Under the pieces are notes generated by a model that worked only from the letters and a program-made list of their open reading frames with translations, made no database searches and was not told the origin of the DNA. From the NCBI GenBank assembly GCA_029262235.1, contig JAJCZU010000003.1, positions 372,001-436,000 on the forward strand: a stretch of 64,000 nt of DNA. Reading direction: 5' to 3'. The translations under genes were made by a program, and so were the position numbers. Positions 1 through 64,000 of this stretch are shown one piece after another. How positions within the stretch are numbered: the stretch's first letter is position 1; every line of letters begins with the position of its first letter. This stretch comes from Candidatus Eiseniibacteriota bacterium (GTDB lineage: Bacteria > Orphanbacterota > Orphanbacteria > Orphanbacterales > Orphanbacteraceae).

Positions 1-1
1 C

Positions 2-2428
2 GGCTTCGGAAAGCTTTACGGCCTGAATACGTTCGGCGCGATGATCGGCTGCTTCAGCGCCGGCTATCTGCTGATCGGAACCGTGGGCGTCTGGCGCACG
101 ACCTGGATTGCCGCGGGACTGAATGTCCTGGTGGCCGTACTCGCGTGGCGCCTTTACAAGGGCGGGAGTATCGAAGAGGCGGGGGCGGAGCCGGCCGCCG
201 GATCTTCCGACTCGTCTACAAGTGACAGGCCGGCCGCCTTCTCGGGCTATCAGCGCATTCTGATCCTCGCCGTCGGGATGGCGGGCGCGGCATCGCTCGT
301 GTATGAAGTCGCGTGGACGCGGATTCTGGCCCTCGTTCTCGGCAGCTCCGTTTATGCGTTCTCGGCGATGCTGACCACGTTTCTGCTCGGCATCGCGCTC
401 GGGTCGCTGATCGTATCGCTCTTCGCGGATCGCTTCGGCTCGCCCTCGCGCGCGTTCGTCGTGGTGCAGGGGCTCGTGGCGATTTCGGCGATGGCGATTA
501 CGCCGCACTTCGACCGTCTCCCTGAGTTTTTCATTACGCTCTTCGCGAAAGTGGGCGACACGTTCTGGTCGTTCCAGATGGTGCAGTTCACATGCACTGT
601 TGTCGTGATGCTGCTTCCCACGATCCTGATCGGCGCGGCACTGCCGCTCGCGGCGAAGGCGTTCACCGAACAGATCAGCTCACTCGGCCGCAGCGTCGGC
701 CGCGTCTACGCGTCGAACACGATCGGGGCCATTCTGGGTTCGTTCCTCGCCGGGTTCGTTCTGATTCCGCTGGTCGGCACGCAGAACGCGATTTCGATCG
801 CCTCGGTCGTGAACCTCTCCGCGGCGCTTCTCGCGGGGCTCACGCTCCCGCGGATCAACCTGGGCGCGCGACTGGCCACCGTGGGCATTCCGCTCGTGAT
901 CGCGGTCCTGCTGATGGCGACCGGGGGAAAGTGGGATCGCTACCTGCTGAACGCGGGGCTCTTCGACAGCCCGCAGTTCGCACTCTACAACATCTCCCAG
1001 AAGGGCTTTCGCGACTATATTTACTCTTACGATATCAAGTATTTCGAAGAGGGAACGTACGCGAACGTCGCGGTGAGCCAGGAATCGGGCTCGCTGTTTC
1101 TGCAGATCAACGGGCGAACGGAAGCTTCGACCACGTCGGACATGTCGAACCAGATTCTCGTATCGCAGATTCCGATGCTTCTGCATCCGGACCCGCGCAA
1201 AGTGCTCGTGATCGGTCTCGGCAGCGGGATCACGTTCGGGAGCGTACTCACGCATCCGGTCGACGAGGCCGAGTGCGTCGAAATCTCCCCCGCGGTCGTC
1301 CGTGCGGCGCGCTACTTCGCGGACTGGCATTCCGATGTCACCCGCAACCCGAAAGCGCAGATCATCATGGACGACGGCCGCAACTACATGCTATCGACAG
1401 ACCAGAAATACGACGTGATCATCTCCGAGCCTTCGAAGCCGTGGATCAGCGGCGTCTCGAATCTGTTCACGCGCGAGTCGTACGAGATTTCGAAGAAGCG
1501 GCTGAACGATCGCGGCCTTTTCTGCCAGTGGTTCCACTACTACAGCATGGGGCCCGAAGATTTCAAAACGGCGCTCCGCACGTTTCTTTCGGTGTTTCCG
1601 TACGCCCAGATCTGGAACGCGGACAACAATATCTTCATGGTCGGCGCGAACGAACCGATCCCTCTGAACTATCCGCAGATTGCGGAGAAACTGAACGAAC
1701 CGAAGGTGGCGAAGGATCTGGACCGCATCGGCGCGCGGTCGGTCTATCTTCTGCTCGGCTACTTCCTGTTTGCTGAAGAAGAGGCGCGTGAGTTCGTCGG
1801 TTCCGGTCAGATCAATACGGATGATCTTCCGGTCATCGAGTTTTCGACACCCAAACACGTGAACTCGTTTCAGCACGACGAGATCTTCGACGCGATGCTC
1901 GAGCTGCGTCCGAAGTACGACCGCTATCCGCTCGTCGGCCATATTTCACACGAAAACGGTCAGGTTCGCTACGACCTCGCGAATCTCGTCGTCGAGTCTC
2001 CGATTCCGTGGCAGGCGGGCGTGGCCAACATGGTACGCGCCGTCACCCCGGCTTCCCGTCTCGACGAAAACGAGACGGGGCTGCTGATCGGGTACCGGCT
2101 CGAAGCCGTTCTCGCGGGGCCGGAAGGGCGCGAACTGTCCCTCACCGCCATTTCCCGGGGCGAATTCTCCGAAGACAAACTCGATCTCGTAATGGAGCGA
2201 ATGGGTCCCCCGCTGCGGGAATCGGGTGCGTATACGGTAGAGGGTGCAAGTGCGCGCTGGGGTACTTACAATATGAACGGAAGGCCGATGGTGGCCGTCT
2301 GCTGGTACTCGGCGAAGAACAAATTTCAATATATCGTCAAGATTCTGGGCCAGACGGGCGACGATTTGAATACTCTGCGTGATCAGCTCATGCAGGGAGC
2401 GCGGGACATACGTTCCGCCGAAGGGTAA
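2..2428 (+). CDS. MFS-like membrane / spermidine-synthase-like fusion protein, 5' partial
   Basis: The frame is open from the first bases of the window, and the residues before the first Met (at 41) already match the conserved family block LYGLNTFGAMIG, so the true start lies upstream. About 300 residues of hydrophobic membrane segments come first, with a second copy of the same kind of block (VYASNTIGAILG). A soluble Rossmann domain follows, with the nucleotide-binding loop KVLVIGLGSG near residue 400, then DDGRNYML and YDVIISEPSKPW, as in SpeE-like aminopropyltransferases. Such fusions are often annotated as spermidine synthase, but the acidic residues that bind putrescine are not obvious, so the substrate is unknown. 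It probably acts at the inner membrane. A relative with added TPRs lies at 31558-34596. The CBS-domain gene follows after 21 bases. Confidence 0.85.
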   Translation, partial: GFGKLYGLNTFGAMIGCFSAGYLLIGTVGVWRTTWIAAGLNVLVAVLAWRLYKGGSIEEAGAEPAAGSSDSSTSDRPAAFSGYQRILILAVGMAGAASLVYEVAWTRILALVLGSSVYAFSAMLTTFLLGIALGSLIVSLFADRFGSPSRAFVVVQGLVAISAMAITPHFDRLPEFFITLFAKVGDTFWSFQMVQFTCTVVVMLLPTILIGAALPLAAKAFTEQISSLGRSVGRVYASNTIGAILGSFLAGFVLIPLVGTQNAISIASVVNLSAALLAGLTLPRINLGARLATVGIPLVIAVLLMATGGKWDRYLLNAGLFDSPQFALYNISQKGFRDYIYSYDIKYFEEGTYANVAVSQESGSLFLQINGRTEASTTSDMSNQILVSQIPMLLHPDPRKVLVIGLGSGITFGSVLTHPVDEAECVEISPAVVRAARYFADWHSDVTRNPKAQIIMDDGRNYMLSTDQKYDVIISEPSKPWISGVSNLFTRESYEISKKRLNDRGLFCQWFHYYSMGPEDFKTALRTFLSVFPYAQIWNADNNIFMVGANEPIPLNYPQIAEKLNEPKVAKDLDRIGARSVYLLLGYFLFAEEEAREFVGSGQINTDDLPVIEFSTPKHVNSFQHDEIFDAMLELRPKYDRYPLVGHISHENGQVRYDLANLVVESPIPWQAGVANMVRAVTPASRLDENETGLLIGYRLEAVLAGPEGRELSLTAISRGEFSEDKLDLVMERMGPPLRESGAYTVEGASARWGTYNMNGRPMVAVCWYSAKNKFQYIVKILGQTGDDLNTLRDQLMQGARDIRSAEG

Positions 2429-2449
2429 TCATGGCAAGGAGACGACATT

Positions 2450-3772
2450 TTGGAGGGTGAGTTAGGCTACGGCATAGCAGCTCTCGGCTTCTACTTTCTT
2501 GGCAATTACTTCGCGTCGGTGCAGAGCGCCTTTTTCTGCTTCCCCAAACCCGCGCGCAACGATCTCGAGGAGAAGCACGGCGACGATCCGCGCACGCCGC
2601 TCGTGGTCGGACTTCTCGAACAGCCGCGTCGGACGGATCTGTCCCTCCGCATACTGGTTGTCACGCTTCGCGTTCTCTTCGTGATCTGCATGTACATTGC
2701 GGTAGCCGGGCTGCTGTCCGCGCGGATGGGACTTCCTACGTTCGCGATCGTTCTGGTCGACGCTGCTCTCACTCTCATGGTGTGGGTTCCGGGCGAAATG
2801 CTTTCGCGATCCTACGGCATTCAACGGGCGCAGCGAGTCGTCTTCAACGCTTCCCGCATCGTGATCGTCCTGCAGCAGTTCATCGGCGCGCCGTGCGAGC
2901 TGTTCGTAAACGTGTTGCGCACGGCGGCGAATCGTTTCGGCATCAAGCGGGCGATTCCGTATCTCACGGTCGAGGAACTCATGGCGATCGTGGAAGCGGG
3001 CGAAGAAGAGGGCGAGTTCCAGGAAGAAGAACGCGATATGATTCACTCGATCTTCGAACTCGGCGACACGACCGTGCGCGAAGTGATGGTGCCTCGCGTC
3101 GACATGATCGCGATCGAGAAGGACAGCCCGCTCTCGGAAGTACTGCTCAAGATCACCGAAGGCGGTCATTCGCGCATTCCGGTGTACGAAGAGAGCGTCG
3201 ACAAGATCATCGGGGTCGTATACGCGAAGGATCTGCTGCGGATCGCGCAGGAAGACAAGTGGGAGTTGCCCGCGCACGAAGTCATGCGCGACGCGTTCTT
3301 CGTGCCCGAAGGGAAGCCGGTCGACGACCTGCTGCGCGAGTTCCGCACGGAAAAAGTGCACCTTGCGGTCGTGGTTGACGAGTACGGGGGCACGGCGGGC
3401 CTCGTGACGCTCGAGGACGTGATCGAAGAGATCGTGGGCGAGATTCAGGACGAATACGACGACGAAGACCCGCTGTTCGAGCCCGCAGGGCCCGATTCGG
3501 CGCGTGTCGACGCGAGAATCTCACTCGAGCAGCTCAACAAACTGTTCGATCTCTCGCTTCCGAACGACGATCGTCATGACACGCTGGGCGGCTACCTCTA
3601 TACTCTCGTTGAACGCGTTCCCGCGGAAGGCGAAACGGTGTCGGACGAAAAGCTCGACTTCACGGTCGAGAGTACCGATCGCCAGCGCATCTCCATCGTT
3701 CGCATCCAGAAGCGTCCCGAGCCGGACGCCGAAGAAGAAGAAGCCGAAACCCTGGCCGAGGGCTCCGAATGA
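2450..3772 (+). CDS. CorC/HlyC (CNNM-like) membrane protein with paired CBS domains
   Basis: This 440-residue protein has an N-terminal membrane region (about residues 1-160) resembling DUF21/CNNM, then a Bateman module with two CBS domains (about 205-330; VREVMVPRVDMIAI and HEVMRDAFFVP mark their starts), and a C-terminal CorC_HlyC domain (about 345-430; LGGYLYTLVERVP). The family is linked to Mg2+/Co2+ efflux or tolerance, with CBS domains sensing adenine nucleotides. The start is TTG at 2450, chosen because AAGGAG lies at 2436-2441, eight bases upstream; the ATG at 2431 is out of frame. The stop overlaps the next start (ATGA), so translational coupling is likely. MgtE lies two genes downstream, which suggests a small divalent-cation and membrane operon. 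Confidence 0.9.
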   Translation: MEGELGYGIAALGFYFLGNYFASVQSAFFCFPKPARNDLEEKHGDDPRTPLVVGLLEQPRRTDLSLRILVVTLRVLFVICMYIAVAGLLSARMGLPTFAIVLVDAALTLMVWVPGEMLSRSYGIQRAQRVVFNASRIVIVLQQFIGAPCELFVNVLRTAANRFGIKRAIPYLTVEELMAIVEAGEEEGEFQEEERDMIHSIFELGDTTVREVMVPRVDMIAIEKDSPLSEVLLKITEGGHSRIPVYEESVDKIIGVVYAKDLLRIAQEDKWELPAHEVMRDAFFVPEGKPVDDLLREFRTEKVHLAVVVDEYGGTAGLVTLEDVIEEIVGEIQDEYDDEDPLFEPAGPDSARVDARISLEQLNKLFDLSLPNDDRHDTLGGYLYTLVERVPAEGETVSDEKLDFTVESTDRQRISIVRIQKRPEPDAEEEEAETLAEGSE

Positions 3773-4410
3773 TCCGTCGGTTACGAAATATGTTCGTCGC
3801 GGGCCTGATCGTACTTCTGCCCGTTGTCGTGACGATCACGGTGTTCTGGAACGTCTTCGTCAAGGTCGACAGCTTCCTCGGCGAACTGATCGCGCGCTAC
3901 ACGGGAGTGCACGTGCCCGGCGCCGGCTTCGTGGCGATGATCCTGCTGATCACTCTCGTCGGCCTCTTCGCATCGAACTTCGTCGGCCGTCGCCTGATCG
4001 GATTCGGCGAGTGGTTCCTGGTCAAGGTCCCGTTCGTCAACAAGATCTACACGGGCGTGAAGCAGATCGCCGGCGTCATCTTCGCCGAGAAGCGCTCCGT
4101 CTTCAAAGAGGCGGTCCTGATCGAGTATCCGAAATCGGGCGTCTATTCCGTCGCGTTTCTGACGAACGACGAGATCACGGACGAGTTTCCGATCGAAAAC
4201 CAGGGTCCGCTCGTCACCGTGTTTCTGCCGACCACGCCGAACCCGACCTCGGGTTTCTTGCTCATTATTCCGAGAAAAGATACGATTCCCCTCTCCTTCT
4301 CGATCGAAGAGGCGATCAAGCTCGTGATTTCGGGCGGCTCGGTTCTTCCCGAGACGGTGAAAGGGCCGGTCAGTATTCGCAAGGAGCGCACACCGATCCG
4401 GGCCGACTAA
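3769..4410 (+). CDS. DUF502 family membrane protein
   Basis: This is a 213-residue inner-membrane protein with two N-terminal transmembrane segments (about residues 8-30 and 52-75). A conserved stretch including VPFVNKIYTGVKQI follows, then a soluble beta-rich domain with PTTPNPTSGFLLIIP. These are hallmarks of DUF502, whose function is unknown. The start ATG overlaps the previous stop by four bases, and mgtE begins 12 bases after its stop, so all three are probably co-transcribed. Length matches the family norm of about 200-230 residues. Confidence 0.9.
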   Translation: MIRRLRNMFVAGLIVLLPVVVTITVFWNVFVKVDSFLGELIARYTGVHVPGAGFVAMILLITLVGLFASNFVGRRLIGFGEWFLVKVPFVNKIYTGVKQIAGVIFAEKRSVFKEAVLIEYPKSGVYSVAFLTNDEITDEFPIENQGPLVTVFLPTTPNPTSGFLLIIPRKDTIPLSFSIEEAIKLVISGGSVLPETVKGPVSIRKERTPIRAD

Positions 4411-4422
4411 AGGGGGTCCCAG

Positions 4423-5772
4423 GTGGAGCGTTCCATTGCCGAGCTGCAGGAGAAGGTCGATTCCCTTCTCGCGGAATCCCGGTTCGACGATCTCCGTGTG
4501 CTGCTGTCCGAAGGGCATCCCAGCGACCTCGCCGATATCGTCAACCATATCGGAGAAGGCGACAAGGCCGCGCTGTTCCGGCTGATTCCCCGCGAACTTT
4601 CCCCCGAAGTACTTTCCCGCGTCAAAGATTCCACCCTGACGGCGCTGCTTGCCGGCCTCGACGACGAGGAGATATCGAGCGCCGTCGATCAGCTGCGCAC
4701 GGATGACGCGGCGGACATCGTCGCCCAGCTTTCCGAAGACGATGCGAATCGCGTCATGGACCTCATGGAGGACGAGGGCAAGGAGAGCCTTCAGACGCTG
4801 CTGACGTATCCCGAAGAGAGCGCCGGCGGCCTCATGGAGAGCGAGTTCGTCGCCGTGCACGAGAACGTAACGGTGGGCGAGGCGGTGCACGAACTCCGTC
4901 TTCGCGCGCGTGATGTCGAGCAGGTGCGGAACGTCTACGCGATCGATCGCGAAGGGCGGCTCGTCGGCATCCTCGAACTCTGGCGCCTCACGATTTCACC
5001 CGACGATCATCGCGTCGAGCCGCTGATCGATCGCGAGTTCTACAGCGTGCCCGTCGACATGGACCAGGAGCAGGTGGCTTCGCTCGCGATGCGATACGAT
5101 CTCGTGGAAGTGCCGGTCGTCGATGCCGCGGGAATTCTGGTCGGCCGCATTACGCTCGACGACGTGCTCGACGTGGTGGAAGAGGAAGCCACCGAAGACT
5201 TGACGCGCATGGCGGGAACGACCGAAGACGACGTGCACGAGGATTCGGTCCTGCGCGTCACGTGGCTCCGGCTGCCGTGGCTGCTGATCGGGCTCGGCGG
5301 CGGGATCGGGTCGGCGCTGCTCATGGGGCGCTTCGAAGCGCAGCTGAGCCAGGTCATCGCACTCGCGTTCTTCGTGCCGGTCATCATGGCGATGGGGGGG
5401 AGCGTCGGGATTCAATGCTCGACGGTGGTCGTCCGCGCGATCGCGCTCGGCGAACTCGACCCGAAGCGCGTGGGGGAGCGGGTGGCGCGGGAGTTTTTCG
5501 TTTCGCTGATCATGGCGCTCATCCTGTCGCTTCTGCTCGCGGCGGTCGCGTTCGTTCTCGAGGGATCGTGGGGTCTCTGCCTGATCCTCGGCATCGCACT
5601 CTTCCTTTCGATTCTCGTCGCCGCGAGCGCGGGCACGATGATTCCGATCGTGCTGCGCCGCATGGGTTTCGATCCCGCGCTCGCCACGGGCCCGTTCATC
5701 ACGACGACGAACGACGTGCTGAACCTGCTCATCTACTTCGTCGTGGCGGCGAAGCTCATCGGACGGATCTGA
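4423..5772 (+). CDS. mgtE: Magnesium transporter MgtE
   Basis: This 449-residue channel has the complete family layout. An MgtE_N superhelical domain spans about residues 20-120. Two CBS domains span about 130-250 (YPEESAGGLMESEFVAV opens the first). Five membrane segments follow from about 280 to the end. The pore region contains AMGGSVGIQCSTVVVRAI and the final ATGPFITTTNDVLNLLIYF, which carries the conserved Asp of the Mg2+ site. The classical GGN of the pore loop is GGS here, a variation I cannot weigh without an alignment. Translation starts at GTG 4423. It moves Mg2+ across the inner membrane, with the cytosolic domains closing the pore at high Mg2+ (established for the family). RecO starts one base after its stop. 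Confidence 0.95.
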   Translation: MERSIAELQEKVDSLLAESRFDDLRVLLSEGHPSDLADIVNHIGEGDKAALFRLIPRELSPEVLSRVKDSTLTALLAGLDDEEISSAVDQLRTDDAADIVAQLSEDDANRVMDLMEDEGKESLQTLLTYPEESAGGLMESEFVAVHENVTVGEAVHELRLRARDVEQVRNVYAIDREGRLVGILELWRLTISPDDHRVEPLIDREFYSVPVDMDQEQVASLAMRYDLVEVPVVDAAGILVGRITLDDVLDVVEEEATEDLTRMAGTTEDDVHEDSVLRVTWLRLPWLLIGLGGGIGSALLMGRFEAQLSQVIALAFFVPVIMAMGGSVGIQCSTVVVRAIALGELDPKRVGERVAREFFVSLIMALILSLLLAAVAFVLEGSWGLCLILGIALFLSILVAASAGTMIPIVLRRMGFDPALATGPFITTTNDVLNLLIYFVVAAKLIGRI

Positions 5773-5773
5773 C

Positions 5774-6514
5774 ATGGCGATCCGCAAAGACGAAGGCATC
5801 GTTCTCGGCCGTCGCCGGCTGCAGGAGTCGAGCCTGATCGTCGATCTGTTCACGCGCCGTTCCGGCCGCCTGCGCGTTGTAGCCAAAGGGGCCAGGAGAA
5901 CGAGAAGCCGCTTCTCCGGCGTCCTGGAGCCCACGACCGTGGTTCAGATCGTCTACTACGAAAAGGAAACGAGGGATCTCCAGCTCCTGACCCAGGCGGA
6001 CCTCGTCGAATCGTTCTCCGGGCTCAGGGAGTCGCTGTTGAGACTCTCCTATGGCTATGCGATAATCGAGAGCCTGATGGGGATGAAACGGGAAGAGAGC
6101 GACGCGGAATCCCTCTTTCGCCTCGCCAGAGGAACCTTTCGAGAGATCGATGCCGCGGCCGAAGATCGTCTCGAGGCGGTCCTCTGGCGTTTCTTGCTTC
6201 TGGCGCTCGAAGACACCGGGTTCAAACCGGAGCTCGAAAAGTGTCTGGCGTGCGGACGTGTCGAAACCGTCGACGAGATGGTGTTCGACTCGCGGGCCGG
6301 CGGCGTTCTGTGCCGCAGGCACGGCGCGGCGGGGCTCGCCCTCTCGCGCGAAACGCGCGCGGTGCTGATGGAATGCGCGCGCGGCAGCGCCGATCGAAGT
6401 CCGTCGCGCGGCCGCGTGACGGCCGAAGGCCGCGAAGCCATACGACGATTTTTAGTCGAGCACGGACTCGGGCGATCCCCGTTCCGTCCGCTGGAGGATC
6501 TCATTCGCTCATGA
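5774..6514 (+). CDS. recO: DNA repair protein RecO
   Basis: This 246-residue protein begins with the RecO OB-fold ([21 protein letters not shown], residues 6-26), followed by the helical domain and a four-ligand zinc site (KCLACGR near residue 156 and VLCRRH near 177). RecO anneals SSB-coated single strands and loads RecA with RecR in gap repair. Length fits the family. The start is ATG at 5774, one base after the mgtE stop, and the stop overlaps the glyQ ATG (ATGA at 6511). A recO-glyQ-glyS order is common in several phyla, which supports the call. Confidence 0.95.
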
Positions 6515-7404
6515 AGAGTGGCACTACATTTCAGGAAATCATCATGGCGCTCGACCGCTTCTGGTCCGAGCGCGGCTGCGTTCTTTCGACTCCGTACAAC
6601 TCCGAGGTCGGCGCGGGTACGTTCAACCCCGCCACGTTCCTGCGCGTGCTCGGCCCCGAGCCGTGGAAAGCGGCCTACGTCGAGTTTTCGAAGCGCCCCA
6701 AGGACGGTCGCTACGGAGAAAATCCGAATCGCGTGCAGGGCTTTCACCAGTACCAGGTGATACTGAAGCCGTCGCCCGCCGACGTGCAGGACGTCTACAT
6801 CGAGTCGCTCCGCGCGATCGGCATCGACCTCGCGCAGCACGATCTGCGTTTCGTGGAGGACGACTGGGAGTCGCCGACGCTCGGCGCATGGGGGCTCGGC
6901 TGGGAAGTGTGGCTCGACGGCATGGAAGTCACGCAGTTCACGTACTTCCAGCAGACGGGCAGCGTGGACCTCGACCCGATCTCGGTCGAACTCACGTACG
7001 GGCTCGAGCGCCTCGTGATGTTCATTCAGGGCGTCGACTCCATCTTCGAAATCAAATGGAACGACACGTTCACCTGGGGTGACGTGCTGCGAAACTCTGA
7101 AGTCGACTACTGCGCGCTGAACTTCAAAGAGGCCGACGTCGATTTTCACCTGAAGCAGTTTCAGTTCTGCGAATCGGAAGCCGCGCGTCTGCTCGCGCTC
7201 GGCCACATTTTCCCCGCCTACGATTACGTGGTGAAGGCGTCGCACGCGTTCAACATGCTCGAGGCGCGCGGTTCGATCAGCGTGACCGAACGCACGGGGT
7301 ATATCGGGCGCATTCGCAACATGGCGCGGAAGACCGCTGTCGCCTACGTGGAACGCCGCGAAGAGATGGGCTTTCCGCTTCTCGAGAAAGGGGCGGGCCA
7401 GTGA
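6511..7404 (+). CDS. glyQ: Glycyl-tRNA synthetase alpha subunit
   Basis: This 297-residue catalytic subunit charges tRNA-Gly as an alpha2-beta2 enzyme. Recognisable blocks are [51 protein letters not shown] (class II motif 2 region), [22 protein letters not shown] and [14 protein letters not shown] (motif 3). The open frame extends upstream to 6241, but that part lies inside recO. The family N-terminus starts at ATG 6511, which overlaps the recO stop. The stop overlaps the glyS GTG start (GTGA at 7401), so the two subunits are probably made in equal amounts by coupled translation. Confidence 0.97.
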
Positions 7405-9488
7405 GCGACCTCCTTCTCGAAATCGGGACCGAAGAGATCCCGGCCGGTTACATCGAGCCCGCGCTGCGCGCGTTCGCGAAAAAGATGAAGGCGCAGCTGA
7501 AAGACGCGCGGATCGCGCACGTCGAGATCGAAACGTTCGCGACGCCGCGGCGATTGACGTTGCTGATCCGCGGCCTGGCCACGCAGCAGGAGGATCTCGA
7601 CCGCGAAGAGAACGGACCGCCGAAAAGTGTGGCGTTCGACAAGGACGGAAACCCCACGAAAGCCGCGATCGGATTCGCGAAGAAGAACGGCGTCGAGGTC
7701 GCGGACCTGCGCACGATCGAGACGGCCAAAGGCGAATACCTCGTGGCGTCCGTTCACGAGATGGGGCGCCCCACTGCCGAGGTTCTCGGAGAGATCGTGC
7801 CCGTGATCGTGGCGGGTCTGCCGTTTCCGAAGACGCAGCGCTGGGAGTCGACGGGCTTTCTGTTCGCGCGCCCGATTCGCTGGATTGTGGCGCTGCTCGA
7901 CCAGACCGTCGTTCCGATCACGATCGCCGATGTCACGAGCGGGCGCGTGAGCCGCGGACACAGGATCCTGTCGCCGGGAGCCATCCCGATCGCGGGGCCG
8001 GACACGTACGAAGACGATCTGATGGCGGCGCATGTCGTCGTTTCCCCGGCCGCGCGCCGCGTTCTGATCGAAGCGGCGATCGACGCCGTTGCGCAGGAGC
8101 GGGAGGTGCGGATCATTCCCGATGACGCGCTGCTCGAAGAGGTCACGTATCTCGTCGAGTATCCGCACGCGATTCTGGGGAGCTTCGACAAACGCTTTCT
8201 CGCGCTTCCCGACCGCATCGTGACAACGGCCATGCGTTCCCATCAGCGCTACTTTGCCGTACAGGACGAAACGGGCACGCTGCAGCCGCATTTCGTGACG
8301 ATCGCGAATGGAACCGCTGCGAACGAGAAGTCGGTGCGCGCGGGGAACGAGCGCGTGCTGACCGCGCGCCTGGCCGACGCCTCGTTTTACTGGGACGAAG
8401 ACCGCGCGACTCCGCCGGCGGACCGCGTCGCGATGCTCGAGCGCATCGTCTGGCAGAAGGGGATGGGGTCGCTGCTCGACAAGACCGAACGCGTGCGTAC
8501 GATTGCCGAGGCGATTGCGCGCGAAGTGGCGCCGGAGACGCAGGAGACCGTGTCGCGCGCCGCGCATATCGCGAAGACGGACCTCACGACGGAGATGATC
8601 AAGGACGGCAAGGAGTTCACGAAACTCCAGGGCTATATGGGGATGGAATACGCGCGCGCCGCGGGCGAGACCGAGGCGGTCGCGCTTGCCATTTACGAGC
8701 AGTACATGCCGCGTTTCAGCGGCGACGATCTCCCTTCTTCCGTCCCGGGTGCGATCCTTTCGCTCGCGGACCGGGTCGACACCATGCTCGCGGCGGTCTC
8801 GCTCGGCAACATGCCGACGGGGTCGCAGGACCCGTATGCGCTCCGGCGCCACGCCCGCGGCATTCTGCGCCTTCTGGGGGAGGGAGGGGTCGATCTCGAG
8901 GTCGGCCGCCTGATCGACCTCGGCGTCGAAGTTCTCGGCGCGCGAATCGAAGATCCTGCTAAGGTGAAATCGGACACGATGGAGTTCGTGCGCGGACGGC
9001 TCGAAAACATGCTCGGCGAAAAGGGATACGCGTACGATGTCGTAAGCGCGGTCGTTTCGCTGAACATGGATGACCCGGCCGATGTGGAAGAGCGCGTTCT
9101 CGCGATTCGTGATTTCCGTGAGACCGACGACTTCCAGAACCTGGTGCACGGGTACAAACGCGTCGTGAACATTCTGAAGAAGGCCGAGGGCGTGGCCGGC
9201 GTGCCGGACCCCGCGCTTTTCAAGGACGACGAAGAGCGGGCGCTTCACGAAGCCGTAGAGGCAGCCAGGCCTCATTACGAGGCGGCGCTCGCGGACCGGA
9301 ATTACAGGAAAGCGATGGAACGCCTGATTACGCTTCGGGGCCCGATCGATCAGTTCTTCGATAAGGTGCTTGTCATGGACAAGGATGAGGCGATTCGAAA
9401 CAACCGGTTCGCTCTTTTGTCAGGAATCGCTCAGCTTTTCGGGAATCTGGCCGATCTTTCCAAGGTAGTCCTCGAAGGGGAGAACTGA
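7401..9488 (+). CDS. glyS: Glycyl-tRNA synthetase beta subunit
   Basis: This 695-residue subunit recognises and binds tRNA-Gly. It opens with [19 protein letters not shown] and contains [32 protein letters not shown] and [14 protein letters not shown], all family blocks. An HD-like middle region carries [21 protein letters not shown], and the C-terminus has a DALR-type anticodon-binding region ending in [19 protein letters not shown]. Length matches typical beta subunits of about 690 residues. The GTG start at 7401 overlaps the glyQ stop by four bases. Confidence 0.97.
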
Positions 9489-9489
9489 T

Positions 9490-10197
9490 TTGGTCAGTGA
9501 ACTGAGCATCGTCTATCCGGCGTATAACGAAGAAGAGAACGTCGACATGTCGTATGAGCGCGCGGTGGAAGCCGTGAAGCTCGCGAACGTCGAAGACTAC
9601 GAGATCCTCTTCGTCGACGACGGCAGCAGCGACCGGACAGCCGAGCTCGTACGCGCGATCGCGAAGAAGGATCCGCACGTGCGCCTGATCGAACACGGCA
9701 CGAACAAGGGATACGCCGAAGCGCTCAAGTCCGGCTTCACGGCGGCATCGAAGAAGTACGTGTTCTACTCGGACGCCGACAACCAGTTCGATCTGAAAGA
9801 GATCAAGAACTTCCTCCCCGCGATCGAGGATTACGACATCGTCTGCGGTTTCAGGATCTACCGTTTCGATCCGCTTTCCCGTCTGTTTCTTTCCTGGGGC
9901 TACAATCTGATCGCACGCACGATCTTTCGGATTCGCGTGCGCGACATCGATTGCGCGTTCAAGCTGTTCCGCAAGGATGTGTTCGACAAGATCACCATCG
10001 AGTCGAAGAAGTTCTTCGTGGACACCGAGATTCTCGCGAAGGCGAAAAAGTACGATTTGAAAGTGACGGAGATCGGCGTGCGGCATTATCCGCGGACAGC
10101 GGGAAGTTCGACCGTGCGACCGAGCCATGTGATTTCGACGGTCGCTGAACTGATCGAGATGTGGTTCAAGATCAGCTTCCGATCGTCTCAGCGCTGA
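9490..10197 (+). CDS. GT2 polyprenyl-phosphate-type glycosyltransferase
   Basis: This 235-residue GT-A enzyme resembles dolichyl- or polyprenyl-phosphate sugar synthases. It has SIVYPAYNEEEN at residues 6-17, the nucleotide-binding VDDGSSD near 40, the metal-binding SDADNQFD near 96, and the family block CAFKLFRKDVF. A late VRHYPRTAGSSTVRPSH resembles the acceptor-loop region of DPM-like enzymes. It lacks C-terminal membrane segments, so it probably works at the cytoplasmic face of the membrane. The TTG start at 9490 has AGGGGAG seven bases upstream. The expected product, a polyprenyl-P-sugar, would serve GT-C enzymes such as the YfhO- and GT39-like proteins downstream. The sugar is not predictable from sequence. 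Confidence 0.88.
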   Translation: MVSELSIVYPAYNEEENVDMSYERAVEAVKLANVEDYEILFVDDGSSDRTAELVRAIAKKDPHVRLIEHGTNKGYAEALKSGFTAASKKYVFYSDADNQFDLKEIKNFLPAIEDYDIVCGFRIYRFDPLSRLFLSWGYNLIARTIFRIRVRDIDCAFKLFRKDVFDKITIESKKFFVDTEILAKAKKYDLKVTEIGVRHYPRTAGSSTVRPSHVISTVAELIEMWFKISFRSSQR

Positions 10198-10211
10198 TTC
10201 CGGGGGCGACT

Positions 10212-12581
10212 TTGCGCCGCTTCGGTCCTTTTCTGATACTGGCTCTGATCCTCGCCGCGCTCTATCCCATGGACTGGCATCCGGGGCGCGCGCTCGTTAC
10301 GTACCACCCCGACAATTTCGTACCGTGGGCCGACGTTCCCGGCGCAAGCGCCAAACCCGCCGCGAATGTCTCTGCGGGCGCGGATATCTCCGGCGCCGGC
10401 GCCCGGGACGTATCCTTCAATCCCGACTGCCTGCAATCGTACTATCCGCGCGCGCGCTTCGCGCATCAGGCGAGCGAGCAGGGGCGTATTCCGCTCTGGG
10501 ATCCGTACTCGTTCGCCGGCCAGCCGTTTCTCGCGAACTTTCAATCCGGAGTCTTCTATCCCGTAAACTGGGCGCTTCGTCTGCTTTCGCCCGAAGCGTC
10601 GCTCGGCGCGTTCTACTGGATCCACCTCTGGATCGCGGCGCTCGGCATGTATTTTCTGAGCCGCTCTTTCGGCGTTTCCCCCGTAATCGCGATCGTGGCC
10701 GGCGTCGTGTATGCCTCGAACGGAGCGATGGCCGTGCGCACCGGGCAGAGTACGATGATGGCCGTGCCCGCGTGGTTTCCGTTTGCGATTCTCGCGATGC
10801 GGAACGTGTTTGCGGGGCATTCGCTCGTGCCGCTCGCGCTTGCGTTCGCGATGATCATTCTTGCCGGCTTTCCGCCGACTCTCGCCTGGGGCACGATGCT
10901 GCTCGGGGCGCTGCTTGTGGCGCTCACTTTCACGAAATCAGGCAGCGTCTCCCGGGGATCCGGGTTTGCCCGCGCGGCGCTTGCGCTTCTGCTCGGGGCC
11001 GGGCTCGCGGCCGTGCAGCTTCTGCCGACGATCGAATTCATCATGCAGACGGATCGCGTAAGGTTCGAACCCGCGACGCTTCTTTCGAGCGCCTGGCATC
11101 CGGCCGCCCTCATTCGTCTGCTCGTCCCCGACTACTTCGGGACGCCGTTTCATGGCAACGACTGGCTCTTCCTGCTGAAGCGGGGCGATGGCCATTACTT
11201 CCAGACGTTTATCTCCACGGCCGCCTATGCGGGGATCTGGTTCGTTCTCTTCGCGCCGCTCGGCCTCAGGCGGCTCGGGAAGAACGCGATCGGCCGCACG
11301 CTGCTCGGCGTGGGAGCGCTCGCCCTGCTGATCCTGCTCGGGACTCCGATCGCGTATGCGGTAGCGCACGTGCCGGGGCTCGGTGGCGCGCGGCTCGACC
11401 GGGTGGTGCACCTCGTGACGCTTCCGCTCGTGCTGCTCGGCGCGTGTGGCCTTGACCGTTTCGCGCGCGGCCGCGCCTCGGCGAAGTCGTGGGCGGTGCC
11501 GGCCGCGCTGGCGGCCATTTCGTTCGTGGCGCTCACCCTCATCGGACCGCGTATTGCCGACTGGATCGCGGGGCCGGGCGCGTCGGCCGCTGTCGACGCG
11601 GCGACCATTCGGGCGGCCGCGCTGCGTTCGTTCGCCGTGCTCGCTTCTGGCGCGGCGTGTCTGCTTCTGGCGCGAAAGTATCGGCACGTGTGGCTCGCGT
11701 TCCTGGCGCTCGTCATTCTCGACACGGCGCTCGAGGGGCGCGACTGCCACGTCACGATTCCCGAGCGGGAGCTGCCGCATGTGACGCCCGCGATCGAGTA
11801 TCTGCAGAATGAAAACTGGGGGCGCCTCGTCCGTTTCGGTGAGGACGTGTTCCCGCCGAACCTTCCCGGCCTTTTCGAACTCGAAGACGCCGCCGGGTAT
11901 AACGCTTTGAATGTGAAGTATTATCGCCGTTACTGGATGGCGATGGCGCGGCCTTCGGTCAAGGAGCGCCGGATCAATGCGCTCACCGCGCTCGTGAGCC
12001 TGCGCTCTCCGCTTCTCGACCGGCTCGGGGCCCGCTGGATATTGACGGGCGCGGAGGAGGAGCTCGAGCTTCCGCTGCGGCACGACGGCCCGATGCGCGT
12101 CTATGAAAACGAAAGCGCGTATCCCCGGGCTTACTTCGCGACCGAAGTGCAGAACGTCGAATCGCCGCGCGCGGCGTACGCGTATCTGTCGCATCCCAAT
12201 ACGCGTCGCTTCGGCACGACTGTCGAAAAGGATACCGTGATCGTGCCGGCAGCTCCGGAAGGGGATGAGGGAAGCGTGATCCTGCATTCTGATGCGCCGG
12301 AAGTCGTGGCGGTGCAGACCGGGAATGCGCGGGAAGGAATGCTCGTCCTGAGCGATACGTGGTATCCGGGCTGGCGCGCGTTCGTGGACGGCGAAGAAAC
12401 GGAACTCTATCGCGTGAGCCGCATCTTTCGCGGCGTGGTCGTCCCCGCGGGCGAGCATGAAGTCGTGTTTCGGTACGAGCCGGCGTCGTTCGTGCGCGGC
12501 CGCGCGATCAGCCTCGCGTCCTGCGGCATTCTGGCGCTGCTCGCACTTGCAGGCGGCGTCCGCGCGAGGAGGCCGTCATGA
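10212..12581 (+). CDS. YfhO-like GT-C membrane protein, first of a tandem pair
   Basis: This is a large polytopic protein of about 789 residues. It has an N-terminal membrane anchor, an extracytoplasmic loop with YYPRARF and IPLWDPYSFAGQPFLANFQSG, about a dozen hydrophobic segments, and a C-terminal beta domain with LSDTWYPGWRAFVDGEE and GEHEVVFRYEPASF. These are YfhO-family features. In Bacillus YfhO is implicated in glycosylating lipoteichoic acid from polyprenyl-P-sugar; the acceptor here is unknown. The reading frame opens at GTG 10161, inside the GT2 gene. TTG 10212 (Leu-Arg-Arg-Phe-Gly just before the first membrane segment) is preferred, because a 36-base overlap would be unusual among these neighbours. 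Its stop overlaps the next start (ATGA). Confidence 0.85.
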   Translation: MRRFGPFLILALILAALYPMDWHPGRALVTYHPDNFVPWADVPGASAKPAANVSAGADISGAGARDVSFNPDCLQSYYPRARFAHQASEQGRIPLWDPYSFAGQPFLANFQSGVFYPVNWALRLLSPEASLGAFYWIHLWIAALGMYFLSRSFGVSPVIAIVAGVVYASNGAMAVRTGQSTMMAVPAWFPFAILAMRNVFAGHSLVPLALAFAMIILAGFPPTLAWGTMLLGALLVALTFTKSGSVSRGSGFARAALALLLGAGLAAVQLLPTIEFIMQTDRVRFEPATLLSSAWHPAALIRLLVPDYFGTPFHGNDWLFLLKRGDGHYFQTFISTAAYAGIWFVLFAPLGLRRLGKNAIGRTLLGVGALALLILLGTPIAYAVAHVPGLGGARLDRVVHLVTLPLVLLGACGLDRFARGRASAKSWAVPAALAAISFVALTLIGPRIADWIAGPGASAAVDAATIRAAALRSFAVLASGAACLLLARKYRHVWLAFLALVILDTALEGRDCHVTIPERELPHVTPAIEYLQNENWGRLVRFGEDVFPPNLPGLFELEDAAGYNALNVKYYRRYWMAMARPSVKERRINALTALVSLRSPLLDRLGARWILTGAEEELELPLRHDGPMRVYENESAYPRAYFATEVQNVESPRAAYAYLSHPNTRRFGTTVEKDTVIVPAAPEGDEGSVILHSDAPEVVAVQTGNAREGMLVLSDTWYPGWRAFVDGEETELYRVSRIFRGVVVPAGEHEVVFRYEPASFVRGRAISLASCGILALLALAGGVRARRPS

Positions 12582-14905
12582 GCCTCCCCCGTTTCTCCGG
12601 ACCGCTTCTCCTGATCGCAATCGTGGTCGCGTTCTTCGCGCCGAGCCTGTTCGGTGATCGAGCCGAACTTCCGTGCAACCCGAACCGGTGGGATCCCTGG
12701 CGCGTCGCGTTGACGACGGAAGAGATCGCTCCCCCCGCGGTGAATACCGACTGCGCACTGGCGTACTATCCTCGCCGCGCGTTCGCAACGACCCGCATGC
12801 GCGCCGGCGACCTTCCGCTCTGGGATCCGTACACGTTCAGCGGGCAGCCGTTTCTCGCGAACTATCAGTCCGCGCTGCTCTACCCGGTGAACCTCGCGCT
12901 CTATCTCATGGAGCCTCTTCGCGCGATGGGGTGGTTTGTCGCGATTCATTTCGTGCTCGGCGGTCTCTTTACGATCGTGCTGCTCCGCACGCTCGGCGCG
13001 AGCCGCGGCGCCGCGCTTGTCGGCGGCATCGCGTACGGCATCTCCCCGTATTTCATGACGCGCATCGGCCACCCGACGTTCGTTTCGACCGCCGCCTGGA
13101 TTCCGCTCGTTCTCGCGTTCGTGTTTCGTCTCGCGGAGAAGCCGACGCTGCGAAACGGCGCCATCCTCGCAGGCGCGTTCTCGATGGCGGCGCTCGCCGG
13201 TTTCCCGCAGACACTCGTGCATCTTCACTATGCCGCCGCGCTCGCCGCGCTTCTGCTCCTCCCGACCGTGTCGGGGCGCCGCATCCGGTTTCTCGCGGTG
13301 TACGCGGGCGCGGTCCTGCTCTCGTTCGGGCTCGCGGCGTTTCAGCTTCTCCCCACGTATGAATTCCTGCGCGAGTCGACCCGCGCGGCCATGGACTGGC
13401 CGACGTTTCTTTCGGGAACGCATCATTCGGCCATGATCTGGCGCGTCTGGTTCCCGGACCTCTTCGGCAACCCGATGGACGAGAACCTGTGGTCGACGAT
13501 GTACACACGCGGCAACGGCTACTTCCGCCAGAACTACGTTTCGACTCTGAGCTACTGCGGCATCGCGACGCTGGCGCTCGGTGTGCCGGGGCTGCTGTTC
13601 GCGCGCGGTCGCCGGTACTGGATCGCGCTTCTTGCCCTTTCGCTGGCGATCCTCTGGGGAACGCCGGTCGCGCGGCTCTTTCATGCGCTCCCGGGATTCG
13701 CGTTCTCGCGCCCCGACCGAATTATCGTGCTCGTGAATCTGGCGCTCGCGGTGGGGCTCGCGGCGGCGCTCGACGCCTGGAAGGAAGAACGCCTGGCGCG
13801 GATCGGAACGCGCGTGCTGTTTGCCGGCGCGGGCGTCTGCGCGCTGGTGTTTCTTATGGCGAAGGGAGCGGTCTTCGGGGCGCTCGCGGGCGGCCGCATG
13901 CCCCTGGACGTGGCGGACATCACGTTTTCTCGTACGGTCGTGACGACGCTCGTGCTCGCCGCGGGCGGGCTCGTGGCGACGCTGTTCGTGAAAGGAGGCG
14001 GGGCCCGGATCGCGCTGGTCGGCCTGCTCGTGGTGGCGGACCTCTTTCTGTTCGGAAGCCGCTTTCATCTGACGCTCCCTTACGAGAGCACGTTTCGAGA
14101 GACGAACGAAATCCGGGCCATGCAGTCCGAGATCCGCGGCGCCCGCCTGCTACGTGTCGGGGGCGAATCCGCGAACCTTCTTCCGCCGGGGACGGCGTCA
14201 CTCTATGGAATCCGGGATATCGCGGGGATCAACGCCCTCAATCTCGACCGTTATCGCACATTGCTCGAAACGGTGGAGCCTGGGGTATACGACCGGAGGC
14301 GGTATACGCCGTTCCGGGCGGAGAATGCCGGTTCGCCCGTGCTCGCGATGCTGGCCGGTGTGCCGTATACGGTGGCGCAGGGCCGGCCGGTGCGCATGCC
14401 GGACGATCACGCGGGCCCGCGGCCGCCCGCGCCCGCATCAGGGCCCGCGCCCGCATACGCCTCGCGAGTCGCGCTGGTCTACGACTGGGAGACGGTGCCC
14501 GAAGAGCAGATGCCCGCGCGCCTCTGCCAGGCATCGTTCGATCCACGCGCGCAGGTGCTGCTCGAAGCCGCGATCGCGGCGCCCCCGCTCGCGCCGGGGA
14601 GCGGAACGGCCGATATCACGATCGACGAGCCTGACCGGATCGTCATCGAGGCCACGACCGATTCGGGGGCGGTTCTCTTCCTCGCGGACACGCATTATCC
14701 CGGCTGGGAAGTGAGCGTGGACGGCGCGCCCGCCCCGCTTCTGCGCGCCAATTACGCGTTTCGGGCGGTGGCTTTGTCCGCCGGGCAACATGTGGTAAAA
14801 TTTGAGTTTAGGCCGCGATCGTTTCGCGCGGGTGCGCTGGTCGCGGCCGTTTCATGGGCAATCGCAGCGTGCCTCGTATTCGCAGCAAGAAGGAGATCGG
14901 CATGA
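12578..14905 (+). CDS. YfhO-like GT-C membrane protein, second of a tandem pair
   Basis: This 775-residue protein is a divergent relative of its upstream neighbour. It shares the early LPLWDPYTFSGQPFLANYQS loop, a polytopic core, and the C-terminal FLADTHYPGWEVSVDGAP and GQHVVKFEFRPRSF blocks. The loop after the first membrane segment carries Asp/Glu-containing stretches expected of GT-C active sites, but I cannot assign the catalytic residue. A Pro/Ala-rich linker (about residues 605-630) separates the core from the C-terminal domain. The start ATG at 12578 overlaps the previous stop, and the stop overlaps the next ATG at 14902, so the operon is tightly coupled. Confidence 0.85.
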   Translation: MSLPRFSGPLLLIAIVVAFFAPSLFGDRAELPCNPNRWDPWRVALTTEEIAPPAVNTDCALAYYPRRAFATTRMRAGDLPLWDPYTFSGQPFLANYQSALLYPVNLALYLMEPLRAMGWFVAIHFVLGGLFTIVLLRTLGASRGAALVGGIAYGISPYFMTRIGHPTFVSTAAWIPLVLAFVFRLAEKPTLRNGAILAGAFSMAALAGFPQTLVHLHYAAALAALLLLPTVSGRRIRFLAVYAGAVLLSFGLAAFQLLPTYEFLRESTRAAMDWPTFLSGTHHSAMIWRVWFPDLFGNPMDENLWSTMYTRGNGYFRQNYVSTLSYCGIATLALGVPGLLFARGRRYWIALLALSLAILWGTPVARLFHALPGFAFSRPDRIIVLVNLALAVGLAAALDAWKEERLARIGTRVLFAGAGVCALVFLMAKGAVFGALAGGRMPLDVADITFSRTVVTTLVLAAGGLVATLFVKGGGARIALVGLLVVADLFLFGSRFHLTLPYESTFRETNEIRAMQSEIRGARLLRVGGESANLLPPGTASLYGIRDIAGINALNLDRYRTLLETVEPGVYDRRRYTPFRAENAGSPVLAMLAGVPYTVAQGRPVRMPDDHAGPRPPAPASGPAPAYASRVALVYDWETVPEEQMPARLCQASFDPRAQVLLEAAIAAPPLAPGSGTADITIDEPDRIVIEATTDSGAVLFLADTHYPGWEVSVDGAPAPLLRANYAFRAVALSAGQHVVKFEFRPRSFRAGALVAAVSWAIAACLVFAARRRSA

Positions 14906-16575
14906 GCCGCCGCGTTTTGGTAATCGGACTGGACGGCATTACGTTCGACACGTTCGATCCATGGATGGAAGAAGGCGTGCTGCCGTCTATGAAGCAGTTC
15001 CGTTCGGAGGGCGTGCACGCTCCTCTCGACTCGATCTTCCCGCCGATCACGGCGCCGGCCTGGGTCAGTTTCATGACCGGAATGAATCCGGGCAAGACGG
15101 GCATCTTCGAGTTCCTCTACTTTCTGAAGTCGAGTTTCGATGTCACTCCGGTGAACGCCTCGGTTCGCGACGGCCATCCCATCTGGAACATCCTGACGAC
15201 CGAGGGGAAGAAGTCGATGGTCTTCGGCGTCCCCGTGACGTACCCGCCCGACAAAGTCGACGGCTACTGCATCAGCGGATTTCTGACGCCGAAAGGCGCG
15301 CGCGACTTCACGCATCCGCCGGATCTGATCGACCGGATCGAAGCGAAGCACGGTGCCTTCCCGCTCTATCACAAAGAGGTGTATCAGAAGGGAAAGGTCG
15401 ACCTGGTCCTCGACGAAGCGTTTCATCATATCGAGTACAAACGCGAGATGACGAAGGAGCTGCTGCGCGAGCGCGAATGGGACTTCGCGATCACGTACTT
15501 CGAGGGCACCGACCGCCTGCAGCACGAAGTGTGGCACATTCACGACGAAACGCATCCGCACTCGACCGCGAAAGAGCGCGAACGTTACGGCGAACGCGTG
15601 CGCGACTTCTATCGCGAAGTCGATCGCACCGTGAAGGAGCTCACGGAAGAATTCGCCGACGAGAACACCACGGTCATCATCATGTCCGATCACGGGTTCG
15701 GACCCATTCATAATTATATGAACTTCAACGTGTGGCTGCTCGAACAGGGGCTGCTCGTTCTGAAGCGTGACGTATTCACACAGCTCAAGAAGATGATCTT
15801 CAAGCTCGGCATCACGCCCGCATTCGGATATCGCATGGCGATGAAGCTCGGGCTCGCTTCGCTTCGGCTCTCCGAAGGCGTGGGCGGGCGGTCGTTTCTT
15901 TTCGAGATGATCAACCGGATGTTTCTGTCGCTCGACAACATCGACTGGAAGCGGACGAAGGCTTACTCGAAGGGGAACTACGGTCAGATCTACGTGAACC
16001 TGAAGGGGCGCGAGCCGTACGGTTCCGTCGATCCGTCGGATTACGACGCGGTGGTAGAAGACATCAAGTCGCGCCTGCGCGAGATTCCCGACCCGAAGAA
16101 CGGCGGCAAGCTGCTTTCCGAAGTATTTCATCGGGACGAGATCTACACGGGGCAGTACGTGGCGCGCATGCCCGACATTCTGTTCAAGCCGAAAGACATG
16201 ACGTATAAAGCATTGGGTATCGTTGATTTTACCACGAAGAATTTCATCGAGCCCACGTTCGGGAACTCGGGCGACCATCGCATGAACGGCGTGTTCATGG
16301 CGAAGGGCGGTCCCGTGATCGTGAAGCAGGAACGGCTGCAGGAGCTTTCGATTCTCGATATGGCGCCTACGATTCTGCACATCCTCGGGATGGCGGTTCC
16401 GACCGACATGGACGGGCGCGTTGCCGAGGAGATCTTCGACCCGGCGTGGTTCGCGAAGAATCCGGTGCGCACGCGCGAACCGTATCCGAGCGTCAAGGGG
16501 GCGGAGCTCGAAATGTCCGAAGAGGACCGCCAGGAAATCATCGAACGCCTCAAAGGCATGGGGTATGTCGGGTAG
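14902..16575 (+). CDS. AlkP-superfamily (type I phosphodiesterase/nucleotide pyrophosphatase) protein
   Basis: This 557-residue enzyme opens with VLVIGLDGITFDTFDPW. It has the nucleophile region FPPITAPAWVSFMTGMNPGKTG (the Thr/Ser sits in PPITAPAW) and the metal-ligand blocks TYFEGTDRLQHEVWH and IIMSDHGFGPIH. This matches the phosphodiesterase/phosphoglycerate-mutase-like branch of the alkaline phosphatase superfamily, probably hydrolysing or transferring a phosphoester. No signal peptide is seen, so it is probably cytoplasmic. The frame opens at 14854, but ATG 14902 has AAGGAG about seven bases upstream and begins exactly at the conserved strand. Its place among glycan genes suggests a sugar- or lipid-phosphate substrate (inference). 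Confidence 0.88.
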   Translation: MSRRVLVIGLDGITFDTFDPWMEEGVLPSMKQFRSEGVHAPLDSIFPPITAPAWVSFMTGMNPGKTGIFEFLYFLKSSFDVTPVNASVRDGHPIWNILTTEGKKSMVFGVPVTYPPDKVDGYCISGFLTPKGARDFTHPPDLIDRIEAKHGAFPLYHKEVYQKGKVDLVLDEAFHHIEYKREMTKELLREREWDFAITYFEGTDRLQHEVWHIHDETHPHSTAKERERYGERVRDFYREVDRTVKELTEEFADENTTVIIMSDHGFGPIHNYMNFNVWLLEQGLLVLKRDVFTQLKKMIFKLGITPAFGYRMAMKLGLASLRLSEGVGGRSFLFEMINRMFLSLDNIDWKRTKAYSKGNYGQIYVNLKGREPYGSVDPSDYDAVVEDIKSRLREIPDPKNGGKLLSEVFHRDEIYTGQYVARMPDILFKPKDMTYKALGIVDFTTKNFIEPTFGNSGDHRMNGVFMAKGGPVIVKQERLQELSILDMAPTILHILGMAVPTDMDGRVAEEIFDPAWFAKNPVRTREPYPSVKGAELEMSEEDRQEIIERLKGMGYVG

Positions 16576-18145
16576 TCACGCGCGGTCCAGGGGACTTCCG
16601 CTGCTCGTTCTGCTCGTCATCTCGCTCGGCATCTTTCTCACATACTGGAACGTCGGTCTGAACGACGACGAAGGCTACCTGATCGGTGGCGTCACCCGCA
16701 TTCTCGACGGCCAGGTCCCGTATCGCGATTTTCATCACACGTATGCTCCGGGTCGTTTCTATCTGATCGCGGGGCTCTTTCGTGTGTTCGGCGAAGACCT
16801 GCTCGTCGTGCGCGCACTCTGGGTCGTCTTGCGCGTCGCGATCGTGCTGCTCGCATACCTGCTGGCCCGGCGCTTTCTGAGCACGAGCGGGGCGCTCGCA
16901 TTCGCCGCGATCTGGATCGCCGTCCCGGGGCCGTGGCACAAGTCGTTCTTCCATTTCTTTCTGCTGCTCGACATGCTCGTGATCGTGAACGCCGCGCTCC
17001 ACCCGACGCGCAAGGCGGTGGCGATTGCGGGAGCCGTTGCGGGGATCTCGCTTCTCTTTCGACAGGACCTCGGTCTCTTCGCGCTGGCGGTCTGGGGCGT
17101 GATGGCCGCGCTCTCCTTTCGCACGCGCATTACCGGGGGCGATCTGGCTCGCTTTGCGGTCTGGTTCGCGCTGCCCGTCGTTCCGGTCGCGCTTTACTTC
17201 GCGATGCAGGGGGCACTGCCTGAGGCGGCGCACAAGATTTTTCTGGCAGGAATGCGCGACAATCAAACGAACGCGCTCCCGTTTCCTCCGCTGCTGACGC
17301 CGCCGCGCTGGGACCCCGCGGGCATGACACTCGCCGCGCTCCGCATCTTCTACTACATTCCGATCGCCGCGGTGCTCCTGGCGGCGGGGCGGGGGCTTCT
17401 GGCGCTGGTACGAAACGATCGCGCGATCGTGCCCGTTCTTCCCGTGATCGGTTTCGCGATCCTGGCGTTCAATCAGACGCTCTGGCGGAGCGACTTCGCC
17501 CATCTCATCCAGTCGATGCCGCCCGCGCTTCTGCTGCTTCTGTGGCATGGTGAAACGACATGGCCCGAGAGCAGGGTCGCGCGGCACACGCTCTGGCTGG
17601 TCCCGCTCGCGCTTTTCGCGCTTTTCTTCGAGTACGGGCGGATCTACAACGCGCCATACGGGCCCGCGCGCATCGCGGCCGAGGGAATCCAGCCGATTCC
17701 GCCGTATTACGCGGGACACGTCGCCGAAGCGTTCCGACCGGGGGAGCCGCTTCGACTGGGCCGGGCGCGCGTGCGCGTCGGAGAGAACGAGTCGCGTTTT
17801 CTGTACGCCGTACAGCGCGCCCTGAACGAGCATTCGGCCCCCGGGGACTACATTCTGACCGTGCCGGGGTACCAGCTTTTCTATTTCCTGTTCGAACGGA
17901 AGAATCCGACAGAGTACATTCATCTGAGAAGAGCCCTCGACTCGCCTGAGGAAGAAGATCGCTATATCGGCGACATCCTGGGGCATCCGACGCGCGTCGT
18001 TCTGCTGCGCGACATGGCGATCGATGGCAGGGACGAGCGAAGGTTTTCACGCTTTGCGGAACGGCCGTACCGGGCGATCCGAAACGCGTTTACCGAATCG
18101 AGTCGGATCGGCGATCTCATTGTGTACGTAAGGAACGAGGACTGA
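16565..18145 (+). CDS. GT39/PMT-like polytopic membrane glycosyltransferase
   Basis: This is a protein of about 526 residues with roughly ten hydrophobic segments. After the first segment it has LNDDEGYLIGGVTRILDG and YRDFHHTYAPGRFYL, matching the Asp-Glu catalytic loop of GT-C enzymes of the PMT/ArnT type, which use polyprenyl-P-sugars outside the cytoplasm. The C-terminal ~130 residues are soluble and probably periplasmic. The frame is open from 16421, but that part lies within the upstream gene. ATG 16565, overlapping the upstream stop by 11 bases, gives an N-terminus directly ahead of the first membrane helix. Acceptor and sugar are unknown. Confidence 0.78.
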   Translation: MSGSHARSRGLPLLVLLVISLGIFLTYWNVGLNDDEGYLIGGVTRILDGQVPYRDFHHTYAPGRFYLIAGLFRVFGEDLLVVRALWVVLRVAIVLLAYLLARRFLSTSGALAFAAIWIAVPGPWHKSFFHFFLLLDMLVIVNAALHPTRKAVAIAGAVAGISLLFRQDLGLFALAVWGVMAALSFRTRITGGDLARFAVWFALPVVPVALYFAMQGALPEAAHKIFLAGMRDNQTNALPFPPLLTPPRWDPAGMTLAALRIFYYIPIAAVLLAAGRGLLALVRNDRAIVPVLPVIGFAILAFNQTLWRSDFAHLIQSMPPALLLLLWHGETTWPESRVARHTLWLVPLALFALFFEYGRIYNAPYGPARIAAEGIQPIPPYYAGHVAEAFRPGEPLRLGRARVRVGENESRFLYAVQRALNEHSAPGDYILTVPGYQLFYFLFERKNPTEYIHLRRALDSPEEEDRYIGDILGHPTRVVLLRDMAIDGRDERRFSRFAERPYRAIRNAFTESSRIGDLIVYVRNED

Positions 18146-18147
18146 CG

Positions 18148-19116
18148 ATGCGGGGAAACCTGATCCGTCTCATCATAACGGGGATTCTCGTCTGGGTAAT
18201 CCTGTCGCGCGTGAACGGCGAGGAGTTCGTGACGCTCCTGAAGGACGTCGACCTCCGTCTGGTCGCCCTCGGTTACCTGCTGAACCTCGTGATGGTCGCT
18301 CTGAACAGCGTGCGTTGGGGCGAACTCGTGAAGCCGCTCGGCGTCCATGTTTCGTTCATGAGGTTGACGGGTTATTACTTCGTATGCATGTTCTTCAACA
18401 ACTTCATGCCGACCTCGATCGGCGGCGACGTCATGCGCGTCTTCGATCTCTCGAAGCACACGGGGAAGAAGTCGTCGGCCATGGCGAGCATCATGGTGGA
18501 GCGGCTGCTCGGACTCTACGCTCTGTTCCCGATCAGCATCATCGCGTTTCTGCTGCTCGGCCCGTCCCTTCCCGATCGCGACCTCTTTCTGCTCGCCGAA
18601 GCCGGCATGCTCGCGCTCTTCGTCGCGGGCACCGTGCTGATCCGGAGGCGCACGCTTCGTATGCTCGTGCCGCTGCTCGGCCCGGTCCGCGCGTGGCTCG
18701 AAAAGTCAGGACTGCCCGATCGCATGCGCCGTCTCTACGACTTTCTCGACCACTACAAAGAAGATCGCGGGGCCGTGTTTCGCGCCGCCGCTCTCTCCGT
18801 TCTCTCACGGGTCGTCTGGATCTACGGTTGCTACGTTTTTTCGCTCGCGATCAATCTCGATGTCGACCCGCTCGTGTTCTTTCTCATGATGCCGGTCGTG
18901 GAAGTCGGTCGCATGCTGCCGATTTCCCTCGCGGGGATCGGGATCCGCGAGGGTCTGCTCGTGTTCATTCTCGCCCGCTTCGGTGTCGAAGCGACGCCCG
19001 CGATCGTGCTGTCGCTTATCATCTACGGCGTGTTTCTACTGAACGGTCTGATCGGGGGCGTCGTATACGGCGTGCGCGGATTCCTCTCACCGGCGCGCGG
19101 GCATGAAGCGCCGTAA
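18148..19116 (+). CDS. Flippase-like LPG_synthase_TM (UPF0104) membrane protein
   Basis: This 322-residue inner-membrane protein has about eight transmembrane segments and the family blocks NSVRWGELVKPLG, FFNNFMPTSIGGDVMRV, SIMVERLLGLYAL and ISLAGIGIREGLL. The family includes the membrane half of MprF and AglD-like proteins and is often called flippase-like. Beside polyprenyl-dependent glycosyltransferases it commonly accompanies glycolipid synthesis. Here it sits between two GT39-like genes, with a two-base gap upstream and a 14-base overlap downstream. A role in moving a lipid-linked sugar is plausible but unproven. Confidence 0.9.
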   Translation: MRGNLIRLIITGILVWVILSRVNGEEFVTLLKDVDLRLVALGYLLNLVMVALNSVRWGELVKPLGVHVSFMRLTGYYFVCMFFNNFMPTSIGGDVMRVFDLSKHTGKKSSAMASIMVERLLGLYALFPISIIAFLLLGPSLPDRDLFLLAEAGMLALFVAGTVLIRRRTLRMLVPLLGPVRAWLEKSGLPDRMRRLYDFLDHYKEDRGAVFRAAALSVLSRVVWIYGCYVFSLAINLDVDPLVFFLMMPVVEVGRMLPISLAGIGIREGLLVFILARFGVEATPAIVLSLIIYGVFLLNGLIGGVVYGVRGFLSPARGHEAP

Positions 19117-21382
19117 GCGCATCACTCCCCGCACGATTTACTGGGGCCTCTTCGCGCTCGCGCTCGCGCTCCGTCTCTTCTACCTGATCGAAGCGCGCGA
19201 CAACCCGTTCTTTCAGGGCCTCGGGCTCGATTCCCGTTACTACGACAAGCGCGCGGTCGAGATCCTGGACGAGGGACTGATCGGCAGCGACGCGTACTTC
19301 ATGGGGCCGCTTTACCCGCACATGCTTGCACTCGTCTATGCGGCCGCCGGACGCGAACTTCTCGTTGTCAGGATTCTGCAGGCGCTTCTCTCCGCGCTCG
19401 TTCCCGTGCTGCTCTTCCGGATGGGGCGCCGGCTGTTCGATCCGACGATTGCGCTCGTCGCCGGAGTCGCGGCTGCTCTGTACGGGCCGTTCATCTTCTA
19501 TACGGGATCGATTCTCTATACGACTGCGGCGATCACGTTGATCCTCTGGATACTCGATCGACTTACGACGGATGTGCCTCGCGCGAAACAGTTCAGGTTT
19601 CATCTTTTGACAGGTGTGCTTTTCGGGCTGGCCGCGGTGGGGAAGGGGAACATCGCGCTCTTCGCGCCGGTGGCCGGGCTCGTGCTGATGGCGCGCGAGA
19701 CAGGCTCGCTCGTGCAGCGCGCGCGCCCCGCCGTCGCCCTTGCGCTCGGCCTGGCAATGGTGATCGGGCTGGTCACCGCGCGGAACTATGCCTCCAGCGG
19801 CGATCTCGTATTGCTCACATCGAACGGCGGGCTCAACTTCTATATCGGGAACGGACCCGAATCTTCCGGCGCTTATGAGAAGCCGTACGGGCTCGACGTC
19901 GATCACGACCCCGCGGGCAGGCGGATGCTCGAGCAGGAACTCGGCCGCAGCCTGACGCCGACCGAGGTTTCGAAGGCATGGTCCGGGCGGGCGCTCGCGT
20001 TCATTCGCGCCGAGCCGGGGCGCGCTCTCGATCTGCTCGCGCGGAAAACGACGTTCTTCTTCTCGACGTTCGAGATTCCCCAGATCGAGAGCTATCACTT
20101 CCAGAAGCGCTACAGCCTTCTCATCCGCGCGCTCTTCCTGCCGTTCGGGGTCCTGGCGCCACTCGCCGTGCTGGGCGTCTTTCTCTGCGGCTCGAAACGG
20201 ACGGCGATGCTCGTTCTGTTTCTGATCGTGTACTCAGGATCGATCGTGCTCTTCTTCGTGCTGACGCGGTATCGGCTCCCCGTCGTGCCGGTCGTGATCC
20301 TGTTCGCGTCGGGTGGGCTCGTTGCGGCAGTCCGCCGTGTGAAACGGGCGGACTTCCGTGCGCTTCTGCCGGGCGTCGCGGCCGCACTGGCGTTCGCCGT
20401 GTTCTGCAATGTGAACTGGTACGGAATTTCGGCGGCGACGGGGGATGCGCAATCGCATTACCGCCTCGGGATCATCGCGTCGCGCGAGGGGCGCACGGAC
20501 GACGCGATCCTGGAGTACGGGAAGTCGATCGAACTCGACCCGAACTACGCGAAGGCGCGCCTGAACCTCGGAGAGATCTACGCGGTACGAGGCGATGTGG
20601 AGAAAGCGGCGGCCGAGTTTCGCGCCGGAATCGCGCTCGACCCCGGATACGCGAAGCCGCGCCTGAACCTCGGGCTTCTGCTCTATCGCACGGGCGCCGT
20701 CGCGGAAGGCGAAGCCGAATTGCAGCGCGCCGTCGAGCTCGACCCGAGCTACGCGAAGGCGTGGGCGCATCTGGCGGCGATCGCGCTTCTGGAGGGGCGT
20801 GCGGATGGCGTGCAGCGTGCGGATCGGGCGCTGTCGCTGCTGGCGCCCGACGATCCGTTCACGCCCTTCGTTTCCGAGGTGCGCGGCCGGCTCGTCGAAA
20901 TCGATCTTCTCGCGCAGTGGCGCGCGAAAAAAGGGGAGAGCGTGTGGCGCGCCGGCGTGAAAGTGCGCGCCGCCCTCGTTGCGGAACTCTTCGGCGATGG
21001 CGAGAACATCGAAGGCCGGTATCGAGAGGCCGCGCGCGACAACGATCCGGCGGCGCTCTACTACTTCGGCTCCTATCTCTATCGCAAGGGAGGGTTCGAC
21101 GAAGCTGCGGCGGTGTTCGCACGCGCGGCCGCGGTGGCGCCGGACATGCCGTACCTGCATTTTGCGATCGGGATTCTCGAAGTGAGGCGGAACGCGCCCG
21201 AAGCGGCGCTTCGCGAGTTCAGGATCGAAAGCGAAACGAACCCCACGTTTCTCCCCGCATGGAAGAACGCGGCTTTCGTGGCTGCCCAGATCGGGCGCGC
21301 CGACGAGGCGCAGCAGTGGGCGCGCGCCTACGTCGAACGCGGCGGCACGCTGGACCCTTCGATCCGTTCCCTCATCGAATAG
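19103..21382 (+). CDS. GT39-like membrane glycosyltransferase fused to TPR repeats
   Basis: This 759-residue protein has an N-terminal membrane half. After helix 1 it has GLDSRYYDKRAVEIL and YFMGPLYPHML, an ArnT/PMT-type catalytic loop, followed by about ten hydrophobic segments to residue 440. From about 450 to the end come tetratricopeptide repeats (AILEYGKSIELDPNYAKARL, then closely similar 34-residue units with DPGYAKPRL and DPSYAKAWA). The TPRs probably face the periplasm and bind a partner protein or acceptor. A second gene of the same design is at 59460-61334. The ATG start overlaps the upstream gene by 14 bases. The stop lies inside the tail of the convergent gene at 21372-23447. Confidence 0.85.
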   Translation: MKRRKRITPRTIYWGLFALALALRLFYLIEARDNPFFQGLGLDSRYYDKRAVEILDEGLIGSDAYFMGPLYPHMLALVYAAAGRELLVVRILQALLSALVPVLLFRMGRRLFDPTIALVAGVAAALYGPFIFYTGSILYTTAAITLILWILDRLTTDVPRAKQFRFHLLTGVLFGLAAVGKGNIALFAPVAGLVLMARETGSLVQRARPAVALALGLAMVIGLVTARNYASSGDLVLLTSNGGLNFYIGNGPESSGAYEKPYGLDVDHDPAGRRMLEQELGRSLTPTEVSKAWSGRALAFIRAEPGRALDLLARKTTFFFSTFEIPQIESYHFQKRYSLLIRALFLPFGVLAPLAVLGVFLCGSKRTAMLVLFLIVYSGSIVLFFVLTRYRLPVVPVVILFASGGLVAAVRRVKRADFRALLPGVAAALAFAVFCNVNWYGISAATGDAQSHYRLGIIASREGRTDDAILEYGKSIELDPNYAKARLNLGEIYAVRGDVEKAAAEFRAGIALDPGYAKPRLNLGLLLYRTGAVAEGEAELQRAVELDPSYAKAWAHLAAIALLEGRADGVQRADRALSLLAPDDPFTPFVSEVRGRLVEIDLLAQWRAKKGESVWRAGVKVRAALVAELFGDGENIEGRYREAARDNDPAALYYFGSYLYRKGGFDEAAAVFARAAAVAPDMPYLHFAIGILEVRRNAPEAALREFRIESETNPTFLPAWKNAAFVAAQIGRADEAQQWARAYVERGGTLDPSIRSLIE

Positions 21383-23447
21383 CGCCGGGCGCCGCGCCCG
21401 GGGCCCCGCCAGGGGGCGGGGCGGGAACGCGGTAGAGCTCGATCCCCTTCCATGCCCCCACCGGTTCGAGGCCGGCTACGTAACCGTTCAGCACCACCAT
21501 GGTCTCGCGTGCATACTGCCGTCCGAAGACTCGCTCGAGCGAACGGTTCACCGCGACCCAGCGCACGCCGCGTTCCGCCATGCGCGCACCGAACGCCTGC
21601 GAGGAGCCGTCCCGCTCCGCGAGTCGCGCGATCTGCGACGCTTCGAAGAAACTGTCCGCGATGTGCGGGCGATCGAATCCGTACAGGCGGTTCTCCCAGA
21701 GAAAGAGAACCGTTTCTCCAGGCGGTACTTGACGCGTGATGTTTTTGAGCGCTTCGTACGACTGCACGTGGCGGGCGCGGTACGATTCGCGGCTCTCCGT
21801 GCCGGCCACGACGGGAATCGTGTCGCGAGCGAGGTCCACCGCGGGGCGGAAGAGCCCGGCGCTCGTCGAGAGTACGAGCATCGCGATGATCGCGTAGCGC
21901 ATTTTCGAGCCGCGTGCCGGGAGCCAGTCCCAGCCGCATCCGGCCGCCAGAAAAACCAGCACGGGCAGAAAGAAGCGCGCCTGCTGGGGCCCGAGGGCCC
22001 AGAGCCAGATTCCGGCAACACCGGCCGCGATCGCGCCGCGCGCCCGCAGCCCCCCGAGCAGAGCGGCCGGGATCAGCGCGAGAAGAAGAACCGGGTGCAG
22101 CGTCCCGTCGAACCGCGCATAGCCGCGATCCCCTTCGAAGAAGAGCCGGAACGGGAGCAGCAGAAAGTCGAGGGGCGCGCGGCCCATCCCCATCGAGAGC
22201 TGCCAGTTCTGCAATCGATCCGCGAGCGCCGCGTCCCAGACCGGGTCGCTGCCCGGCACCACGGGGAAGAACGGATGTCCGCTCGTGATCGCGTTCCGCA
22301 CGATCCACGGGATGACGGGGATCGCCGCCAGCACAAGAAAGCCCGCGACCGCGCCGAAGGGAGCGGGGGCCGATGCGCGGTTGCCGTCGGCGCCGGCGGC
22401 ACGGGCGCGAGAAATCGCCGGGGTCCAGAAGAGCGCCGCGAGCACCGGCATCAGGAAGACGTTGCTGAGCTTGATCGCGAGAAATGCCCCGGCGAAGAAT
22501 CCGGCCGGCAGCAGCGCGGTCTTTGTTCGCCCCTCTTTTTGCCGCGGCCCGCCGTTTTCCCGGCCCAGAATCTGCTCGGCAGCCAGAAGAAAGAGAAGGG
22601 CGCTGAAGAGGTCGACGTTTCCGAAGGTCCGGGGGTCGAGCAGGATCGGGTGGGCGCATACGAGCAGGAAGGCGACGGGCATCAGTCCATTGAGCGCGTC
22701 CGGGGCGACCATACGCCCGAGCCGGGCGGCCGTGAGAGCGACTCCCGTGAGGGCGGCGACCCGAAGAAGCAGGGCGGCTCCCTCGCCGCCGAAGAGCCAG
22801 GCCGACGCATATCCCAGCGCCCCGAGGTGCGGCATGCGGCCGTAAATGCTCTCCGCCGGGAGCATGTGGGTGCCGCTCCCGGCCACGCGTCGCGCGATTT
22901 CGAAGTGGTATACCATCGCGTCGTTCGCGGTGGCCGGCGCCAGGGAGCGAAGCAGGACGAGCAGGAACACCAGAGCGACCGGAACGGCGAAAAGCAGAGT
23001 CTCGGTGTTCACGCGGTTCACGCGCAGGCGAACGCGAACCAGCGCCCTGTCCGGGCGCCGGAACACGAGCGGAAGCAGTGCGAGAGGCGCCAGCACGTAC
23101 CAGCGCAGGATGCCGAAAGTCGCGAGCAGCCAGCTGAGATGCGCGATCAGAACCATCCCCGCGACGAGCCAGGCCGTGAGTGAAACAGGAGCCTGCGACG
23201 GGGTACGCCTGAAGAGCGCGCCCCCCGACGCCCACGCGAGCGCGAGCACGATCGCCGCGCCGAGGACGGCCCGCAGGCCCCCTGATACATCTGGGCCCGT
23301 TCCGTCCTCCGCCGAAACGGAAAACGGCGGCCGCGACGGGTGAAATTTCAGGAAAAGGGCCGTGGCCGCGATCAACACCACCGCCCAGATCACCCAGAAA
23401 CGCGTTCCCGCGCGCGCATCGCTCTGTAGTGGGAATCCCCTTGACAC
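21372..23447 (-). CDS. GT39-like polytopic membrane protein
   Basis: This is a protein of up to 691 residues on the opposite strand, with 12 or so hydrophobic segments and a periplasmic loop containing NDAMVYHFEIARRVAGSG, a GT-C-like catalytic loop. The C-terminal ~150 residues are soluble, and the tail is Pro/Gly/Ala-rich and encoded by a GC palindrome. The annotated GTG start (23445-23447) has GGAG fused directly to it, which is poor spacing. A later GTG, at residue 19 just before the first membrane helix, is an alternative. The + strand promoter at 23441-23469 overlaps the start region, so this gene and the PD40 lipoprotein gene are tightly divergent. It ends 11 bases inside the convergent TPR gene. 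Confidence 0.8.
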   Translation of the reverse strand: MSRGFPLQSDARAGTRFWVIWAVVLIAATALFLKFHPSRPPFSVSAEDGTGPDVSGGLRAVLGAAIVLALAWASGGALFRRTPSQAPVSLTAWLVAGMVLIAHLSWLLATFGILRWYVLAPLALLPLVFRRPDRALVRVRLRVNRVNTETLLFAVPVALVFLLVLLRSLAPATANDAMVYHFEIARRVAGSGTHMLPAESIYGRMPHLGALGYASAWLFGGEGAALLLRVAALTGVALTAARLGRMVAPDALNGLMPVAFLLVCAHPILLDPRTFGNVDLFSALLFLLAAEQILGRENGGPRQKEGRTKTALLPAGFFAGAFLAIKLSNVFLMPVLAALFWTPAISRARAAGADGNRASAPAPFGAVAGFLVLAAIPVIPWIVRNAITSGHPFFPVVPGSDPVWDAALADRLQNWQLSMGMGRAPLDFLLLPFRLFFEGDRGYARFDGTLHPVLLLALIPAALLGGLRARGAIAAGVAGIWLWALGPQQARFFLPVLVFLAAGCGWDWLPARGSKMRYAIIAMLVLSTSAGLFRPAVDLARDTIPVVAGTESRESYRARHVQSYEALKNITRQVPPGETVLFLWENRLYGFDRPHIADSFFEASQIARLAERDGSSQAFGARMAERGVRWVAVNRSLERVFGRQYARETMVVLNGYVAGLEPVGAWKGIELYRVPAPPPGGAPGAAPGAIR

Positions 23448-23469
23448 TCCGGAAACCTTTCAGTATAGT
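23441..23469 (+). promoter_or_regulatory. Sigma-70-type promoter for the PD40 lipoprotein gene
   Basis: A perfect TTGACA (23441-23446) and TATAGT (23464-23469) are separated by 17 bases. The spacer ends in CCTTTCAG, closely resembling two other promoters at 25394 and 34644. The start codon of the downstream gene at 23551 would lie about 75 bases after the start of transcription. Confidence 0.85.
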
Positions 23470-23550
23470 CCCAATGCTTTAACTTCAAGTATTGTAACGC
23501 GTACGGGCGATTCCCCCTACCGTTTCCCTTTGATCAAGGAGTTCGATTCG

Positions 23551-25368
23551 TTGCGATCCTGTGCGTGGTCTTTCCGCGGCCTGCTCCACCAGGCGTTTCC
23601 CTTCTTCATGACGGCGGTCCTTTTTTCGGTCACCCTCGGGTGTGGCGACGACAATAAGGCGAGCGACGTCACATTTACCTGCGAAAACTGTGATTTCTGG
23701 GACCAGGTGCTGACCGACCACTCGGCGAATCCATCGTACTACCCGTTCCAGCCCGCTCCGGGCGAAGGCCGCGTGATCGCGTTCAGCAGCGATCGCGGGA
23801 ACTCCACGAACACCGAAAACATCTGGATCGTTTCGGAAGACGGGGACGGCAACCAGGAATTTTTCCAGATGACCGAAAGCGACCGGGACGAACTCGACCC
23901 GGCGTGGTCGCCATCGGGCGACCGGATCGCGTTCATGCGCGCTCTTCCCGACCGATACGACATTTTCGTGATCGACGCCACGGACTGGTCCGATCCGGGC
24001 GATGAAGTCCGCGTCACGAGCGAGTCCCCGATTCCGGGCGACAGTCAGATGATCGGCTTCGATCCGCGCGGGCCGGTCTGGCTCAGCGACGACGAGATCC
24101 TTTTTTCGAACAGTATCAATATTTATGTGGTCAAGCTCGACGAAGCGAACGAACCGGTCTCGCTCGAGAAGGTCATCAACGATCCGTCCGATTTCGTGCT
24201 CTCCGGTACCGCGGATTTCATCGAGTCGCAGCCGACCGGGATCCGGAGAAACGGCGCGACCGATATCTACTTCGTGTCCGATTCGCGCGTGGCCCTCGGG
24301 GCGATCACGGTGTCGGCTTTCGACGCCCTGACGGAGATTCCGATCAAGGCCGAGATCTTCCTGGAAGGCCGTTCGACCGCGACCAGCACGCCGAATATCA
24401 TCGGTGGACGGCCTCTCGGACCGTACGTCGTCGGTGCGGTCGTGTCCGATCTCGACGCCGTCGAGACTTACTGCGACACGCTTCTCACGACCGTGATCAA
24501 CGTGTTCGAAAACGACACGGCCGACGTCACCTTCGACTTCGAGAACGACCGGGGCGTCTTCCGCGTCATTCCATTCCCGCAGACCGCAGACCTTGCTGTA
24601 GACGGATTCAATCTGCCGCAGAACTTCGCCGAGACCACGTTCGTCGACTGCATCTTCCCGAACACCGATCACCTGATCACGATGGAAGCGCTGCAGCTCC
24701 GCGACCTCTGCAAGCGTCTCGCGGTCGACAGCGTGGTTGCGACCGTCGGCGTCCGCGAGACGACGACCGTGTTCCTGGACGCCACGCAGTTCGATCTGGA
24801 GGCATCCGGCTGCTGCGATACGATTCCCGGATTCGCGATCATCTGCTGCGATGTGACGGCCGAATGCTTCGACTGCCCTCGGATCCGCACGAACTGCGAC
24901 ACGACGTTCCTGGGGGGCGGCGGCAAATGGGCCGACGCGGCGCCCGAGGAACTGCCCGAGCCCGAATGGAATACGGGGGGGAGCCGCAAGGTCGCCATGG
25001 AACCCGTTCTCTGGTACTTCGACGGAGTGGAAGGCGCGTACGCTTCGCTGACAGACGGCACCTTCCTGCCTTCCCATCCCACGATTTCTCATGACGGCAC
25101 GAAACTGGCCGTCGTGGCCGACTTCACGGCCTTGTTCGTGCTCGACTTCCTGACCGATACTGCCTATCGAGTTCCGCTTCCCGGCGAGATCGGCGTGAAC
25201 GAGTGCGTGCGGGAGATCATTTCGCCGAAATGGTCGCCGGATGACTCGAAAATTGCAATCTCACTGACACCGTGCACCGATCGTCCCTCGTCCGACGGAA
25301 ACGCCCCGGAATATCAGGTCTGGGAAGTCGACTACGAGAAGGCGAAGCAGGTCGTCGGTACGCCGTAA
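23551..25368 (+). CDS. PD40/TolB-like beta-propeller lipoprotein
   Basis: This predicted lipoprotein has about 605 residues. The frame is open from 23362, but the promoter at 23441-23469 lies inside that part, so the start must be downstream of it. TTG 23551 has AAGGAG nine bases upstream and gives a hydrophobic signal peptide ending VTLGC, with the lipid-bearing Cys at residue 31 (a non-canonical lipobox). The mature part has PD40 units near the N-terminus (RVIAFSSDRGNS, DPAWSPSGDRIAFMRALPD) and the C-terminus (PKWSPDDSKIAIS). A Cys-rich middle (about residues 400-460) may be disulfide-bonded. PD40 propellers in TolB bind partner proteins in the periplasm; the role here is unknown. It opens the surface-protein region. 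Confidence 0.82.
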   Translation: MRSCAWSFRGLLHQAFPFFMTAVLFSVTLGCGDDNKASDVTFTCENCDFWDQVLTDHSANPSYYPFQPAPGEGRVIAFSSDRGNSTNTENIWIVSEDGDGNQEFFQMTESDRDELDPAWSPSGDRIAFMRALPDRYDIFVIDATDWSDPGDEVRVTSESPIPGDSQMIGFDPRGPVWLSDDEILFSNSINIYVVKLDEANEPVSLEKVINDPSDFVLSGTADFIESQPTGIRRNGATDIYFVSDSRVALGAITVSAFDALTEIPIKAEIFLEGRSTATSTPNIIGGRPLGPYVVGAVVSDLDAVETYCDTLLTTVINVFENDTADVTFDFENDRGVFRVIPFPQTADLAVDGFNLPQNFAETTFVDCIFPNTDHLITMEALQLRDLCKRLAVDSVVATVGVRETTTVFLDATQFDLEASGCCDTIPGFAIICCDVTAECFDCPRIRTNCDTTFLGGGGKWADAAPEELPEPEWNTGGSRKVAMEPVLWYFDGVEGAYASLTDGTFLPSHPTISHDGTKLAVVADFTALFVLDFLTDTAYRVPLPGEIGVNECVREIISPKWSPDDSKIAISLTPCTDRPSSDGNAPEYQVWEVDYEKAKQVVGTP

Positions 25369-25393
25369 AACCGCGTAGAATCAGCCTCTCCCG

Positions 25394-25423
25394 TTGACAT
25401 TCAGCAAAATTCTTTGGTATACT
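25394..25423 (+). promoter_or_regulatory. Sigma-70-type promoter for the abundant-looking surface protein
   Basis: TTGACA at 25394-25399 and TATACT at 25418-25423 are separated by 18 bases, with a spacer ending TTCTTTGG. Transcription would begin near 25430, leaving a leader of about 340 bases before the ATG at 25772. Confidence 0.88.
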
Positions 25424-25429
25424 ACGTTA

Positions 25430-25771
25430 CGGTGTCAATGGATCTGCACGCCTCCACGATGGAGAATTGCAGATGAAACCGCCGGTCTAGTTTGCTAAGT
25501 CATTGCAACTTGGAAACTTGTACTGGACTGCCTATATCTGGCATCTCCAGGATGGGGGGGTGATACAAGCCGTAAAGATGTAAGTGTCTTCTACGGCTGT
25601 CGTTGAGGCCTGCCGTAGGAAGGACGGGCCTCAAGGCTCTATCCTGATTTCACGAGCCCCCCCGGGGGCTTAAACAGCTCGCGATCAAGCCGAATCCTGA
25701 CGCGTCAGGACGTATTGCGAGTCCCGATTTTCTCCGTGTTCCTTACACGCTTGCTTATGGAGGGCAGAAAT
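25430..25771 (+). promoter_or_regulatory. Long structured 5' leader RNA (candidate cis-regulatory element)
   Basis: About 340 bases without a credible gene lie between the promoter and the ATG at 25772. I can draw these hairpins: TCTGCA 25443-25448 with TGCAGA 25468-25473, with inner CTCCA/TGGAG; AGCCGTA 25568-25574 with TACGGCT 25592-25598, with inner AAGA/TCTT; GAGGC 25605-25609 with GCCTC 25628-25632, with inner CCGT/ACGG; AGCCCCC 25655-25661 with GGGGGCT 25664-25670; and a perfect 16-base palindrome at 25695-25710. Single-stranded stretches between them include a G run at 25554-25560. I recognise no known riboswitch class. It could be a riboswitch, an RNA stabiliser or a protein-binding leader. 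Confidence 0.6.
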
Positions 25772-28700
25772 ATGAGGAACAGAACCCTAAGTTACTTCGC
25801 GGCCGGGCTTGGTGCCGTGTGTCTCTTCGCCGTATCGGCTACGGCAGAGATCACGACGACGCCTAAAGAGCCCACCAGCCAGCGAGTAATCAACGGTGAG
25901 ATCCTTACCGAAGACGGTGGGATTGCTTACACGAAGGTTGCCGCGCCGGGTGATACCGCGTGGATCCGTGTCTGGGATGGCACGGAATGTGATCCGACAG
26001 GCGTCGTTTCCGATGGCGGGCAAGGTATTCTTGCTCCCGGTTACGCCACCTGGTGCTGGGAAGGTGGCAATCTGGGCGGCGGTCTTTTTGACACGTGCGC
26101 CACGACCACCGCTTATGGCGGCGGCCTCCCCGGCTGCTTCGATCACTATGATGTTTTCACCGCTCTTACCAACAAATGGCATCTCGACACGTTTGATTCG
26201 TTCGATCCGATCGGCGATCCGAACGGTGTCACGCCGTGGTGTGGTGAGTTCGGCGATCCGCTGATCTGGCAGAACGCTTACGGTTATGGCCCGGCCTATA
26301 ACTTCAGCCTTATCCTGAACCTCGGATCGACCACTTCTGGTGCACTCGTGACCGGTTTCGACGCGAGCGGCGGCTTTACGGTTGCCGGTCAGCATATGTA
26401 TGACGTCGAAATCAACTACGATTACTGCTACCTCGAGTACGCCGTTTCGAACGACTCGATCAACGCTACGTGGTTCGAGCTCGATCGTTATAACGGTACG
26501 TCGAACCTCGACGGTGGTTGCACCGGTACGGGCGGTCCTGCGCCCAACTACGGTTGCGCCCAGTACGAATCCTTCTCGGCGAACGGTCCCGCAGTAAACA
26601 ACTCTGCGACGAACGTGTATGTCCGCTGGCGTTTCGCCTCGGACAACGCCTGGGACGATGAAGACGCTTCCGGTGGTGTCCATACGGACGGCGCCTGGCG
26701 TGTCGACAATGTCTCGGCTGACGGTCTTGCCGGCGGTACTGATTACCCCACGCAGGGCTTCGGCTCGACGCATGAAGGCCCGCTGCCCGCGCAGTGGAGC
26801 ACCCCGAACTTCCCGGGCGCGCAGCTCGGCGGGTTCTGGAGTGGCGGCGTCTGGGTGAACGGTACGCCGGTCTCGGTTGACTGGTGGCACCTGGAACTCG
26901 ATCCTTCGTACTCGAACAAGGGCAATACGTGTACCTACACGAACAACTGGATCTGGACCGCGGATGATGCCGCATTTGGTCAGAACCAGGAAGATGCCTA
27001 CCACTACCGTCTTACCTCGCCGGTCTTCGATACTTCGGAAAACAACCCGTACTGGGATCCGAACAACGATGGCCCGGGCGCGGACAACAAGTGGACCGGT
27101 GTCGTGCTCGAGTTCGATTCGTATCTCTGCATTAAAGATATCGTCGGTGACGTTACGGATCAGCAGGTCCGCGTTTACGACGGTTCCGCGAATGTCTGGG
27201 GTCAGTGGGGCGGCGACAACTACGTGAACGTAGGTGGTTGCCAGTTCTGGACCGTCGATGCACGGACCGACTGGTCCTCGCAGCTGACGTCGACCTCCGA
27301 CTCGATCCAGTTCTCGTGGGAATTCCTCGATCGCTGTGATTACAACTCCGCTGGTGAGCTTCCCTGCATGGGTCAGCATCGCAAAGCTACGTTCCTCGTG
27401 GATAACGTCAGCTTCGGTGTGTTCCAGTCGCGTGCGACGCAGTGGAGCCTCGGTGGTGCGAACCAGTTCCAGGACACCTTCGCCCGTGATACGGATATGC
27501 ATTCGTCGGGTAAGGAAAACTGGGAAATGTTCGCTGCTGATACGTGGGAAGACGAAGATTCCCTGCAGATCGAAGTCCGTGACTTCGATGGTCTCAAAGG
27601 TGGCCAGGTCAAGGTTCACTGGAGAATTTCGACCGACTGCGGACAGAACTTCGATCTGGACAACGGTCGTCCGGCCGGCGGAACCGCCGCACCGGCAGCC
27701 GTCTACAATCAGAAAGCTCTGAACTTCTCGCTCGCGGATGATCCGATCGGCTGCCCCGGCACGCCGTGCGAATTCAACGGATCGTACCGCTCGCGTATTC
27801 GTATCTCGGAAAACCTCGGCTACCTCGGTGGCGGGGCGACGGAATGGCCCGAAGGAACTCTCATCGAGTACTTCTTCACGGCCGAAGACAGTGTGGGGAA
27901 CCTCGATACGTTCCCGAACCGTCAGTCCCTCGCGAGAACGGATGCCAATCTGATCAACACGACGATTGGTCACGATCGTCGCCTCGAATGGCCTTTCCAG
28001 GTTCGCGTACTTCCGTGCCCGACCTCGAAAGTTGCTCTCGGCGCTGGTCAGAATCAGCGAGTCCTGCTCGTTTCGCGTCCGCAGGGACGGACCTACGATG
28101 TGGAAACCGACCCGACCCAGTCGCAGGCTGGCAACGTTGCGTTCCCGCAGTTCCGTCAGATGTGGCGTGAATCTCTCGATCGTCTTGGCGTTGTCTACGA
28201 TGAGTACCGGATCTACAGCTCCGGTGTCTCCCGTGGCGGCGGCACGCCGATCTACAACGAACCGTTCGACCATGATGGTTACGGTGGTGCGATCGCTCGC
28301 AACGCCGGCGCGATCACCGGTCGTCGCTATGAGTCCGTCGTATGGTTCACGGGTCGTTTCAACGACAACCTGACCATGGCCGACTCCACGCAGCTCGAAG
28401 TCGCGACGTATCTTGATAAGAACGCCACGAACTTCTCTGGTGGTGCGAACCTCTTCATCGCTGGTAACGACATTTGCGAAGCAAACGAACTGTCGGATCC
28501 GGCGTGGGTGGACGCAAACAGCGTACAGACCACGAACGGTGCTGAGTTCTGGTTGAACCTCGCTGGCCTTCAGGCTGAAACGGGTGGTTGCCCGGATGAC
28601 GGCGGTCTCTCCGCTGCTCCCGGTGGCAACGTCATCGGTCTCGTTGGACAGCCCGGCACGATCATGTCGGACCTGACCGCTCTCGTCGGATACTGGGATT

Positions 28701-29260
28701 GCCCGCTTCTGGACAACCCGGACGAAATCACGGCGAACGGCGCGACGGCCATCATGAACTTCGCCAGCACGAATGGACCCACGATGTTCCGCAACGTGAT
28801 TCCGCATGCCGGTCCCGGCGCGGATTCCAAGGTCATCGTTTCGTCCACGCCGATCGACCTGTACACCAGCGCGCAGATGCGTGACTGCGTGATGCAGGCC
28901 GTGCTGACGGACTTCGGTGTCGGTATTCCGAATCCGAATACCAACTGCGTAATCGACGTTGGTGTCGATACGGGTGTTCCGCAGCGTGTCACGCTGCATC
29001 AGAACACGCCGAACCCGTTCAACCCGCTTACGAAGATTCGCTTCAGCATTCCGACGCAGCAGAAGGTCGACCTCAAGATCTTCGACATCGCCGGTCGCGA
29101 AGTGAAAACCCTCGTCAGCGGCGCCCTTCCTGAAGGCGATCACTCGTACGAGTGGCGCGGACAGGACAACGCTGGTAACGGCGTTGGATCGGGTGTCTAC
29201 TTCTACACCCTCAATACTGATGGTCAGAAGCAGACGAAGAAGATGGTGCTCATCCGCTAA
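25772..29260 (+). CDS. Large secreted surface protein with FlgD/T9SS-like C-terminal sorting domain
   Basis: This is a protein of 1,162 residues. A signal peptide spans residues 1 to about 25 (ending VSATA). The body is Gly/Asp/Asn/Trp-rich, with several beta-sandwich-like blocks ending AWRVDNVS or TFLVDNVSFG. The C-terminal ~90 residues form an Ig-like sorting domain: HQNTPNPFNPLTKIRFSIP, then IFDIAGREVKTLVSG, GSGVYFYTL and a final MVLIR. Such domains send proteins through type IX-like systems to the cell surface in the FCB group. The ATG at 25772 has GGAGGG seven bases upstream; an earlier in-frame start at 25715 lacks a signal peptide. Codons favour GGT, CGT and GCT far more than the neighbours, a mark of high expression. 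Strong promoter, long leader and strong terminator agree. Function is unknown, possibly a major surface component. Confidence 0.88.
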   Translation: MRNRTLSYFAAGLGAVCLFAVSATAEITTTPKEPTSQRVINGEILTEDGGIAYTKVAAPGDTAWIRVWDGTECDPTGVVSDGGQGILAPGYATWCWEGGNLGGGLFDTCATTTAYGGGLPGCFDHYDVFTALTNKWHLDTFDSFDPIGDPNGVTPWCGEFGDPLIWQNAYGYGPAYNFSLILNLGSTTSGALVTGFDASGGFTVAGQHMYDVEINYDYCYLEYAVSNDSINATWFELDRYNGTSNLDGGCTGTGGPAPNYGCAQYESFSANGPAVNNSATNVYVRWRFASDNAWDDEDASGGVHTDGAWRVDNVSADGLAGGTDYPTQGFGSTHEGPLPAQWSTPNFPGAQLGGFWSGGVWVNGTPVSVDWWHLELDPSYSNKGNTCTYTNNWIWTADDAAFGQNQEDAYHYRLTSPVFDTSENNPYWDPNNDGPGADNKWTGVVLEFDSYLCIKDIVGDVTDQQVRVYDGSANVWGQWGGDNYVNVGGCQFWTVDARTDWSSQLTSTSDSIQFSWEFLDRCDYNSAGELPCMGQHRKATFLVDNVSFGVFQSRATQWSLGGANQFQDTFARDTDMHSSGKENWEMFAADTWEDEDSLQIEVRDFDGLKGGQVKVHWRISTDCGQNFDLDNGRPAGGTAAPAAVYNQKALNFSLADDPIGCPGTPCEFNGSYRSRIRISENLGYLGGGATEWPEGTLIEYFFTAEDSVGNLDTFPNRQSLARTDANLINTTIGHDRRLEWPFQVRVLPCPTSKVALGAGQNQRVLLVSRPQGRTYDVETDPTQSQAGNVAFPQFRQMWRESLDRLGVVYDEYRIYSSGVSRGGGTPIYNEPFDHDGYGGAIARNAGAITGRRYESVVWFTGRFNDNLTMADSTQLEVATYLDKNATNFSGGANLFIAGNDICEANELSDPAWVDANSVQTTNGAEFWLNLAGLQAETGGCPDDGGLSAAPGGNVIGLVGQPGTIMSDLTALVGYWDCPLLDNPDEITANGATAIMNFASTNGPTMFRNVIPHAGPGADSKVIVSSTPIDLYTSAQMRDCVMQAVLTDFGVGIPNPNTNCVIDVGVDTGVPQRVTLHQNTPNPFNPLTKIRFSIPTQQKVDLKIFDIAGREVKTLVSGALPEGDHSYEWRGQDNAGNGVGSGVYFYTLNTDGQKQTKKMVLIR

Positions 29261-29290
29261 GCTTCGCTTGGCAGATTGCAGATAGCATCG

Positions 29291-29322
29291 CCGCCGGGAT
29301 CTTCGGATCCCGGCGGCTTTTT
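29291..29322 (+). terminator. Rho-independent terminator
   Basis: An 11-base perfect stem (CCGCCGGGATC 29291-29301 with GATCCCGGCGG 29306-29316) is closed by a TTCG tetraloop and followed by CTTTTT. It lies 30 bases after the stop of the surface-protein gene and is the clearest terminator in the window. Confidence 0.95.
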
Positions 29323-29373
29323 CGTGTCTGCATCGGAGGGTGCGCGGCGGGGGGAGGTCGGCTCTGTATTGTT

Positions 29374-29450
29374 GCGCGGGTCCTGTCGCGCCCGGCCACC
29401 CCTGCCTCGGCAGGCTCGGCAGGGGTCCCCGTCGGGCGCGCCACCCGCGC
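29374..29450 (-). repeat. Nested palindromic repeat, copy A
   Basis: This is one of three copies of a 75-81 base element (others at 31016-31096 and 54587-54661). Read on the minus strand it has outer arms GCGGGTGGCGCG and CGCGACAGGACCCGC and an inner stem CCCCTGCC / GGCAGGGG around the loop core GAGCCTGCCGAG. A purine run at 29519-29551 (pyrimidine on the minus strand) lies 68 bases upstream in the element's own orientation. The rest of 29323-29594 shows no gene or other clear signal. Confidence 0.85.
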
Positions 29451-29518
29451 AGAGAGGGAGAGCGATCATTCCCGCCGCGATGTCGACGCAGGCACGAAGA
29501 AAGCCGCTTGTCTCTTGC

Positions 29519-29551
29519 GAGGGGGAGAAGAGGGGGAGAGGAAGAGGGAAG
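29519..29551 (-). repeat. Polypyrimidine tract (minus strand) linked to repeat copy A
   Basis: There are 33 uninterrupted purines on the + strand, hence pyrimidines on the minus strand. It sits 5' of palindromic repeat copy A when both are read on the minus strand, matching the arrangement at copies B and C. Confidence 0.8.
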
Positions 29552-29630
29552 CACGTGGTGCTAGCCGGCAAGGCGTGCTAAAATCGAAAGAGGCATGCAA
29601 TCGTGCCGACTTCCTCTGGAGCGCCGATCA

Positions 29631-30857
29631 GTGAAGATCGTATTCGCCACTTCCTTCGTATTCCTCACCACGTCGCTGGCTCAGGCTTCGGTGCTCCACG
29701 TGCCTTTAGAATTTACCGCGTTACAGGAGGCTATCGATTCAGCCGCGGTCGGTGACACCGTGCTGGTCGGGCCCGGCACGTATACCGGTAGCGGAAACGT
29801 GAATCTGACGTTTCACGGGAAGGATATCGTGCTGTTATCGAGCGCGGGACCGGAGGCAACGGTCATCGATTGCGAGTCCACGAGCCGCGGGCTGTGGATC
29901 CGGGACGGGGAGACGTTCAACGCCCGACTGCAGGGCTTCACGATTCAGAACGGATGGAGTGATGGTGGCGGGGCTGTTCGCATCGACAGCAGCGACTTCA
30001 CGATTCAGGACTGCCTGTTGTTCAGCAATCAAGCGCCGGGAGCTTTCGGAGGGGCGATTCACGCCGGGCCGGGCGCGGATGTACGGGTGGAGCGATGCGA
30101 GTTGCGTGGGAATTCGGCGCAGTACGGGGGAGCCATGGCTCTGGTTGCGCCGGGCTCCGATGCGCTCGTGTATCATTCGCTCCTTACCGGCAATCGCGCT
30201 GATCGCGGCGGCGCGATTTTCGGCAACTGGATGGAGATCGATTCGTGCACGTTCTCGGGCAATCTCGCGGAAGAATACGGCGGAGCCCTTTATGTGTACT
30301 CATGGCCGGGCAGCTTCATCAATTGCACGCGATCCATATTCTTTGGAGACAGCGCGGAGACCGGTAATGAAATCGTTGACGTTGCCTCCGGTGCGCCCTA
30401 CACGGCCTGTTGCCTGATTGATACGACGAACAGTTCCACTGGCTGGACCGAGCTCTGGCCGGTGTATGGGGATCCGGGGTTCTGCGACCCCGTTCCTGCG
30501 GAAGATGCTCCTACCATTCTGGGCGACTACAGGATCTCGGATTCCTCGCCGGCCACATCGGGTGAATGTGATGTGATCGGAGGGCAGGGCATAGGTTGCT
30601 CAATCGCGACTTCAGTGACGACGGTCGCAACGGATACGCAGCCTGGATTCTATCCGTCCGTCCTGCGTGCGGGAACTCCCATCTTGCTCACCTCTTCAGG
30701 AACCAACCCTGGCACGTATAGAATCTACAGTTTCAACGGCCGCCTGATCGCGTCGGGCAACGCTTACCAGATCGAGACACATGCGATGGATTCCGGTGTC
30801 TACTTCCTGGAAACAACGGACCCCGCGACCGTGACAAGGATCACGATCCTCCGCTAG
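29631..30857 (+). CDS. Secreted right-handed beta-helix protein
   Basis: This protein has about 408 residues and a clean signal peptide (KIVFATSFVFLTTSLAQAS). Residues about 20-270 are beta-helix rungs with AVGDTVLVGPGTYTGSG and repeated Gly-Gly-Ala-Ile or Gly-Gly-Ala-Leu turns (GGAIHAG, GGAMAL, GGAIFG, GGALYV). A GDPGFCDP...GGQGIGC block follows, closely matching the module junctions of the giant protein at 41952-48620. The C-terminus has a short sorting-like domain (IYSFNGRLIASG, SGVYFLETTD, TRITILR). GTG 29631 has GGAG nine bases upstream and gives the compact signal peptide; ATG 29595 in the same frame is an alternative. Possibly a surface polysaccharide-binding or structural protein; no catalytic motif was identified. 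Confidence 0.85.
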   Translation: MKIVFATSFVFLTTSLAQASVLHVPLEFTALQEAIDSAAVGDTVLVGPGTYTGSGNVNLTFHGKDIVLLSSAGPEATVIDCESTSRGLWIRDGETFNARLQGFTIQNGWSDGGGAVRIDSSDFTIQDCLLFSNQAPGAFGGAIHAGPGADVRVERCELRGNSAQYGGAMALVAPGSDALVYHSLLTGNRADRGGAIFGNWMEIDSCTFSGNLAEEYGGALYVYSWPGSFINCTRSIFFGDSAETGNEIVDVASGAPYTACCLIDTTNSSTGWTELWPVYGDPGFCDPVPAEDAPTILGDYRISDSSPATSGECDVIGGQGIGCSIATSVTTVATDTQPGFYPSVLRAGTPILLTSSGTNPGTYRIYSFNGRLIASGNAYQIETHAMDSGVYFLETTDPATVTRITILR

Positions 30858-30885
30858 AAAGTCCCTGTCGCGCCATCCCAGTGAG

Positions 30886-30957
30886 CCCCTTCCTTCTCTT
30901 CTCTTCTCTCCTCTTCTCCTCTTCTCCTCTTCTCTTCTTCTCCTCTTCTCTTCTCCT
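30886..30957 (+). repeat. 72-base uninterrupted polypyrimidine tract
   Basis: There are 72 consecutive C/T bases made mainly of CTCTT and CTCCT units, between the beta-helix gene and palindromic repeat copy B, which starts 58 bases later. Mirror-like pyrimidine tracts of this length can form triplex DNA, and in RNA could bind pyrimidine-tract proteins. The remainder of 30858-31141 holds repeat copy B and small GC dyads, and no gene. Confidence 0.9.
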
Positions 30958-31015
30958 GATTCCTACCGCTGACAAAAAACTGGTTCGTTCGGGGGACCCC
31001 CGATGTTCGAAACCC

Positions 31016-31096
31016 TGTGCGGGTGGCGCGGCGGACGGGGCCCCCGGCCGAGCCTGCCGAGGCCGGGGAGGTGTCCGCCGTGACAGGACCCGCACA
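31016..31096 (+). repeat. Nested palindromic repeat, copy B
   Basis: This 81-base copy has outer arms TGTGCGGGTGGCGCGGCGGA and TCCGCCGTGACAGGACCCGC, and an inner stem CCCCGGCC / GGCCGGGG around GAGCCTGCCGAG. It sits between two convergent genes. Compared with copies A and C, the inner stem differs but pairing is kept. Confidence 0.88.
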
Positions 31097-31141
31097 GCCT
31101 CTCTCGTACTCGCGGCCGGGCCCCCCGGGACGAAAACGCGA

Positions 31142-31561
31142 CTAGAACCAGATCGGATTGAAGACGTCGAAGAATCCGGCGAGTCCGACGGCGAGCACGG
31201 CAAGAAGGGATGCGGCGAGCATGTAGTTCGTCGTGTTCGACGCGTCGATCACTTCGAATGTGCGGATCGAACTGCGGGCAACGCGGACGGTGCGTTCGGG
31301 TGATGCTTCGAGTAGGACCACTTCGCGCGGCGTGATTGCGACAACGGTACCCTGGAGCGTACGGCCCGTGGTCCGGAGTGTCGCGCGGGCGTGTTTGCCG
31401 ACAAGGGTGTCGAGGCTCTGTTCGTGCGCGACGAGATCTTCCATGCGGGCGCTGTCGGGCGGTGAAAGCGAAACGGTGTCGAGCGTACGCGAGCAGGACG
31501 TGAATATCATCAGGCAGGCGAGGGCCGCGCAGACGAATCGTTCGAAGGTCGTTCGCATCAT
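31142..31561 (-). CDS. Small lipoprotein with C-terminal membrane segment
   Basis: This 139-residue protein has a lipoprotein signal ending FTSC (Cys 23). A central beta-rich region follows (LVGKHARATLRTTGRTLQGT and REVVLLEASPERTVRVARSS), with the feel of an SH3-like or Sm-like barrel, then a hydrophobic C-terminal segment at about residues 112-132. I do not recognise the family. The ATG overlaps the stop of the upstream gene at 31558, so it is probably co-translated with that MFS/SpeE-like TPR protein and may be its membrane partner. Confidence 0.75.
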   Translation of the reverse strand: MMRTTFERFVCAALACLMIFTSCSRTLDTVSLSPPDSARMEDLVAHEQSLDTLVGKHARATLRTTGRTLQGTVVAITPREVVLLEASPERTVRVARSSIRTFEVIDASNTTNYMLAASLLAVLAVGLAGFFDVFNPIWF

Positions 31562-34500
31562 TCTTCCAGCCGCCGGAGCATCTGCGTCGCTCCGGGATGT
31601 CCGGGTTCGTGTTTCAGGATCTCACGAAACTGTTCGATGGCGCGTTCGCGTTCGCCGCTGTTGGCGAGCATCGCGCCGAGCTTGCCTCGCGCGGGCACGT
31701 ACGAGGGATCGACCGTGATCGCGAGTTCGTAGGAGCGAGCCGCCCCGGCCGGGTCGCCTGTTTTCTGCAGGGCGTCGCCCAGATTCACGTGGGCCTTCAG
31801 GAACGAGGGGTCGGCGGCGAGAGCGGCTCTGTATGCCTCGATCGCCTGGTCGAGCATTCCGGTCTGCGCGCGCGAAAGGCCAAGCATAGTGTGCGCTTCG
31901 GCATTCTGCGGGTCGGCGTCGATCACGGCTTCGAACTGCTTCGCCGCCCCGGAGTAATTCTGTTCGTCGAACATCAGCACGCCCAGATTATACATCTGGA
32001 CCGGGTCGGCGGTTTCCTCGCTTCCGACCTGCTGCACGCGGGACTGAAACGCGTTCTTCTGGCTCGCAATCACGTCGCGCATCACGACGAGAGACGGATC
32101 GCCCGGGTTCATGTCGCGCGCCCGGGCGACGCGCTCGAGCGCACCGTCGAAGTCGAGCCGCCAGAGCGCGATCACGGACTCGATCAGCTGGCGGTCGGCA
32201 TTGAACGCGGCGCGAAGCGGACGGGGGTCGAAGCCGGGGGGAATGTTCCGGAGCCGCGGCTCGACGGGTTCGCGCAGAGCGAGGAGTCCGGCGAGGTTGT
32301 CGGCGTTGTAGAGATCGCTTCCGGTTCGCGGCACGGAGAATTCGAGATAGGCGTTGTCGTTCGTGTTGATCGTGGCCTCTTCGACATAGTCGCGCAGCTT
32401 CTGACCGGACGTTACATACGCCGCGAGGAACTTCCAGGGATCGTCGAGCCCGATCTCGCGCAGGTCTTTGCGCACGGCGGGTTCGGAGAAGCGCTTGAGG
32501 TACTGCGAAAGGTCGATCGAAAGCGGCTCGTCTGTCCCGAAGAGCAACACGTAGTGTGTCGGCACGTTCGCGAAGTACCAGACGCTCCCCTCGGGATATA
32601 CGGTGAGAAATGATTTGAGCGCGGTCTTCAGGTCGAAGTCGGTGAGCCCGGTAATGTTGAGCCAGATGACGAGGCCGCCGCCGGGTTCGATCTTGGATTT
32701 GCAGAGCGCGAAGTACTCGCGCGTGTAGAGGTTGGCGTTGCTCTTGTACGCAAGATCGGTGCAGTCGGTCGCGATCACGTCGTAGCGGTCGGCGGAGAGG
32801 TTCAGGTAGCTCTTGGCGTCGTCGAAAATGATCCCGTACTTGTGCTGGAACTCGGGGGCGGTGACGATGCCGTGATTCGAGGCCTCGAGATACGGCGCGG
32901 CGGAAACGACATTGGGCGCGATCTCCACGCAGCGCACGCGTGTCATATGGGGATGCTGGCAGAACGACCACGAGGAGCCGCCGGAACCGAATCCGACGGT
33001 GAGCGCGGAGGACGGATTCGGGAGCACGAGGCTCGGCAGGTGCGCGAGCGACTTCTGATCGGTGAGCATGATGGGGTCGGTGCCGGCAACGGGCACACCG
33101 TCGACGTTGGCGCTCCGGAAGCCGTCGGCGTGCTGCAGCACGGTCACGGTGGCGGTGTTCCCTTCATTAAGATAGAGCAGCTCGTCGGATTCGTTCGCGA
33201 TCTGGTAGAGCTGCTTCTTCGGCGCTGACAGAGCGAGGATCAGAAAGAGAACGACGCCGATGCCGCCCGTGGCGATCGCACGGGTTCCGCGCCCCCGCTC
33301 GAACACGAACAGCAGCAGGAGTCCGGTGAAGACGCTGATTCCGCAGAGAAAGATCAGGCTCCCCTTCGCGCCGAGCGCCGGAATCAGAAAGAAGCCCGTG
33401 ATGACGGCGCCGAGAATGGAGCCGACGGTATTGGCGGCGTACGCAACGCCGACTTCGCGTCCGATCGAACCGAGCCGCTGCACGTAAAGACGACTGACGA
33501 GGGGCCACACGGCGCCGAGCAGCAGAGTCGGACCGATCATGACGGCGAAGCTCTTGCCGAAGTACGACGCGACGCGCATTTCCCAGGCGCGGTCGCCGAA
33601 GAAGAGAACGCTTCCGCCGGTCGTGAGCAGGAAGAGCGAGCCGAGCGCGAGCACGCCGATCATGATTTCGAAGAGCCCGAGAACGTAGGCGGGGCGCTTG
33701 ATCCGGTCGACGAAGCGGCTCATGACGAAGCTGCCGAGCGAGAGCCCGAGCAGGAACGTCGCGAGCATGGTCGTGAACGCGTAGGTGTCGCTGTCGAAGT
33801 AGTCGAGCAGTATGAGCAGGCGCGTCCAGATGATCTCGAGCCCGAGCGCCGCAAACCCCGAGAGCGCATAGGCGATCAGGACGACGAGCAGGCGGCCGCG
33901 TGCGCGGGCGGGCGCGGCGTCACTGCCGGTGGTCGATCGCGCCCCCCAGTCGATCTGCTTCGCGAGCAGCCAGGTCGTGATGCCGACGCCGATCGCGAGA
34001 AAGGCCGCGATCCGGTTCGTGCCCGCAACGCCGGCGCCCGGGATCAGCAGAAAGCCCGAAACGAGCGTCCCGGCAACGGCCCCGAACGTGTTCCAGGCGT
34101 AGAGCCACCCCGTCGTTCCGCCGACCCCTTCGGAGTTCCGCGTGAAGTAGCGCGAGAGAATCGGAAGCGTGCCCCCCATGAGCGTGGTGGGGGGCAGCAG
34201 CAGCAGAAGCGAAATCAGGAAGCGAATCGTCGTGAACAACCACACGGATCCGCCAAATGATTGGTATAGTGACCGGTAGAAGGGATTCAGGGCATCCATG
34301 ATCGAAGGAAGAACGAGCGCGTACAGGCCGATTCCGACTTCGAGAAGTCCGTACAGGGCTACAGGGTTGCCCTTCCGGTCGGCCATCGCGCCGAGAAACC
34401 GGCTCCCGATAGCGAGCCCGGCCATGAAGGCGGCAAGGACCGTCGTGACGGCAAAGATGGTATGGCCGAAGAGCAGATCCATCTTCCGGGCCCAGACGAC

Positions 34501-34596
34501 CTGAAACACGAGGGCGCTGAAACCGGAAAGGAAGAAGCAGAGGGCGATCCAGATGTCGAGCGGACGCCCGCCGGGAGCACGTTTCGCACGGTTCAT
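31558..34596 (-). CDS. MFS-like membrane / spermidine-synthase-like fusion with C-terminal TPRs
   Basis: This is a 1,012-residue protein. Residues about 10-460 are membrane segments carrying two LYAWNTFGAVAG / AYAANTVGSILG blocks, the same duplicated layout as the truncated gene at 2-2428. A SpeE-like Rossmann domain follows (ALTVGFGSGGSSW, DDAKSYLNLSADRYDVIATD, EPGGGLVIWLNI). The last ~160 residues are TPRs (FEAVIDADPQNAEAHTMLGL, YRAALAADPSFLKAHVNLGD, YELAITVDPSYVPARGKLGA). The glycine-rich loop is GFGSGG, and typical putrescine ligands are not evident, so spermidine synthesis should not be assumed. It starts 134 bases from the divergent lipoprotein gene. Confidence 0.85.
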   Translation of the reverse strand: MNRAKRAPGGRPLDIWIALCFFLSGFSALVFQVVWARKMDLLFGHTIFAVTTVLAAFMAGLAIGSRFLGAMADRKGNPVALYGLLEVGIGLYALVLPSIMDALNPFYRSLYQSFGGSVWLFTTIRFLISLLLLLPPTTLMGGTLPILSRYFTRNSEGVGGTTGWLYAWNTFGAVAGTLVSGFLLIPGAGVAGTNRIAAFLAIGVGITTWLLAKQIDWGARSTTGSDAAPARARGRLLVVLIAYALSGFAALGLEIIWTRLLILLDYFDSDTYAFTTMLATFLLGLSLGSFVMSRFVDRIKRPAYVLGLFEIMIGVLALGSLFLLTTGGSVLFFGDRAWEMRVASYFGKSFAVMIGPTLLLGAVWPLVSRLYVQRLGSIGREVGVAYAANTVGSILGAVITGFFLIPALGAKGSLIFLCGISVFTGLLLLFVFERGRGTRAIATGGIGVVLFLILALSAPKKQLYQIANESDELLYLNEGNTATVTVLQHADGFRSANVDGVPVAGTDPIMLTDQKSLAHLPSLVLPNPSSALTVGFGSGGSSWSFCQHPHMTRVRCVEIAPNVVSAAPYLEASNHGIVTAPEFQHKYGIIFDDAKSYLNLSADRYDVIATDCTDLAYKSNANLYTREYFALCKSKIEPGGGLVIWLNITGLTDFDLKTALKSFLTVYPEGSVWYFANVPTHYVLLFGTDEPLSIDLSQYLKRFSEPAVRKDLREIGLDDPWKFLAAYVTSGQKLRDYVEEATINTNDNAYLEFSVPRTGSDLYNADNLAGLLALREPVEPRLRNIPPGFDPRPLRAAFNADRQLIESVIALWRLDFDGALERVARARDMNPGDPSLVVMRDVIASQKNAFQSRVQQVGSEETADPVQMYNLGVLMFDEQNYSGAAKQFEAVIDADPQNAEAHTMLGLSRAQTGMLDQAIEAYRAALAADPSFLKAHVNLGDALQKTGDPAGAARSYELAITVDPSYVPARGKLGAMLANSGERERAIEQFREILKHEPGHPGATQMLRRLEE

Positions 34597-34643
34597 GGCG
34601 TCAGACTAGCACAGTGCAGAGGCTCACGGGGGGGGCTTTTGGG

Positions 34644-34673
34644 TTGACACTTTGAAAAACCCTTTGGTATAGT
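34644..34673 (+). promoter_or_regulatory. Sigma-70-type promoter for the LVIVD lipoprotein operon
   Basis: TTGACA at 34644-34649 and TATAGT at 34668-34673 have an 18-base spacer ending CCCTTTGG, almost the same as the promoter at 25394. The predicted transcript starts about 50-60 bases before the start codon. Confidence 0.87.
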
Positions 34674-34729
34674 CGCGCAGCGTATCGGATTACGCTAACC
34701 TATTATTATTCCTTAGCTTTCAAAGGTGG

Positions 34730-37117
34730 ATGCTGCTTGGTATGCCGCGAAATCGTACCCTCGATTGGGCACTTCTTTGCCTTTTCATATCCGTTATTAC
34801 GCTCGTAGCGATTGGCTGCGAGCAGACCGACCCGCCGGAACCTGACAAGAACAAAGCGCCCGAGACCGAGATCACAATCGGTCCGGAGGAGCGCGGTGCC
34901 GCTTTCTATCGCGTGCACATGTTCTGGAAGGGCTTCGATGACGACGGTCTGATCCGGGGCTACGAGTATGCCCTCGGCGACACGCTCCAGCGGAATGTCG
35001 AATGGAACTTCACGACCAAGACCGATTCCGTGTTCGTCTATCAGACTGCGGACGACCGGAACCAGGATCAGCAGCGCGACCACATCTTCTACGTTCGTGC
35101 CATAGATAATGAAGGGAAAGAAGACAGAACCCCGTCGTTCGTCAATTTCCGCGCCTTCACGACCGCTGAGCCCCGCTCGATCGTGTTCCGTGAAGTGGCG
35201 TTTCGATTGCTGGCGGAAGGCGACTATATCTTTGCCGCGGGAGGCGAGAACGGGCTCGAGATCTTCGACCGATCCGATCGCGCGAATATTCGAAGGGTGA
35301 ATACCGTCTTTACCGGCGGGAACGCGATCTCGCTCGCCCATCGCGACGGGTACGTGTTCCTGGCCGACGCTGAGAAGGGCGTCACCATCATCGATGCCAG
35401 AAACCCGGAGAGCGCGTTTGTAACGGCCGACTACCAGACGCTGGGGCGCTCGGTCGCGGGAGTCACGCTGCAGGACAACTACCTGTTCGTTGCCGACGGC
35501 AAGAACGGAATCGTCGTTCTCGATGTGAGCGTTCCCGAAGAGCCGGCCTTCTTCGGCCGCTATCGACCGAACCCGCGCGTTACGTTTACCGACGTGGCCA
35601 TCATGGACGGCTACGTGATCGGCGCCGGCGACTCGAGCGGCGTCCATTCCATCTTGTTCAATGAAAATGACGAAATTGCGATGACCCCGGCGCCGAACGG
35701 GCGCAACGTCGGCGTGCTCTTTCAGACCGCGAGCATGCGGGCGAAGCTCCAGGACGGGATCGCCTACATTGCCGACGGCAGCGTCGGTCTCTGGACGCTC
35801 GGAGTCGGCGCGGACGGCAGCCTCGATTCGCTCGACCGCCTCATTACGGGCGGACTTGCGGTCGACGTGGAAGTCGTCGGCGACTACGCCTATGTTGCGG
35901 ACGGGCCGAACGGCCTTGTCGTCGTAGACGTTTCGGACCCGATGAATCTGACCCAGGTGCGCCGCGTCGGTTTTTCGGGTGACGTGACCGGCGTCTTTGC
36001 CGACGGCGACACGCTCTACGTCGGAAACGACGATCGCGGATTCGTACTGATCGACATCAGCGACCCGGCTTCGGCCGACGTGCTTGCACGGCCATCGCTT
36101 CGCTTCTGCTTCGAGGAAGTGCAGGTCGCGGGCCGTGTCGATACGCTTCGCAGCCCGGCCGAGGCCGAGACGCTCATCGCATTTTCGGACGTCAAGTTCT
36201 GCTGGGAGGGAATCTCCCCCGGCGGGCGCGTGATCGGCTATCGCTACGAACTCGGAAGCATCGACAACGTACGCAAGGAAGTCGGCCCCGACTCGCTCGA
36301 AGTCAGCTACAGCGATCTTCCGCCGAAGGATCTCTATATCTTCTCGGTCGATACGAAGGACGAAACCGGTCTCTGGAGCACGGGAAATCTCTCGGCCACC
36401 AGGCGTTTCACGGTGAACTACGATCCGCAGACCACGATCGACTCCGTCTGGTACGACCCGAACCGCGCGGACTCCGATGAGCTCTTCGATATTACGGGCC
36501 AGGACAACGTGCTGATCGAAGACGGCAGCACCATTTTCTTCCGCTGGTCCACCACCGACAAGGACAGCGTTGTCGGGGACACGATTTCGGGTTCGTTCTG
36601 GACGGTGAACGGCGCGGGCGTTTTTTCGCCCGACTCACTGGAACTATCGTCCCGGACGCGTATGGCTTCGGCGGGACCGCTGCCCCAGAGCCCCGCTACG
36701 GGGTTCCACCGGCTGATCGTAGGCGGCATCGACTCGTTCGGAAGGCGTGAAGCCGCCGGCGCGGAGTTCCGTTTCCAGGTGAACTTCCCGCCGGACGTCA
36801 CCGTGACGTCGCCCGAGCCGAACCAGACGATCCGGCGTCCGGTCGGCGACAAGCTGAACGTGCAGCTGAATGCGATCGACCGCGACGGCCTTCTGGAAGA
36901 CCTGCGCGTGATCTATCGCCTGGAACTCGACCTCGGGAACGGCGCCGTGCAGCGCATCGCCGACGGGGAAGTCATTCCGGATGTTCAGAACTATTCATTC
37001 GATATTCCCCTGAACACGACGCGCGGAATCTTCGTTCTTACCGTGACCCCGTTCGACCGCGCCGGCCTTGGAAAACGAGGCCCGATTCAGAATGTTACGT
37101 TCTTTATTGTTAACTAG
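34730..37117 (+). CDS. LVIVD-repeat beta-propeller lipoprotein
   Basis: This protein of about 795 residues has a lipoprotein signal ending VAIGC (Cys 30). An N-terminal Ig/FnIII-like domain (about 40-140, with YVRAIDNEGKEDRTPSF) is shared with the next gene. A propeller of LVIVD-type repeats spans about 150-460 (FAAGGENGLEIFD, FLADAEKGVTIID, FVADGKNGIVVLDVS, YVADGPNGLVVVDVSDP, YVGNDDRGFVLIDISDP). Two or three further beta domains follow. LVIVD repeats are found in secreted or surface proteins of unknown role. ATG 34742 (Met-Pro-Arg-Asn) is an alternative start with better spacing from AGGTGG at 34724-34729. Likely first gene of an operon with the next two. Confidence 0.85.
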   Translation: MLLGMPRNRTLDWALLCLFISVITLVAIGCEQTDPPEPDKNKAPETEITIGPEERGAAFYRVHMFWKGFDDDGLIRGYEYALGDTLQRNVEWNFTTKTDSVFVYQTADDRNQDQQRDHIFYVRAIDNEGKEDRTPSFVNFRAFTTAEPRSIVFREVAFRLLAEGDYIFAAGGENGLEIFDRSDRANIRRVNTVFTGGNAISLAHRDGYVFLADAEKGVTIIDARNPESAFVTADYQTLGRSVAGVTLQDNYLFVADGKNGIVVLDVSVPEEPAFFGRYRPNPRVTFTDVAIMDGYVIGAGDSSGVHSILFNENDEIAMTPAPNGRNVGVLFQTASMRAKLQDGIAYIADGSVGLWTLGVGADGSLDSLDRLITGGLAVDVEVVGDYAYVADGPNGLVVVDVSDPMNLTQVRRVGFSGDVTGVFADGDTLYVGNDDRGFVLIDISDPASADVLARPSLRFCFEEVQVAGRVDTLRSPAEAETLIAFSDVKFCWEGISPGGRVIGYRYELGSIDNVRKEVGPDSLEVSYSDLPPKDLYIFSVDTKDETGLWSTGNLSATRRFTVNYDPQTTIDSVWYDPNRADSDELFDITGQDNVLIEDGSTIFFRWSTTDKDSVVGDTISGSFWTVNGAGVFSPDSLELSSRTRMASAGPLPQSPATGFHRLIVGGIDSFGRREAAGAEFRFQVNFPPDVTVTSPEPNQTIRRPVGDKLNVQLNAIDRDGLLEDLRVIYRLELDLGNGAVQRIADGEVIPDVQNYSFDIPLNTTRGIFVLTVTPFDRAGLGKRGPIQNVTFFIVN

Positions 37118-37139
37118 CATCCCCGCGAGGTAGCTGGAC

Positions 37140-39221
37140 ATGTTTGCATCAAAGTCGATTCGATCCATCGCCGAAGGGGCCGTGCTCGCGCTGTTTCTCG
37201 GGATTCTGCTGATCTCGGGCGCCTGCAACGATGATGTGGCGACCGGGCCGGACGTCAATATTCCGCCCCGCACGCAGATCTCCGGAGGACCGATTCCGTT
37301 CAACAATTCGCTGTACCTCGTCGATCTCAAATGGTTCGGCGAGGACGCTGACGGTGAGGTATCGAGGTACGAGTTCGCCTGGGACGACACGACGGAATGG
37401 TTCGAGACCGTGCTGTCCGGATCGACGTTCGTCGTGCGGTCGGACTCGTGCTGTGTCTACGACACCACTTCGGAGGTGGCGGGCGACCTCATTACCGAAA
37501 GCTTCTTCCGCTTTCATACGTTCTTCATCCGCGCCATCGACAACGAAGGCCTCGCCGATCCGAGTCCGGCGTTCATTACGTTCAATGCCGTGACCGTAGC
37601 GCCGCAGACCACGCTCACGCGCGGTCCGGGCGTCGGTCCTGCGACTTCGAGCGGACCTTCCGCTTCGTTCGAGTGGGAAGGCAGGGATCCGGATTCCCCC
37701 GACAATCGCGTTGTGGCGTTCGAATATTTTCGAGCAACGAACGGCGATCTGAAACGAAGATTCGGCTTCAACCCCGCAGTGGGGGTGACACGCGATCTAT
37801 GGAACAGGCTCGACTGGGTGCGCGTACAGTCCGACACGACATTTCTCGTTCTACGCAATCTGGAGCCGACAGCGGGTGACATCGAGAACAAGAAGCACTT
37901 CTTCTTCGTGCGCGCGATCGACGAAGCGGGCGCCGTGGAACAAGTCCCGGTCAAGGGCACGAATTACGTGGAGTGGGGCGTTGCCGGAGCGACCACCGGC
38001 CAGCTCGCGATCCGAAGCAACGTCATGGGGGCGCGGTTTACGCAGGGCGGCGCGGAAGACGGCGCCGTTTTCGAAGGTACGAAAATCATCTTTTCGTGGC
38101 AGGCGGATCTCCGCTCTTACGGAGGCGTCGTAACCGGCTACGGCTGGGCATACGACAACGTACTCTGGTCGCCGTGGGACATCGGCGTGACGCGATTCCC
38201 CGAGACCGGCGACGGGTTCCGGCCGACGCGAGGCCGCCACAGCTTCTTTGCACGGGCGCGCGACGAAGCGGGGCTCATCGTGCAGACCGAGTTCCCGTTC
38301 GAAGTGTTTGCCGGACCGGCCGAAGTCGAGACGACGGCCGTGTTCCACTGGAACGACTTTTTCTACGAGCAGTCGTCCACGTTCTGGCCCGGCCAGCAGC
38401 AGTATCTGAAATACTGGAGCGACACCGTAATGGCCCGCTTCAATATTACGGAACAATTTAATCCGAAGATCAGCGCATCGAACCAGAGGGTTCCGATCCG
38501 CCAGTTGAGTCGTGCCACCACGCTGCTTCTGACCGTCGATGACTGGGAAGGGGATGGCGGCGCGCCGTTCCTGTCGAATCTCGTCGACATTCAGCAGAAT
38601 CCGATCTGGTCGTATGTCGACGCGGGCGGGAACCTCCTGCTCGTCGGCTTCCGACCGACATGGAACTTCCTTCCTGATAACGATTACATCGACACCGGAT
38701 TCATTCCGATCCCGGACCCCTGCTCGAAGCTTTCCGCCGGTCCCAAGAACTGCGGAGCCGAGCTGATCTGGTGGCACCCCGTTGTCGCCGACTCGATTCC
38801 GCACCCGGTGTTCGAATACTGCCGTGTGGATACTACCGTGATCGACGATGCCCTGGATTACATGCAGAGCGCGCAATCGCGCGATCCTACTCTGCCTGAC
38901 CTCGTTCTGGATCCCGTGCGCGCGCGCGGATGGATTCGAAACGGCGGGGCGGCGGCGAACAGCGGCCTGCATCAGGTCGAACGCTACAAGACGGACAACA
39001 ATCACGAAGCGATCGAGCTGTACGGCTTTGGTCGCGGGCTCGATCCGGCGAGCGCGACGGGCGAGTTGCCGATGGCTCTCTTCATACCGTCCAACGGCTC
39101 TCGCGGCAACGTCGTACTGTTCGGCGGGCCACTCTGGTACTTCGATCCCGATGACGTGAAATTAACGATCGAAACGATCATGATCTCGCTCTTCGGAGAA
39201 GAGTTCCGCAGCACGAATTGA
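37140..39221 (+). CDS. Large lipoprotein paired with the LVIVD lipoprotein
   Basis: This 693-residue protein has a lipoprotein signal ending ISGAC (Cys 29). It begins with the same domain type as its upstream neighbour: a Pro-rich start, Trp-Phe-Gly-Glu-Asp-Ala-Asp-Gly, then FFIRAIDNEGLADPSPAF. Variants recur at about residues 160-280 (FFVRAIDEAGAVEQ) and 300-390 (FFARARDEAGLI). The last ~300 residues, containing LLLTVDDWEGDGG and NLLLVGFRPTW, look like a Rossmann-like or glutamine-amidotransferase-like fold; this is a weak impression. No catalytic motif was recognised. It starts 22 bases after the upstream stop, so co-transcription is likely. Confidence 0.8.
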   Translation: MFASKSIRSIAEGAVLALFLGILLISGACNDDVATGPDVNIPPRTQISGGPIPFNNSLYLVDLKWFGEDADGEVSRYEFAWDDTTEWFETVLSGSTFVVRSDSCCVYDTTSEVAGDLITESFFRFHTFFIRAIDNEGLADPSPAFITFNAVTVAPQTTLTRGPGVGPATSSGPSASFEWEGRDPDSPDNRVVAFEYFRATNGDLKRRFGFNPAVGVTRDLWNRLDWVRVQSDTTFLVLRNLEPTAGDIENKKHFFFVRAIDEAGAVEQVPVKGTNYVEWGVAGATTGQLAIRSNVMGARFTQGGAEDGAVFEGTKIIFSWQADLRSYGGVVTGYGWAYDNVLWSPWDIGVTRFPETGDGFRPTRGRHSFFARARDEAGLIVQTEFPFEVFAGPAEVETTAVFHWNDFFYEQSSTFWPGQQQYLKYWSDTVMARFNITEQFNPKISASNQRVPIRQLSRATTLLLTVDDWEGDGGAPFLSNLVDIQQNPIWSYVDAGGNLLLVGFRPTWNFLPDNDYIDTGFIPIPDPCSKLSAGPKNCGAELIWWHPVVADSIPHPVFEYCRVDTTVIDDALDYMQSAQSRDPTLPDLVLDPVRARGWIRNGGAAANSGLHQVERYKTDNNHEAIELYGFGRGLDPASATGELPMALFIPSNGSRGNVVLFGGPLWYFDPDDVKLTIETIMISLFGEEFRSTN

Positions 39222-39271
39222 TTGGGATGCGAGGTCTCACTCGCTTGATCGGTAAAGGAGTATTGCACTCG

Positions 39272-40807
39272 ATGTTTCAGCCCCTCATTTCCCGGCGCCG
39301 TGTCTGTTCCGCCGCCGCCGTTCTGATCGCACAGGCGCTGGCGGTGGCCGGCACCGCATGGGCGGTCGAAACGCCTGACATCGAATTCACGGTGGAACCG
39401 AAAGCGCAGTCCGTGGAAATCACGTGGTCGCACCCGGCAAGTTCGGTGATTTCCGAGCTCACCGTGGTCGACTCGATCTGGGGCGGCACCGCGCGTCTCG
39501 AGCTCGGCGGGGAATTCAATGAAGACTGTGATCTCGATATCCGGCTCCGCTCTGTCCGCGAAGTTTCCCGATTCCGGAATCCGTTCGTGAACCCGCCTTC
39601 GCTCCAGGCGACCAATCCGAGCGCCCCGAACTACTGGGGGGGCACCGCCCTTCCCGCCTCATCGGGGGAACCGGACATCTGCGCACGGCATACGATTCTG
39701 ATTCAGGCGCTCGACAGTGGCGAGCTGCTCGCGAACGGCACTGCCGGCGGAGCCCCGATCCGTCTGCGCCGCACGCTCGACGGAAGCAGTATCGATACGT
39801 TGACGATTGCGGGCGATTTCATTCCGGGCACAGACGCGTTGCCGCTTCCCTTCGGATCCGAGCTGACATTCAGCGAGGGGACGATTATTGCCGGGAATAC
39901 TTTCCAGGTGGTGCAGCAGTCGCAGGAAGTGCGCATGGCGTGGGACTACGTTTTCGTGGGCGGCGGCGAGCAGGACCGGATTTCGTCATCGGATCCGGGC
40001 GAGACCGAGCTGATCTTCTGCCGGCCGGGCGAATGGGTCGACTACAAATTCGGCCTGCAGCTCCGCATCGTGACCGACTCCCTGTTCGTCATGGACACGG
40101 TGATCGACACCACGGACGTTGTCTTCGACACGACGGGCACTGATATTGATACGAGCTATGTCACGGCGGAACGGGACACGTCCTACTACGAGATCGACCG
40201 GTTCGTGCCCGCATCGAGCGATACACTCGGTGTTTATGCCGTGCTGTTCCGGAAGATCGACGGGTACCGCATTTATCGATCGGACATCACGAATCCGAAC
40301 GGATTCTCCGTGCTGGACGAGCTTCTGTTCTGCGACTCGGCCGACGTCGAGTTCCTCTCCCAGTCGACCATGACCTACGTAGATGACGAAGGGGTTCATA
40401 ACGGATTCCCTTACAATTATTACATCACCGCTTTCGACACGCTCACTTCGCAGGAAGGGGGCAGTGGGAATCTCAGAAGAAATCTCATTCCACGCGCCGA
40501 GGCCACGAACGACATGGACCAGATCCGTGTCGTCCCGAATCCCTACAAGCGCCGCGCCGCGTGGGAAGTCGACGGTGAGAAGATCGAGTTCACTCATCTT
40601 CCCGAGCGCGCGACGATTCAGGTCTATACGGTTGCCGGCGATCTCGTCAACGAGTGGGAGCATCGCGGAGAAAAAGGTGACGGCAGCTCCACATGGGATA
40701 CAAAAAACCAGGACGGAGTTCTGGTTGTCAGCGGGGTTTATGTCTTTTATGTGCGTGAATCAACAACCGGGGCGGATCGTGTCGGTAAGTTCATCATCGT
40801 TCGCTAG
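39272..40807 (+). CDS. Secreted protein with C-terminal FlgD-like sorting domain
   Basis: This protein has about 511 residues and a signal peptide ending AVAGTAWAVE. The body is beta-rich. The C-terminal ~90 residues carry RVVPNPYKRRAAWEV, ATIQVYTVAGDLVNEWEH, DGVLVVSGVYVFYV and a final KFIIVR. This is the divergent VPNPY version of the sorting domain common in candidate phyla of the FCB group. The frame opens at 39218, but ATG 39272 has AAAGGAG 11 bases upstream and gives a proper signal peptide. It follows two large lipoproteins in the same orientation, so the three products may form one surface complex. Confidence 0.82.
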   Translation: MFQPLISRRRVCSAAAVLIAQALAVAGTAWAVETPDIEFTVEPKAQSVEITWSHPASSVISELTVVDSIWGGTARLELGGEFNEDCDLDIRLRSVREVSRFRNPFVNPPSLQATNPSAPNYWGGTALPASSGEPDICARHTILIQALDSGELLANGTAGGAPIRLRRTLDGSSIDTLTIAGDFIPGTDALPLPFGSELTFSEGTIIAGNTFQVVQQSQEVRMAWDYVFVGGGEQDRISSSDPGETELIFCRPGEWVDYKFGLQLRIVTDSLFVMDTVIDTTDVVFDTTGTDIDTSYVTAERDTSYYEIDRFVPASSDTLGVYAVLFRKIDGYRIYRSDITNPNGFSVLDELLFCDSADVEFLSQSTMTYVDDEGVHNGFPYNYYITAFDTLTSQEGGSGNLRRNLIPRAEATNDMDQIRVVPNPYKRRAAWEVDGEKIEFTHLPERATIQVYTVAGDLVNEWEHRGEKGDGSSTWDTKNQDGVLVVSGVYVFYVRESTTGADRVGKFIIVR

Positions 40808-40810
40808 CAT

Positions 40811-41863
40811 ATGAACGCCGTTCCGCTGATTTTGTCCGAGCGCGGGGGCTCGCTGGAAAGCACGCGCCGCGGACATGTGGTCGTCGTGAACGATCGGGGC
40901 GATCTCGTCCATTCGATCGGCGACGACGAGTACTGTACGTTTTACCGGTCGGCCGTGAAACCGTTTCAGGTTCTGCCGCTCATGGAATCCGACTTCTTCG
41001 AGTCGTTCGGATTTGAAGACCGGCATGTCGCCGTGATGGTCGCTTCGCACAGCTCGCAGCCCGAACACTCGAAGGTCGTGCGCGAGGTTCTCAGGAAAGC
41101 GGGCGTTACGGAGGCCGATCTCGAATGCGGCGCGCACGCGCCGGCGCATGAACCGTCCCGCGACCGGCTCGCCCGCGCGGGGCGCACGCCGGGCGCGATT
41201 CACAACAACTGTTCCGGGAAGCACGCCGGCATGCTGGCGCTCGCGAAAGGGAACGGCTGGCCGTTGACCGGATACATCCACGCCGACCATCCGGTCCAGA
41301 TCGCGGCACGCCGCGCGGTCGAAGAAGTGACCGGTGTCACTCTTGACGACGCGCGATCCGGGATCGACGGATGCGGCATCCCGACCCACTCCGCGTCGAT
41401 CCGCGGGCTCGCTCACGGATTCGCGCGCATGGCGACGGGCGCTTTTGAAGGCCGGCGGAAAGCCGCGATGGTGCGCGTCCGCGAGTCGATGATGAAGTTT
41501 CCCGTGTTGATCGCAGGCGAAGGCCGGAGCGACACGGATCTGATGGCTGCACGGCCCGGCGCCGTGTTCAGCAAGGTGGGCGCCAAAGGCGTACTCGGCA
41601 TGGGTATTCCCGAACGGGGGCTAGGCGTCGCCATTAAAATCGAGGATGGTTTTCTCGCGGATATCGGACTCGCCGCAATGCACGTTCTCCGTCTGCTGGG
41701 GATTGCGCCCTGGAACATGGAAAACGGGGGGAGCGGCGCCACGACCCAGATCGTTCGGAACTGGGCCGGGAGAGAGGTCGGCACCGATTATGCCGATTTC
41801 GTGTTCGAGGAGCCGGTCCTGATCGAGGCTGTTGGCGCGGGCATCAACCGCGAGGCCGTCTGA
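40811..41863 (+). CDS. Type III (ReAV-like) L-asparaginase, Asparaginase_II family
   Basis: This 350-residue enzyme converts asparagine to aspartate and ammonia. It matches the Rhizobium etli inducible asparaginase family (PF06089). Motifs are YRSAVKPFQ (the Ser-x-x-Lys pair), ASHSSQPEHS, HNNCSGKHAGML (Cys and Lys of the zinc site) and GIDGCGIPTHS (second Cys). No signal peptide is visible, so it is cytoplasmic. It sits three bases after the sorted-protein gene and before a terminator-like hairpin at 41908-41927. Its metabolic link with the surface proteins is unclear. Confidence 0.9.
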   Translation: MNAVPLILSERGGSLESTRRGHVVVVNDRGDLVHSIGDDEYCTFYRSAVKPFQVLPLMESDFFESFGFEDRHVAVMVASHSSQPEHSKVVREVLRKAGVTEADLECGAHAPAHEPSRDRLARAGRTPGAIHNNCSGKHAGMLALAKGNGWPLTGYIHADHPVQIAARRAVEEVTGVTLDDARSGIDGCGIPTHSASIRGLAHGFARMATGAFEGRRKAAMVRVRESMMKFPVLIAGEGRSDTDLMAARPGAVFSKVGAKGVLGMGIPERGLGVAIKIEDGFLADIGLAAMHVLRLLGIAPWNMENGGSGATTQIVRNWAGREVGTDYADFVFEEPVLIEAVGAGINREAV

Positions 41864-41907
41864 GGACAGGACCGGGAACTCGACTCCCCACTCTGGAATC
41901 GCCAAGC

Positions 41908-41927
41908 AAAGGGCCCTGCCCTTTTTT
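41908..41927 (+). terminator. Terminator or attenuator hairpin before the giant beta-helix gene
   Basis: The stem AAAGGGC 41908-41914 / GCCCTTT 41918-41924 has a three-base loop and continues into a T run to 41927. It follows the asparaginase stop by 45 bases and precedes the next start by 25 bases, so it may end the upstream transcript or attenuate the next gene. Confidence 0.7.
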
Positions 41928-41951
41928 CGAAAGAAAGGAGCTCTCTTCCGC

Positions 41952-44900
41952 ATGAAGAGCAGACACAACCTCTCGCTTCTGGCCGCCGCCCTGCTTCTCT
42001 CGTTGCCGGCGCTTGTCCAGGGGGCGACGAGATTCGCCGCTCCCGCCACGTTCGGCACGGCGAACACGGCACCATACGATACGCCGTTCACTGCCTCTTA
42101 CGAACTGCAGGCGGTTCTTGACCTCTCGGCCAGCGGCGACACGGTTCTCGTTGCGGGAGTGACGATCTCCGATTTCCAGCAGTTCGGGACTTCGTTTCAG
42201 GAAGGCATTACGATTCCAGAGGGCGTCGTTCTGATCGGCGGATGGGACCTCACGCGCGCACTGGCCGCGACCGACCCTCGCTACTTCGACGAAGACTCGC
42301 TCTGGAGCGTCATCTCGCCGCTCGACGGCCGCGCGGTTACGTTCGCTTACGACTCCACGATCGCGAGCTTCGACACTCTGACGATCGATACGGTGAGCGT
42401 GATCGACACCACATGGTCGTTTACCGGGCCCGGACTCGACACGCGCTTCGAACGCATGATCGTGCGCGACGCGATCGCGAACCTCGACGATGGCGCCGGC
42501 GTCTACGTGCGCGCCGGATCGCCCACGATTCACAGAAACGTATTCATCAACTGCCAGTCGAACGCCGCACGCGGCGGATGCATCTTCGTCGGAAACGGTT
42601 CGCCCGCCATTACGAACAACACGATCGCGTTCTGCCGTTCGCAATCAGGGAGCGGCGTCCTGCACGTCGCCGGCGGCGCGCCGACGGTGCGCGACAACAT
42701 CTTCTACACGACCACGCTCGGCTTCGGAGTCGCGTGCTCGGACAGTGGCGCGGCTGATGTGTCCTACAACGCCTTTTATCAGAATAACGGGAACGATATT
42801 TCCGGCTGCGACGCCGACAACTCCAACCTGTTCGGCGTCGACCCTGTTTTCTGCGGTCCCGCGCAGGGGAACTACTCGATCTTCGCGGAATCCCAGCTTG
42901 CGAACGCCGCGAGCGATGGTGGTGTTCTCGGCGCACGGGGCATCGGATGCCGCGCGCGCATCAAATACGTTTCGGTGGCGGGGGGCGATCGCTTCCCGTA
43001 CAACACGCCGTCCGGCGCCGCGAAGACGCTGGAACAGGCGGTCGCACTCGCGCTCGACGGCGACACGATCCGCGTCGGCCAGGGTGTGTACACCGAAAAC
43101 CTCACGGTCAGCAGCTCCATTACGATCCAGGGCGGTTTCGAGGCCACGCTGGCAGGCACGGAACCCACACCGCTCCTTTCGGGAGGCGGTGTTGTCATCC
43201 TCAACGAAGATCCCGACCGGCCTGCGCTGACGGTGGAAGCCGGGGTCGGATCGTTCGAAGCGCAGTTCCTCGTCTTTGCGGGGACTCCGGAAGGGGATGG
43301 CGGGGCGATTTCGCTCGCGAGTTCCGACGCCGTTTTGAAGAGCGTCACGATCACGGGCCACGCTTCGACCACAAATCCGCAGATCGACATTACGGGTACG
43401 GATGTCCGTTTCCGTTACTGCATGATCGTCGACAATCGCGTGGATCCCGCGTCCGGCAGCGTCGCGCAGGCGGCCATCGGGTGCGCGGCCGGCGCGACAG
43501 TCGTTCTCGACACCTGCAACCTGCTTGGCAACGATGCCGATTTCGGCGCGGGCTGTTCCCCGGTTCAGGCGGGAACACGGAACTCGGATCCGCTCTTCTG
43601 TAATCCGGCTGCCAACCTCTATACCCTTCTATCAGAAGGCGACCTGGCGCTCGCGATCAACGGAAACAGTCCGATCGGTGCGCTCGGGCAGGGTTGCAAT
43701 TCCGCCGTTCATTACATTGCGCTGAATGGCGAAGGCGCGTTCCCGTACAACACGCCTGGGACCGCAACCAGCAATATCGATACTGTGTTCACGATCGCCA
43801 CGGCCGGCGATACGATTCGTTTCGGCGAAGGCCGCTTCGTCACCGCGCTGGATGTGCGGTCCACGATCGTGCTCGAGGGCGGCTGGAACGATGCGTTCGA
43901 TACGCGCGACATCGATCCGGCGACGACGATCCTGTCCGGGGACGTCGAAGGCGCCCCGACGATTCTGATCAGCAATCCGGGCGGAAGCGGCGGTTCGCCA
44001 AGCCCGCGCATTTCGGGCTTTGTGATCACGCACGAACCGGGCGTTTCCGGCCCCGGCGTCGTGGCCACCGACAACGCGCGGCCGTTCCTCAATCAGAACA
44101 TGATCGTGGGGAACACCCTCGACCGGTCGCTCAATCCCGAGTATCGGAGCGCGGGGATTCATACGGTCGGCGAAGGGACCGGCATCGTCATTCCGACGAT
44201 CACGCACAATACCGTCGTCGAGAACGTAATTACCAATGTCGGCACGGATGATCAGCATACGGGCGCGGGCCTCTACGCCGAGCGGGTCAATACCGGGCCG
44301 GACCGATTCACGGCGAACCTGAATGTCTTTTACGGAAACGAGGGCGGGTCGGGCGGTTTCGTGATCTCTTCACAGGCCAAGGTCGTCACAAACAACGTCG
44401 GGTGGGCGAATCTCGATTCGGCCGGCGTCGAAACGAACTTCGTCACCAAGATCGGTGGCATCGGAAACACGAACGTGGTCGCCGACCCGGTGTTCTGCGA
44501 TCCCGCGATCGGAAACTATCTGCTCAGCACGTGTTCGCCGGCTGCGAGCCGCACGTACAGCGTGACCGGTGACACGGTCGCGGGCGCGCTTCCCATCTCG
44601 CCCGACTGCATCTGCGACAACAACGTATTCCGAGTCTACGGACTCGCCGCGGAATCCGGCTTCCCGTTCCGCGGCCGGCGGAATGCCGCGCGCCGTGTCT
44701 CGACGCTGGCGCCTTATCTCTCGCCTGGCGATACCGTAAAAGTTTCAAACGACAACGTTACGGACGCGTTCGAACTGCTGCCGGGGGTCATCTACCTCGG
44801 CGGTTATCAGAATACGACGTTCCTGAATTCGACGCGGCTGAGTCTCGGCCGTACACGAGTCGGTGCAATCGGGGACCAGCGACTGCTTACGGCGACTACC

Positions 44901-47900
44901 GGTGTCGATTCGACGACGTTCCTCGACGGGTTCGATTTCGCCTCGGGGCGCGCCGACTCCGGCGCCGGGCTGTTGCTTACCGGCACGGCCTCTCCGAAGT
45001 TCAACAATTGTCGCTTCATCGAATCGCGTTCCGATTCTACCGGGGCGGCGGTTCTTTCGCTCGACCAGTCGGCCCCGATTTTCCAGTTCGTACAGTTCTG
45101 GAACAATGTTCCGTTTGCGGAAAAGAGCAGCGTGATCAAGCTGGCGGGCGGCGGCGGATCGCTTCGGAACGTTACGATCTCGAACAACAAGGGTTCGGGA
45201 TGGGCAATCGATATCGAGAACTGCGCGCCCGAGATTTTCAATACGACGATTACACGCAATGTCAAAGGCGTGCGTTCGATCGGCGGGGCGGGGACGATTT
45301 TCGACCATAACAACATTTTCGGGCACCGGGTCGACACGGACCAGGTGATCGACTTCGAACCGGGCGAAGGAAACATTTCGCAGAATCCGCTTTACTGCAA
45401 TGCGCCAGGCGGAACGTTCAGCCTCTTCGATCACTCCCCGTTGATGCGGGTTGACCGATCGGGCACGGGCTTCATAGGCGCTCGCGGAGTCGGCTGCAAT
45501 ACGCCGGTTCACTACGTGTCGGCAAAGGGCAGCAACACGTACCCGTACAACACACCGGAAATGGCGGCGCACAACATCCAGGACGCCATCAACGTCGGGG
45601 TGTTCGCGGGACTCGCATCGCCCGACTCGGTGGACGACATTCGCGTCGAAGAGGGCACGTATATCGGAAACGTTACGCTTCCGACAAACGTCAAACTGCG
45701 CGGCGGCTACGGCAGCCGGTTCGTGAACGAGAATCGTGCGCCTTCGGAGCGCCCGACCATGCTTCAGGGAGATTCGGCGGGAACCGTAGTCTCGATCGCG
45801 CCCGGCGCCCGCGCCCGGACGCCCATTCGCGGGCTCGAAGCGACGGTACTCTCCGGCTTCATTATCGAAGGCGGGGACGCGGATGACGGCGGCGGTGTTG
45901 CCATCGGCGCACTCGGCGCGCCTTTCGTGCGCACGAACGTGATTCGAAACAACACCGCGATAAGAGGCGGCGGCATCTTTGCGGACGACGACGCCATCCC
46001 CAGCGTGACGGCGAACGTAATTTACGGGAACACCGCGGATCTCGGCGCCGGCATTTTCATCGACTCCACGATCGCGCCGAACAACGCGATTTATCGAAAG
46101 AACACGCTCGTTGCGAACACGGCGGGAAGCGACACCGCGGGCGTCGTGCACGCGAACGGCGCGAGTGTTCTGTTCAAGGAGAACGTGGTCGCGTTTTCCG
46201 GTATGGGCGCGGGGATCCGCACCATCAGCGAGATCGCTTCGAACATCGACAACAACCTCTTCTTCGCGAATCCGGGCGGCGACACGTTAACGGCTTCATC
46301 GGTACTGAATCCGGTGCACGTCATCAGCGATCCGCGCTTCTGTGACGCGGGCGCGGACGACTACCGCGTGATCTTCGACATCGCGCAGATCCGCCTCGGC
46401 ACGAGCGCGCTTCGCGACAGCTGTGCCGAAACGTGGTGGGGTGCCCTCGGCGCCGGCTGCACGGAAGGGGGGCATCGTTTCCTCGTGCGCCCGCTTCAGC
46501 CGAACGATAACCCCGTGTTCCCGTACGTTTGCAAAGAGAACGCCGCAAACAACCTCATGACGCTGCAAGGGAAGCTGAGTCCTGGCGACACGATCGAAGT
46601 GGCGCGGTCGCCGGTCGCCCAGACGGTCATCATCCCGTATACGTCGAATCTCGTCGTGGATGTTCCCGTGACGATCCGCGGCGGATGGGATCTGAACTTC
46701 ACGAACGTGCCGAACGCGTCGAATCCCGACTCGACCGCGCCGAATCCCGATCGCGTCGAATTCTTCACGTACATTCGCCCGGCGGTCCCGGGCCCGATTA
46801 TTACGATCGAGGAGAGTGCGGAGGCCGACACGAACGCGCTGGTGCGCATCGATTCGCATACCGTGATCGAGGGCTTCATCTTCCAGAACGGAAACTCGTC
46901 GAATATCAACGGCGGAGCGATTCGCATTCTCGGCGGCGCCGGTCCCACGATCCAGAGAAACGTTTTCGAATCGAACGTGTCGAACAACTGGGGCGGGGCG
47001 ATTTCGATCCGCGACGGCGTCGCGCCTCGCATCAGAAGGAACTACTTTGCACGGAACCGCGCCGGAATCGGAGGAGCGATCTACCTGTTCCGCACGTCGG
47101 ATCCCGTGGTCGAGGAGAACATCTTCGCCTCGAACGTAGCGACCGAAAAGGGAACGCTTCGCATGGAAGAGGTGACGGGCGGCCGAATCGGAAACAACGT
47201 ATTCCTGCGTAACGCCGGCGGCGGAATCTCGCTCAGCGAACCGCTTGCCGAAATGACGATCTGGAACAACGCCGTGACTTCGAGCGGCGGTTACGGCATT
47301 GCGCTGAATCCGACCTTCGCCGGCATTCGCGAGCCGACGATGCGGAACAACAACGTCTGGGCGAATTCGTTCGGCAACTACCGGAACCTCACCGCAGGCG
47401 AGGGAAGCATCTCCGCCGGCCCGCTCTACTGCAATACGAGTGTGCGCGTGGATGACGAGTTCGTGCGGAGTGACTTCTTCAAGCTGCAGGAATGCTCGCC
47501 CATGATCGGCGCCGGCACGGATCCCGTATCGGATCGCGATGCGAACATCGGATCCACCCGGATGTCCGACCCGATCTGCAGCGATCGCGCGGCGCCGCGG
47601 ATTACGATCGGCTTCTTCCTGCATCCGACGATTTCCGGAATCGCCAACGTGCAGGTCGTGCCGAATGAATCCATCGCGCGCGACTCGATGGGCGTCAACC
47701 TGGTCTACATCGACAGAGTCGCGCTTCCTGATTCGATCGACTCGCAGGACGATTCGCTCGCGCGGGATACCGTTTCGCTCGACCTGCGGCTGCTCGATCC
47801 GCTGCTCGGCGTCTACACGTCCGACAATCTCACGCTGCGCTCGTCAGACAGCCTCGTGATCCGGGCTCGCGGGGTGGATCTCTGCGGCTCCGTCGGTACG

Positions 47901-48620
47901 AGTGTACGCGTCTTCTCGAGCCTCGTGTTCGACAAGGGGCGCGGCGGTGTGCTGGCGAGCGTTGACAAGCGCGCCTGGCTCAGCGTGGATGGCGATGCCG
48001 TTCTCGCGAAAGGCGCCGCCCTGATGGAAGTAGTGCCCGAAGACGAGCTTCCCGCCGATGGCGAAGGCAGCGTCGAACGCACCGTTACCGATGCGTATGC
48101 ATTCTCGCTTTCGCAGCTGAAGAGCACCCGACCGGCTGTGATCACGATGTCGCTCGCGGGCCGCACACTGCCCGAGAGCGACCTGCGGCACTACGCCGTT
48201 TACCGCCTCGAGGACGAAACATGGACCCCGCTCGGTTCGACGTTCGACAAGGCCTTGAACAGGGTCAGCGCCGCGGTAACGGAAGGCGGAACGTACGCGG
48301 TACGGTATTCGAAGACCGCGATCAGCACGGAAACGATTCCGTCCCGGTTCGCGCTCCATCCGAACATGCCGAACCCGTTCAATCCGATTACGCGCATTCT
48401 CTTCGACCTGCCGGTACGGGACGAAGTCAAACTCGAGATCTACGACGTGACGGGACGGCTCGTGCGCACGCTGCAACACGGCGCGCTTTCGGCCGGCCGG
48501 CACGATTTCGTCTGGAACGGCGACGACCAGAGCGGTCGATCCGTCGCGTCCGGTGTCTACTTCTACAAGCTCAGCACGTCCGGGAAAAACGCGACGCGCA
48601 AGATGCTTCTGATAAGGTAA
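41952..48620 (+). CDS. Giant modular right-handed beta-helix surface protein with sorting domain
   Basis: This protein has about 2,222 residues. A signal peptide ending LPALVQGA starts at ATG 41952, with AAAGGAG 11 bases upstream (the frame is open further, but inside the asparaginase gene). Six beta-helix modules of roughly 250-330 residues follow, starting near residues 25, 337, 586, 892, 1186 and 1506. Most begin with a Pro-Tyr-Asn-Thr-Pro motif and Gly-Asp-Thr-Ile/Val, and end with a DPVFCDPA...GC junction. The C-terminus has a DUF-like region, then a sorting domain (MPNPFNPITRILFDLP, IYDVTGRLVRTLQHG, SGVYFYKLSTSG, KMLLIR). Paired Cys at each junction suggest disulfides. Probably a fibre-like surface adhesin or structural protein; no enzyme motif was identified. 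Confidence 0.88.
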   Translation: MKSRHNLSLLAAALLLSLPALVQGATRFAAPATFGTANTAPYDTPFTASYELQAVLDLSASGDTVLVAGVTISDFQQFGTSFQEGITIPEGVVLIGGWDLTRALAATDPRYFDEDSLWSVISPLDGRAVTFAYDSTIASFDTLTIDTVSVIDTTWSFTGPGLDTRFERMIVRDAIANLDDGAGVYVRAGSPTIHRNVFINCQSNAARGGCIFVGNGSPAITNNTIAFCRSQSGSGVLHVAGGAPTVRDNIFYTTTLGFGVACSDSGAADVSYNAFYQNNGNDISGCDADNSNLFGVDPVFCGPAQGNYSIFAESQLANAASDGGVLGARGIGCRARIKYVSVAGGDRFPYNTPSGAAKTLEQAVALALDGDTIRVGQGVYTENLTVSSSITIQGGFEATLAGTEPTPLLSGGGVVILNEDPDRPALTVEAGVGSFEAQFLVFAGTPEGDGGAISLASSDAVLKSVTITGHASTTNPQIDITGTDVRFRYCMIVDNRVDPASGSVAQAAIGCAAGATVVLDTCNLLGNDADFGAGCSPVQAGTRNSDPLFCNPAANLYTLLSEGDLALAINGNSPIGALGQGCNSAVHYIALNGEGAFPYNTPGTATSNIDTVFTIATAGDTIRFGEGRFVTALDVRSTIVLEGGWNDAFDTRDIDPATTILSGDVEGAPTILISNPGGSGGSPSPRISGFVITHEPGVSGPGVVATDNARPFLNQNMIVGNTLDRSLNPEYRSAGIHTVGEGTGIVIPTITHNTVVENVITNVGTDDQHTGAGLYAERVNTGPDRFTANLNVFYGNEGGSGGFVISSQAKVVTNNVGWANLDSAGVETNFVTKIGGIGNTNVVADPVFCDPAIGNYLLSTCSPAASRTYSVTGDTVAGALPISPDCICDNNVFRVYGLAAESGFPFRGRRNAARRVSTLAPYLSPGDTVKVSNDNVTDAFELLPGVIYLGGYQNTTFLNSTRLSLGRTRVGAIGDQRLLTATTGVDSTTFLDGFDFASGRADSGAGLLLTGTASPKFNNCRFIESRSDSTGAAVLSLDQSAPIFQFVQFWNNVPFAEKSSVIKLAGGGGSLRNVTISNNKGSGWAIDIENCAPEIFNTTITRNVKGVRSIGGAGTIFDHNNIFGHRVDTDQVIDFEPGEGNISQNPLYCNAPGGTFSLFDHSPLMRVDRSGTGFIGARGVGCNTPVHYVSAKGSNTYPYNTPEMAAHNIQDAINVGVFAGLASPDSVDDIRVEEGTYIGNVTLPTNVKLRGGYGSRFVNENRAPSERPTMLQGDSAGTVVSIAPGARARTPIRGLEATVLSGFIIEGGDADDGGGVAIGALGAPFVRTNVIRNNTAIRGGGIFADDDAIPSVTANVIYGNTADLGAGIFIDSTIAPNNAIYRKNTLVANTAGSDTAGVVHANGASVLFKENVVAFSGMGAGIRTISEIASNIDNNLFFANPGGDTLTASSVLNPVHVISDPRFCDAGADDYRVIFDIAQIRLGTSALRDSCAETWWGALGAGCTEGGHRFLVRPLQPNDNPVFPYVCKENAANNLMTLQGKLSPGDTIEVARSPVAQTVIIPYTSNLVVDVPVTIRGGWDLNFTNVPNASNPDSTAPNPDRVEFFTYIRPAVPGPIITIEESAEADTNALVRIDSHTVIEGFIFQNGNSSNINGGAIRILGGAGPTIQRNVFESNVSNNWGGAISIRDGVAPRIRRNYFARNRAGIGGAIYLFRTSDPVVEENIFASNVATEKGTLRMEEVTGGRIGNNVFLRNAGGGISLSEPLAEMTIWNNAVTSSGGYGIALNPTFAGIREPTMRNNNVWANSFGNYRNLTAGEGSISAGPLYCNTSVRVDDEFVRSDFFKLQECSPMIGAGTDPVSDRDANIGSTRMSDPICSDRAAPRITIGFFLHPTISGIANVQVVPNESIARDSMGVNLVYIDRVALPDSIDSQDDSLARDTVSLDLRLLDPLLGVYTSDNLTLRSSDSLVIRARGVDLCGSVGTSVRVFSSLVFDKGRGGVLASVDKRAWLSVDGDAVLAKGAALMEVVPEDELPADGEGSVERTVTDAYAFSLSQLKSTRPAVITMSLAGRTLPESDLRHYAVYRLEDETWTPLGSTFDKALNRVSAAVTEGGTYAVRYSKTAISTETIPSRFALHPNMPNPFNPITRILFDLPVRDEVKLEIYDVTGRLVRTLQHGALSAGRHDFVWNGDDQSGRSVASGVYFYKLSTSGKNATRKMLLIR

Positions 48621-48626
48621 GTGTTC

Positions 48627-49247
48627 ATGATTGGGATCAGACGAAGAATCTACGGTAGTTTCGCGCTTCCCCTTCTTGTCGCGGCCGCGCTGTTCTCCGG
48701 ATGCGGAGACACGAAGGAAGTGACGGAGGATCCTCCCGTCGTCATGCTGACGGAAGACGGCTGGGACCGCTACTCCGCAGGCGATCTGACCGGCGCGCGC
48801 GAGAAGTTCGAGGACGCGATTTCCGCAGACGGCGGCGTCGGGCTCGGCTATAACGGCCTCGGCTGGGTGCAGATGGAACTCGGTGAACTGGAAAGCGCTC
48901 TCGCCTCGTTCGATCTCGCGATCGCGAAGGGCTTCCGGGGCGCCGACGCATCCGCGGGGCGCGCGCTGATCCTTTACAGCATGAACGAATACGGCCAGGC
49001 GATTCTGGCCGGGCACGACGCCGTTGCGCGCGACCCGAGCTTCAAGCTGCCCGGCAATACTCGTATCAACATACTCGACGTCCGGCTCATGATCGCTCTC
49101 TCCGAATACGAACGGGGCGCGTTCGAAGCCGCCCTCGCGCAGGTACGCCTGATCGACACGGGCCTCGCGCCGATCAACGCGTTCTCGGCGACCTTCGTGG
49201 AAGAGCTCACGATCGCGCTGGACCAGTTAGCGAACAGTCTTCTCTAA
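48627..49247 (+). CDS. TPR-like lipoprotein
   Basis: This 206-residue protein has a lipoprotein signal ending LFSGC (Cys 26). TPR-like helices follow: DGWDRYSAGDLTGAREKFEDAI, YNGLGWVQMELGELESALASFD, GRALILYSMNEYGQAILAG and a fourth divergent pair. It probably lies at the periplasmic side of a membrane and binds a partner protein. ATG 48627 has AAGG nine bases upstream; a GTG at 48621 is an alternative. It begins six bases after the giant beta-helix gene, so it may help export or anchor that product (inference). Confidence 0.83.
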   Translation: MIGIRRRIYGSFALPLLVAAALFSGCGDTKEVTEDPPVVMLTEDGWDRYSAGDLTGAREKFEDAISADGGVGLGYNGLGWVQMELGELESALASFDLAIAKGFRGADASAGRALILYSMNEYGQAILAGHDAVARDPSFKLPGNTRINILDVRLMIALSEYERGAFEAALAQVRLIDTGLAPINAFSATFVEELTIALDQLANSLL

Positions 49248-49265
49248 CAAAATTCATTCGATCCA

Positions 49266-49321
49266 GAACGGCGAACCGACGCACTCCGGAGAATCCCTCC
49301 GGGCTGCGTCCTGTTCCGTTC
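49266..49321 (+). promoter_or_regulatory. Long three-helix hairpin upstream of ppdK
   Basis: Three stacked helices are visible: GAACGG 49266-49271 with CCGTTC 49316-49321; GACGCA 49278-49283 with TGCGTC 49305-49310; and CCGGAG with CTCCGG around a five-base loop. There is no T run, so it is not a standard terminator. It lies 39 bases before the ppdK start and could be a leader-RNA control element. Confidence 0.6.
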
Positions 49322-49360
49322 GTGTCACGGATCGACAGATCGAAAAAGGAGCAACCGGGC

Positions 49361-52120
49361 ATGCCCAATGACAAGATGGTGTATTTCTTCGGCGGCAGGA
49401 AAGCCGAGGGCGGCGCCTCGATGAGGAACCTTCTCGGTGGCAAGGGTGCGAATCTCGCCGAGATGACGCAGATCGGTATCCCGGTCCCCGCCGGTTTCAC
49501 GATCACGACCGAAGTCTGCAACGATTTCGCGAAGCGGGGCCAGAAGTACCCGCCGGGCATCAAGACGCAGCTCGACAAAGCCATGGCACAGGTTGAAAAG
49601 ACCATGGGCGGCAAGTTCGGCGACGCGAAAAATCCGCTGCTCGTTTCGGTGCGGTCCGGCGCGCGCGTTTCGATGCCGGGGATGATGGACACGGTTCTGA
49701 ATATCGGGCTGAACGACAAGACCGTGGAGGGGCTCGCGAAGGCGATGAAGAGCGAGCGCACCGCCTACGACAGCTACCGCCGCTTCGTGCAGATGTACGG
49801 CAACGTCGTGCTCGGTGTCGATCATCACCACTTCGAGACGCTTCTCGAAAAGAAGAAGAAGAAAGCCAGGGTCACGAAGGACTCCGAACTCGAAGCGAAG
49901 TATCTGAAAGAGCTCGTCGCGGAGTTCAAGACTCTTGTCGAGAAGAAGACGAAAAAGTCGTTTCCGAGCCGTCCCATGGACCAGCTCTGGGGTGCGATCG
50001 GGGCCGTCTTCTCGTCGTGGGGCGTGAAGCGTGCGGTCGAGTATCGCAGGCTGCACAAGATTCCGGAACACTGGGGCACGGCGGCCAACGTGCAGGCCAT
50101 GGTCTTCGGGAATCTGGGCGAGACCAGCGCCACCGGCGTCGCGTTCACGCGCGATCCGGCGATGGGCGAGCGCCGCTTCTACGGCGAGTACCTGACGAAC
50201 GCGCAGGGAGAAGATGTGGTGGCGGGCATTCGCACGCCGCATCCGATCAACAAAGCGGGGAAGAAGAACAACAATCTGATCTCGCTCGAAGAAGAAATGC
50301 CCGCTGTGTACAAGGAACTCGAGCGCCTCTATCAGAAACTCGAAAAGCATTATCGCGACATGCAGGACATCGAGTTCACGGTGCAGAACGGCAAGCTCTG
50401 GATGCTCCAGACGCGCACCGGAAAGCGAACCGCCGCGGCCGCGATCCGCATCGCGACCGAGATGGTGAAAGAGAAGCTGATCTCGTCACGCGAAGCCGTG
50501 AAGCGCGTCGACCCGAACCAGCTCGACCAGCTCCTGCACCCGATGTTCGATCCGCGCGCCGAAAAGAAGGTAATCGCGAAGGGGCTGAACGCGTCGCCCG
50601 GCGCTGCCGCGGGGCGCGTGGTCTTTACCGCAGACGAAGCCGTGGAGTGGGCGACCAAAGGGGAGGCCGTCATTCTCGTGCGCGCCGAAACCTCACCGGA
50701 CGACATTCACGGCATGGCGGTCGCGCAGGGGATCCTGACCTCGAAGGGGGGCATGACCTCGCACGCGGCTGTCGTGGCGCGCGGCATGGGCAAGTGCTGC
50801 GTTGCCGGCTGCGGCTCGATCCATGTCGACGGCAGGAAGGGCGAGTTCCGCGTGGATGACCTCAATGTGAAGCGCGGCGACACGATCTCGATCGACGGCT
50901 CTTCCGGCGAAGTCATGCTCGGCAGCGTACCGACGATGGATTCCGTGATCACGCGGGCGCTCGACGGCGACAAGAAAGAGAAGAAGAACCGGCTCTACCT
51001 CGACTACGCGAAGATCATGGGGTGGGCGGACGGCATCCGCAGGCTCAAGGTGCGTACGAACGCGGAAACGCCCGAAGATGCGGGCCGCGCGGTGCGCTTC
51101 GGAGCCGAGGGAATCGGCCTCGCCCGCACCGAACACATGTTCTTCGGCGAAGACCGCATTCAGGCCGTGCGCGAAATGATTCTCGCCGAAAGCACCGAAG
51201 GCAGACGCAAGGCGCTCGCCAAACTGCTCCCGATGCAGCGGCGCGACTTCGTTTCGATCTTTCGCGCCATGAACGGCTTCCCCGTTACGATTCGCACGCT
51301 CGACCCGCCGCTTCACGAATTCCTGCCGCACGGCAAGGACGAGATCGACAGGCTCGCGAAGAAGCTCAAGATTCCCGCGAGCAGGCTGCATGAAACCGTG
51401 GAGCGCCTGCAGGAGCAGAACCCGATGCTCGGGCACCGCGGATGTCGTCTCGGTATCGTGTACGAGGAGATCACCGAGATGCAGGCGCGCGCAATTCTCG
51501 AAGCCGCGTGCAAGGTGAAGGCCGAAGGGAAGAAAGTCTATCCCGAGATCATGATCCCGCTCGTCGCGACGAAACGCGAACTGGAACTCCAGCGCGGCGT
51601 CGTAGAACGCGTCGCCCGTGAAGTCATCGCGAAGAAGAAAGTGAAAGTGCCGTACACGATCGGCACGATGATCGAACTTCCCCGCGCCGCCATCACCGCG
51701 AACGAAATCGCCGAAGCAGCCGACTTCTTCTCGTTCGGTACGAACGACCTCACCCAGACCGTGTTCGGTCTCTCGCGCGACGACGCCGGGCGCTTTCTGC
51801 CCTACTACGTCGACGCCGGCATTCTGCCAGCGGATCCGTTCCAGGCGATCGACCAGTCCGGTGTGGGGGTGCTGATGGAAATGGGCGTAGCAAAAGGGCG
51901 CGCAGTGAAACCGGGGCTCAAGGTCGGGATCTGCGGCGAGCATGGCGGGGAGCCTTCGTCCGTCGCGTTCTGTCACGGACTCGGTCTCGATTACGTGAGC
52001 TGCTCACCGTTCCGCGTGCCGATCGCGCGCCTCGCCGCGGCCCACGCCGTGATCGACGAAGAGGCGAAGAAGAAGCCGGGCGGCGCGCGCAAGCTGAGCC
52101 GGGCGCGCAAGGGCAAGTAG
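49361..52120 (+). CDS. ppdK: Pyruvate, phosphate dikinase
   Basis: This 919-residue enzyme interconverts pyruvate + ATP + phosphate and PEP + AMP + PPi. It has the N-terminal ATP-grasp domain (MRNLLGGKGANLAEM, SVRSGARVSMPGMMDTVLNIG), the swivelling phosphohistidine domain with GGMTSHAAVVARGMG (His near 468), and the C-terminal TIM barrel (ARTEHMFF, RTLDPPLHEFLP, SFGTNDLTQTVFG, GICGEHGGEP with catalytic Cys near 858). Length is slightly above the usual ~880 because of Lys-rich insertions near 165-200. The frame extends to GTG 49322, but ATG 49361 has AAGGAG nine bases upstream. Gluconeogenic or PPi-linked glycolytic roles are both possible. Confidence 0.97.
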   Translation: MPNDKMVYFFGGRKAEGGASMRNLLGGKGANLAEMTQIGIPVPAGFTITTEVCNDFAKRGQKYPPGIKTQLDKAMAQVEKTMGGKFGDAKNPLLVSVRSGARVSMPGMMDTVLNIGLNDKTVEGLAKAMKSERTAYDSYRRFVQMYGNVVLGVDHHHFETLLEKKKKKARVTKDSELEAKYLKELVAEFKTLVEKKTKKSFPSRPMDQLWGAIGAVFSSWGVKRAVEYRRLHKIPEHWGTAANVQAMVFGNLGETSATGVAFTRDPAMGERRFYGEYLTNAQGEDVVAGIRTPHPINKAGKKNNNLISLEEEMPAVYKELERLYQKLEKHYRDMQDIEFTVQNGKLWMLQTRTGKRTAAAAIRIATEMVKEKLISSREAVKRVDPNQLDQLLHPMFDPRAEKKVIAKGLNASPGAAAGRVVFTADEAVEWATKGEAVILVRAETSPDDIHGMAVAQGILTSKGGMTSHAAVVARGMGKCCVAGCGSIHVDGRKGEFRVDDLNVKRGDTISIDGSSGEVMLGSVPTMDSVITRALDGDKKEKKNRLYLDYAKIMGWADGIRRLKVRTNAETPEDAGRAVRFGAEGIGLARTEHMFFGEDRIQAVREMILAESTEGRRKALAKLLPMQRRDFVSIFRAMNGFPVTIRTLDPPLHEFLPHGKDEIDRLAKKLKIPASRLHETVERLQEQNPMLGHRGCRLGIVYEEITEMQARAILEAACKVKAEGKKVYPEIMIPLVATKRELELQRGVVERVAREVIAKKKVKVPYTIGTMIELPRAAITANEIAEAADFFSFGTNDLTQTVFGLSRDDAGRFLPYYVDAGILPADPFQAIDQSGVGVLMEMGVAKGRAVKPGLKVGICGEHGGEPSSVAFCHGLGLDYVSCSPFRVPIARLAAAHAVIDEEAKKKPGGARKLSRARKGK

Positions 52121-52149
52121 CCCTCGATCAGCGCAACGAGCAACGCGCC

Positions 52150-53691
52150 CTAAGACTGTCCGAGTTCGTAGAGTTTGAGTTTGCGGTAGAGGGTGCGTTC
52201 GCCGATGCCGAGAATGCGTGCCGCACGCCGGCGGTTTCCGCCCGCCTCGCGCAGCGCGCGCCGGATCGCTTCCTTCTCGAAGTCGGCCGCGGTGCGATGT
52301 CCGACCGCGTCGTCGTCATCGTCAACCTCGACGACTTCCGCGTCGGGGTGAAACGCGTCGTAGCCGGCGCCCGCGGGCGTGCTTCCCTGCCGGCTCGAAA
52401 CGACCGGTGCCTCACTCCCGCCGCCGAGCACGATCCGCTTCAGCTCGGCGAGCTCCGCCCTGATCGAAAGCAGCGTCTGATAGATCAACTCCCGTTCCGC
52501 GCGCTTCGGATCCCCCCCGGAAGGGACCGGCAGGTTCTGGGATCGCGCAAACCGCTCACCGAGAAGTTTACGAAGGCGCGGGAGATCGACCGAGTTCCCC
52601 CGTTCGAGAATTACGATCTTTTCGATCAGATTGCGCAGCTGCCGCACATTTCCCGGCCAGTGAAATGACGAGAGAAACGACAGCGCTTCGTCCGAAAACC
52701 GCGCCGGCGGGAGACCGTGAACCCGCGATGATTGCAGCACGAAGAAACTGATGAGTTCGGGGATGTCTTCCCGCCGCTCCCGAAGCGGCGGAATCGTGAT
52801 CTGAATCACGTTCAGGCGGTAGTAGAGATCCTGCCGGAACCGGCGTTCCTCCACCGCGCGTTCGAGCTCCGCGTTCGTCGCCGCAATCAGGCGCACGTCG
52901 ACATCCACTTCTTTCACCCCGCCCACCCGCAGGAACTTCTTGCCCTCGAGCACACGCAGGAGTTTGGACTGCAGTTGAATCGGCATTTCGCCGATCTCGT
53001 CCAGGAACAGCGTGCCCCGGTTCGCCAGTTCGAAGCGTCCCTCGCGCCGCGCCGTTGCTCCCGTGAATGCGCCCTTCTCATGGCCGAAAAGTTCGCTTTC
53101 GAGAACGCCTTCCGGAAGGGCCGCGCAGTTCACGGCAATGAACGGCTGCTTCGCACGCTTGCTTCGCTCGTGCAGCAGACGTGCGACCACGTCCTTGCCC
53201 GTGCCGCTTTCACCCGTGATCAGCACCGTCATCGAAGTGCGTGCGACCTGTTCCACCGTCTGCCGGATCTGTTCCATCTCCGGCGACTCGCCGATCAGCC
53301 TCGTCTTCGGCGTCCCTTCGTCGATATGAGAAAGCAGGCCCGGAAGCACCGACAGAATCTCGCTGTCCGACATGCCCGAGAGGTCGAGAAAAGCATCCTG
53401 TGAAGGGGAAGAGGAGCCGGTTTCTTCGAGAAGCAGAATGGCGTTCTGCAGGGGGAAGCGCGCGGCAAGACTGTTCAGAAGTGCCGAATGCGAGACATCC
53501 TGCGGTATCCCCACGACAATCCCGTCCGGATTCGACTCCTTCAAATGACGGAGTGCCTCCTCGCCGCGCAGGAGCTGGGAGACGCGGTAGCCCTCGTCCC
53601 GTAGGCGATCTGCCAAATTGACATTTCGCCGGGGGAAAGATCCGATTAGAAGCAGGTTCTGCACTCGATTCCTCGTTTCTGATCCCTTCAT
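52150..53691 (-). CDS. Sigma-54-dependent activator with degenerate receiver and Fis-type HTH
   Basis: This 513-residue NtrC-family enhancer-binding protein has an N-terminal receiver-like domain (about 12-125) that lacks the phosphoacceptor Asp: the expected position reads VVGIPQ, with Gly near residue 61. The AAA+ domain (132-375) is complete, with Walker A GESGTGKD at 160-167, the sigma-54-contacting GAFTGA at 208-213, Walker [10 protein letters not shown] and [11 protein letters not shown] variable linker with an Asp run (456-461) precedes the Fis HTH at 470-510 ([19 protein letters not shown]). It should remodel sigma-54 polymerase but cannot be switched by classical phosphorylation. GTG 53664 with GAGG six bases upstream is an alternative start. 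It is convergent with ppdK. Confidence 0.93.
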
Positions 53692-53740
53692 ATCATGGGG
53701 TCCGAATTGCAGTCAAGATGGCAGGGGGAGGGGGATTCGG

Positions 53741-53820
53741 AGCGGAGGGGAGCGGAGGGGAGCGGAGGGGAGCGGAGGGGAGCGGAGGGGAGCGGAGGGG
53801 AGCGGAGGGGAGCGGAGGCG
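53741..53820 (+). repeat. Tandem array of a 10-base unit (8 copies)
   Basis: Eight head-to-tail copies of AGCGGAGGGG occur, the last ending GCG. Two degenerate units recur near 54101-54130 just before the second inverted-repeat element. Being purine-rich, the array may vary in copy number by slippage. Confidence 0.95.
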
Positions 53821-53823
53821 CGG

Positions 53824-53992
53824 GATCGTGCGGTCGGAGCGCGGCTTGCGATCCCTGGCCGGTCGCCTTTGATGGGGGAGATGGCGGGTGGCGGGGATCG
53901 GGGCTTCTGTTGCGTCCGGACGGGCGGGAGCGAGTGCGCCGAAGGCTCCCTCTCAAGTTGGTCTCGCTTCGCCGCGCTCCGACCGCACGATC
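53824..53992. repeat. Inverted-repeat element, copy 1 (~170 bases)
   Basis: Perfect 22-base ends (53824-53845 and 53971-53992) pair with each other and flank about 125 bases. The interior includes a second possible stem, CGATCCC with GGGGATCG, and the block CGAAGGCTCCCTCTCAAGTT. It is closely similar to copy 2 at 54134-54303 and is followed by a purine-rich stretch (54013-54125). Confidence 0.88.
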
Positions 53993-54133
53993 GCGCCCCC
54001 CGGCCCGCGATTGAGGGAAAAAAGGGAAGGGAATCGGAGGCGGAAAGAGGGGAAGGAATGGAGAGTGGCGGAAAGAGAAAGAGGGCGGAGTGGGAGTCGG
54101 AGCGGAGGGGATCGGAGGGGAACGGAGGGGCTG

Positions 54134-54303
54134 GATCGTGTGGCCGGGAGCGCGGCTTGCGATCCCTGGCCGGTCGCCTTTGGTAGTGGAGATGGCGGGT
54201 GGCGGGGATCGTTACGTCTGTTGCGTCCGGACGGGCGGAAAGCGGTGCGCCGAAGGCTCCCTCTCAAGTTGGTCTCGCTGCGCCGCGCTCCGGCCGCACG
54301 ATC
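54134..54303. repeat. Inverted-repeat element, copy 2 (~170 bases)
   Basis: This is a second copy of the element at 53824-53992, with most of the interior identical. In the ends, a T-A pair of copy 1 is replaced by C-G on both arms, and one C-G pair becomes T-G, still paired in RNA. It is followed by a purine-rich stretch (about 54323-54395). Confidence 0.88.
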
Positions 54304-54478
54304 GCGCCCCCCGGCCCCACGATCGAGGGAGGGGAAGGAATAGGAAAGAGGCGGAAGGAGGAAGAGGGGGGCGGACAGAGTAAAAGGCGGAAAAGAGGGC
54401 GAAATGAGGCCGCAGAGCGGTGAGCGGAGACATCCTGGGGCAATCGCCCGCCGGTCGCCCATCCCACCCGTCGCCCCG

Positions 54479-54515
54479 TCTCTCCTCCCTTCCTCTCTTC
54501 TCTTCTCTTCTCTTC
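54479..54515 (+). repeat. 37-base polypyrimidine tract linked to repeat copy C
   Basis: There are 37 consecutive C/T bases, mainly TCTTC units, ending 71 bases before palindromic repeat copy C in the same orientation seen at copy B. Confidence 0.88.
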
Positions 54516-54586
54516 GCCTTACTTCGTGTAAGGTGTTCAGATTGTGTCAGTTGCCTTGAATACTCACTCCCTGAGTGTGGTAGCAT

Positions 54587-54661
54587 GGCGGGTGGCGCGC
54601 CGGGCGGGGACCCCGATCGAGCCTGTCGAGATCGGGGTGCCGCGGCGCGACAGGACCCGCC
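54587..54661 (+). repeat. Nested palindromic repeat, copy C
   Basis: This 75-base copy has arms GGCGGGTGGCGCG and CGCGACAGGACCCGCC and an inner stem CCCCGATC / GATCGGGG around GAGCCTGTCGAG. It lies 142 bases upstream of rpsU. Confidence 0.88.
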
Positions 54662-54802
54662 AGAGAACCCACCAGGGTTGATTTTCCTTGGACAACTGAC
54701 GACATTCTGATAACTTACGACGGTTGAGTAATAGCGGGAGTACGTGTGCCCCGCGCCGGCAGCTTCGGCTGCCCAGAATATCCGGGAAAGGGTGTGATAA
54801 GT

Positions 54803-55003
54803 TTGACACGTGTCAAGGTCAAGGACGGCGAGCCGATCGACAAGGCGATCCGGCGCTTCAAGAAGAAGTGCGAAAAGGATGGAATCATCCAGGATATGCG
54901 CAAGAAAGCTCGCTTCCTAAAACCCAGTGAACGGCGCCGCAAGAAAGCCCTCAAGGCTGAAAAGCGACGACGCACGGAGGCAGCAAAAGCAGCTTCGTAC
55001 TAG
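54803..55003 (+). CDS. rpsU: 30S ribosomal protein bS21
   Basis: This 66-residue basic protein starts TRVKVKDGEPIDKAIRRFKK and continues with KARFLKPSERRRKK, as expected for bS21, which helps the 30S subunit engage the anti-Shine-Dalgarno region. TTG 54803 has AAAGGG about nine bases upstream; GTG 54794 in frame is an alternative, giving three more residues. Upstream in-frame ATG 54746 would add a non-family extension. It heads a + strand run with a small CxxC protein and rpmI. Confidence 0.93.
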   Translation: MTRVKVKDGEPIDKAIRRFKKKCEKDGIIQDMRKKARFLKPSERRRKKALKAEKRRRTEAAKAASY

Positions 55004-55110
55004 AAATAAAATAGAGCGATTCACGAAGACGAGCAGGTTCAGACGACGATTAGTGTGTACGCGGGGTGTTGTTTCAGACCGGCCCCCCGCAATGGTTGGG
55101 AGGAGTGACT

Positions 55111-55302
55111 GTGAACCGTCGAAACGCGGACCAGAACGTTCTTGTGAAGGGCACCACGAACAGCACCTTTGATATCCTTCTCAGGAAAGCGGAAGAAGAT
55201 GGGCGTGTCGGAGGCAAATACCAATGCCTCATTTGCGGCATGTCCTTTCATCAGAAATCCGAATCGAAGGCATGCTGTGCGATGCTTCGTGAAAAGACCT
55301 AA
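55111..55302 (+). CDS. Small CxxC / CC protein between rpsU and rpmI
   Basis: This 63-residue protein of unknown family has an N-terminal half rich in polar residues ([19 protein letters not shown]). The C-terminal half carries [20 protein letters not shown], whose four Cys and one His could bind zinc. GTG 55111 has GGGAGGAG five bases upstream. It ends 14 bases before rpmI, so it is probably co-expressed with ribosomal proteins, and a ribosome-associated zinc-ribbon role is possible. The 107 bases before it include a GCGGGG/CCCCGC pair (about 55057-55090) but no other gene. Confidence 0.7.
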
Positions 55303-55316
55303 CAGGAAGAAACTTC

Positions 55317-55511
55317 ATGCCGAAGATGAAAACCCATAAGGGAATGGCAAAGCGCGTAAAGAAGACCGGGACGGGCAAGTACCTGCGCGGTCATGCTTAC
55401 ACGAGCCACATGTTCTCCCACAAGACGCAGAAGCAGAAGCGGAAGCTCCGCCACAATACTGTCTGCAGTCCGGGTGACACGGCGCGCATCCGCGTGCTTC
55501 TGCCGAACTAA
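55317..55511 (+). CDS. rpmI: 50S ribosomal protein bL35
   Basis: This 64-residue protein begins [20 protein letters not shown] and contains [20 protein letters not shown], diagnostic for bL35. In most bacteria rpmI lies in infC-rpmI-rplT; here neither infC nor rplT is adjacent. The ATG at 55317 is preceded by AACAGGAAG. A HEAT-repeat protein gene begins eight bases after its stop. Confidence 0.96.
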
Positions 55512-55519
55512 GGGCTCAC

Positions 55520-56101
55520 ATGAATTTGCGACTGGTGAGAGCGCTGTCTCTGGCAGCGCTTCTCTTTCCTCTGATTGCCTCAGCGGAAACGAAAGAAGAG
55601 GAAGCGACCCGCTACCTCGATACGATGGTGCAGTCGGTTCTCGAAGGAAACGACCCGATGCGGAACCGGATGTTCATCCAGTTGCGCTATCTGGGTGAGC
55701 CTTCGATCGAACCGCTGCTGGGGGCGCTGCAGAACGGCGACTGGAAAGTGCGTCAGTACGCGGCTTTCACGCTCGGGTTCTTCGACAGCCCCCGGGTGGT
55801 CGACCCGCTTCTGAATCTCTTCCAGAAAGACCCCGAACTCGAAGTGCGCGCCACGACGGCCGAAGCGTTAGGACGCCTCGAGGCGACGGCGGCGGTCGAT
55901 CCGCTGCTGAAAGCGCTGAACAGCGACCAGGCGAAGATCCGCCAGTCGGCGGCGTACGGTCTCGGGCTGATTGGAAGCGACAAGGCGAAGGGCGCGCTCG
56001 AAAACGCCAGGAACAACGACCCCGATGAGTTGGTCCGATTCTTCGCCGGCGAAGCGCTCGACTGGATCGAACGCGCGATCGCCATGAAGAACCGCTCCTG
56101 A
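55520..56101 (+). CDS. Exported HEAT-repeat protein
   Basis: This 193-residue protein has a signal peptide (about 1-22, ending LIASA). At least four HEAT repeats follow: YLGEPSIEPLLGALQNGDWK, RQYAAFTLGFFDSPRVVDPL, VRATTAEALGRLEATAAVDPL and IRQSAAYGLGLIGSDKAKGAL. The repeats form a curved helical solenoid for protein binding, probably in the periplasm. It precedes a LolA-like gene by 11 bases, which suggests a shared role in lipoprotein or envelope handling (inference). Confidence 0.85.
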   Translation: MNLRLVRALSLAALLFPLIASAETKEEEATRYLDTMVQSVLEGNDPMRNRMFIQLRYLGEPSIEPLLGALQNGDWKVRQYAAFTLGFFDSPRVVDPLLNLFQKDPELEVRATTAEALGRLEATAAVDPLLKALNSDQAKIRQSAAYGLGLIGSDKAKGALENARNNDPDELVRFFAGEALDWIERAIAMKNRS

Positions 56102-56112
56102 ATACGACATAC

Positions 56113-56835
56113 GTGAAACCAATCCGACTCTTCGTGACACTCTGCGCACTTCTGTGCGCCCTGCCGCTCACGGTCTGCTCACAAACGACCTCACCTGACG
56201 CAGGCGCTTCGCAGCCTGCGATGGACGTCGACAAGACGTTCGCCGAACTCGAAGCGGCGCACGCCGGCCTTCGCATGCTGAGCGCGCGTTTCCAGCACAC
56301 GAAAGAAGTGCCGCTCTTCGACGAGAAGATCGTTTCGAGCGGCGTCCTCTACTATAGAAAGCCCGAAGAGCTTCTGCTGCGCTACACGGACCCCGATACG
56401 AGTACCGTGCTGATCGCGCGCGACCAGATCTGGCTCTACTACCCCGACCTGAACCAGGCCCATCGTTACGAAATCGATCCCGACATGGCGCTTCCGGGCG
56501 TCTTTCTGGGCTTCGGCGGCTCGTCGGACCGCATGCGCGAGCGATTCGACGTCACGATCGAGCCTTCGGTCCGCATGGGGGGCAAGGCGACGGTCCGGAT
56601 CCGCATGACCCCGAAGAAGGGGACGGCGTTTGACGGGGAAGTGCGCGCAATCGAACTGCTGGTCCGGCGCGACACGTATCTGCCGCTTCGCTGCGAGTTC
56701 TGGGAAGAGACGGGCGACCATACGCTCTTCGAGTTCACGGCCTACGAACAGAATCCGAAGCTCGACCCCGCTCTCTTCGCCTTCACGCCGCCCGCGGGAA
56801 CGGAGGTCTTTGAGCTCGAAGGGGAATCGTGGTAA
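56113..56835 (+). CDS. lolA: LolA-type outer-membrane lipoprotein carrier
   Basis: This 240-residue protein has an N-terminal signal (KPIRLFVTLCALLCALPLTVCS). A LolA-like half-barrel follows: LRMLSARFQHTKEVPLF, SSGVLYYRKPEELLLRYTDPD, LLVRRDTYLPLRCEFWEETG and a late DPALFAFTPPAGTEVF. LolA carries lipoproteins across the periplasm to the outer membrane. The GTG start at 56113 lacks an obvious Shine-Dalgarno sequence. The stop overlaps the folC start by seven bases. The gene supports a diderm envelope, consistent with the many lipoproteins in this window. Confidence 0.87.
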   Translation: MKPIRLFVTLCALLCALPLTVCSQTTSPDAGASQPAMDVDKTFAELEAAHAGLRMLSARFQHTKEVPLFDEKIVSSGVLYYRKPEELLLRYTDPDTSTVLIARDQIWLYYPDLNQAHRYEIDPDMALPGVFLGFGGSSDRMRERFDVTIEPSVRMGGKATVRIRMTPKKGTAFDGEVRAIELLVRRDTYLPLRCEFWEETGDHTLFEFTAYEQNPKLDPALFAFTPPAGTEVFELEGESW

Positions 56836-58175
56836 AACCCTCCGCGCGCTTCAAAGAGGCGCGTAAGTTCCTCCGCAATCTGGTCGACTGGGAACGCGCG
56901 GTCGGCCTCACTTTCAGCGACGAGACCATGCGGCTCGACCTCTTTCGCGAGGGGCTTGCCGCGATCGACAATCCGCAGAATTCCTATCGCGTCGCGATTG
57001 TCGGCGGCACGAAGGGAAAGGGATCGACGTCGTCGATTCTGGCCAGCCTTCTCGAACATCAGGGATACAAAGTCGGATTCTTTTCGTCGCCGCATCTGAT
57101 TTCGGTACGCGAACGCATTCGTGTGAACGGCGATATCATCTCGCAGGACCACTTCGCGGATGTGATCGAGATTCTGTCGAGCAAGCTCCGCTACTTCGAC
57201 GACCCGGGCCAGTCGCGCACGTTTTTCGAGACGCTCACCGCGGCGGGTCTGCTTCATTTCGCCCGCGAGAAGGTGGATTTCGCCGTGCTCGAAGTGGGCC
57301 TCGGCGGCCGTCTCGACGCGACGAACGTCACGGACCCGGCCGTTTCGGTCATTACGCCCATCAGCCGCGATCATCTGCATGTGCTCGGCAACACGCTCGA
57401 GGCGATCGCGGAAGAGAAGGCGGGGATCATGCGCCAGGGGCGGCCTACGGTTTTCGGGCGGCAGAAGCCGCTGATCCGGCGCTTCTTCATGAAGCGCGCG
57501 GAGGAGCGCGGCGTCGAACCGGTGCTGTACGGGCGCGACTATCAGGCTCGCTTCGCGGGCGTCGACCGCAAGGGCACGCGCTTTCACTACCGCGATCACG
57601 AAACGCGTTACGACGATCTCGCACTGGGGCTTCTGGGGCGCCATCAGACGTGGAACGCGGCGTCGGCGATCGCGGCGCTCCGGCGTCTCGTGCCGGATGC
57701 GACGGAAGACGGGATTCGGGCGGGGCTTCGCGCGGCTTCATGGCCGGGGCGCGGCGAGTTTCTGGAACAGGATCCGCCGATTTTTCTCGACGGCGCGCAC
57801 AACGGCGATTCGGCCAAGGTGCTCGCTGAACTCGTTTCGCAGCTCTTCGACCGCAAGGTCGTGCTGCTCTTCGCCGGCTCGCGCGGCAAGGAGTTTCACC
57901 TCATATTCCATCACCTGCTCCCGCTCGCACGCGAAGTGATCGTCACACAGTCTTCGCATCCGCGGGCGATGACGGCGGAAGAGGTCGGGCAGCGTCTCCG
58001 GCGGGCGGACAGCGACATCCCGATGACGGTCGAGCCCGACTGGAAAAAGGCGCTGGAGACGGCGCGCGCGCGCCAGGAGGGGAAGCACCCGATGCTGATC
58101 GCCGGGTCGCTCTACCTGGCGGGGGATGTGCGCGGTACGTACTTCCCCGAACTTGCGCGGGAAGAGGCCGAGTGA
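56829..58175 (+). CDS. folC: Folylpolyglutamate synthase / dihydrofolate synthase
   Basis: This 448-residue Mur-ligase-family enzyme adds glutamate to dihydropteroate and folates. It contains the P-loop VGGTKGKGSTSS near residue 60, FSSPHLISVRERIRVNG, the acidic AVLEVGLGGRLDATN, TPISRDHLHVLGNT, and the C-terminal-domain DGAHNGDSAK. Length is typical. GTG 56829 overlaps the end of the LolA-like gene. The LeuA-family gene follows after 31 bases. Confidence 0.95.
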   Translation: MVKPSARFKEARKFLRNLVDWERAVGLTFSDETMRLDLFREGLAAIDNPQNSYRVAIVGGTKGKGSTSSILASLLEHQGYKVGFFSSPHLISVRERIRVNGDIISQDHFADVIEILSSKLRYFDDPGQSRTFFETLTAAGLLHFAREKVDFAVLEVGLGGRLDATNVTDPAVSVITPISRDHLHVLGNTLEAIAEEKAGIMRQGRPTVFGRQKPLIRRFFMKRAEERGVEPVLYGRDYQARFAGVDRKGTRFHYRDHETRYDDLALGLLGRHQTWNAASAIAALRRLVPDATEDGIRAGLRAASWPGRGEFLEQDPPIFLDGAHNGDSAKVLAELVSQLFDRKVVLLFAGSRGKEFHLIFHHLLPLAREVIVTQSSHPRAMTAEEVGQRLRRADSDIPMTVEPDWKKALETARARQEGKHPMLIAGSLYLAGDVRGTYFPELAREEAE

Positions 58176-58206
58176 TACGTTGAGCGCTCAAGGAGGAGGC
58201 CAGCGC

Positions 58207-59457
58207 ATGAACGCACGCGGCGAAATTCGAGAACTCATTTTCGACTGGAATCGCGAGTCCCAGGAGCTCTTCGTTCCTTCGCAGCCAGTCGAGTTCGACG
58301 ACGAAACGCTCCGCGACGGCCTGCAGTCCCCTTCCGTAAACGACCCTTCCATCGAAGAAAAACTCGAGATACTGCATCTGATCGGCGACATCGGGATTCA
58401 GTCCGCGAACATCGGGCTTCCGGGCGCCGGCCCGCGCGCGGAAGCGGACGCTCTTCGCCTGGCGCAGGAGATTGCGCGCGAAGGAATGGGAATCTTTCCG
58501 AACTGCGCGGCGCGCACGATGATCCGCGATGTCGAGCCGATCGTTCGCATTTCGCAGGGCGCGGGGATCCCCGTCGAAGCGGCTACGTTCATCGGGTCGA
58601 GCCCGATTCGTCTCTACACGGAAGACTGGTCGATCGACAAGCTGCTGCATCATACGGAAGAAGCCGTCACGTTCGCCGTGAAGAACGACCTCCCTGTGAT
58701 GTACGTTACGGAAGATACCTCGCGTGCTCATCCCGATGTTCTCGCAAAGCTTTATACGACGGCGATCGCGTGCGGCGCGCGCCGTCTCTGCATCGCCGAC
58801 ACGGTCGGACACGCGACGCCGATCGGTGTGCGCGCGCTCGTCAAATTCGTGCGCGGCGTCGTCGAAAAGTGCGGCGTCCCCGACGTCAAGATCGACTGGC
58901 ACGGACACTGCGATCGCGGCATGGCGATCAACAACGCGCTGGCTGCGATCGAAGCGGGCGTTTCGCGCGTGCACGGTACGGCGCTTTCGGTCGGCGAACG
59001 GTGCGGCAACCTCCCGATGGATCTCTTCCTCGTGAACCTTCGTCTGCTCGGCTGGATCGAAAACGATCTTACGAAACTTCCCGCGTACGTGCAGAAAGTC
59101 TCGGACGCGCTCGGCGTTCCCATCCCCGCGAACTATCCGGTGTTCGGCGAAGACGCGTTCCGAACCGCAACCGGCGTGCATGCGGCGGCCGTGATCAAGG
59201 CGATGCACAAGGGCGATCGCGAACTCGCCGACTGGGTGTACTCGGGCGTTCCTGCCGGGCTGGTCGGGCGCGAGCAGACGATCGACATCGGCCCGATGTC
59301 GGGCGCTTCCAACGTGGCGTACTGGCTCGAGCATCGCGGAATGGAAGTCGATACGGCTCTCGTGCAGGCGATCCTCGACGTCGCGAAGCAATCGAAAAAA
59401 ACGTTGAAGGATCAACAGATTCAGGATGTGATCGCCCGGTTCCGCGACCGGAGTTGA
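58207..59457 (+). CDS. LeuA/homocitrate-synthase family (HMGL-like) enzyme
   Basis: This 416-residue TIM-barrel acyltransferase-type enzyme condenses acetyl-CoA with a 2-oxoacid in characterised relatives. The entry motif reads DDETLRDGLQSP (Arg and Asp conserved), with the metal site in DWHGHCDRGMAINNALAAIEAG and the glycine-rich ALSVGERCGNLPMDLF. It lacks the ~130-residue LeuA leucine-binding regulatory domain. No leu genes are nearby, so the exact substrate (2-oxoisovalerate, pyruvate or 2-oxoglutarate) is unresolved. ATG 58207 has AGGAGGAGG upstream; the upstream extension to 58126 overlaps folC. Confidence 0.88.
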   Translation: MNARGEIRELIFDWNRESQELFVPSQPVEFDDETLRDGLQSPSVNDPSIEEKLEILHLIGDIGIQSANIGLPGAGPRAEADALRLAQEIAREGMGIFPNCAARTMIRDVEPIVRISQGAGIPVEAATFIGSSPIRLYTEDWSIDKLLHHTEEAVTFAVKNDLPVMYVTEDTSRAHPDVLAKLYTTAIACGARRLCIADTVGHATPIGVRALVKFVRGVVEKCGVPDVKIDWHGHCDRGMAINNALAAIEAGVSRVHGTALSVGERCGNLPMDLFLVNLRLLGWIENDLTKLPAYVQKVSDALGVPIPANYPVFGEDAFRTATGVHAAAVIKAMHKGDRELADWVYSGVPAGLVGREQTIDIGPMSGASNVAYWLEHRGMEVDTALVQAILDVAKQSKKTLKDQQIQDVIARFRDRS

Positions 59458-59459
59458 CG

Positions 59460-61334
59460 GTGCGCATCGCCCACCCGAAAACCCTTCTCATGATCGCGCT
59501 GCTGCTAGCGGCGGCTTTGCGCATCGCTTACTTCGTTTCGTTCCAGTCCGGCTACGAATTCGCAGACCACCTGCATCTCGACCCGCGTTCCTATCACGAG
59601 CAGGGCTTGAGTGTCGCGGCGGGGTTCGATCCCATGCCCGGGCAGCCCTTCTATCAGTCGCCTCTTTACGCGTATTTTATCGGCTCGATCTACCGCTTGC
59701 TGCCGGGGGACCTGACGGCCGTACGGCTCGTGCAGATACTGCTCGGCGTGAGCACGGTTCTGTTCATCGCGCTGGCCACCATGAAACTGTTCGGGACCGG
59801 GGCGGGCGTGCTTGCGGCGTTTCTGGCCGCGCTCTACGCGCCGTTCCTTTTCTATGAAATGCAGATCATGAAACCCGCGCTCGGCGTCTGTCTGATCGCG
59901 GGCGGCATTCTCGCGTCGCTCTTTGCGGCCGAAAGCGCGCTTGCGGCCATTCTCGCCGGGCTTGCGTTCGGCCTTTCCGCGCTCGTGCGGGAGAACCTGA
60001 TTCTGTTGCTTCCCGTCGGCTTCGTCTGGATCCTGCTGCAGCGAAAGACACTCGCGCTCGCGTTTCCCGGAGGGGCGCCGCTTGCGGGGGGGAAGCGCGG
60101 GCGCGTTTCGGGTGATCGCATGAAGATCGGTAGCGTACCGATCGGGCCCATTCCGCTCGGTCGCGCGCTTCTCTTTCTCGCAGCCGGGGCCGCTGTGATC
60201 CTGCCGATCACGGCCCGGAACTTCGGCGCCTCGGGCGAATGGATCGCCGTCACTTCGCAGGGGGGCCAGAACTTCTATATCGGCAATAACCCGGCGGCGC
60301 GCGGTTATTACACCGACCTTCCGTTCGTGCGCCCCGATCCGCGGTTCGAGCAGGGGGATTTCCGGCGCGAAGGGGAGAGGCGGGCCGGCGGCACTCTGAC
60401 GTACAGGGCGCTTTCAAGCTTCTGGTACGGCGAGGGCATGCGATGGATTCGCGAGAACCCGGCCGATGCCTGGCAACTGCTGCAATGGAAGCTGCTGCAT
60501 CTCGGGAACGATCAGGAGATTCCGGACAACGAACATTTCGGCTACATGCGCGCGCGCTTTCCCGCGCTTCGTCTGGCGCCGCTCACATTCGGCTGGCTGT
60601 TTCCGTTCGCGCTGCTCGGCATGATCGCGGGGCGCGGCGCATTGCGGGAGCGCGGCCTTCTCTACGCCGGCGTTTTCGTGCAGGCGCTTTCGCTCGTCGG
60701 CTTCTATGTGTTCGCGCGTTACCGGCTTGCCATCATGCCGTTTCTGATCCCGTTCGCGGCTCACGGCATGATGGTGCTGGCGGGCGTGATCGGCTGGAGG
60801 AACACGGAGTACCCGCGCCGCATGTTCGCGCAGATCGCCGTGGCGCTGCTGCTGGGACTCGGTTTCGCGTGGTCGTTCCAGCCCGCGCCGGCCGGTTTCG
60901 ACGCGGATCGCGAAGGGATGCTTCCGCTTCACGTGAACCGCGGCATGCTGTTCGAGGAGCGCGACTCGCTCGAAGATGCGGTGGCCGAATACGAAGCGGC
61001 GCTCGCGATCAATCCCGAAAACGCGTTCGTGCAGAAGCGCAACGGGCGTGTACTCGGGAGACTCGGGCGGGGGGCCGACGCGGAGAAGGCGCTGGCGCGC
61101 GCGATCGATCTCGACCCGGGTGACGGGGGTGTACGAAACGATCTGGCGCTGCTTCTGCTGCAGCGCGGTGCCGTGGACGACGCACGCGCTCAGCTTCACG
61201 AGGCGATCCGGCTCGAGCCGGGGCTCGCCGCCGCGCATCGAAACCTCGCGCGCGTTCTGCGATCGGTCGGGGACGAGGAAGGCGCCGCGCGCGAAGATGA
61301 AATCGTAGAACGACTCGAAAGGCAAAATCGATGA
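59460..61334 (+). CDS. GT39-like membrane glycosyltransferase with C-terminal TPRs
   Basis: This protein has about 624 residues and about ten hydrophobic segments. After helix 1 come HLDPRSYHEQGLSVAAG and GQPFYQSPLYAYFIG, the catalytic-loop pattern also seen in the relative at 19103-21382, together with the shared QGGQNFYIGNNPAARG-type block. The last ~130 residues are TPRs (AVAEYEAALAINPENAFVQK, LARAIDLDPGDGGVRNDLAL, LHEAIRLEPGLAAAHRNLAR). GTG 59460 has GGAG six bases upstream. The sugar donor would be a polyprenyl-P-sugar, as for other GT39-type enzymes. The stop overlaps the next ATG at 61331. Confidence 0.85.
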   Translation: MRIAHPKTLLMIALLLAAALRIAYFVSFQSGYEFADHLHLDPRSYHEQGLSVAAGFDPMPGQPFYQSPLYAYFIGSIYRLLPGDLTAVRLVQILLGVSTVLFIALATMKLFGTGAGVLAAFLAALYAPFLFYEMQIMKPALGVCLIAGGILASLFAAESALAAILAGLAFGLSALVRENLILLLPVGFVWILLQRKTLALAFPGGAPLAGGKRGRVSGDRMKIGSVPIGPIPLGRALLFLAAGAAVILPITARNFGASGEWIAVTSQGGQNFYIGNNPAARGYYTDLPFVRPDPRFEQGDFRREGERRAGGTLTYRALSSFWYGEGMRWIRENPADAWQLLQWKLLHLGNDQEIPDNEHFGYMRARFPALRLAPLTFGWLFPFALLGMIAGRGALRERGLLYAGVFVQALSLVGFYVFARYRLAIMPFLIPFAAHGMMVLAGVIGWRNTEYPRRMFAQIAVALLLGLGFAWSFQPAPAGFDADREGMLPLHVNRGMLFEERDSLEDAVAEYEAALAINPENAFVQKRNGRVLGRLGRGADAEKALARAIDLDPGDGGVRNDLALLLLQRGAVDDARAQLHEAIRLEPGLAAAHRNLARVLRSVGDEEGAAREDEIVERLERQNR

Positions 61335-62302
61335 TGCGGGTATGGCGGGTATGGCGGGTACGGATCGGGACCGGGGTTCGAGGAAAAGGCGCCGGGGCCG
61401 GCATCGCGTGCGTGACGGCGCTGCTGCTGGCGGCTTCCTTCGCGTGCCGGGCCGAGGGGGACGCGGCGAAGGCTGACGGGGCGACCCTGGAATCGGCACA
61501 GGCGACCGAGTATCCGGCGCAGCAGGCGGAATCGGCACAGGCGGCGAAGGGCGTGTCTCCGGTGCCCTCGCAGGCTCCCGTCCCTTCAGATGCCGTCGCG
61601 GCGATCGACGCCCTGATGCGCTCCCCCGGATGGGCCGCGAGCCCGCCCGACGCGAAATGGCGCGCACTCGCCCGCACCCGGCTCGGCACGCCGTACGCGC
61701 TCGGCTGCCTCGGCGAGGAGGACGAAAACGACGCGGACCCCGTTTTCCGGCTCGATCAGGCCGACTGCACGGTCCTCGTGCTCACGAACAGCGCGCTGGT
61801 ACGGGCCGCGAGCCCCGCGGACGCCCGCGCGCGCCTCATCGACATTCATTATCGTGGCGGCACCCCGACGTACGCTTCGCGCATTCATTTCACCTCGGAC
61901 CGCATCACCGATTCGCCCTGGTTCGCGGATATCACGTCGCAGATCGCGCCGGAGCCGCTTCTCGTGCCTGTGTCGCTCACGTTGAACCGCAGGGAGAACG
62001 GCGACCCGCTGCTCCCGATCGACTGGGAACGGCCGCTCACGATCTCGTATCTCCCGTCGGCCCGCTACGATTCCTCGGTCATCGCCGCGCTCCCCCCCGT
62101 GGCCGGGGTCGCGTTCGTGAACGAAAAGAACTCCCGGCTCGGGTTTCTGGTGTCGCATGAGGGGATTCTCTTCGACGGGAAGACGCTCCATCACGCCTCG
62201 TCGCTCACGAACACGGTGGCCGATATCGACCTCCGGGCGTACCTCTTCGAAGGCCGGGAGAAGCCGCGATTCGACGGGATGCTGTTCTACGAGCTGAAAT
62301 AG
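61331..62302 (+). CDS. DUF1460 (NlpC/P60-like amidase) lipoprotein
   Basis: This 323-residue protein has a lipoprotein-type signal ending ASFAC (Cys 39), a low-complexity linker (40-90), then a DUF1460 domain: RTRLGTPYALGCLGEE, QADCTVLVLTNSALV (candidate nucleophile Cys 146), ASRIHFTSDRI (His 186), GFLVSHEGILF and LHHASSL. Structural relatives cleave cell-wall peptides or act as N-acetylmuramoyl-L-alanine amidases in the periplasm. The N-terminus is encoded by a 9-base direct repeat giving Arg-Val-Trp-Arg-Val-Trp. Start ATG 61331 overlaps the upstream stop; a second ATG at 61334 is equally possible. Confidence 0.87.
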   Translation: MMRVWRVWRVRIGTGVRGKGAGAGIACVTALLLAASFACRAEGDAAKADGATLESAQATEYPAQQAESAQAAKGVSPVPSQAPVPSDAVAAIDALMRSPGWAASPPDAKWRALARTRLGTPYALGCLGEEDENDADPVFRLDQADCTVLVLTNSALVRAASPADARARLIDIHYRGGTPTYASRIHFTSDRITDSPWFADITSQIAPEPLLVPVSLTLNRRENGDPLLPIDWERPLTISYLPSARYDSSVIAALPPVAGVAFVNEKNSRLGFLVSHEGILFDGKTLHHASSLTNTVADIDLRAYLFEGREKPRFDGMLFYELK

Positions 62303-62333
62303 AGCCTCCCGCGGGCGCGGGAGAGCAAAAAAG

Positions 62334-62420
62334 TGGTGCCGAGGGGGGGACTCGAACCCCCACAGACTTTCGCCCACATGACCCTGAATCATGCGCGTCT
62401 ACCAATTCCGCCACCTCGGC
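62334..62420 (-). tRNA. tRNA-Leu (anticodon CAG)
   Basis: This 87-base class II tRNA is read on the minus strand. The acceptor stem is GCCGAGG / CCTCGGC, with discriminator A and an encoded CCA. The D-loop region has GGTAGACGCG, and the anticodon loop TTCAGGG is set in a TGA/TCA-closed stem. A long variable arm follows (GTGGGCGAAAGTCTGTG region), then the T-loop GTTCGAGTC. All invariant positions I can check fit tRNA-Leu. Confidence 0.97.
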
Positions 62421-62441
62421 ATTTTCGGCGGCAAGGATATG

Positions 62442-62471
62442 AGTGTAGGAGCGGCCGGAACTCGCCGTCAA
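62442..62471 (-). promoter_or_regulatory. Promoter for tRNA-Leu
   Basis: On the minus strand, TTGACG (62471-62466) and TACACT (62447-62442) are separated by 18 bases. Transcription would begin about 10-15 bases before the tRNA 5' end at 62420. The rest of 62472-62574 shows no other clear signal except a T run near 62510. Confidence 0.8.
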
Positions 62472-62574
62472 GGTGATTCCCCGACGTTTCGCTTGTCGCC
62501 GGTCCCCCTTTTTTGATACCGTTTTCCTCGTTGCCTGACCCCTCTCTTCTGACCCCGTCCCAGGCGTTAATACC

Positions 62575-63036
62575 ATGGAAATAAAGACGGTTTGCACGAA
62601 TCGCAGGGCGCGCCACGACTATAAGATCATGGACACGGTCGAAGCCGGTCTGGTGCTCATGGGGTCCGAGGTGAAGTCGCTGCGCGCGAAACACGCGTCG
62701 ATCAAAGAGGCGTACGTCCGCTTCAAGGACGGCGAGCTCTATCTCGTGAACGCCACGATCAACCCGTACGAAATGGCGGGCCGGTTCAATCACGAGCCGA
62801 AGCGCGACCGCAAGGTGCTGCTCAGCAAGCGCGAGATCGGGCGGCTCGAAAAACAGGTGGACACGAAGGGGATGACCCTCGTGCCTCTCAAGGTGTATTT
62901 CAAGGGGAGCTGGGCGAAGGTGGAGATCGGAATCGCCGCGGGGAAGAAGACGCACGACAAGCGGGCCGCGATCGCCGAACGCGACGCGAAGCGCGAGATG
63001 GATCGCGTGCGGAAAGAGATGAACCGTGTCCGGTAA
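62575..63036 (+). CDS. smpB: SsrA-binding protein SmpB
   Basis: This 153-residue protein escorts tmRNA to stalled ribosomes in trans-translation. Family blocks are CTNRRARHDYKI, EAGLVLMGSEVKSLR, YLVNATINPYE and LVPLKVYFKGSWAKVEIGIAAGK (split here across the beta-barrel), and a basic C-terminal tail (KKTHDKRAAIAERDAKREMDR) that forms a helix in the mRNA channel. No ssrA gene is visible in this window. The stop overlaps the amidase start by 11 bases. Confidence 0.97.
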   Translation: MEIKTVCTNRRARHDYKIMDTVEAGLVLMGSEVKSLRAKHASIKEAYVRFKDGELYLVNATINPYEMAGRFNHEPKRDRKVLLSKREIGRLEKQVDTKGMTLVPLKVYFKGSWAKVEIGIAAGKKTHDKRAAIAERDAKREMDRVRKEMNRVR

Positions 63037-64000
63037 GTGCGCGGCGCCGTTCGCGCCGCACGTGTCGCCCTGCGCGGCGCCGTTGGCCGCCCTGATCGTG
63101 TGCGCCCTGCTGATGCTCGCGCCGTCATTCGCGCGCGCGGACATCGAAGTGCGCATGCCGGCTTCCGAGCCGCGTACGTTCGCGACGTCCGAATGGGACG
63201 GCGTCGAGTACATCACGGCAGACGACGTCTCGCTCATCTATTCCGCTTCACTTTACTGGCGCCCCGAACTTCAGAAGATGACGCTACGTCTCGGCGATTT
63301 TCACGTGAAGGTGACGGCCGAGAACCCGAACGTCGTGATCGAAGACCGGGTCATTCATCTCGCCGCGCCGGTCCTGTTTCGGGCCGGGCATCTGCAGCTT
63401 CCGCTCGACCTCGTCACGAACATACTCCCCGACCTTTGTCCGTATCCCGTGATCTGGCGTCCCGAGCCGCGCCTCCTCACGGTCGGCGCACCCGGATCCG
63501 TCATCCTCGACGTTACGCGGAACATGCTGCCGAACGGGATCGAGCTCATCGTGCGCCCTTCGGGGCCCGCGGACTTCGTGACGCGCGAACTGGACGGCGA
63601 AATTCAGCTCGTGTTTCCCGGGAGCCGCGTGCTGAACGAGCAGGTTCCGCTGCTCGAAGACGACCCTTTCCTGCTTGACGCGCAATGGATCCAGAACGTC
63701 GACACGCTCACGTTAGTCGTGGCGAAGACGGACAGCGTGATCGACTACCAGGTGACGCGGGAGGGGCGCCCGGAGCGAATCGTCGTGCGGCTTTCCGCCG
63801 TGCCGCTCATCAAGGATCCGCAGTCGACTTCGGGCACCATGCGCGCGCTCACGAGCCCTTCGGGGCGCACGCGCCAGATCGGCCGCGTCGTGATCGACGC
63901 CGGCCACGGCGGCGCGGACATGGGCTATCAGAACGGCGCCATTATAGAAAAGGACATCACGCTCGATATCGCGAAACGGCTCGGCCGCGTGCTCGAAGAG
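63026..64000 (+). CDS. N-acetylmuramoyl-L-alanine amidase (Amidase_3), 3' partial
   Basis: The frame is open from GTG 63026 to the last base (325 codons), so the gene runs past the window. A signal peptide (about 1-38, ending SFARA) is followed by about 240 residues resembling a copper-amine-oxidase-like/AMIN-type wall-binding region. The Amidase_3 domain then begins: VVIDAGHGGADMGYQNG with zinc ligand His 294 and EKDITLDIAKRLG with zinc ligand Glu 308. The enzyme cuts the amide between MurNAc and the stem peptide during cell separation. The catalytic half is beyond the window. GTG 63026 overlaps smpB by 11 bases; no good Shine-Dalgarno sequence is seen. Confidence 0.9.
   Translation, partial: MSGKCAAPFAPHVSPCAAPLAALIVCALLMLAPSFARADIEVRMPASEPRTFATSEWDGVEYITADDVSLIYSASLYWRPELQKMTLRLGDFHVKVTAENPNVVIEDRVIHLAAPVLFRAGHLQLPLDLVTNILPDLCPYPVIWRPEPRLLTVGAPGSVILDVTRNMLPNGIELIVRPSGPADFVTRELDGEIQLVFPGSRVLNEQVPLLEDDPFLLDAQWIQNVDTLTLVVAKTDSVIDYQVTREGRPERIVVRLSAVPLIKDPQSTSGTMRALTSPSGRTRQIGRVVIDAGHGGADMGYQNGAIIEKDITLDIAKRLGRVLEE

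Follow-up and report, generated by a model that had tools for sequence, protein, structure and literature searches.

The 342 nt between an inferred transcription start and a large surface-type protein gene were analysed in the window (the whole stretch of DNA studied, 64,000 nt in length). The leader is read, at a probability of roughly 0.45, as a cis-acting 5' UTR on which ribosomes would dock, with standby loading of a structured start site and possibly protection of the mRNA. Its most informative feature, missed in the first reading of the sequence, is a conserved Shine-Dalgarno (SD)-like element in mid-leader with no start codon behind it, which suggests docking of 30S subunits. Together with a hairpin at the start site, it points towards a device that loads ribosomes or protects the mRNA rather than a classical metabolite switch. 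Standby loading was ranked first, stabilisation second and a signal-regulated leader next.

The phylum sample comprised 7 genomes in 5 genera, and the leader was compared in 6 genomes of 4 genera. The window genome (G000) and its congener (G001) belong to genus g1, and G004 and G006 to genus g4. The g4 leaders were labelled L035 (G004) and L034 (G006); L031 (g3) and L033 (g2) denote leaders with the promoter at -378 from the ATG. Orthologs of the surface gene adjoin the same upstream PD40-type gene in G001, G002, G003, G004 and G006. Coordinates of the features in the window are collected in the table.

Features of the leader and surface gene (window positions; g1 to g4 are genera)
Feature	Position	Strand	Basis and detail
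Promoter TTGACA-N18-TATACT, TG extended -10	25394..25423	+	sequence; same promoter in g2, g3, g4
Untranslated leader, 342 nt	25430..25771	+	inferred from promoter and ATG
Two 5'-proximal hairpins	25443-25473; 25482-25526	+	folding; as sequence only in G000/G001
Central block, 111 nt, identical in congener	25546..25656	+	alignment and folding
Non-initiating SD-like element GGGGGGGTGAT	25554..25564	+	complementary (G-U included) to 11 nt of 16S 3' end; -218 from ATG
GCCG and short hairpin including 16-base palindrome	25688..25710	+	analogous motif in other genera
Start-site hairpin	25737..25781	+	TGTTCCTTA (25737-25745) pairs with TGAGGAACA (25773-25781); folding and conservation
Real Shine-Dalgarno GGAGGGCAG of surface gene	25759..25767	+	sequence; ATGGAGGGCAGA invariant in 6/6
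Surface-type protein gene, 1162 aa	25772..29260	+	ATG 25772-25774; C-terminal FlgD_ig/secretion-tail domain

The -35 hexamer TTGACA (25394-25399) and the -10 hexamer TATACT (25418-25423) match the consensus at 11 of 12 positions, with a TG one base ahead of the -10. The orthologous promoter, TTGACA-N18-TGGTATAAT, was found at -378 from the ATG in G002 and G003, as in the window, and at -369 in G004 and G006. Because the promoter-ATG distance is conserved in three other genera, the 5' end of the transcript very likely lies near 25430. Measured from the corresponding point, the leaders of g2 and g3 likewise span 342 nt and those of g4 333 nt. Both the near-consensus promoter and the ~340 untranslated bases of the original prediction were thus upheld.

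Constraint on the leader was estimated against the congener: of 341 aligned bases 13 differ (3.8%), none of them in the central 111 nt. Divergence at fourfold sites was 33% for the upstream gene and 13% for the surface gene. Leader divergence is about nine times below that of fourfold sites in the neighbouring upstream gene, and the leader is therefore under strong selection. Between genera the leaders were aligned by BLAST only at the ribosome-binding site (RBS), and the central block is unrecognisable apart from the SD-like element. A long functional leader is strongly supported by the comparison of homologous genes that had been asked for, since four genera share the promoter position, the leader length and two elements.

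The first of these elements was located by scoring every 16-nt segment in each leader for duplex formation with the 16S 3' end GGAUCACCUCCUUU. The 16S 3' end of the window genome itself, GGCTGGATCACCTCCTTT, is standard; the GGAUCACCUCCUUU segment was located at C6:88702, and the search pattern had a single mismatch, which fell outside this segment. The strongest 16S duplex fell at -216 to -221 (+116 to +127 from the inferred start) in all six leaders, with 9-12 nt of complementarity and duplex energies of -17.2 to -22.9 kcal/mol; the real RBS scored about -10. Dinucleotide shuffles matched both strength and position in 4 of 1000 cases for L031 and in 0 of 1000 for each of L033 and L034. The variants GGGGGGGTGAT, GAGGAGGTGAT, TGGAGGTGATCC and AAGGAGGTGGTC share the 9-nt core GGRGGUGRU, within which the only differences are A-to-G, so that pairing with the 16S U is kept. 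Neither a start codon at usable spacing nor a common open reading frame was found behind the element in the six leaders. Global folds left 20-43% of it unpaired, a degree of openness that does not exceed that of the remaining leader and was counted against the docking reading.

An open frame of 70 codons, confined to g4 (L034/L035), begins at -209 with the GTG of the upstream SD and extends beyond the ATG. It is probably not coding, because the differences between L034 and L035 look mostly non-synonymous. Control by an upstream open reading frame, a leader peptide or translational coupling was rejected: the leaders share no start or frame, and the 70-codon frame is absent outside g4.

The second element is the start-site hairpin, in which the AUG lies in the stem and the real SD in the loop or inner stem, in the order UGUUCCU...GGAGGGCAG...AUGAGGAAC. 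TGTTCCT, ATGGAGGGCAGA and ATGAGGAAC are invariant in the six leaders and the spacers vary by no more than 7 bases; in the alignment of G002 the gap was placed ahead of the final T of TGTTCCT. The hairpin was the minimum free energy (MFE) structure in 5 of 5 distinct sequences, at -11.5 to -17.3 kcal/mol (z -1.5 to -5.5). Six of the 7 genomes contain the motif GTTCCT-N6..30-GGAGGGCAG, each in a single copy that precedes the surface gene; its reversed control gave 0. Codon 2 is AGG in 6/6; of the Arg codons checked, this one is used least in the ribosomal-protein set. In full-length folds the hairpin was kept in G000, G001, G002 and G003, barely kept in G004 and lost to other pairings in G006; it is therefore well supported locally and uncertain in context. 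A covariation test is without power on this sample, because the leader is represented by only four independent lineages (7-genome phylum); the start-site helix is moreover invariant, with one arm coding. The upstream SD was also predicted to pair with the UUCCU arm of the hairpin at -9 to -15 kcal/mol, most strongly in g4. This pairing is not claimed, since the other leaders pair differently.

Folding of the whole leader gave an MFE of -132.9 kcal/mol against -112 kcal/mol for shuffled sequences (z -3.64, and -3.5 in a repeat run), and 0 of 100 shuffles were equally stable. Six hairpins were predicted (25443-25473, 25482-25526, 25568-25598, 25603-25634, 25653-25671 and ~25681-25718), in line with the at least four good hairpins first noted. 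The region of the two 5'-proximal hairpins (25443..25526) is the most variable third of the leader relative to the congener. In the folding model of the central block, a stem (25547-25553/25641-25647) encloses the SD-like element and the hairpins 25568-25598 and 25603-25634. The palindrome TCCTGACGCGTCAGGA (25695-25710) is perfect over 16 bases and matches itself on the opposite strand, as had been described; its placement close to the RBS was a loose description, as it lies ~50 nt ahead. In the other genera an analog of the GCCG-plus-hairpin was located at -82 to -96, where the stem is built from other letters, and its recurrence as a shared motif is suggestive only.

Unusual stability is a property of some leaders and not a general one: z was -3.0 to -3.6 in g1 and g2, 0.1 in g3 (L031), and -1.7 and 0.1 (L035) in g4. 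A consensus fold of the six leaders (RNAalifold) reached -28.5 kcal/mol against about -130 kcal/mol for single sequences, and the underlying alignment misplaces G002; no shared fold can therefore be claimed. Conservation of the paired regions in relatives, on which the original prediction was staked, held for the start-site hairpin across genera, and most of the other helices were not kept as sequence.

In the mechanism proposed, 30S subunits would bind the upstream SD and wait there on standby. Breathing of the start-site hairpin would allow the waiting subunit to capture the weak, partly closed RBS, and loading of this kind could keep a large secreted protein translated at a steady, high rate. 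The docked subunit and the stable stems might in addition protect the 5' region of the transcript. The nearest known case is the standby site of E. coli tisB, in which a single-stranded region and a 5' pseudoknot are needed for binding of 30S and S1 (PMC7708055). Both systems combine a structured, closed RBS with a distant 30S docking site, putative in the present leader and 100 nt away in tisB. They differ in that the tisB docking site is not described as an SD (PMC7708055), and here ~195 nt separate the upstream SD from the real SD. The RBS closure that marks standby sites was found in the local start-site hairpin, more weakly in the full-length folds of G006 and G004. A closed start site fits standby better than it fits the STAB-SD elements of Bacillus.

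A stabiliser of the STAB-SD type, in which 30S on the upstream SD and the 5' stems would block mRNA decay with loading of the RBS uninvolved, was held to be unlikely. STAB-SD is defined by an upstream SD that is strongly complementary to 16S and lacks a start codon (PMC4113751). The leader shares this with Bacillus thuringiensis cryIIIA/cry3A and the polypurine stabilisers of B. subtilis, together with the remoteness of the SD and the long 5' UTR; the known genes encode proteins made in quantity, and abundance is an assumption here. Genera g1 and g2 have very stable predicted 5' stems, and a much-used mRNA would be in keeping with the surface gene's low synonymous divergence. However, the known element acts near a processed 5' end, where the docked 30S blocks the 5'-3' exonuclease RNase J1 (PMC4113751), whereas the upstream SD is internal to a structured leader (about +125) and not at a mapped processed 5' end. 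Searches with the RNase J model TIGR00649 reached the cut-off in 0 of 7 phylum genomes, compared with 9 of 14 controls, and RNase E/G was detected in 7 of 7. The sequence hallmark of STAB-SD, a non-initiating SD with 16S complementarity, was thus found, in organisms in which RNase J was undetected. Downstream lacZ in E. coli gains no protection against RNase E from a ribosome bound stably at the 5' end (PMC3997798). On account of the nuclease survey and the lacZ result, the exact STAB-SD mechanism is unlikely.

Stabilising 5' UTRs of the E. coli ompA type resemble the present leader in serving an envelope protein, in their 5'-proximal stems and in occurring in an organism of the RNase E type. 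The leader of ompA is the shorter of the two and is not known to carry a remote SD.

The start-site hairpin could also be the off state of a regulated leader, switched by temperature, a protein, a small RNA or a metabolite sensed upstream; this was thought improbable. It would account for the conservation and stability of a hairpin that holds the AUG in its stem, for an invariant ATGGAGGGCAGA loop that exceeds what an SD requires, and for the invariance of the 111-nt central block within the genus. None of the 4227 Rfam families reached its gathering score, and the leader drew no hit even at E<=1, so a known riboswitch family was rejected for want of any match to a curated covariance model, as the first reading had anticipated. 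The leader is like the Rfam riboswitches and leader families in being a structured 5' UTR and unlike them in matching no family and preceding one gene per genome. No further copies of the leader were found elsewhere in the genome, and no second gene carries it in the genomes of the phylum sample. Conserved pairing upstream of unrelated genes, named beforehand as the sign of a riboswitch-like element, did not appear, as the leader precedes the surface gene only. With no consensus fold among the four lineages either, the suggestion of a signal-sensing element of this kind found no support. The central block beyond the SD, moreover, is not recognisable across genera.

Two specific forms of regulation were rejected. 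For CsrA, 0 of 7 genomes exceeded the cut-off; weak homologs were found in 4 of 7 and none in G004 and G006, which carry the leader, although the GGA expected of a CsrA target is present as AUGGA in the loop of the start-site hairpin. Long-range pairing of the upstream leader with the RBS, taken from the g1 fold and RNAalifold, was not the best complement in L031, L034 or L035 and is not shared. Attenuation was set aside in the absence of a convincing terminator inside the leader. A literature search on S-layer leaders gave nothing usable.

An ordinary long leader, whose promoter position was inherited with the end of the upstream gene, whose SD is the relic of a lost small gene and whose structure follows from G+C, is already disfavoured and has a slim chance of being correct. 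The z values near 0 in L031 and L035, the unconserved helices and the single leader per genome are what it would predict; it does not explain 3.8% divergence beside 33% at fourfold sites, nor an SD-like element and start hairpin kept in four genera while the rest is saturated and no open reading frame is shared. A separate small RNA made from the leader promoter and ending ahead of the gene would suit the strong promoter, the compact structured 342 nt and the invariant centre, and is very improbable because the leader has no convincing T-run terminator (the sole listed 5-bp stem, 25735-25749, and the unshared GC hairpin 25653-25671 both lack a T-run) and no second promoter match lies between the latter hairpin and the ATG.

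Standby loading by way of the upstream SD would have a further consequence if the element served as a ribosome sensor, with occupancy by free 30S deciding whether the start-site hairpin opens and surface-protein output tracking ribosome availability. This extension is doubtful; if true, a remote-SD standby device would have evolved in an RNase E phylum. Non-initiating leader SDs are best known from Bacillus, where they are explained by RNase J. A strongly conserved SD of this kind, combined with a closed start site in a group where RNase E/G was found and RNase J was not, would separate standby from an exonuclease roadblock as reasons for such elements. The leader could also serve as a portable expression leader for little-studied bacteria.

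The product of the surface gene has an N-terminus resembling a signal peptide and, at the C-terminus, a FlgD_ig/Por_Secre-like sorting domain. The gene is probably monocistronic because a strong terminator (29290-29317) stands at its end. Its codon adaptation index (CAI) of 0.651 is average and uninformative on abundance (ribosomal proteins 0.659; window genes 0.53-0.74). Its low synonymous divergence is compatible with high expression, other causes being possible. Of the abundant surface protein first proposed, the surface part is plausible from the terminal domains; abundance was not borne out by the ordinary CAI, though synonymous divergence is low. A 1255-codon open frame lies antisense to the whole gene (25787-29554, minus strand) and is likely a by-product of codon usage. 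A second paralog group of the surface protein (L036, at G000:C2:265090-268464, L037 and L032; ~58-66% identical) occurs in G000, G001 and G005, in another neighbourhood and with short leaders.

Two other promoters in the window were noted. At 34644-34673, TTGACA-N18-TATAGT with TTTGG ahead of the -10, similar in style to the promoter of the surface gene, precedes another lipoprotein-like gene with a leader of only ~60 nt. At 23441-23559, a TTGACA-N17-TATAGT promoter stands before the PD40 lipoprotein gene, and this segment is 98% identical in the congener compared with 75% for 23236-23440 directly upstream; it is probably a second constrained leader, of ~130 nt.

Follow-up and report, generated by a model that had tools for sequence, protein, structure and literature searches.

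In a bacterial genome of 4.47 Mb (11 contigs, 95.5% complete; G000), mostly intergenic hairpin repeats are associated, far above chance and in fixed order and orientation, with pyrimidine tracts on their 5' side. An earlier note had reported such tracts at three copies of one palindromic element, which we call family F1, in a 64,000-nt stretch of contig C3 (positions 372001-436000; this whole stretch is the window, and window coordinates are used below). The linkage is wider than was claimed, in that no fewer than four hairpin families besides F1 are tied to the tract as well. We put at about an even chance the reading that these are genus-restricted, non-autonomous hairpin repeats, copied from one intergenic slot to another, beside which the oriented tract is renewed locally.

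Two species were compared, G000 and its congener G001, whose assembly is fragmented (830 contigs, 82% complete). Some G001 contigs, C174, C452 and C513 among others, begin or end within these hairpins, and 9 of the 27 F1 copies in G000 lie less than 10 kb from a contig end (hand count), so that the repeats probably cause assembly breaks. The features of the window that concern us are the following:

29376..29448, minus strand: hairpin A, family F1; DNA fold z = -4.4
29519..29551, pyrimidine on the minus strand: tract of copy A; 33 nt, pure
30886..30957, plus strand: pyrimidine tract of copy B; 72 nt, pure
30951..30970, plus strand: linker after the tract of B, around CTGATTCCTACCGC; conserved in G001
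31015..31097 (core 31019-31093), plus strand: hairpin B, family F1; DNA fold z = -4.0
53836..54006, minus strand: F5-type element, copy 2; 92% identical to copy 1, family assigned by eye
54147..54317, minus strand: F5-type element, copy 1; ~170 nt, family assigned by eye
54479..54515, plus strand: pyrimidine tract of copy C; 37 nt, pure
54588..54660, plus strand: hairpin C, family F1; DNA fold z = -5.7

The coordinates and lengths (72, 37 and 33 nt) given in the earlier note for the three tract-palindrome pairs were right, and their tracts are the three longest pure pyrimidine/purine runs of the window. The three palindromes have a common core, GCGGGTGGCGCG...GAGCCTGYCGA...GACAGGACCCGC, and form strong single-stranded DNA folds (z -4.0 to -5.7). 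Copy A lies antisense between two plus-strand genes, the tract of copy B begins 28 nt past the stop of a plus-strand gene ending at 30857, and copy C is in a long gap between divergent genes. The core of hairpin A has an identical counterpart at an unrelated site (C6:121341), and its G001 ortholog (L092) has a similar pyrimidine tract. Hairpin B is 97% identical to its G001 ortholog, and the aligned G001 tract is a short remnant of the 72 nt present in G000. For hairpin C, the G001 contig breaks within the hairpin. Between the inverted units A and B, at 29595-30857, is a gene for a predicted 420-aa protein with a weak match to the Chlam_PMP repeat. At the G001 locus L104 a block resembling unit A directly adjoins B, and the 420-aa gene may therefore be absent or moved there.

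Beside copy C are the two F5-type elements, which form a minus-strand tandem, 311 nt apart (window 53724-54317). Each is preceded on its own strand by a pyrimidine-rich stretch, at 54400-54318 for copy 1 and at 54140-54007 for copy 2, and copy 1 as a whole element folds weakly better than shuffles (z = -1.3). Among the pyrimidine-rich stretches on the F5 strand is an almost perfect array of 10-base units, (CGCTCCCCTC)n, at 53724-53820.

At least five hairpin types, mostly intergenic, were found in G000: F1 of about 73 bp, the larger F2, F3 and F4, and F5 of about 170 nt, the families F2-F5 being named by us on shared sequence. F1 has 27 full copies by DNA search and 29 by covariance model; pattern enumeration, which is independent of tracts, gave 51 cores of F2 and F3. 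The motifs are as follows:

F2: ...GCCCATTGGCC....GCCAGGACGAG...
F3: ...GAGCCCCATTGGAGG...GACAGGGCGAAGG...
F4: ...CTTGGCCATTTGGCCAGG...

Rfam covariance models, searched to E 5, matched nothing around A and B, and at 20 loci of other families gave only chance-level miRNA matches; a known structured RNA was rejected on this ground.

Among the 75 F1, F2 and F3 copies with enough flank, tested on fixed cores, 24 had pure pyrimidine runs (25 nt or more) in the 220 nt on the 5' side and one had such a run on the 3' side; for F1 alone the counts were 11 and 1 of 27. Pure purine runs were found once on the 5' side and never on the 3' side. By hand arithmetic, about 0.09 copies with a pure pyrimidine run are expected by chance, and a two-sided sign test gives about 1.5e-6. 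The tract-calling thresholds were our choice and were set at several values; the strict ratio of 24:1 is the cleanest, and a relaxed setting (30 nt, at least 86% pyrimidine) gave the weaker split of 41 of 75 on the 5' side versus 12 on the 3' side. The G001 loci, a few of which had been fetched via their tracts, repeated the pattern, with pure runs 5' of 12 and 3' of 1 of 28. Mean pyrimidine content is maximal about 25-100 nt 5' of the hairpin, and alike in F1, F2 and F3. Only 49 pure pyrimidine runs of at least 26 nt exist genome-wide; some 13 of these, belonging to some 11 copies, sit 5' of F1 hairpins, and most of the remaining long runs are followed by hairpins of F2, F3, F4 or F5. The 3' flanks of the G000 tracts fold far more strongly than the 5' flanks (median -58.7 vs -37.2 kcal/mol, Wilcoxon p = 5e-7). 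Several tracts have a five-base, TTCTC-like periodicity.

The palindrome is not "always linked" to a tract, as had been supposed, since a clear tract is missing at about half of the copies and a pure one at more than half. Across all copies, then, most lack a pure tract, and where tracts occur they are clearly not placed on either side at random. Conserved spacing had also been proposed; order and orientation are indeed kept, but the tract-hairpin gaps are not fixed and range from about 16 to 146 nt. The spacers, said to be dissimilar, contain no duplicated common block outside local tandem copies, but a motif near ATTCCTCACTTCGCG is recurrent between tract and hairpin, and the linker of copy B is possibly related to it. 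The 8-mer TTCCTCAC lies on the 5' side in 14 of 78 copies and on the 3' side in 2.

What is copied was judged from paralogs and from orthologous sites. F1 cores at unrelated sites are 97-100% identical, and their 60-nt 5' flanks, one tandem pair excluded, have 50-63% identity vs a baseline of 56%. Because the flanks of near-identical cores are at random identity, the hairpin does not bring its tract along, and the F1 core spreads, or is converted, alone. Orthologous G000 and G001 cores are 79-90% identical at 5 of 7 sites, which is below the 97-100% identity of each such copy to its best paralog; in one of these five pairs (L092/L034) the figure is depressed by 8 additional nt at the boundary of the G001 match. 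At the orthologous site L082/L077 an F1 core in G001 and an F2 core in G000 stand within the same outer arms; both have a purine run on the compared strand, which is the pyrimidine tract on the core's own strand, and the letters of these runs are unalignable next to near-identical adjoining flank.

The tract is labile, and grows or vanishes while the hairpin stays. With the hairpin present in both species, about 170 nt of purine-rich sequence is found in G001 and none in G000 at L084/L032, a tract of more than 100 nt is found in G000 only at L065/L216, and the tract differs or is absent at L058/L233; the pair L224/L059 was left out of the comparison. The L065 hairpin (C8:8156, F2) also has an extra short hairpin in its apical part, which the G001 ortholog L216 lacks. 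At L144/L019 the 5' half of the hairpin is lost in G001, and the 3' half and the tract are kept; this locus was rejected as an empty insertion site, given that retention of the 3' half indicates a partial deletion, and no clean empty site was found among the ortholog pairs examined. Tandem copies that include spacer and hairpin, some with a pyrimidine-rich stretch, occur at C1:9484/9652, C6:463/658 and C8:128.9-129.4 kb, the last (L068) being an array in which F4 hairpins alternate with pyrimidine tracts.

In the F1 stem, changes on both sides occur at 9 of 22 pairs, and some of the GU counts in this analysis come from L035, L036 and L040, whose 3' arm is misaligned because an extra small hairpin (GTGTGGC...GCCACAGG) sits within it. 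The F1 stem is extended outward by copy-specific complementary bases, by 4.60 bp vs 1.72 bp when flanks were shuffled among copies (0 of 2000 shuffles), and in G001 by 4.33 vs 2.61 (0 of 2000). Template switching can make and keep perfect stems without selection (PMC8794818), and either selection or template switching can be the source of the stem covariation. Stem mismatches have no strand preference overall (G.T 72, A.C 79; F4 is the exception at 11:1), a weak test in that the count takes in fixed consensus mismatches. Strand-specific selection on RNA stems was rejected, with the same reserve, on this lack of overall asymmetry.

The hairpin-tract system is limited to one genus. Both genomes of the genus contain F1, and none of 39 others does, five of these 39 being from other genera of the family; a scan of GTDB r220 contigs with a core pattern gave no match. 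A protein search brought up named relatives at no more than about 64% identity, among them Omnitrophota and Latescibacterota. True F2 and F3 cores are likewise confined to the genus, single matches elsewhere having been judged by eye. Long pyrimidine runs are present in the other genera of the family too, most of the examples inspected being coding in appearance (by eye), and their 3' flanks have no hairpin excess over the 5' flanks (median -41.9 vs -42.8 kcal/mol, p = 0.84). The idea that the tracts are a general habit of the family was rejected on the five other genera.

The favoured reading would run as follows. The hairpin types, at least five, would occupy mostly intergenic "slots"; a core would be copied into further slots through insertion or gene conversion, and outer arms and flanks would stay local. 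A pyrimidine run would form and be renewed locally, on the side that is 5' when the core is read in its own orientation, and would grow and shrink like an imperfect microsatellite about 25-100 nt off, often behind a ATTCCTCACTTCGCG-like linker. We infer that the identical cores are due to copying, that tracts lengthen by slippage, and that some property of the pair, either functional or mutational, holds the tract on one side; gene conversion alone could be the source of the identical cores. A further proposal, to which we give little credence, is that cores of several families are exchanged in fixed slots and that the presence of a core, taken in its own orientation, brings about the growth and upkeep of the run 5' of it through an enzyme or a replication process. 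Y1 transposase (PF01797) had 0 matches in G000 (95.5% complete), control genomes being positive, and reverse transcriptase (PF00078, RVT_1) had 0 matches in the same genome; RAYT/IS200 mobilisation and a reverse-transcriptase route were rejected on these results.

The earlier note had suggested a composite unit, either a mobile one with two functional parts or a landing track plus a structural end. The association, with its fixed order and orientation, is borne out, and two-part mobility is not supported. That tract, spacer and hairpin move together is suggested by the local tandem copies and by the block resembling unit A beside B in G001, but identical hairpins at distant sites have no common 5' flank, and orthologs sharing a hairpin differ in the tract or lack it. 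A composite mobile block was rejected for the dispersed copies on the random identity of their 5' flanks, and as a general account it is very improbable. Another reading is a transcript-end module, in which a C/U-only, unstructured Rho-loading (rut-like) track would follow a gene, a downstream hairpin would pause polymerase or protect the RNA 3' end, and selection would keep order and orientation. The genome encodes Rho, the tract composition fits a C-rich, G-poor rut-like stretch, and orthologous tracts remain pyrimidine-rich despite diverged letters. Gene context, taken from codon-usage ORF calls short of full annotation and from locus counts made by hand, divides the families. At 16 of 19 loci the F2, F3 and F5 tracts have a gene of their own strand as upstream neighbour, and they often lie 7-113 nt past its stop. 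Of the 10 F1 loci, 8 have an opposite-strand gene upstream, 5 of these 8 being placed between divergent genes, and 2 have a same-strand one. Because the F1 context is the opposite, a single terminator role does not cover all families; a Rho-type 3'-end role would fit F2, F3 and F5 and not F1, and the landing-track proposal likewise would fit the positions of the former and not those of the latter. Many hairpins, moreover, have no tract, and nothing in the stem mismatches outside F4 points to folded RNA of the tract strand. As an explanation of the whole system we regard the transcript-end module as unlikely.

We give a similarly low weight to a functionless by-product of mutation, in which the large hairpin or cruciform would stall replication, the adjacent stretch would expand by slippage, and template switching would keep the arms complementary. 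The fast change of tract length and letters where flanks are conserved, the five-base periodicity, and the capacity of template switching to produce perfect stems all point this way. By itself, however, such a process leaves unexplained why the tract is one-sided relative to a nearly symmetric core, and why it is of C and T only. Under the favoured reading of local renewal, the tract may serve at transcript ends or may be a by-product of mutation.

Bacteria commonly have interspersed hairpin repeats. A second component that is not copied along with them and yet recurs on one and the same side of hairpins from several families is, to judge from our literature searches, undescribed. The two related species, with orthologous sites that have or lack the tract and that carry different cores, offer a natural comparison, which would help to tell whether palindromes and simple-sequence tracts are maintained by selection or by changes that replication drives.

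Rho-dependent terminators have at the rut site a C-rich, G-free, unstructured track followed by structure, and the F2, F3 and F5 tracts after genes resemble them in this. The F1 units differ in lying mostly between divergent genes or antisense, and the system as a whole differs in its dispersed near-identical cores and its pure C/T runs, which reach 72 nt. In bacterial intrastrand-triplex motifs the tract is part of the fold (PMC4666352); these motifs, too, combine a hairpin with homopyrimidine/homopurine sequence in one intergenic locus and vary locally, but here the run is tens of bases from the hairpin. MITEs are recognised by terminal inverted repeats with a target-site duplication and by clean empty sites in relatives; in the present repeats the flanks lengthen the inverted repeat, and the ortholog pairs examined gave no clean empty site. 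Yeast mitochondrial GC clusters, e.g. GC42, are described as GC-rich non-coding palindromes that spread, merge and shuffle (PMC4478555), and they and other mitochondrial hairpin elements share with our repeats the occurrence of different forms at the same homologous site. GC clusters differ in being mitochondrial, in their AT-rich context and in having short direct repeats at insertion sites, and the passages drawn on here report no pyrimidine tract for them. Besides GC clusters, the nearest likeness is to REP/REPIN sequences, RAYT-associated short intergenic hairpin repeats found, e.g., in Pseudomonas fluorescens SBW25 (PMC3116915, PMC2817692). Here too a repeated, mostly intergenic palindrome exists in many copies, as short hairpin repeats in tens of copies and several types per genome, with compensatory changes and local clusters. 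In G000, unlike REP/REPIN systems, Y1/RAYT was not detected, sequence and architecture are different, a pyrimidine tract is held on a fixed side, and cores are exchanged within conserved outer arms.

Follow-up and report, generated by a model that had tools for sequence, protein, structure and literature searches.

The window, i.e., the whole stretch of 64,000 nucleotides analysed here, carries two related hairpins between divergent genes: a minus-strand gene for an NtrC-type regulator and rpsU, which is plus-strand (names obtained by reading the translations). The promoter-like sequence TTGACT/ATATGA adjoins the regulator start and TTGAAT/TAGCAT precedes rpsU; both were picked out by eye, and a consensus promoter scan recovered neither. 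The matched parts of this gene pair are about 1500 nt apart here, as compared with 600-1200 nt in related genomes. In a related genus, the same intergenic region upstream of rpsU contains a different tandem hairpin repeat in four copies (G004:C4:52700-54900). A second, unrelated hairpin repeat of about 73-80 bp lies in the window at 54588-54661, where the rpsU leader region begins; this genome contains some 18 copies of it or more, and further ones occur in the one other genome examined of the same genus (hereafter the sister genome), with 83-97% identity, and stands in tandem at one sister-genome site (G001:C193).

The whole hairpin of copy 1, including its basal stem, spans 53814..54001 and that of copy 2 spans 54127..54312. 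The covariance model R1 matches them at 53831-53993 (E 7.5e-25) and 54142-54304 (E 5.7e-23), values which are to be read in the light of both copies being members of its training set. Covariance model and fold support both hairpins, and the G-U bias described below makes the minus strand the probable RNA strand. In the basal helix P1, the left arm of copy 1 (53824..53845) pairs with its right arm (53971..53992) and that of copy 2 (54134..54156) with 54282..54303, exactly as an earlier note made from the sequence had given them; the left (5') arm of copy 2 has one additional G compared with copy 1. The double change that the same note described, from T-A in copy 1 to C-G in copy 2, is present too. 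On the plus strand, the single copies fold with z-scores of -5.2 and -4.2 relative to shuffled sequence, and copy 1 reaches -5.4 on the minus strand; the hairpin pair exceeds chance. Family alignments locate, in copy 1, the left strands of the inner helices P2 and P3 together with the conserved plus-strand sequence CTTTGATG at 53848..53874, the almost invariant motif CTTCTGTTGC (GCAACAGAAG in a minus-strand RNA) at 53904..53913 and the conserved motif GTGCGCCGAAG (CUUCGGCGCAC in a minus-strand RNA) at 53934..53944. In copy 2, the conserved motifs TCTGTTGC and GTGCGCCGAAG are found at 54217..54224 and 54245..54255, respectively.

The window pair forms a 171-nt direct repeat of 92% identity, and belongs to a tandem duplication of 311 bp, of which each copy is the hairpin part. 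Over 189 columns, identity between the hairpins is 90%, as against just 64% and 52% for the co-duplicated flanks. Eight perfect GGAGCGGAGG 10-mers precede copy 1 on the plus strand (53739..53818), and a degenerate array of the same unit, within the duplicated 311 bp, lies ahead of copy 2 (54099-54130); the array ahead of copy 1 is likely a fast-changing minisatellite.

A sequence search with copy 1 detected about 22 full-length relatives in its own genome (4.47 Mb), and 22 of these were used to train R1. The earlier note had described a pair of elements and had suggested a genome-wide search for their ends. Both elements are real, but they belong to a genome-wide family: R1 finds 24 copies in this genome, one weak reverse-strand echo being left uncounted, and the sister genome, whose contigs coincide with GenBank JABDJQ01 ('Gemmatimonadetes bacterium SS_bin_27'), holds at least 13, R1 giving 13 matches there, one of them partial. 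The model has no match in five other genomes of the same taxonomic family (all the examined genomes of the phylum), nor in about 50 more distant genomes. Identity between copies is low, at about 65%. Rfam 15, searched on both strands at gathering and permissive E-values, has no family that matches the window pair, and gave a single irrelevant weak match for 12 other loci; no Rfam 15 covariance model matches the elements at its gathering score. A pattern scan of wider genome contigs returned chiefly the sister genome, the remainder being chance matches, and a scan of viral sequences returned a single match, by chance. A Fibrobacterota genome (MAG JPNA_maxbin.212; L070:2755-2900, L080:1-371) contains a tandem repeat with TCTGTTGC then GGTGCGCCGAAG in the same order and CTTTGA ahead. 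It shares two motifs with the family but has no match to the covariance model, and we do not claim it as a member. The element is thus a member of a genus-specific, multicopy repeat family that is absent from the Rfam list.

Three stacked helices, the basal P1 followed by P2 and P3, are common to the copies. In an alignment of 37 copies, 26 of the 34 base pairs have changes on both sides, double-change cells number 184 versus 53 after shuffling, and standard pairs fill 87.4% of the cells, versus 70.7% in shuffles and about 30-45% with slid partners; none of 500 shuffles attained any of the observed covariation measures. The reverse-strand alignment is 89.7% paired. P1 extends outward past the model in nearly every copy, and its outer arms, complementary within each copy, have no sequence in common with most other copies. 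The unpaired motifs are near-invariant: on the plus strand they read CTTTGATG, TTCTGTTGC, GGTGCGCCGAAG and GGCTCAA, and several are more than 90% conserved. The three helices and their covariation are established for the family, although DNA-level correction of imperfect palindromes could be the source of part of the latter.

Comparison with the sister genome gives information on the age of the copies and on the constraint acting on them. As the masked flanks of nine of the 11 sister-genome loci align well to family loci of this genome, nine copies are at orthologous sites in both species. A tree joins most orthologues with each other and does not sort copies by genome, and so lends no support to gene conversion between copies. 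Identity between orthologues is 0.94 in the motifs, 0.94 in P2, 0.90 in P3, 0.84 in P1 and 0.70 in the apical variable region; in their downstream flanks it is 0.25-0.64 (mean about 0.42), as compared with 0.28 for unrelated flanks. Since the nine orthologous copies retain motifs and stems at the conservation level of coding DNA, in contrast to the decayed sequence downstream of them, the element is conserved in place. Double changes in orthologue stems are also in excess (15 observed versus 4 expected).

The same comparison points to the strand on which the structure would act. The stems of orthologous copies differ by 20 transitions that affect one side of a pair only: in 19 of these, a G-U pair is preserved when the complement of the plus strand is read, and in one when the plus strand itself is read (p = 4e-5); the ratio is 14:1 after removal of three pairs with uncertain alignment. 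This is a clean test, in that changes at separate loci are independent. In the unpaired apical region, G/A and C/T changes occur at the same rate (0.114 and 0.112 per site), so that the result is not accounted for by a strand bias in mutation. It was unchanged on an alignment from R2, an independent reverse-strand model. On held-out copies, R2 scored better than R1 by a mean of +1.3 bits (11 of 15 copies), not significantly (p = 0.12-0.15). In a count that takes in every copy, G-U is not in excess on the plus strand (18 G-U versus 37 A-C cells; in the arms, 32 versus 59), and wobble counts in recent paralog pairs are mixed. The third claim made on the arms, that a C-G pair becomes a T-G wobble, has to be seen in this context: the change is real, but it does not demonstrate pairing in a plus-strand RNA, the orthologue wobbles favouring the opposite strand, and members of this family do not typically change towards T-G. 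Given this bias, an RNA transcribed from the minus strand of the window is most likely; G-T pairs in single-stranded DNA would be a weaker alternative to RNA as the cause of the bias. Upstream of the RNA strand, no promoter-like signal stood out above shuffles.

With respect to neighbouring genes, a hand tally oriented by the plus strand of the model places 16 of the 20 copies that have a defined neighbour on the 3' side of a gene of their own strand (p = 0.006), many of them 20-90 nt past its stop codon. As this position refers to the plus strand, the putative RNA would run tail-to-tail into the neighbouring gene. The neighbours are functionally mixed, and a riboswitch or cis-regulatory leader was rejected on two grounds, i.e., this absence of a common function and the orientation of the RNA strand, which mostly runs into the 3' ends of opposite-strand genes. 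The tail downstream of the element is purine-rich (mean 0.59 versus 0.46 after other genes), a feature that is common but not universal and that we do not retain as a defining one. A third repeat family (about 40-75 bp, with a long hairpin) has some 30 copies in this genome, for example at L088:4340-4415 and L099:3118-3190; at the former locus, two copies of the RNA element in inverted orientation flank it.

Several observations bear on the mobility of the family. The copy at C4:990164 (L096) has its hairpin, basal stem and tail in common with the copy at the GAPDH locus, and over 225 nt it matches the version of that locus in the sister species at 88% identity. An empty site in the sister species, with a spacer of about 33 nt as against more than 300 nt, stands opposite the copy at C6:64042 (L101); this site could also have arisen by loss in the sister species. 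The earlier note had proposed looking for target-site duplications and for a transposase. The single empty site examined (L101 against sister contig C151) has no clear duplication, but its flank has diverged, and a Y1_Tnp (IS200/IS605/RAYT) gene is absent from both genomes of the genus, which are 95.5% and 82% complete, the controls being positive in 5 of 14 cases. Partial 5' fragments of about 30-60 nt lie beside full copies at L090, L096 and L101, which suggests partial tandem duplication at the hairpin. From the 24 dispersed copies, the stem and tail shared by L096 and the empty site at L101, we infer that the family was once mobile. The suggestion that the pair might be either a non-coding RNA or a MITE-like element is thus supported as regards selection on an RNA fold and past movement, but typical MITE traits are lacking: no common sequence unites the terminal arms and the copies are not near-identical, so that on these features we do not class the family as MITEs proper. 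A REP/REPIN-RAYT system was likewise discarded in the absence of a Y1_Tnp gene from both genomes.

Could the copies be mobile DNA and nothing else, the hairpin serving transposition in single-stranded or cruciform form and the resident copies having no cellular function? Their dispersal, intergenic position and restriction to one genus would agree with this, as would the stem and tail common to two loci, the empty site and the tandem copies. We nevertheless consider it unlikely, as copies fixed at orthologous sites preserve their motifs and fold to a degree seen in coding DNA, amid decaying flanks, as P1 arms are unrelated between most copies, and as neither a Y1_Tnp gene nor, at L101, a target-site duplication was found. 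Still less probable is a 3'-end element of the neighbouring gene, that is, a large plus-strand terminator or stabiliser of mRNA ends, similar to an oversized REP/BIME. This plus-strand 3'-UTR reading was favoured at first by the position bias described above, and the very stable stem and the convergent gene pairs with one inverted copy each (L087, L088) would also suit it. It was demoted by the 19:1 wobble bias for the other strand; moreover, a U-tract is absent after the stem, about eight copies lie elsewhere, including both window copies between their divergent genes, and a terminator has no need of conserved unpaired motifs.

The covariation itself might owe its existence to quasi-palindrome correction, i.e., template switching at imperfect inverted repeats, with selection acting only on the interior motifs. 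The P1 arms, very long, near-perfect and unrelated in sequence between copies, are what such correction could produce, and G-U pairs are rare overall on the strand read in the earlier note. Such a process should, however, erase one-sided mismatches equally on both strands, and the survivors are 19:1 for one strand; the short internal helices P2 and P3 covary too. We regard this explanation as very improbable, the least probable of the three.

Starting from the observed family, fold, covariation, conservation in place and strand-specific wobble bias, the reading that we favour, with moderate confidence, is that of a small, formerly mobile, non-coding RNA repeat maintained by selection on RNA structure. 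The copies, presumably transcribed, would yield from the minus strand of the window a structured RNA of about 150-190 nt, in which the basal helix P1, long and usually exceeding 20 bp, is followed by P2 and P3 with a variable junction on top; this apical junction would present GCAACAGAAGU, CUUCGGCGCACC and CAUCAAAG (RNA-strand sequences) as single strands. As a small non-autonomous unit bounded by the base of the hairpin, the element would have spread in an ancestor of the genus, to be inherited vertically from then on with occasional duplication, selection holding fold and unpaired motifs in place copy by copy. The likeliest reason for this selection, though a guess, would be that a shared partner, either a protein or an RNA, is bound by the conserved apex. 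A more ambitious version can be put forward tentatively, and we think it rather doubtful: the family would represent a class of small multicopy RNAs comparable to bacterial SINEs, now co-opted as some two dozen resident ncRNA genes in each genome, with the unpaired GCAACAGAAGU and CUUCGGCGCACC as a binding platform for a common partner.

The family provides a natural test case for small mobile hairpins turning into conserved RNAs, in which a given copy can be followed between species at matching sites and wobble changes alone indicate the RNA strand. For a bacterial group that has received little study, it is also an additional, unlisted RNA family, which can be searched for with the covariance models built here.

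In ERIC, Correia (NEMIS), RUP and other MITE-like hairpin repeats of bacteria, terminal repeats are conserved and copies are largely similar. Unlike these, the present family has terminal arms with no common sequence and about 65% identity between copies, structure and internal motifs being what is conserved; like them, it is roughly 100-200 bp long, intergenic, bounded by inverted-repeat ends and foldable as RNA (PMC2229807). With REP/REPIN sequences it shares the character of multicopy extragenic palindromes, frequently near gene ends, but REPs measure 20-40 bp and are tied to a Y1 transposase (PMC3116915, PMC3733652), whereas the present element is about 190 nt long with internal helices, in a genus with no Y1_Tnp gene. 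The covarying helices around conserved loops resemble those of structured ncRNA families of Rfam 15, none of which matches it on either strand at permissive E-values (window pair and 12 other loci). Among the intergenic repeats bcr1-bcr18 of the Bacillus cereus group, as they are summarised in PMC3446304 (citing Kristoffersen 2011), bcr10 and bcr18 have a predicted RNA structure, and some repeats are transcribed within UTRs while others are MITE-like in their spread. The present family, dispersed, intergenic, clade-restricted and with a covarying RNA structure, is like these small one-clade repeats, some of which have a conserved RNA secondary structure (PMC3446304). It differs in joining, within one family, wide dispersal, freely drifting complementary arms, conserved unpaired motifs and an orthologue G-U strand bias, and no relation between the two was found in Rfam. 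The bcr repeats (PMC3446304), together with other MITE-like hairpin repeats (PMC2229807), are its nearest precedents.

Follow-up and report, generated by a model that had tools for sequence, protein, structure and literature searches.

A dispersed, putatively mobile family of folded palindromes with inverted arms at gene edges in an Orphanbacteraceae genus

A folded DNA sequence of about 70 bases, present three times in the window (the 64,000-nt stretch of a Candidatus Eiseniibacteriota genome analyzed here), belongs to a dispersed family whose copies keep a fixed polarity toward neighboring genes, often sit between inverted arms, show cores homogenized across sites and have been swapped for other sequences at some sites between species. 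We favor, at a probability of about 0.55, the reading of this family as non-autonomous, palindromic and mobile, of the REP/MITE type, with cores that spread or convert between old sites of inverted duplication beside genes.

An earlier note on this DNA had described three copies with common outer arms and loop, and had proposed a covariance-model search in which finding no further copies would count against a family. The three copies are present where the note placed them (Table 1), and a model built from 24 genomic copies returned 29 matches in the same 4.47-Mb genome (G000; E 2e-14 to 4e-5) and 22 in the second sampled genome of the genus (G001; contigs matching JABDJQ01, 'Gemmatimonadetes bacterium SS_bin_27'). 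The genus sample comprises these two genomes, one of them fragmented into 830 contigs, many ending inside elements. The same search of five other genomes of the phylum gave no match to this family (family 1). Copies are mostly intergenic, and cores at different sites reach an identity of 1.00, yet their flanks differ. At one G001 locus (L091, G001:C193:2962-3463) four cores form a tandem array with a spacing of ~138 bp, and shorter tandem pairs occur at two G000 loci (L056, L057).

A wider contig scan gave at least 113 pattern matches, 80 of those listed being scored with the model and the rest judged by eye. Among the matches listed, most were due to chance and strong model scores came only from loci in the same genus and in Rokubacteria, and a wide taxonomic spread was rejected on this ground; further relatives may exist beyond these loci. 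Plasmids and phages that were searched held no match to the element, nor did model scoring give one for three viral pattern matches. Rfam found only a tRNA in the window at gathering thresholds and nothing credible for the element at relaxed ones, in agreement with the earlier note, which had recognized no named RNA family.

Table 1. Cores and arms of the three copies in the window
Feature	Position	Strand	Remarks
Copy 1 core (CGGGT...ACCCG), inner stem TGCC/GGCA	29377..29447	-	Model match G000:C3:401369-401455, E 2.1e-13
Copy 1 5' arm, imperfect inverted copy of gene-side arm	29459..29507	-	41/55 alignment columns identical
Copy 1 3' (gene-side) arm	29313..29365	-	Just past terminator-like hairpin of gene ending 29260
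Copy 2 core, inner stem GGCC/GGCC	31020..31092	+	Match G000:C3:403012-403100; G001 has ortholog
Copy 2 5' inverted arm, weak	30984..31019	+	30/43 columns; p 0.035 vs cross-locus control
Copy 2 3' arm	31093..31134	+	Adjoins 3' end of convergent gene 31142-31444 (-)
Copy 3 core, inner stem GATC/GATC	54589..54659	+	Model match G000:C3:426581-426667
Copy 3 5' inverted arm	54519..54581	+	49/69 columns identical
Copy 3 3' arm	54667..54731	+	Highly conserved between the two species

The three window copies have CGGGTGGCGCG...GACAGGACCCG and the loop GAGCCTGYCGAG in common, and differ in the inner stem after CCCC/GGGG just as had been claimed. All three fold better than their dinucleotide-shuffled versions, with z between -3.1 and -3.8. 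The putatively mobile core, ~70 nt, reads CGGGT-GG-CGCGNC-NGRAC-GGGG-NCCCC-NNNC-GAG(CCTGY)CGA-GNNN-GGGG-...-GNCGCG-ACAGG-ACCCG, and its top strand forms three stacked stems with a GG/ACAGG internal loop and a GGGG bulge. In three copies (L015, L016, L019) the ACAGG motif occurs again in an additional hairpin, GTGTGGCGGGGAGCCACAGG or a sequence close to it, which produces a three-way junction.

Across 52 distinct copies, 92.4% of pair cells hold a standard pair, 18 of the 29 pairs have changed on both sides (158 cells being double changes), and none of 500 shuffles reached the covariation score; the signal was lost when the partner strand was shifted by 1-3 columns. Because this alignment was fitted to the covariance model, we used an unfitted alignment, A3, as an independent check; there, 12 pairs changed on both sides and again 0/500 shuffles reached the score. 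The compensatory change claimed for three copies thus extends to the family. The accompanying statement that every copy keeps full pairing does not, since columns 22-73, 25-70 and 39-57 are unpaired in 17, 18 and 10 copies, respectively. The repeated unit is also larger than the note described, because three variable outer pairs and longer inverted arms lie outside it. Those three pairs, just beyond CGGGT/ACCCG (columns 6-8), vary freely while 132 of 135 cells are Watson-Crick and none is G.U; at the next two positions outward, Watson-Crick pairing is limited to 26 and 18 of 46 copies.

At paired positions (core plus the three outer pairs) G.U outnumbers A.C by 36 to 3, which is suggestive of selection on a folded top strand, as RNA or single-stranded DNA; it is not proof, because the count by column is 12 vs 3 and the copies are related. 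The note's view that selection acts on fold rather than sequence has some support as regards the fold; against its second half, the unpaired GG, GGGG and ACAGG are nearly invariant.

Outside the core, each locus has a 5' flank that matches its own 3' flank imperfectly in inverted orientation and in register, with arms of ~35-80 nt. The banded arm score averaged 13.9, compared to 6.1 for cross-locus flanks (Mann-Whitney 2e-11) and 6.6 for off-centre positions (Mann-Whitney 6e-9), and arms were significant at p<0.05 in 14 of 22 loci and not significant in the other 8. At one locus (L058) a sigma-factor-like gene contributes its C-terminal coding end as the gene-side arm, and the 5' arm repeats that coding end in inverted, decayed form, so the gene side is the original there. 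The two arms of a window copy are ~72% identical, below the 84-87% between orthologous arms of the two species, so the duplications predate the species split and the cores now present need not have made them. Given the age of the arms, cores may have been added to palindromic sites that already existed; the polarity described below argues against random insertion while fitting either order. Many loci have, 5' of the core, CT microsatellites rich in pyrimidines and a TCCKGATTCCTCACKTCGCGAA-like motif that recurs between sites (in the window at 30930-30960, 54340-54520 and 29515-29540). On the other side of copy 3, a non-coding stretch at 54670-55370 is ~95% identical between the two species over 700 nt, above most flanks, and has no Rfam match; the first called gene begins only at 55520.

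Genes were called with a simple codon-based script written for this analysis rather than a published finder, and 20 loci with usable neighbors were chosen by hand to measure polarity, which excluded any locus that was truncated or had a called ORF running through the element. The nearest gene lay on the 3' side of the core in 19 of the 20 (median 80 vs 369 nt), and on that side lies either an opposite-strand gene, reached at its stop codon, or the upstream region of a gene on the same strand. We rejected insertion into random palindromes already present, which would not result in polarity. With respect to genes, copies occur in both orientations and lie ahead of probable promoters or past stop codons, and about half adjoin the 3' end of an opposite-strand gene; at several same-strand loci a -35/-10-like sequence is visible by eye between the element and the start codon. 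These candidate promoters, judged by eye, and the position of about half the copies beside opposite-strand 3' ends led us to reject a riboswitch or leader RNA. An intrinsic terminator was likewise rejected, as the element is not followed by a U tract and copy 1 already has a separate terminator-like hairpin beside it; this hairpin (window 29290-29316) has a T run and directly follows the gene ending at 29260.

Orthologous sites persist between the two species, with compensatory differences (e.g. L051/L079, L065/L080, L062/L085). For 9 of 12 ortholog pairs, the ortholog is not the nearest G001 core (it is in 3), and many of the cores in G000 have an identical counterpart at a different site, which together indicate that cores are homogenized within a genome, by re-insertion or conversion. 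This weakens the case for reading the orthologous differences as independent compensatory evolution. Other sites have turned over. Two are degraded between species (L240, L243); at the first of these, beside cysS, G001 keeps only the 3' half of the element, and this is the best candidate for an empty site, no clean one having been found between the two species compared. At two more (L268 vs L093, L276 vs L081), G000 has a core of a second family, surrounded by family-1 remnants, where G001 has a family-1 core. Where G001 has the cores L090 and L087, G000 carries, respectively, a very large imperfect palindrome of ~415 nt (L292:945-1425, G000:C2) and an HNH-endonuclease gene (L297:480-1598; PF01844, E 7.5e-6). 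Together, the mixed strand, the positions upstream of promoters or past stop codons, the core homogenization, the site turnover and the conservation of unpaired bases lead us to prefer a mobile hairpin element, which fits better than an RNA gene or riboswitch.

The second family is an unrelated palindrome with a CCCATTGGCCGTACGCCAGG centre (18 pattern matches, G000 loci L265-L282). It shows the same polarity as family 1 at 16 of 17 loci, and weaker inverted arms at some of them (observed mean 12.9 vs null 10.1). A relative in another phylum, the only distant one among the matches listed, is found in a Rokubacteria MAG (JACPHL01, G098; loci L251-L264), where a MITE-like unit of ~215 bp in ~13 copies has terminal inverted repeats of ~22 bp around GGGATTATTCATGAACG and contains the same core ends and unpaired motifs as family 1.

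Like REP, BIME and REPIN sequences, the element is a short, imperfect, extragenic palindrome, non-coding, dispersed and often downstream of genes, and with 29 mostly intergenic copies it is a high-copy extragenic palindrome in the REP sense. It differs from them in its three stacked stems with conserved internal loops and its locus-specific inverted arms. By the definition in PMC3733652, REPs of the GTAG and CGTC superfamilies carry an unpaired GTAG or CGTC tag at one hairpin end; our element has no such consensus tag in A3 columns 1-8 and 86-93, and its three innermost flank positions are paired. G000 also lacks a RAYT gene (Y1_Tnp, PF01797), and a RAYT-driven REP was rejected on that basis. 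As no reverse transcriptase (RVT_1, PF00078) was found in G000, which is ~95% complete, in G001 or in G098, a reverse-transcriptase retroelement was rejected too, and these two absences leave the family with no known mobilizer. Integron attC sites bear R boxes (RYYYAAC/GTTRRRY) at their ends, unlike the consensus CGGGT/ACCCG ends here. The element resembles MITEs in being non-autonomous and palindromic, as well as in the terminal inverted repeats of its Rokubacteria relative. An apparent contrast to MITEs is that no shared terminal repeat past the core is seen in this genus, the ends common to the G000 copies being only the 5-bp CGGGT/ACCCG. The immediate flanks, by eye, look like inverted complements rather than direct repeats, and searches for the RAYT and reverse-transcriptase families identified no transposase for it. 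The nesting of family 2 inside family 1 recalls the IS elements that target REPs, mobile elements inside a palindrome (PMC1525189); here the inserted piece is instead a small non-coding hairpin of an unrelated family.

For the mobile element that we favor, a core would arrive or be refreshed through transposition or ectopic gene conversion. The hairpin form of the core could let a nascent strand that ends in it snap back and copy the adjacent flank, which would leave an inverted arm on the 5' side of the core and restore stem pairing. Such snap-back template switching would make or maintain the arms, in an order of events that we infer. A bolder version seems doubtful to us: a class of hairpins would insert strand-specifically beside gene edges by snap-back copying, each insertion producing an inverted duplication of its target, and several unrelated cores would compete for the same sites.

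That host selection on an RNA or DNA fold holds the element at gene edges, as a boundary, an insulator or an RNA 3'-end hairpin, is possible but not probable. Such a functional cis element would account for the fixed position beside gene boundaries, the many orthologous copies retained with near-zero change in conserved bases, the compensatory change at orthologous sites and the bias toward G.U over A.C. It sits poorly with the sites that differ between species, whether degraded, swapped or replaced. Moreover, with orientation to genes mixed, transcription does not always yield the same RNA, copy 1 lies past its neighbor's own terminator-like hairpin, and the U tract is missing. Selection at the level of the element would be dispensable if the quasi-palindromes were by-products of template switching during replication, spread by gene conversion alone. 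According to PMC8794818, hairpins can arise by template switching, as can compensatory double changes, and our loci share with those hairpins the inverted copies of neighboring sequence and the double changes. The inverted arms in register with the core fit this origin, as do the outer pairs, which have undergone many double changes yet are strictly Watson-Crick and never G.U. Our loci depart from those hairpins in having a specific dispersed core at the centre and a fixed polarity; such a by-product does not explain why one specific conserved core of 70 nt, with its unpaired bulges conserved, recurs at ~29 sites and in a second phylum, nor a polarity present in two unrelated families, and the trend here, for unpaired core bases to stay fixed while the arms drift, also goes against it. 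We consider it unlikely. A SINE-like retroelement RNA, inserted by target-primed reverse transcription with snap-back synthesis of the inverted arm, would be expected to yield the polarity seen here and to repeat the gene-side flank in inverted form 5' of the core, and would suit the RNA-like G.U bias of the top strand; we regard it as very unlikely given the lack of an RVT_1 gene in all three genomes, including the nearly complete G000.

If the mobile-element reading is true, covariation in dispersed bacterial hairpins would not automatically indicate a functional RNA, as homogenization and template switching can mimic it. That gene edges are copied in inverted form, and with one polarity in two unrelated families, would then suggest an undescribed route by which small palindromes spread and remodel promoter and terminator regions, and the element loci would provide a natural data set on which to test template-switch models in bacteria.
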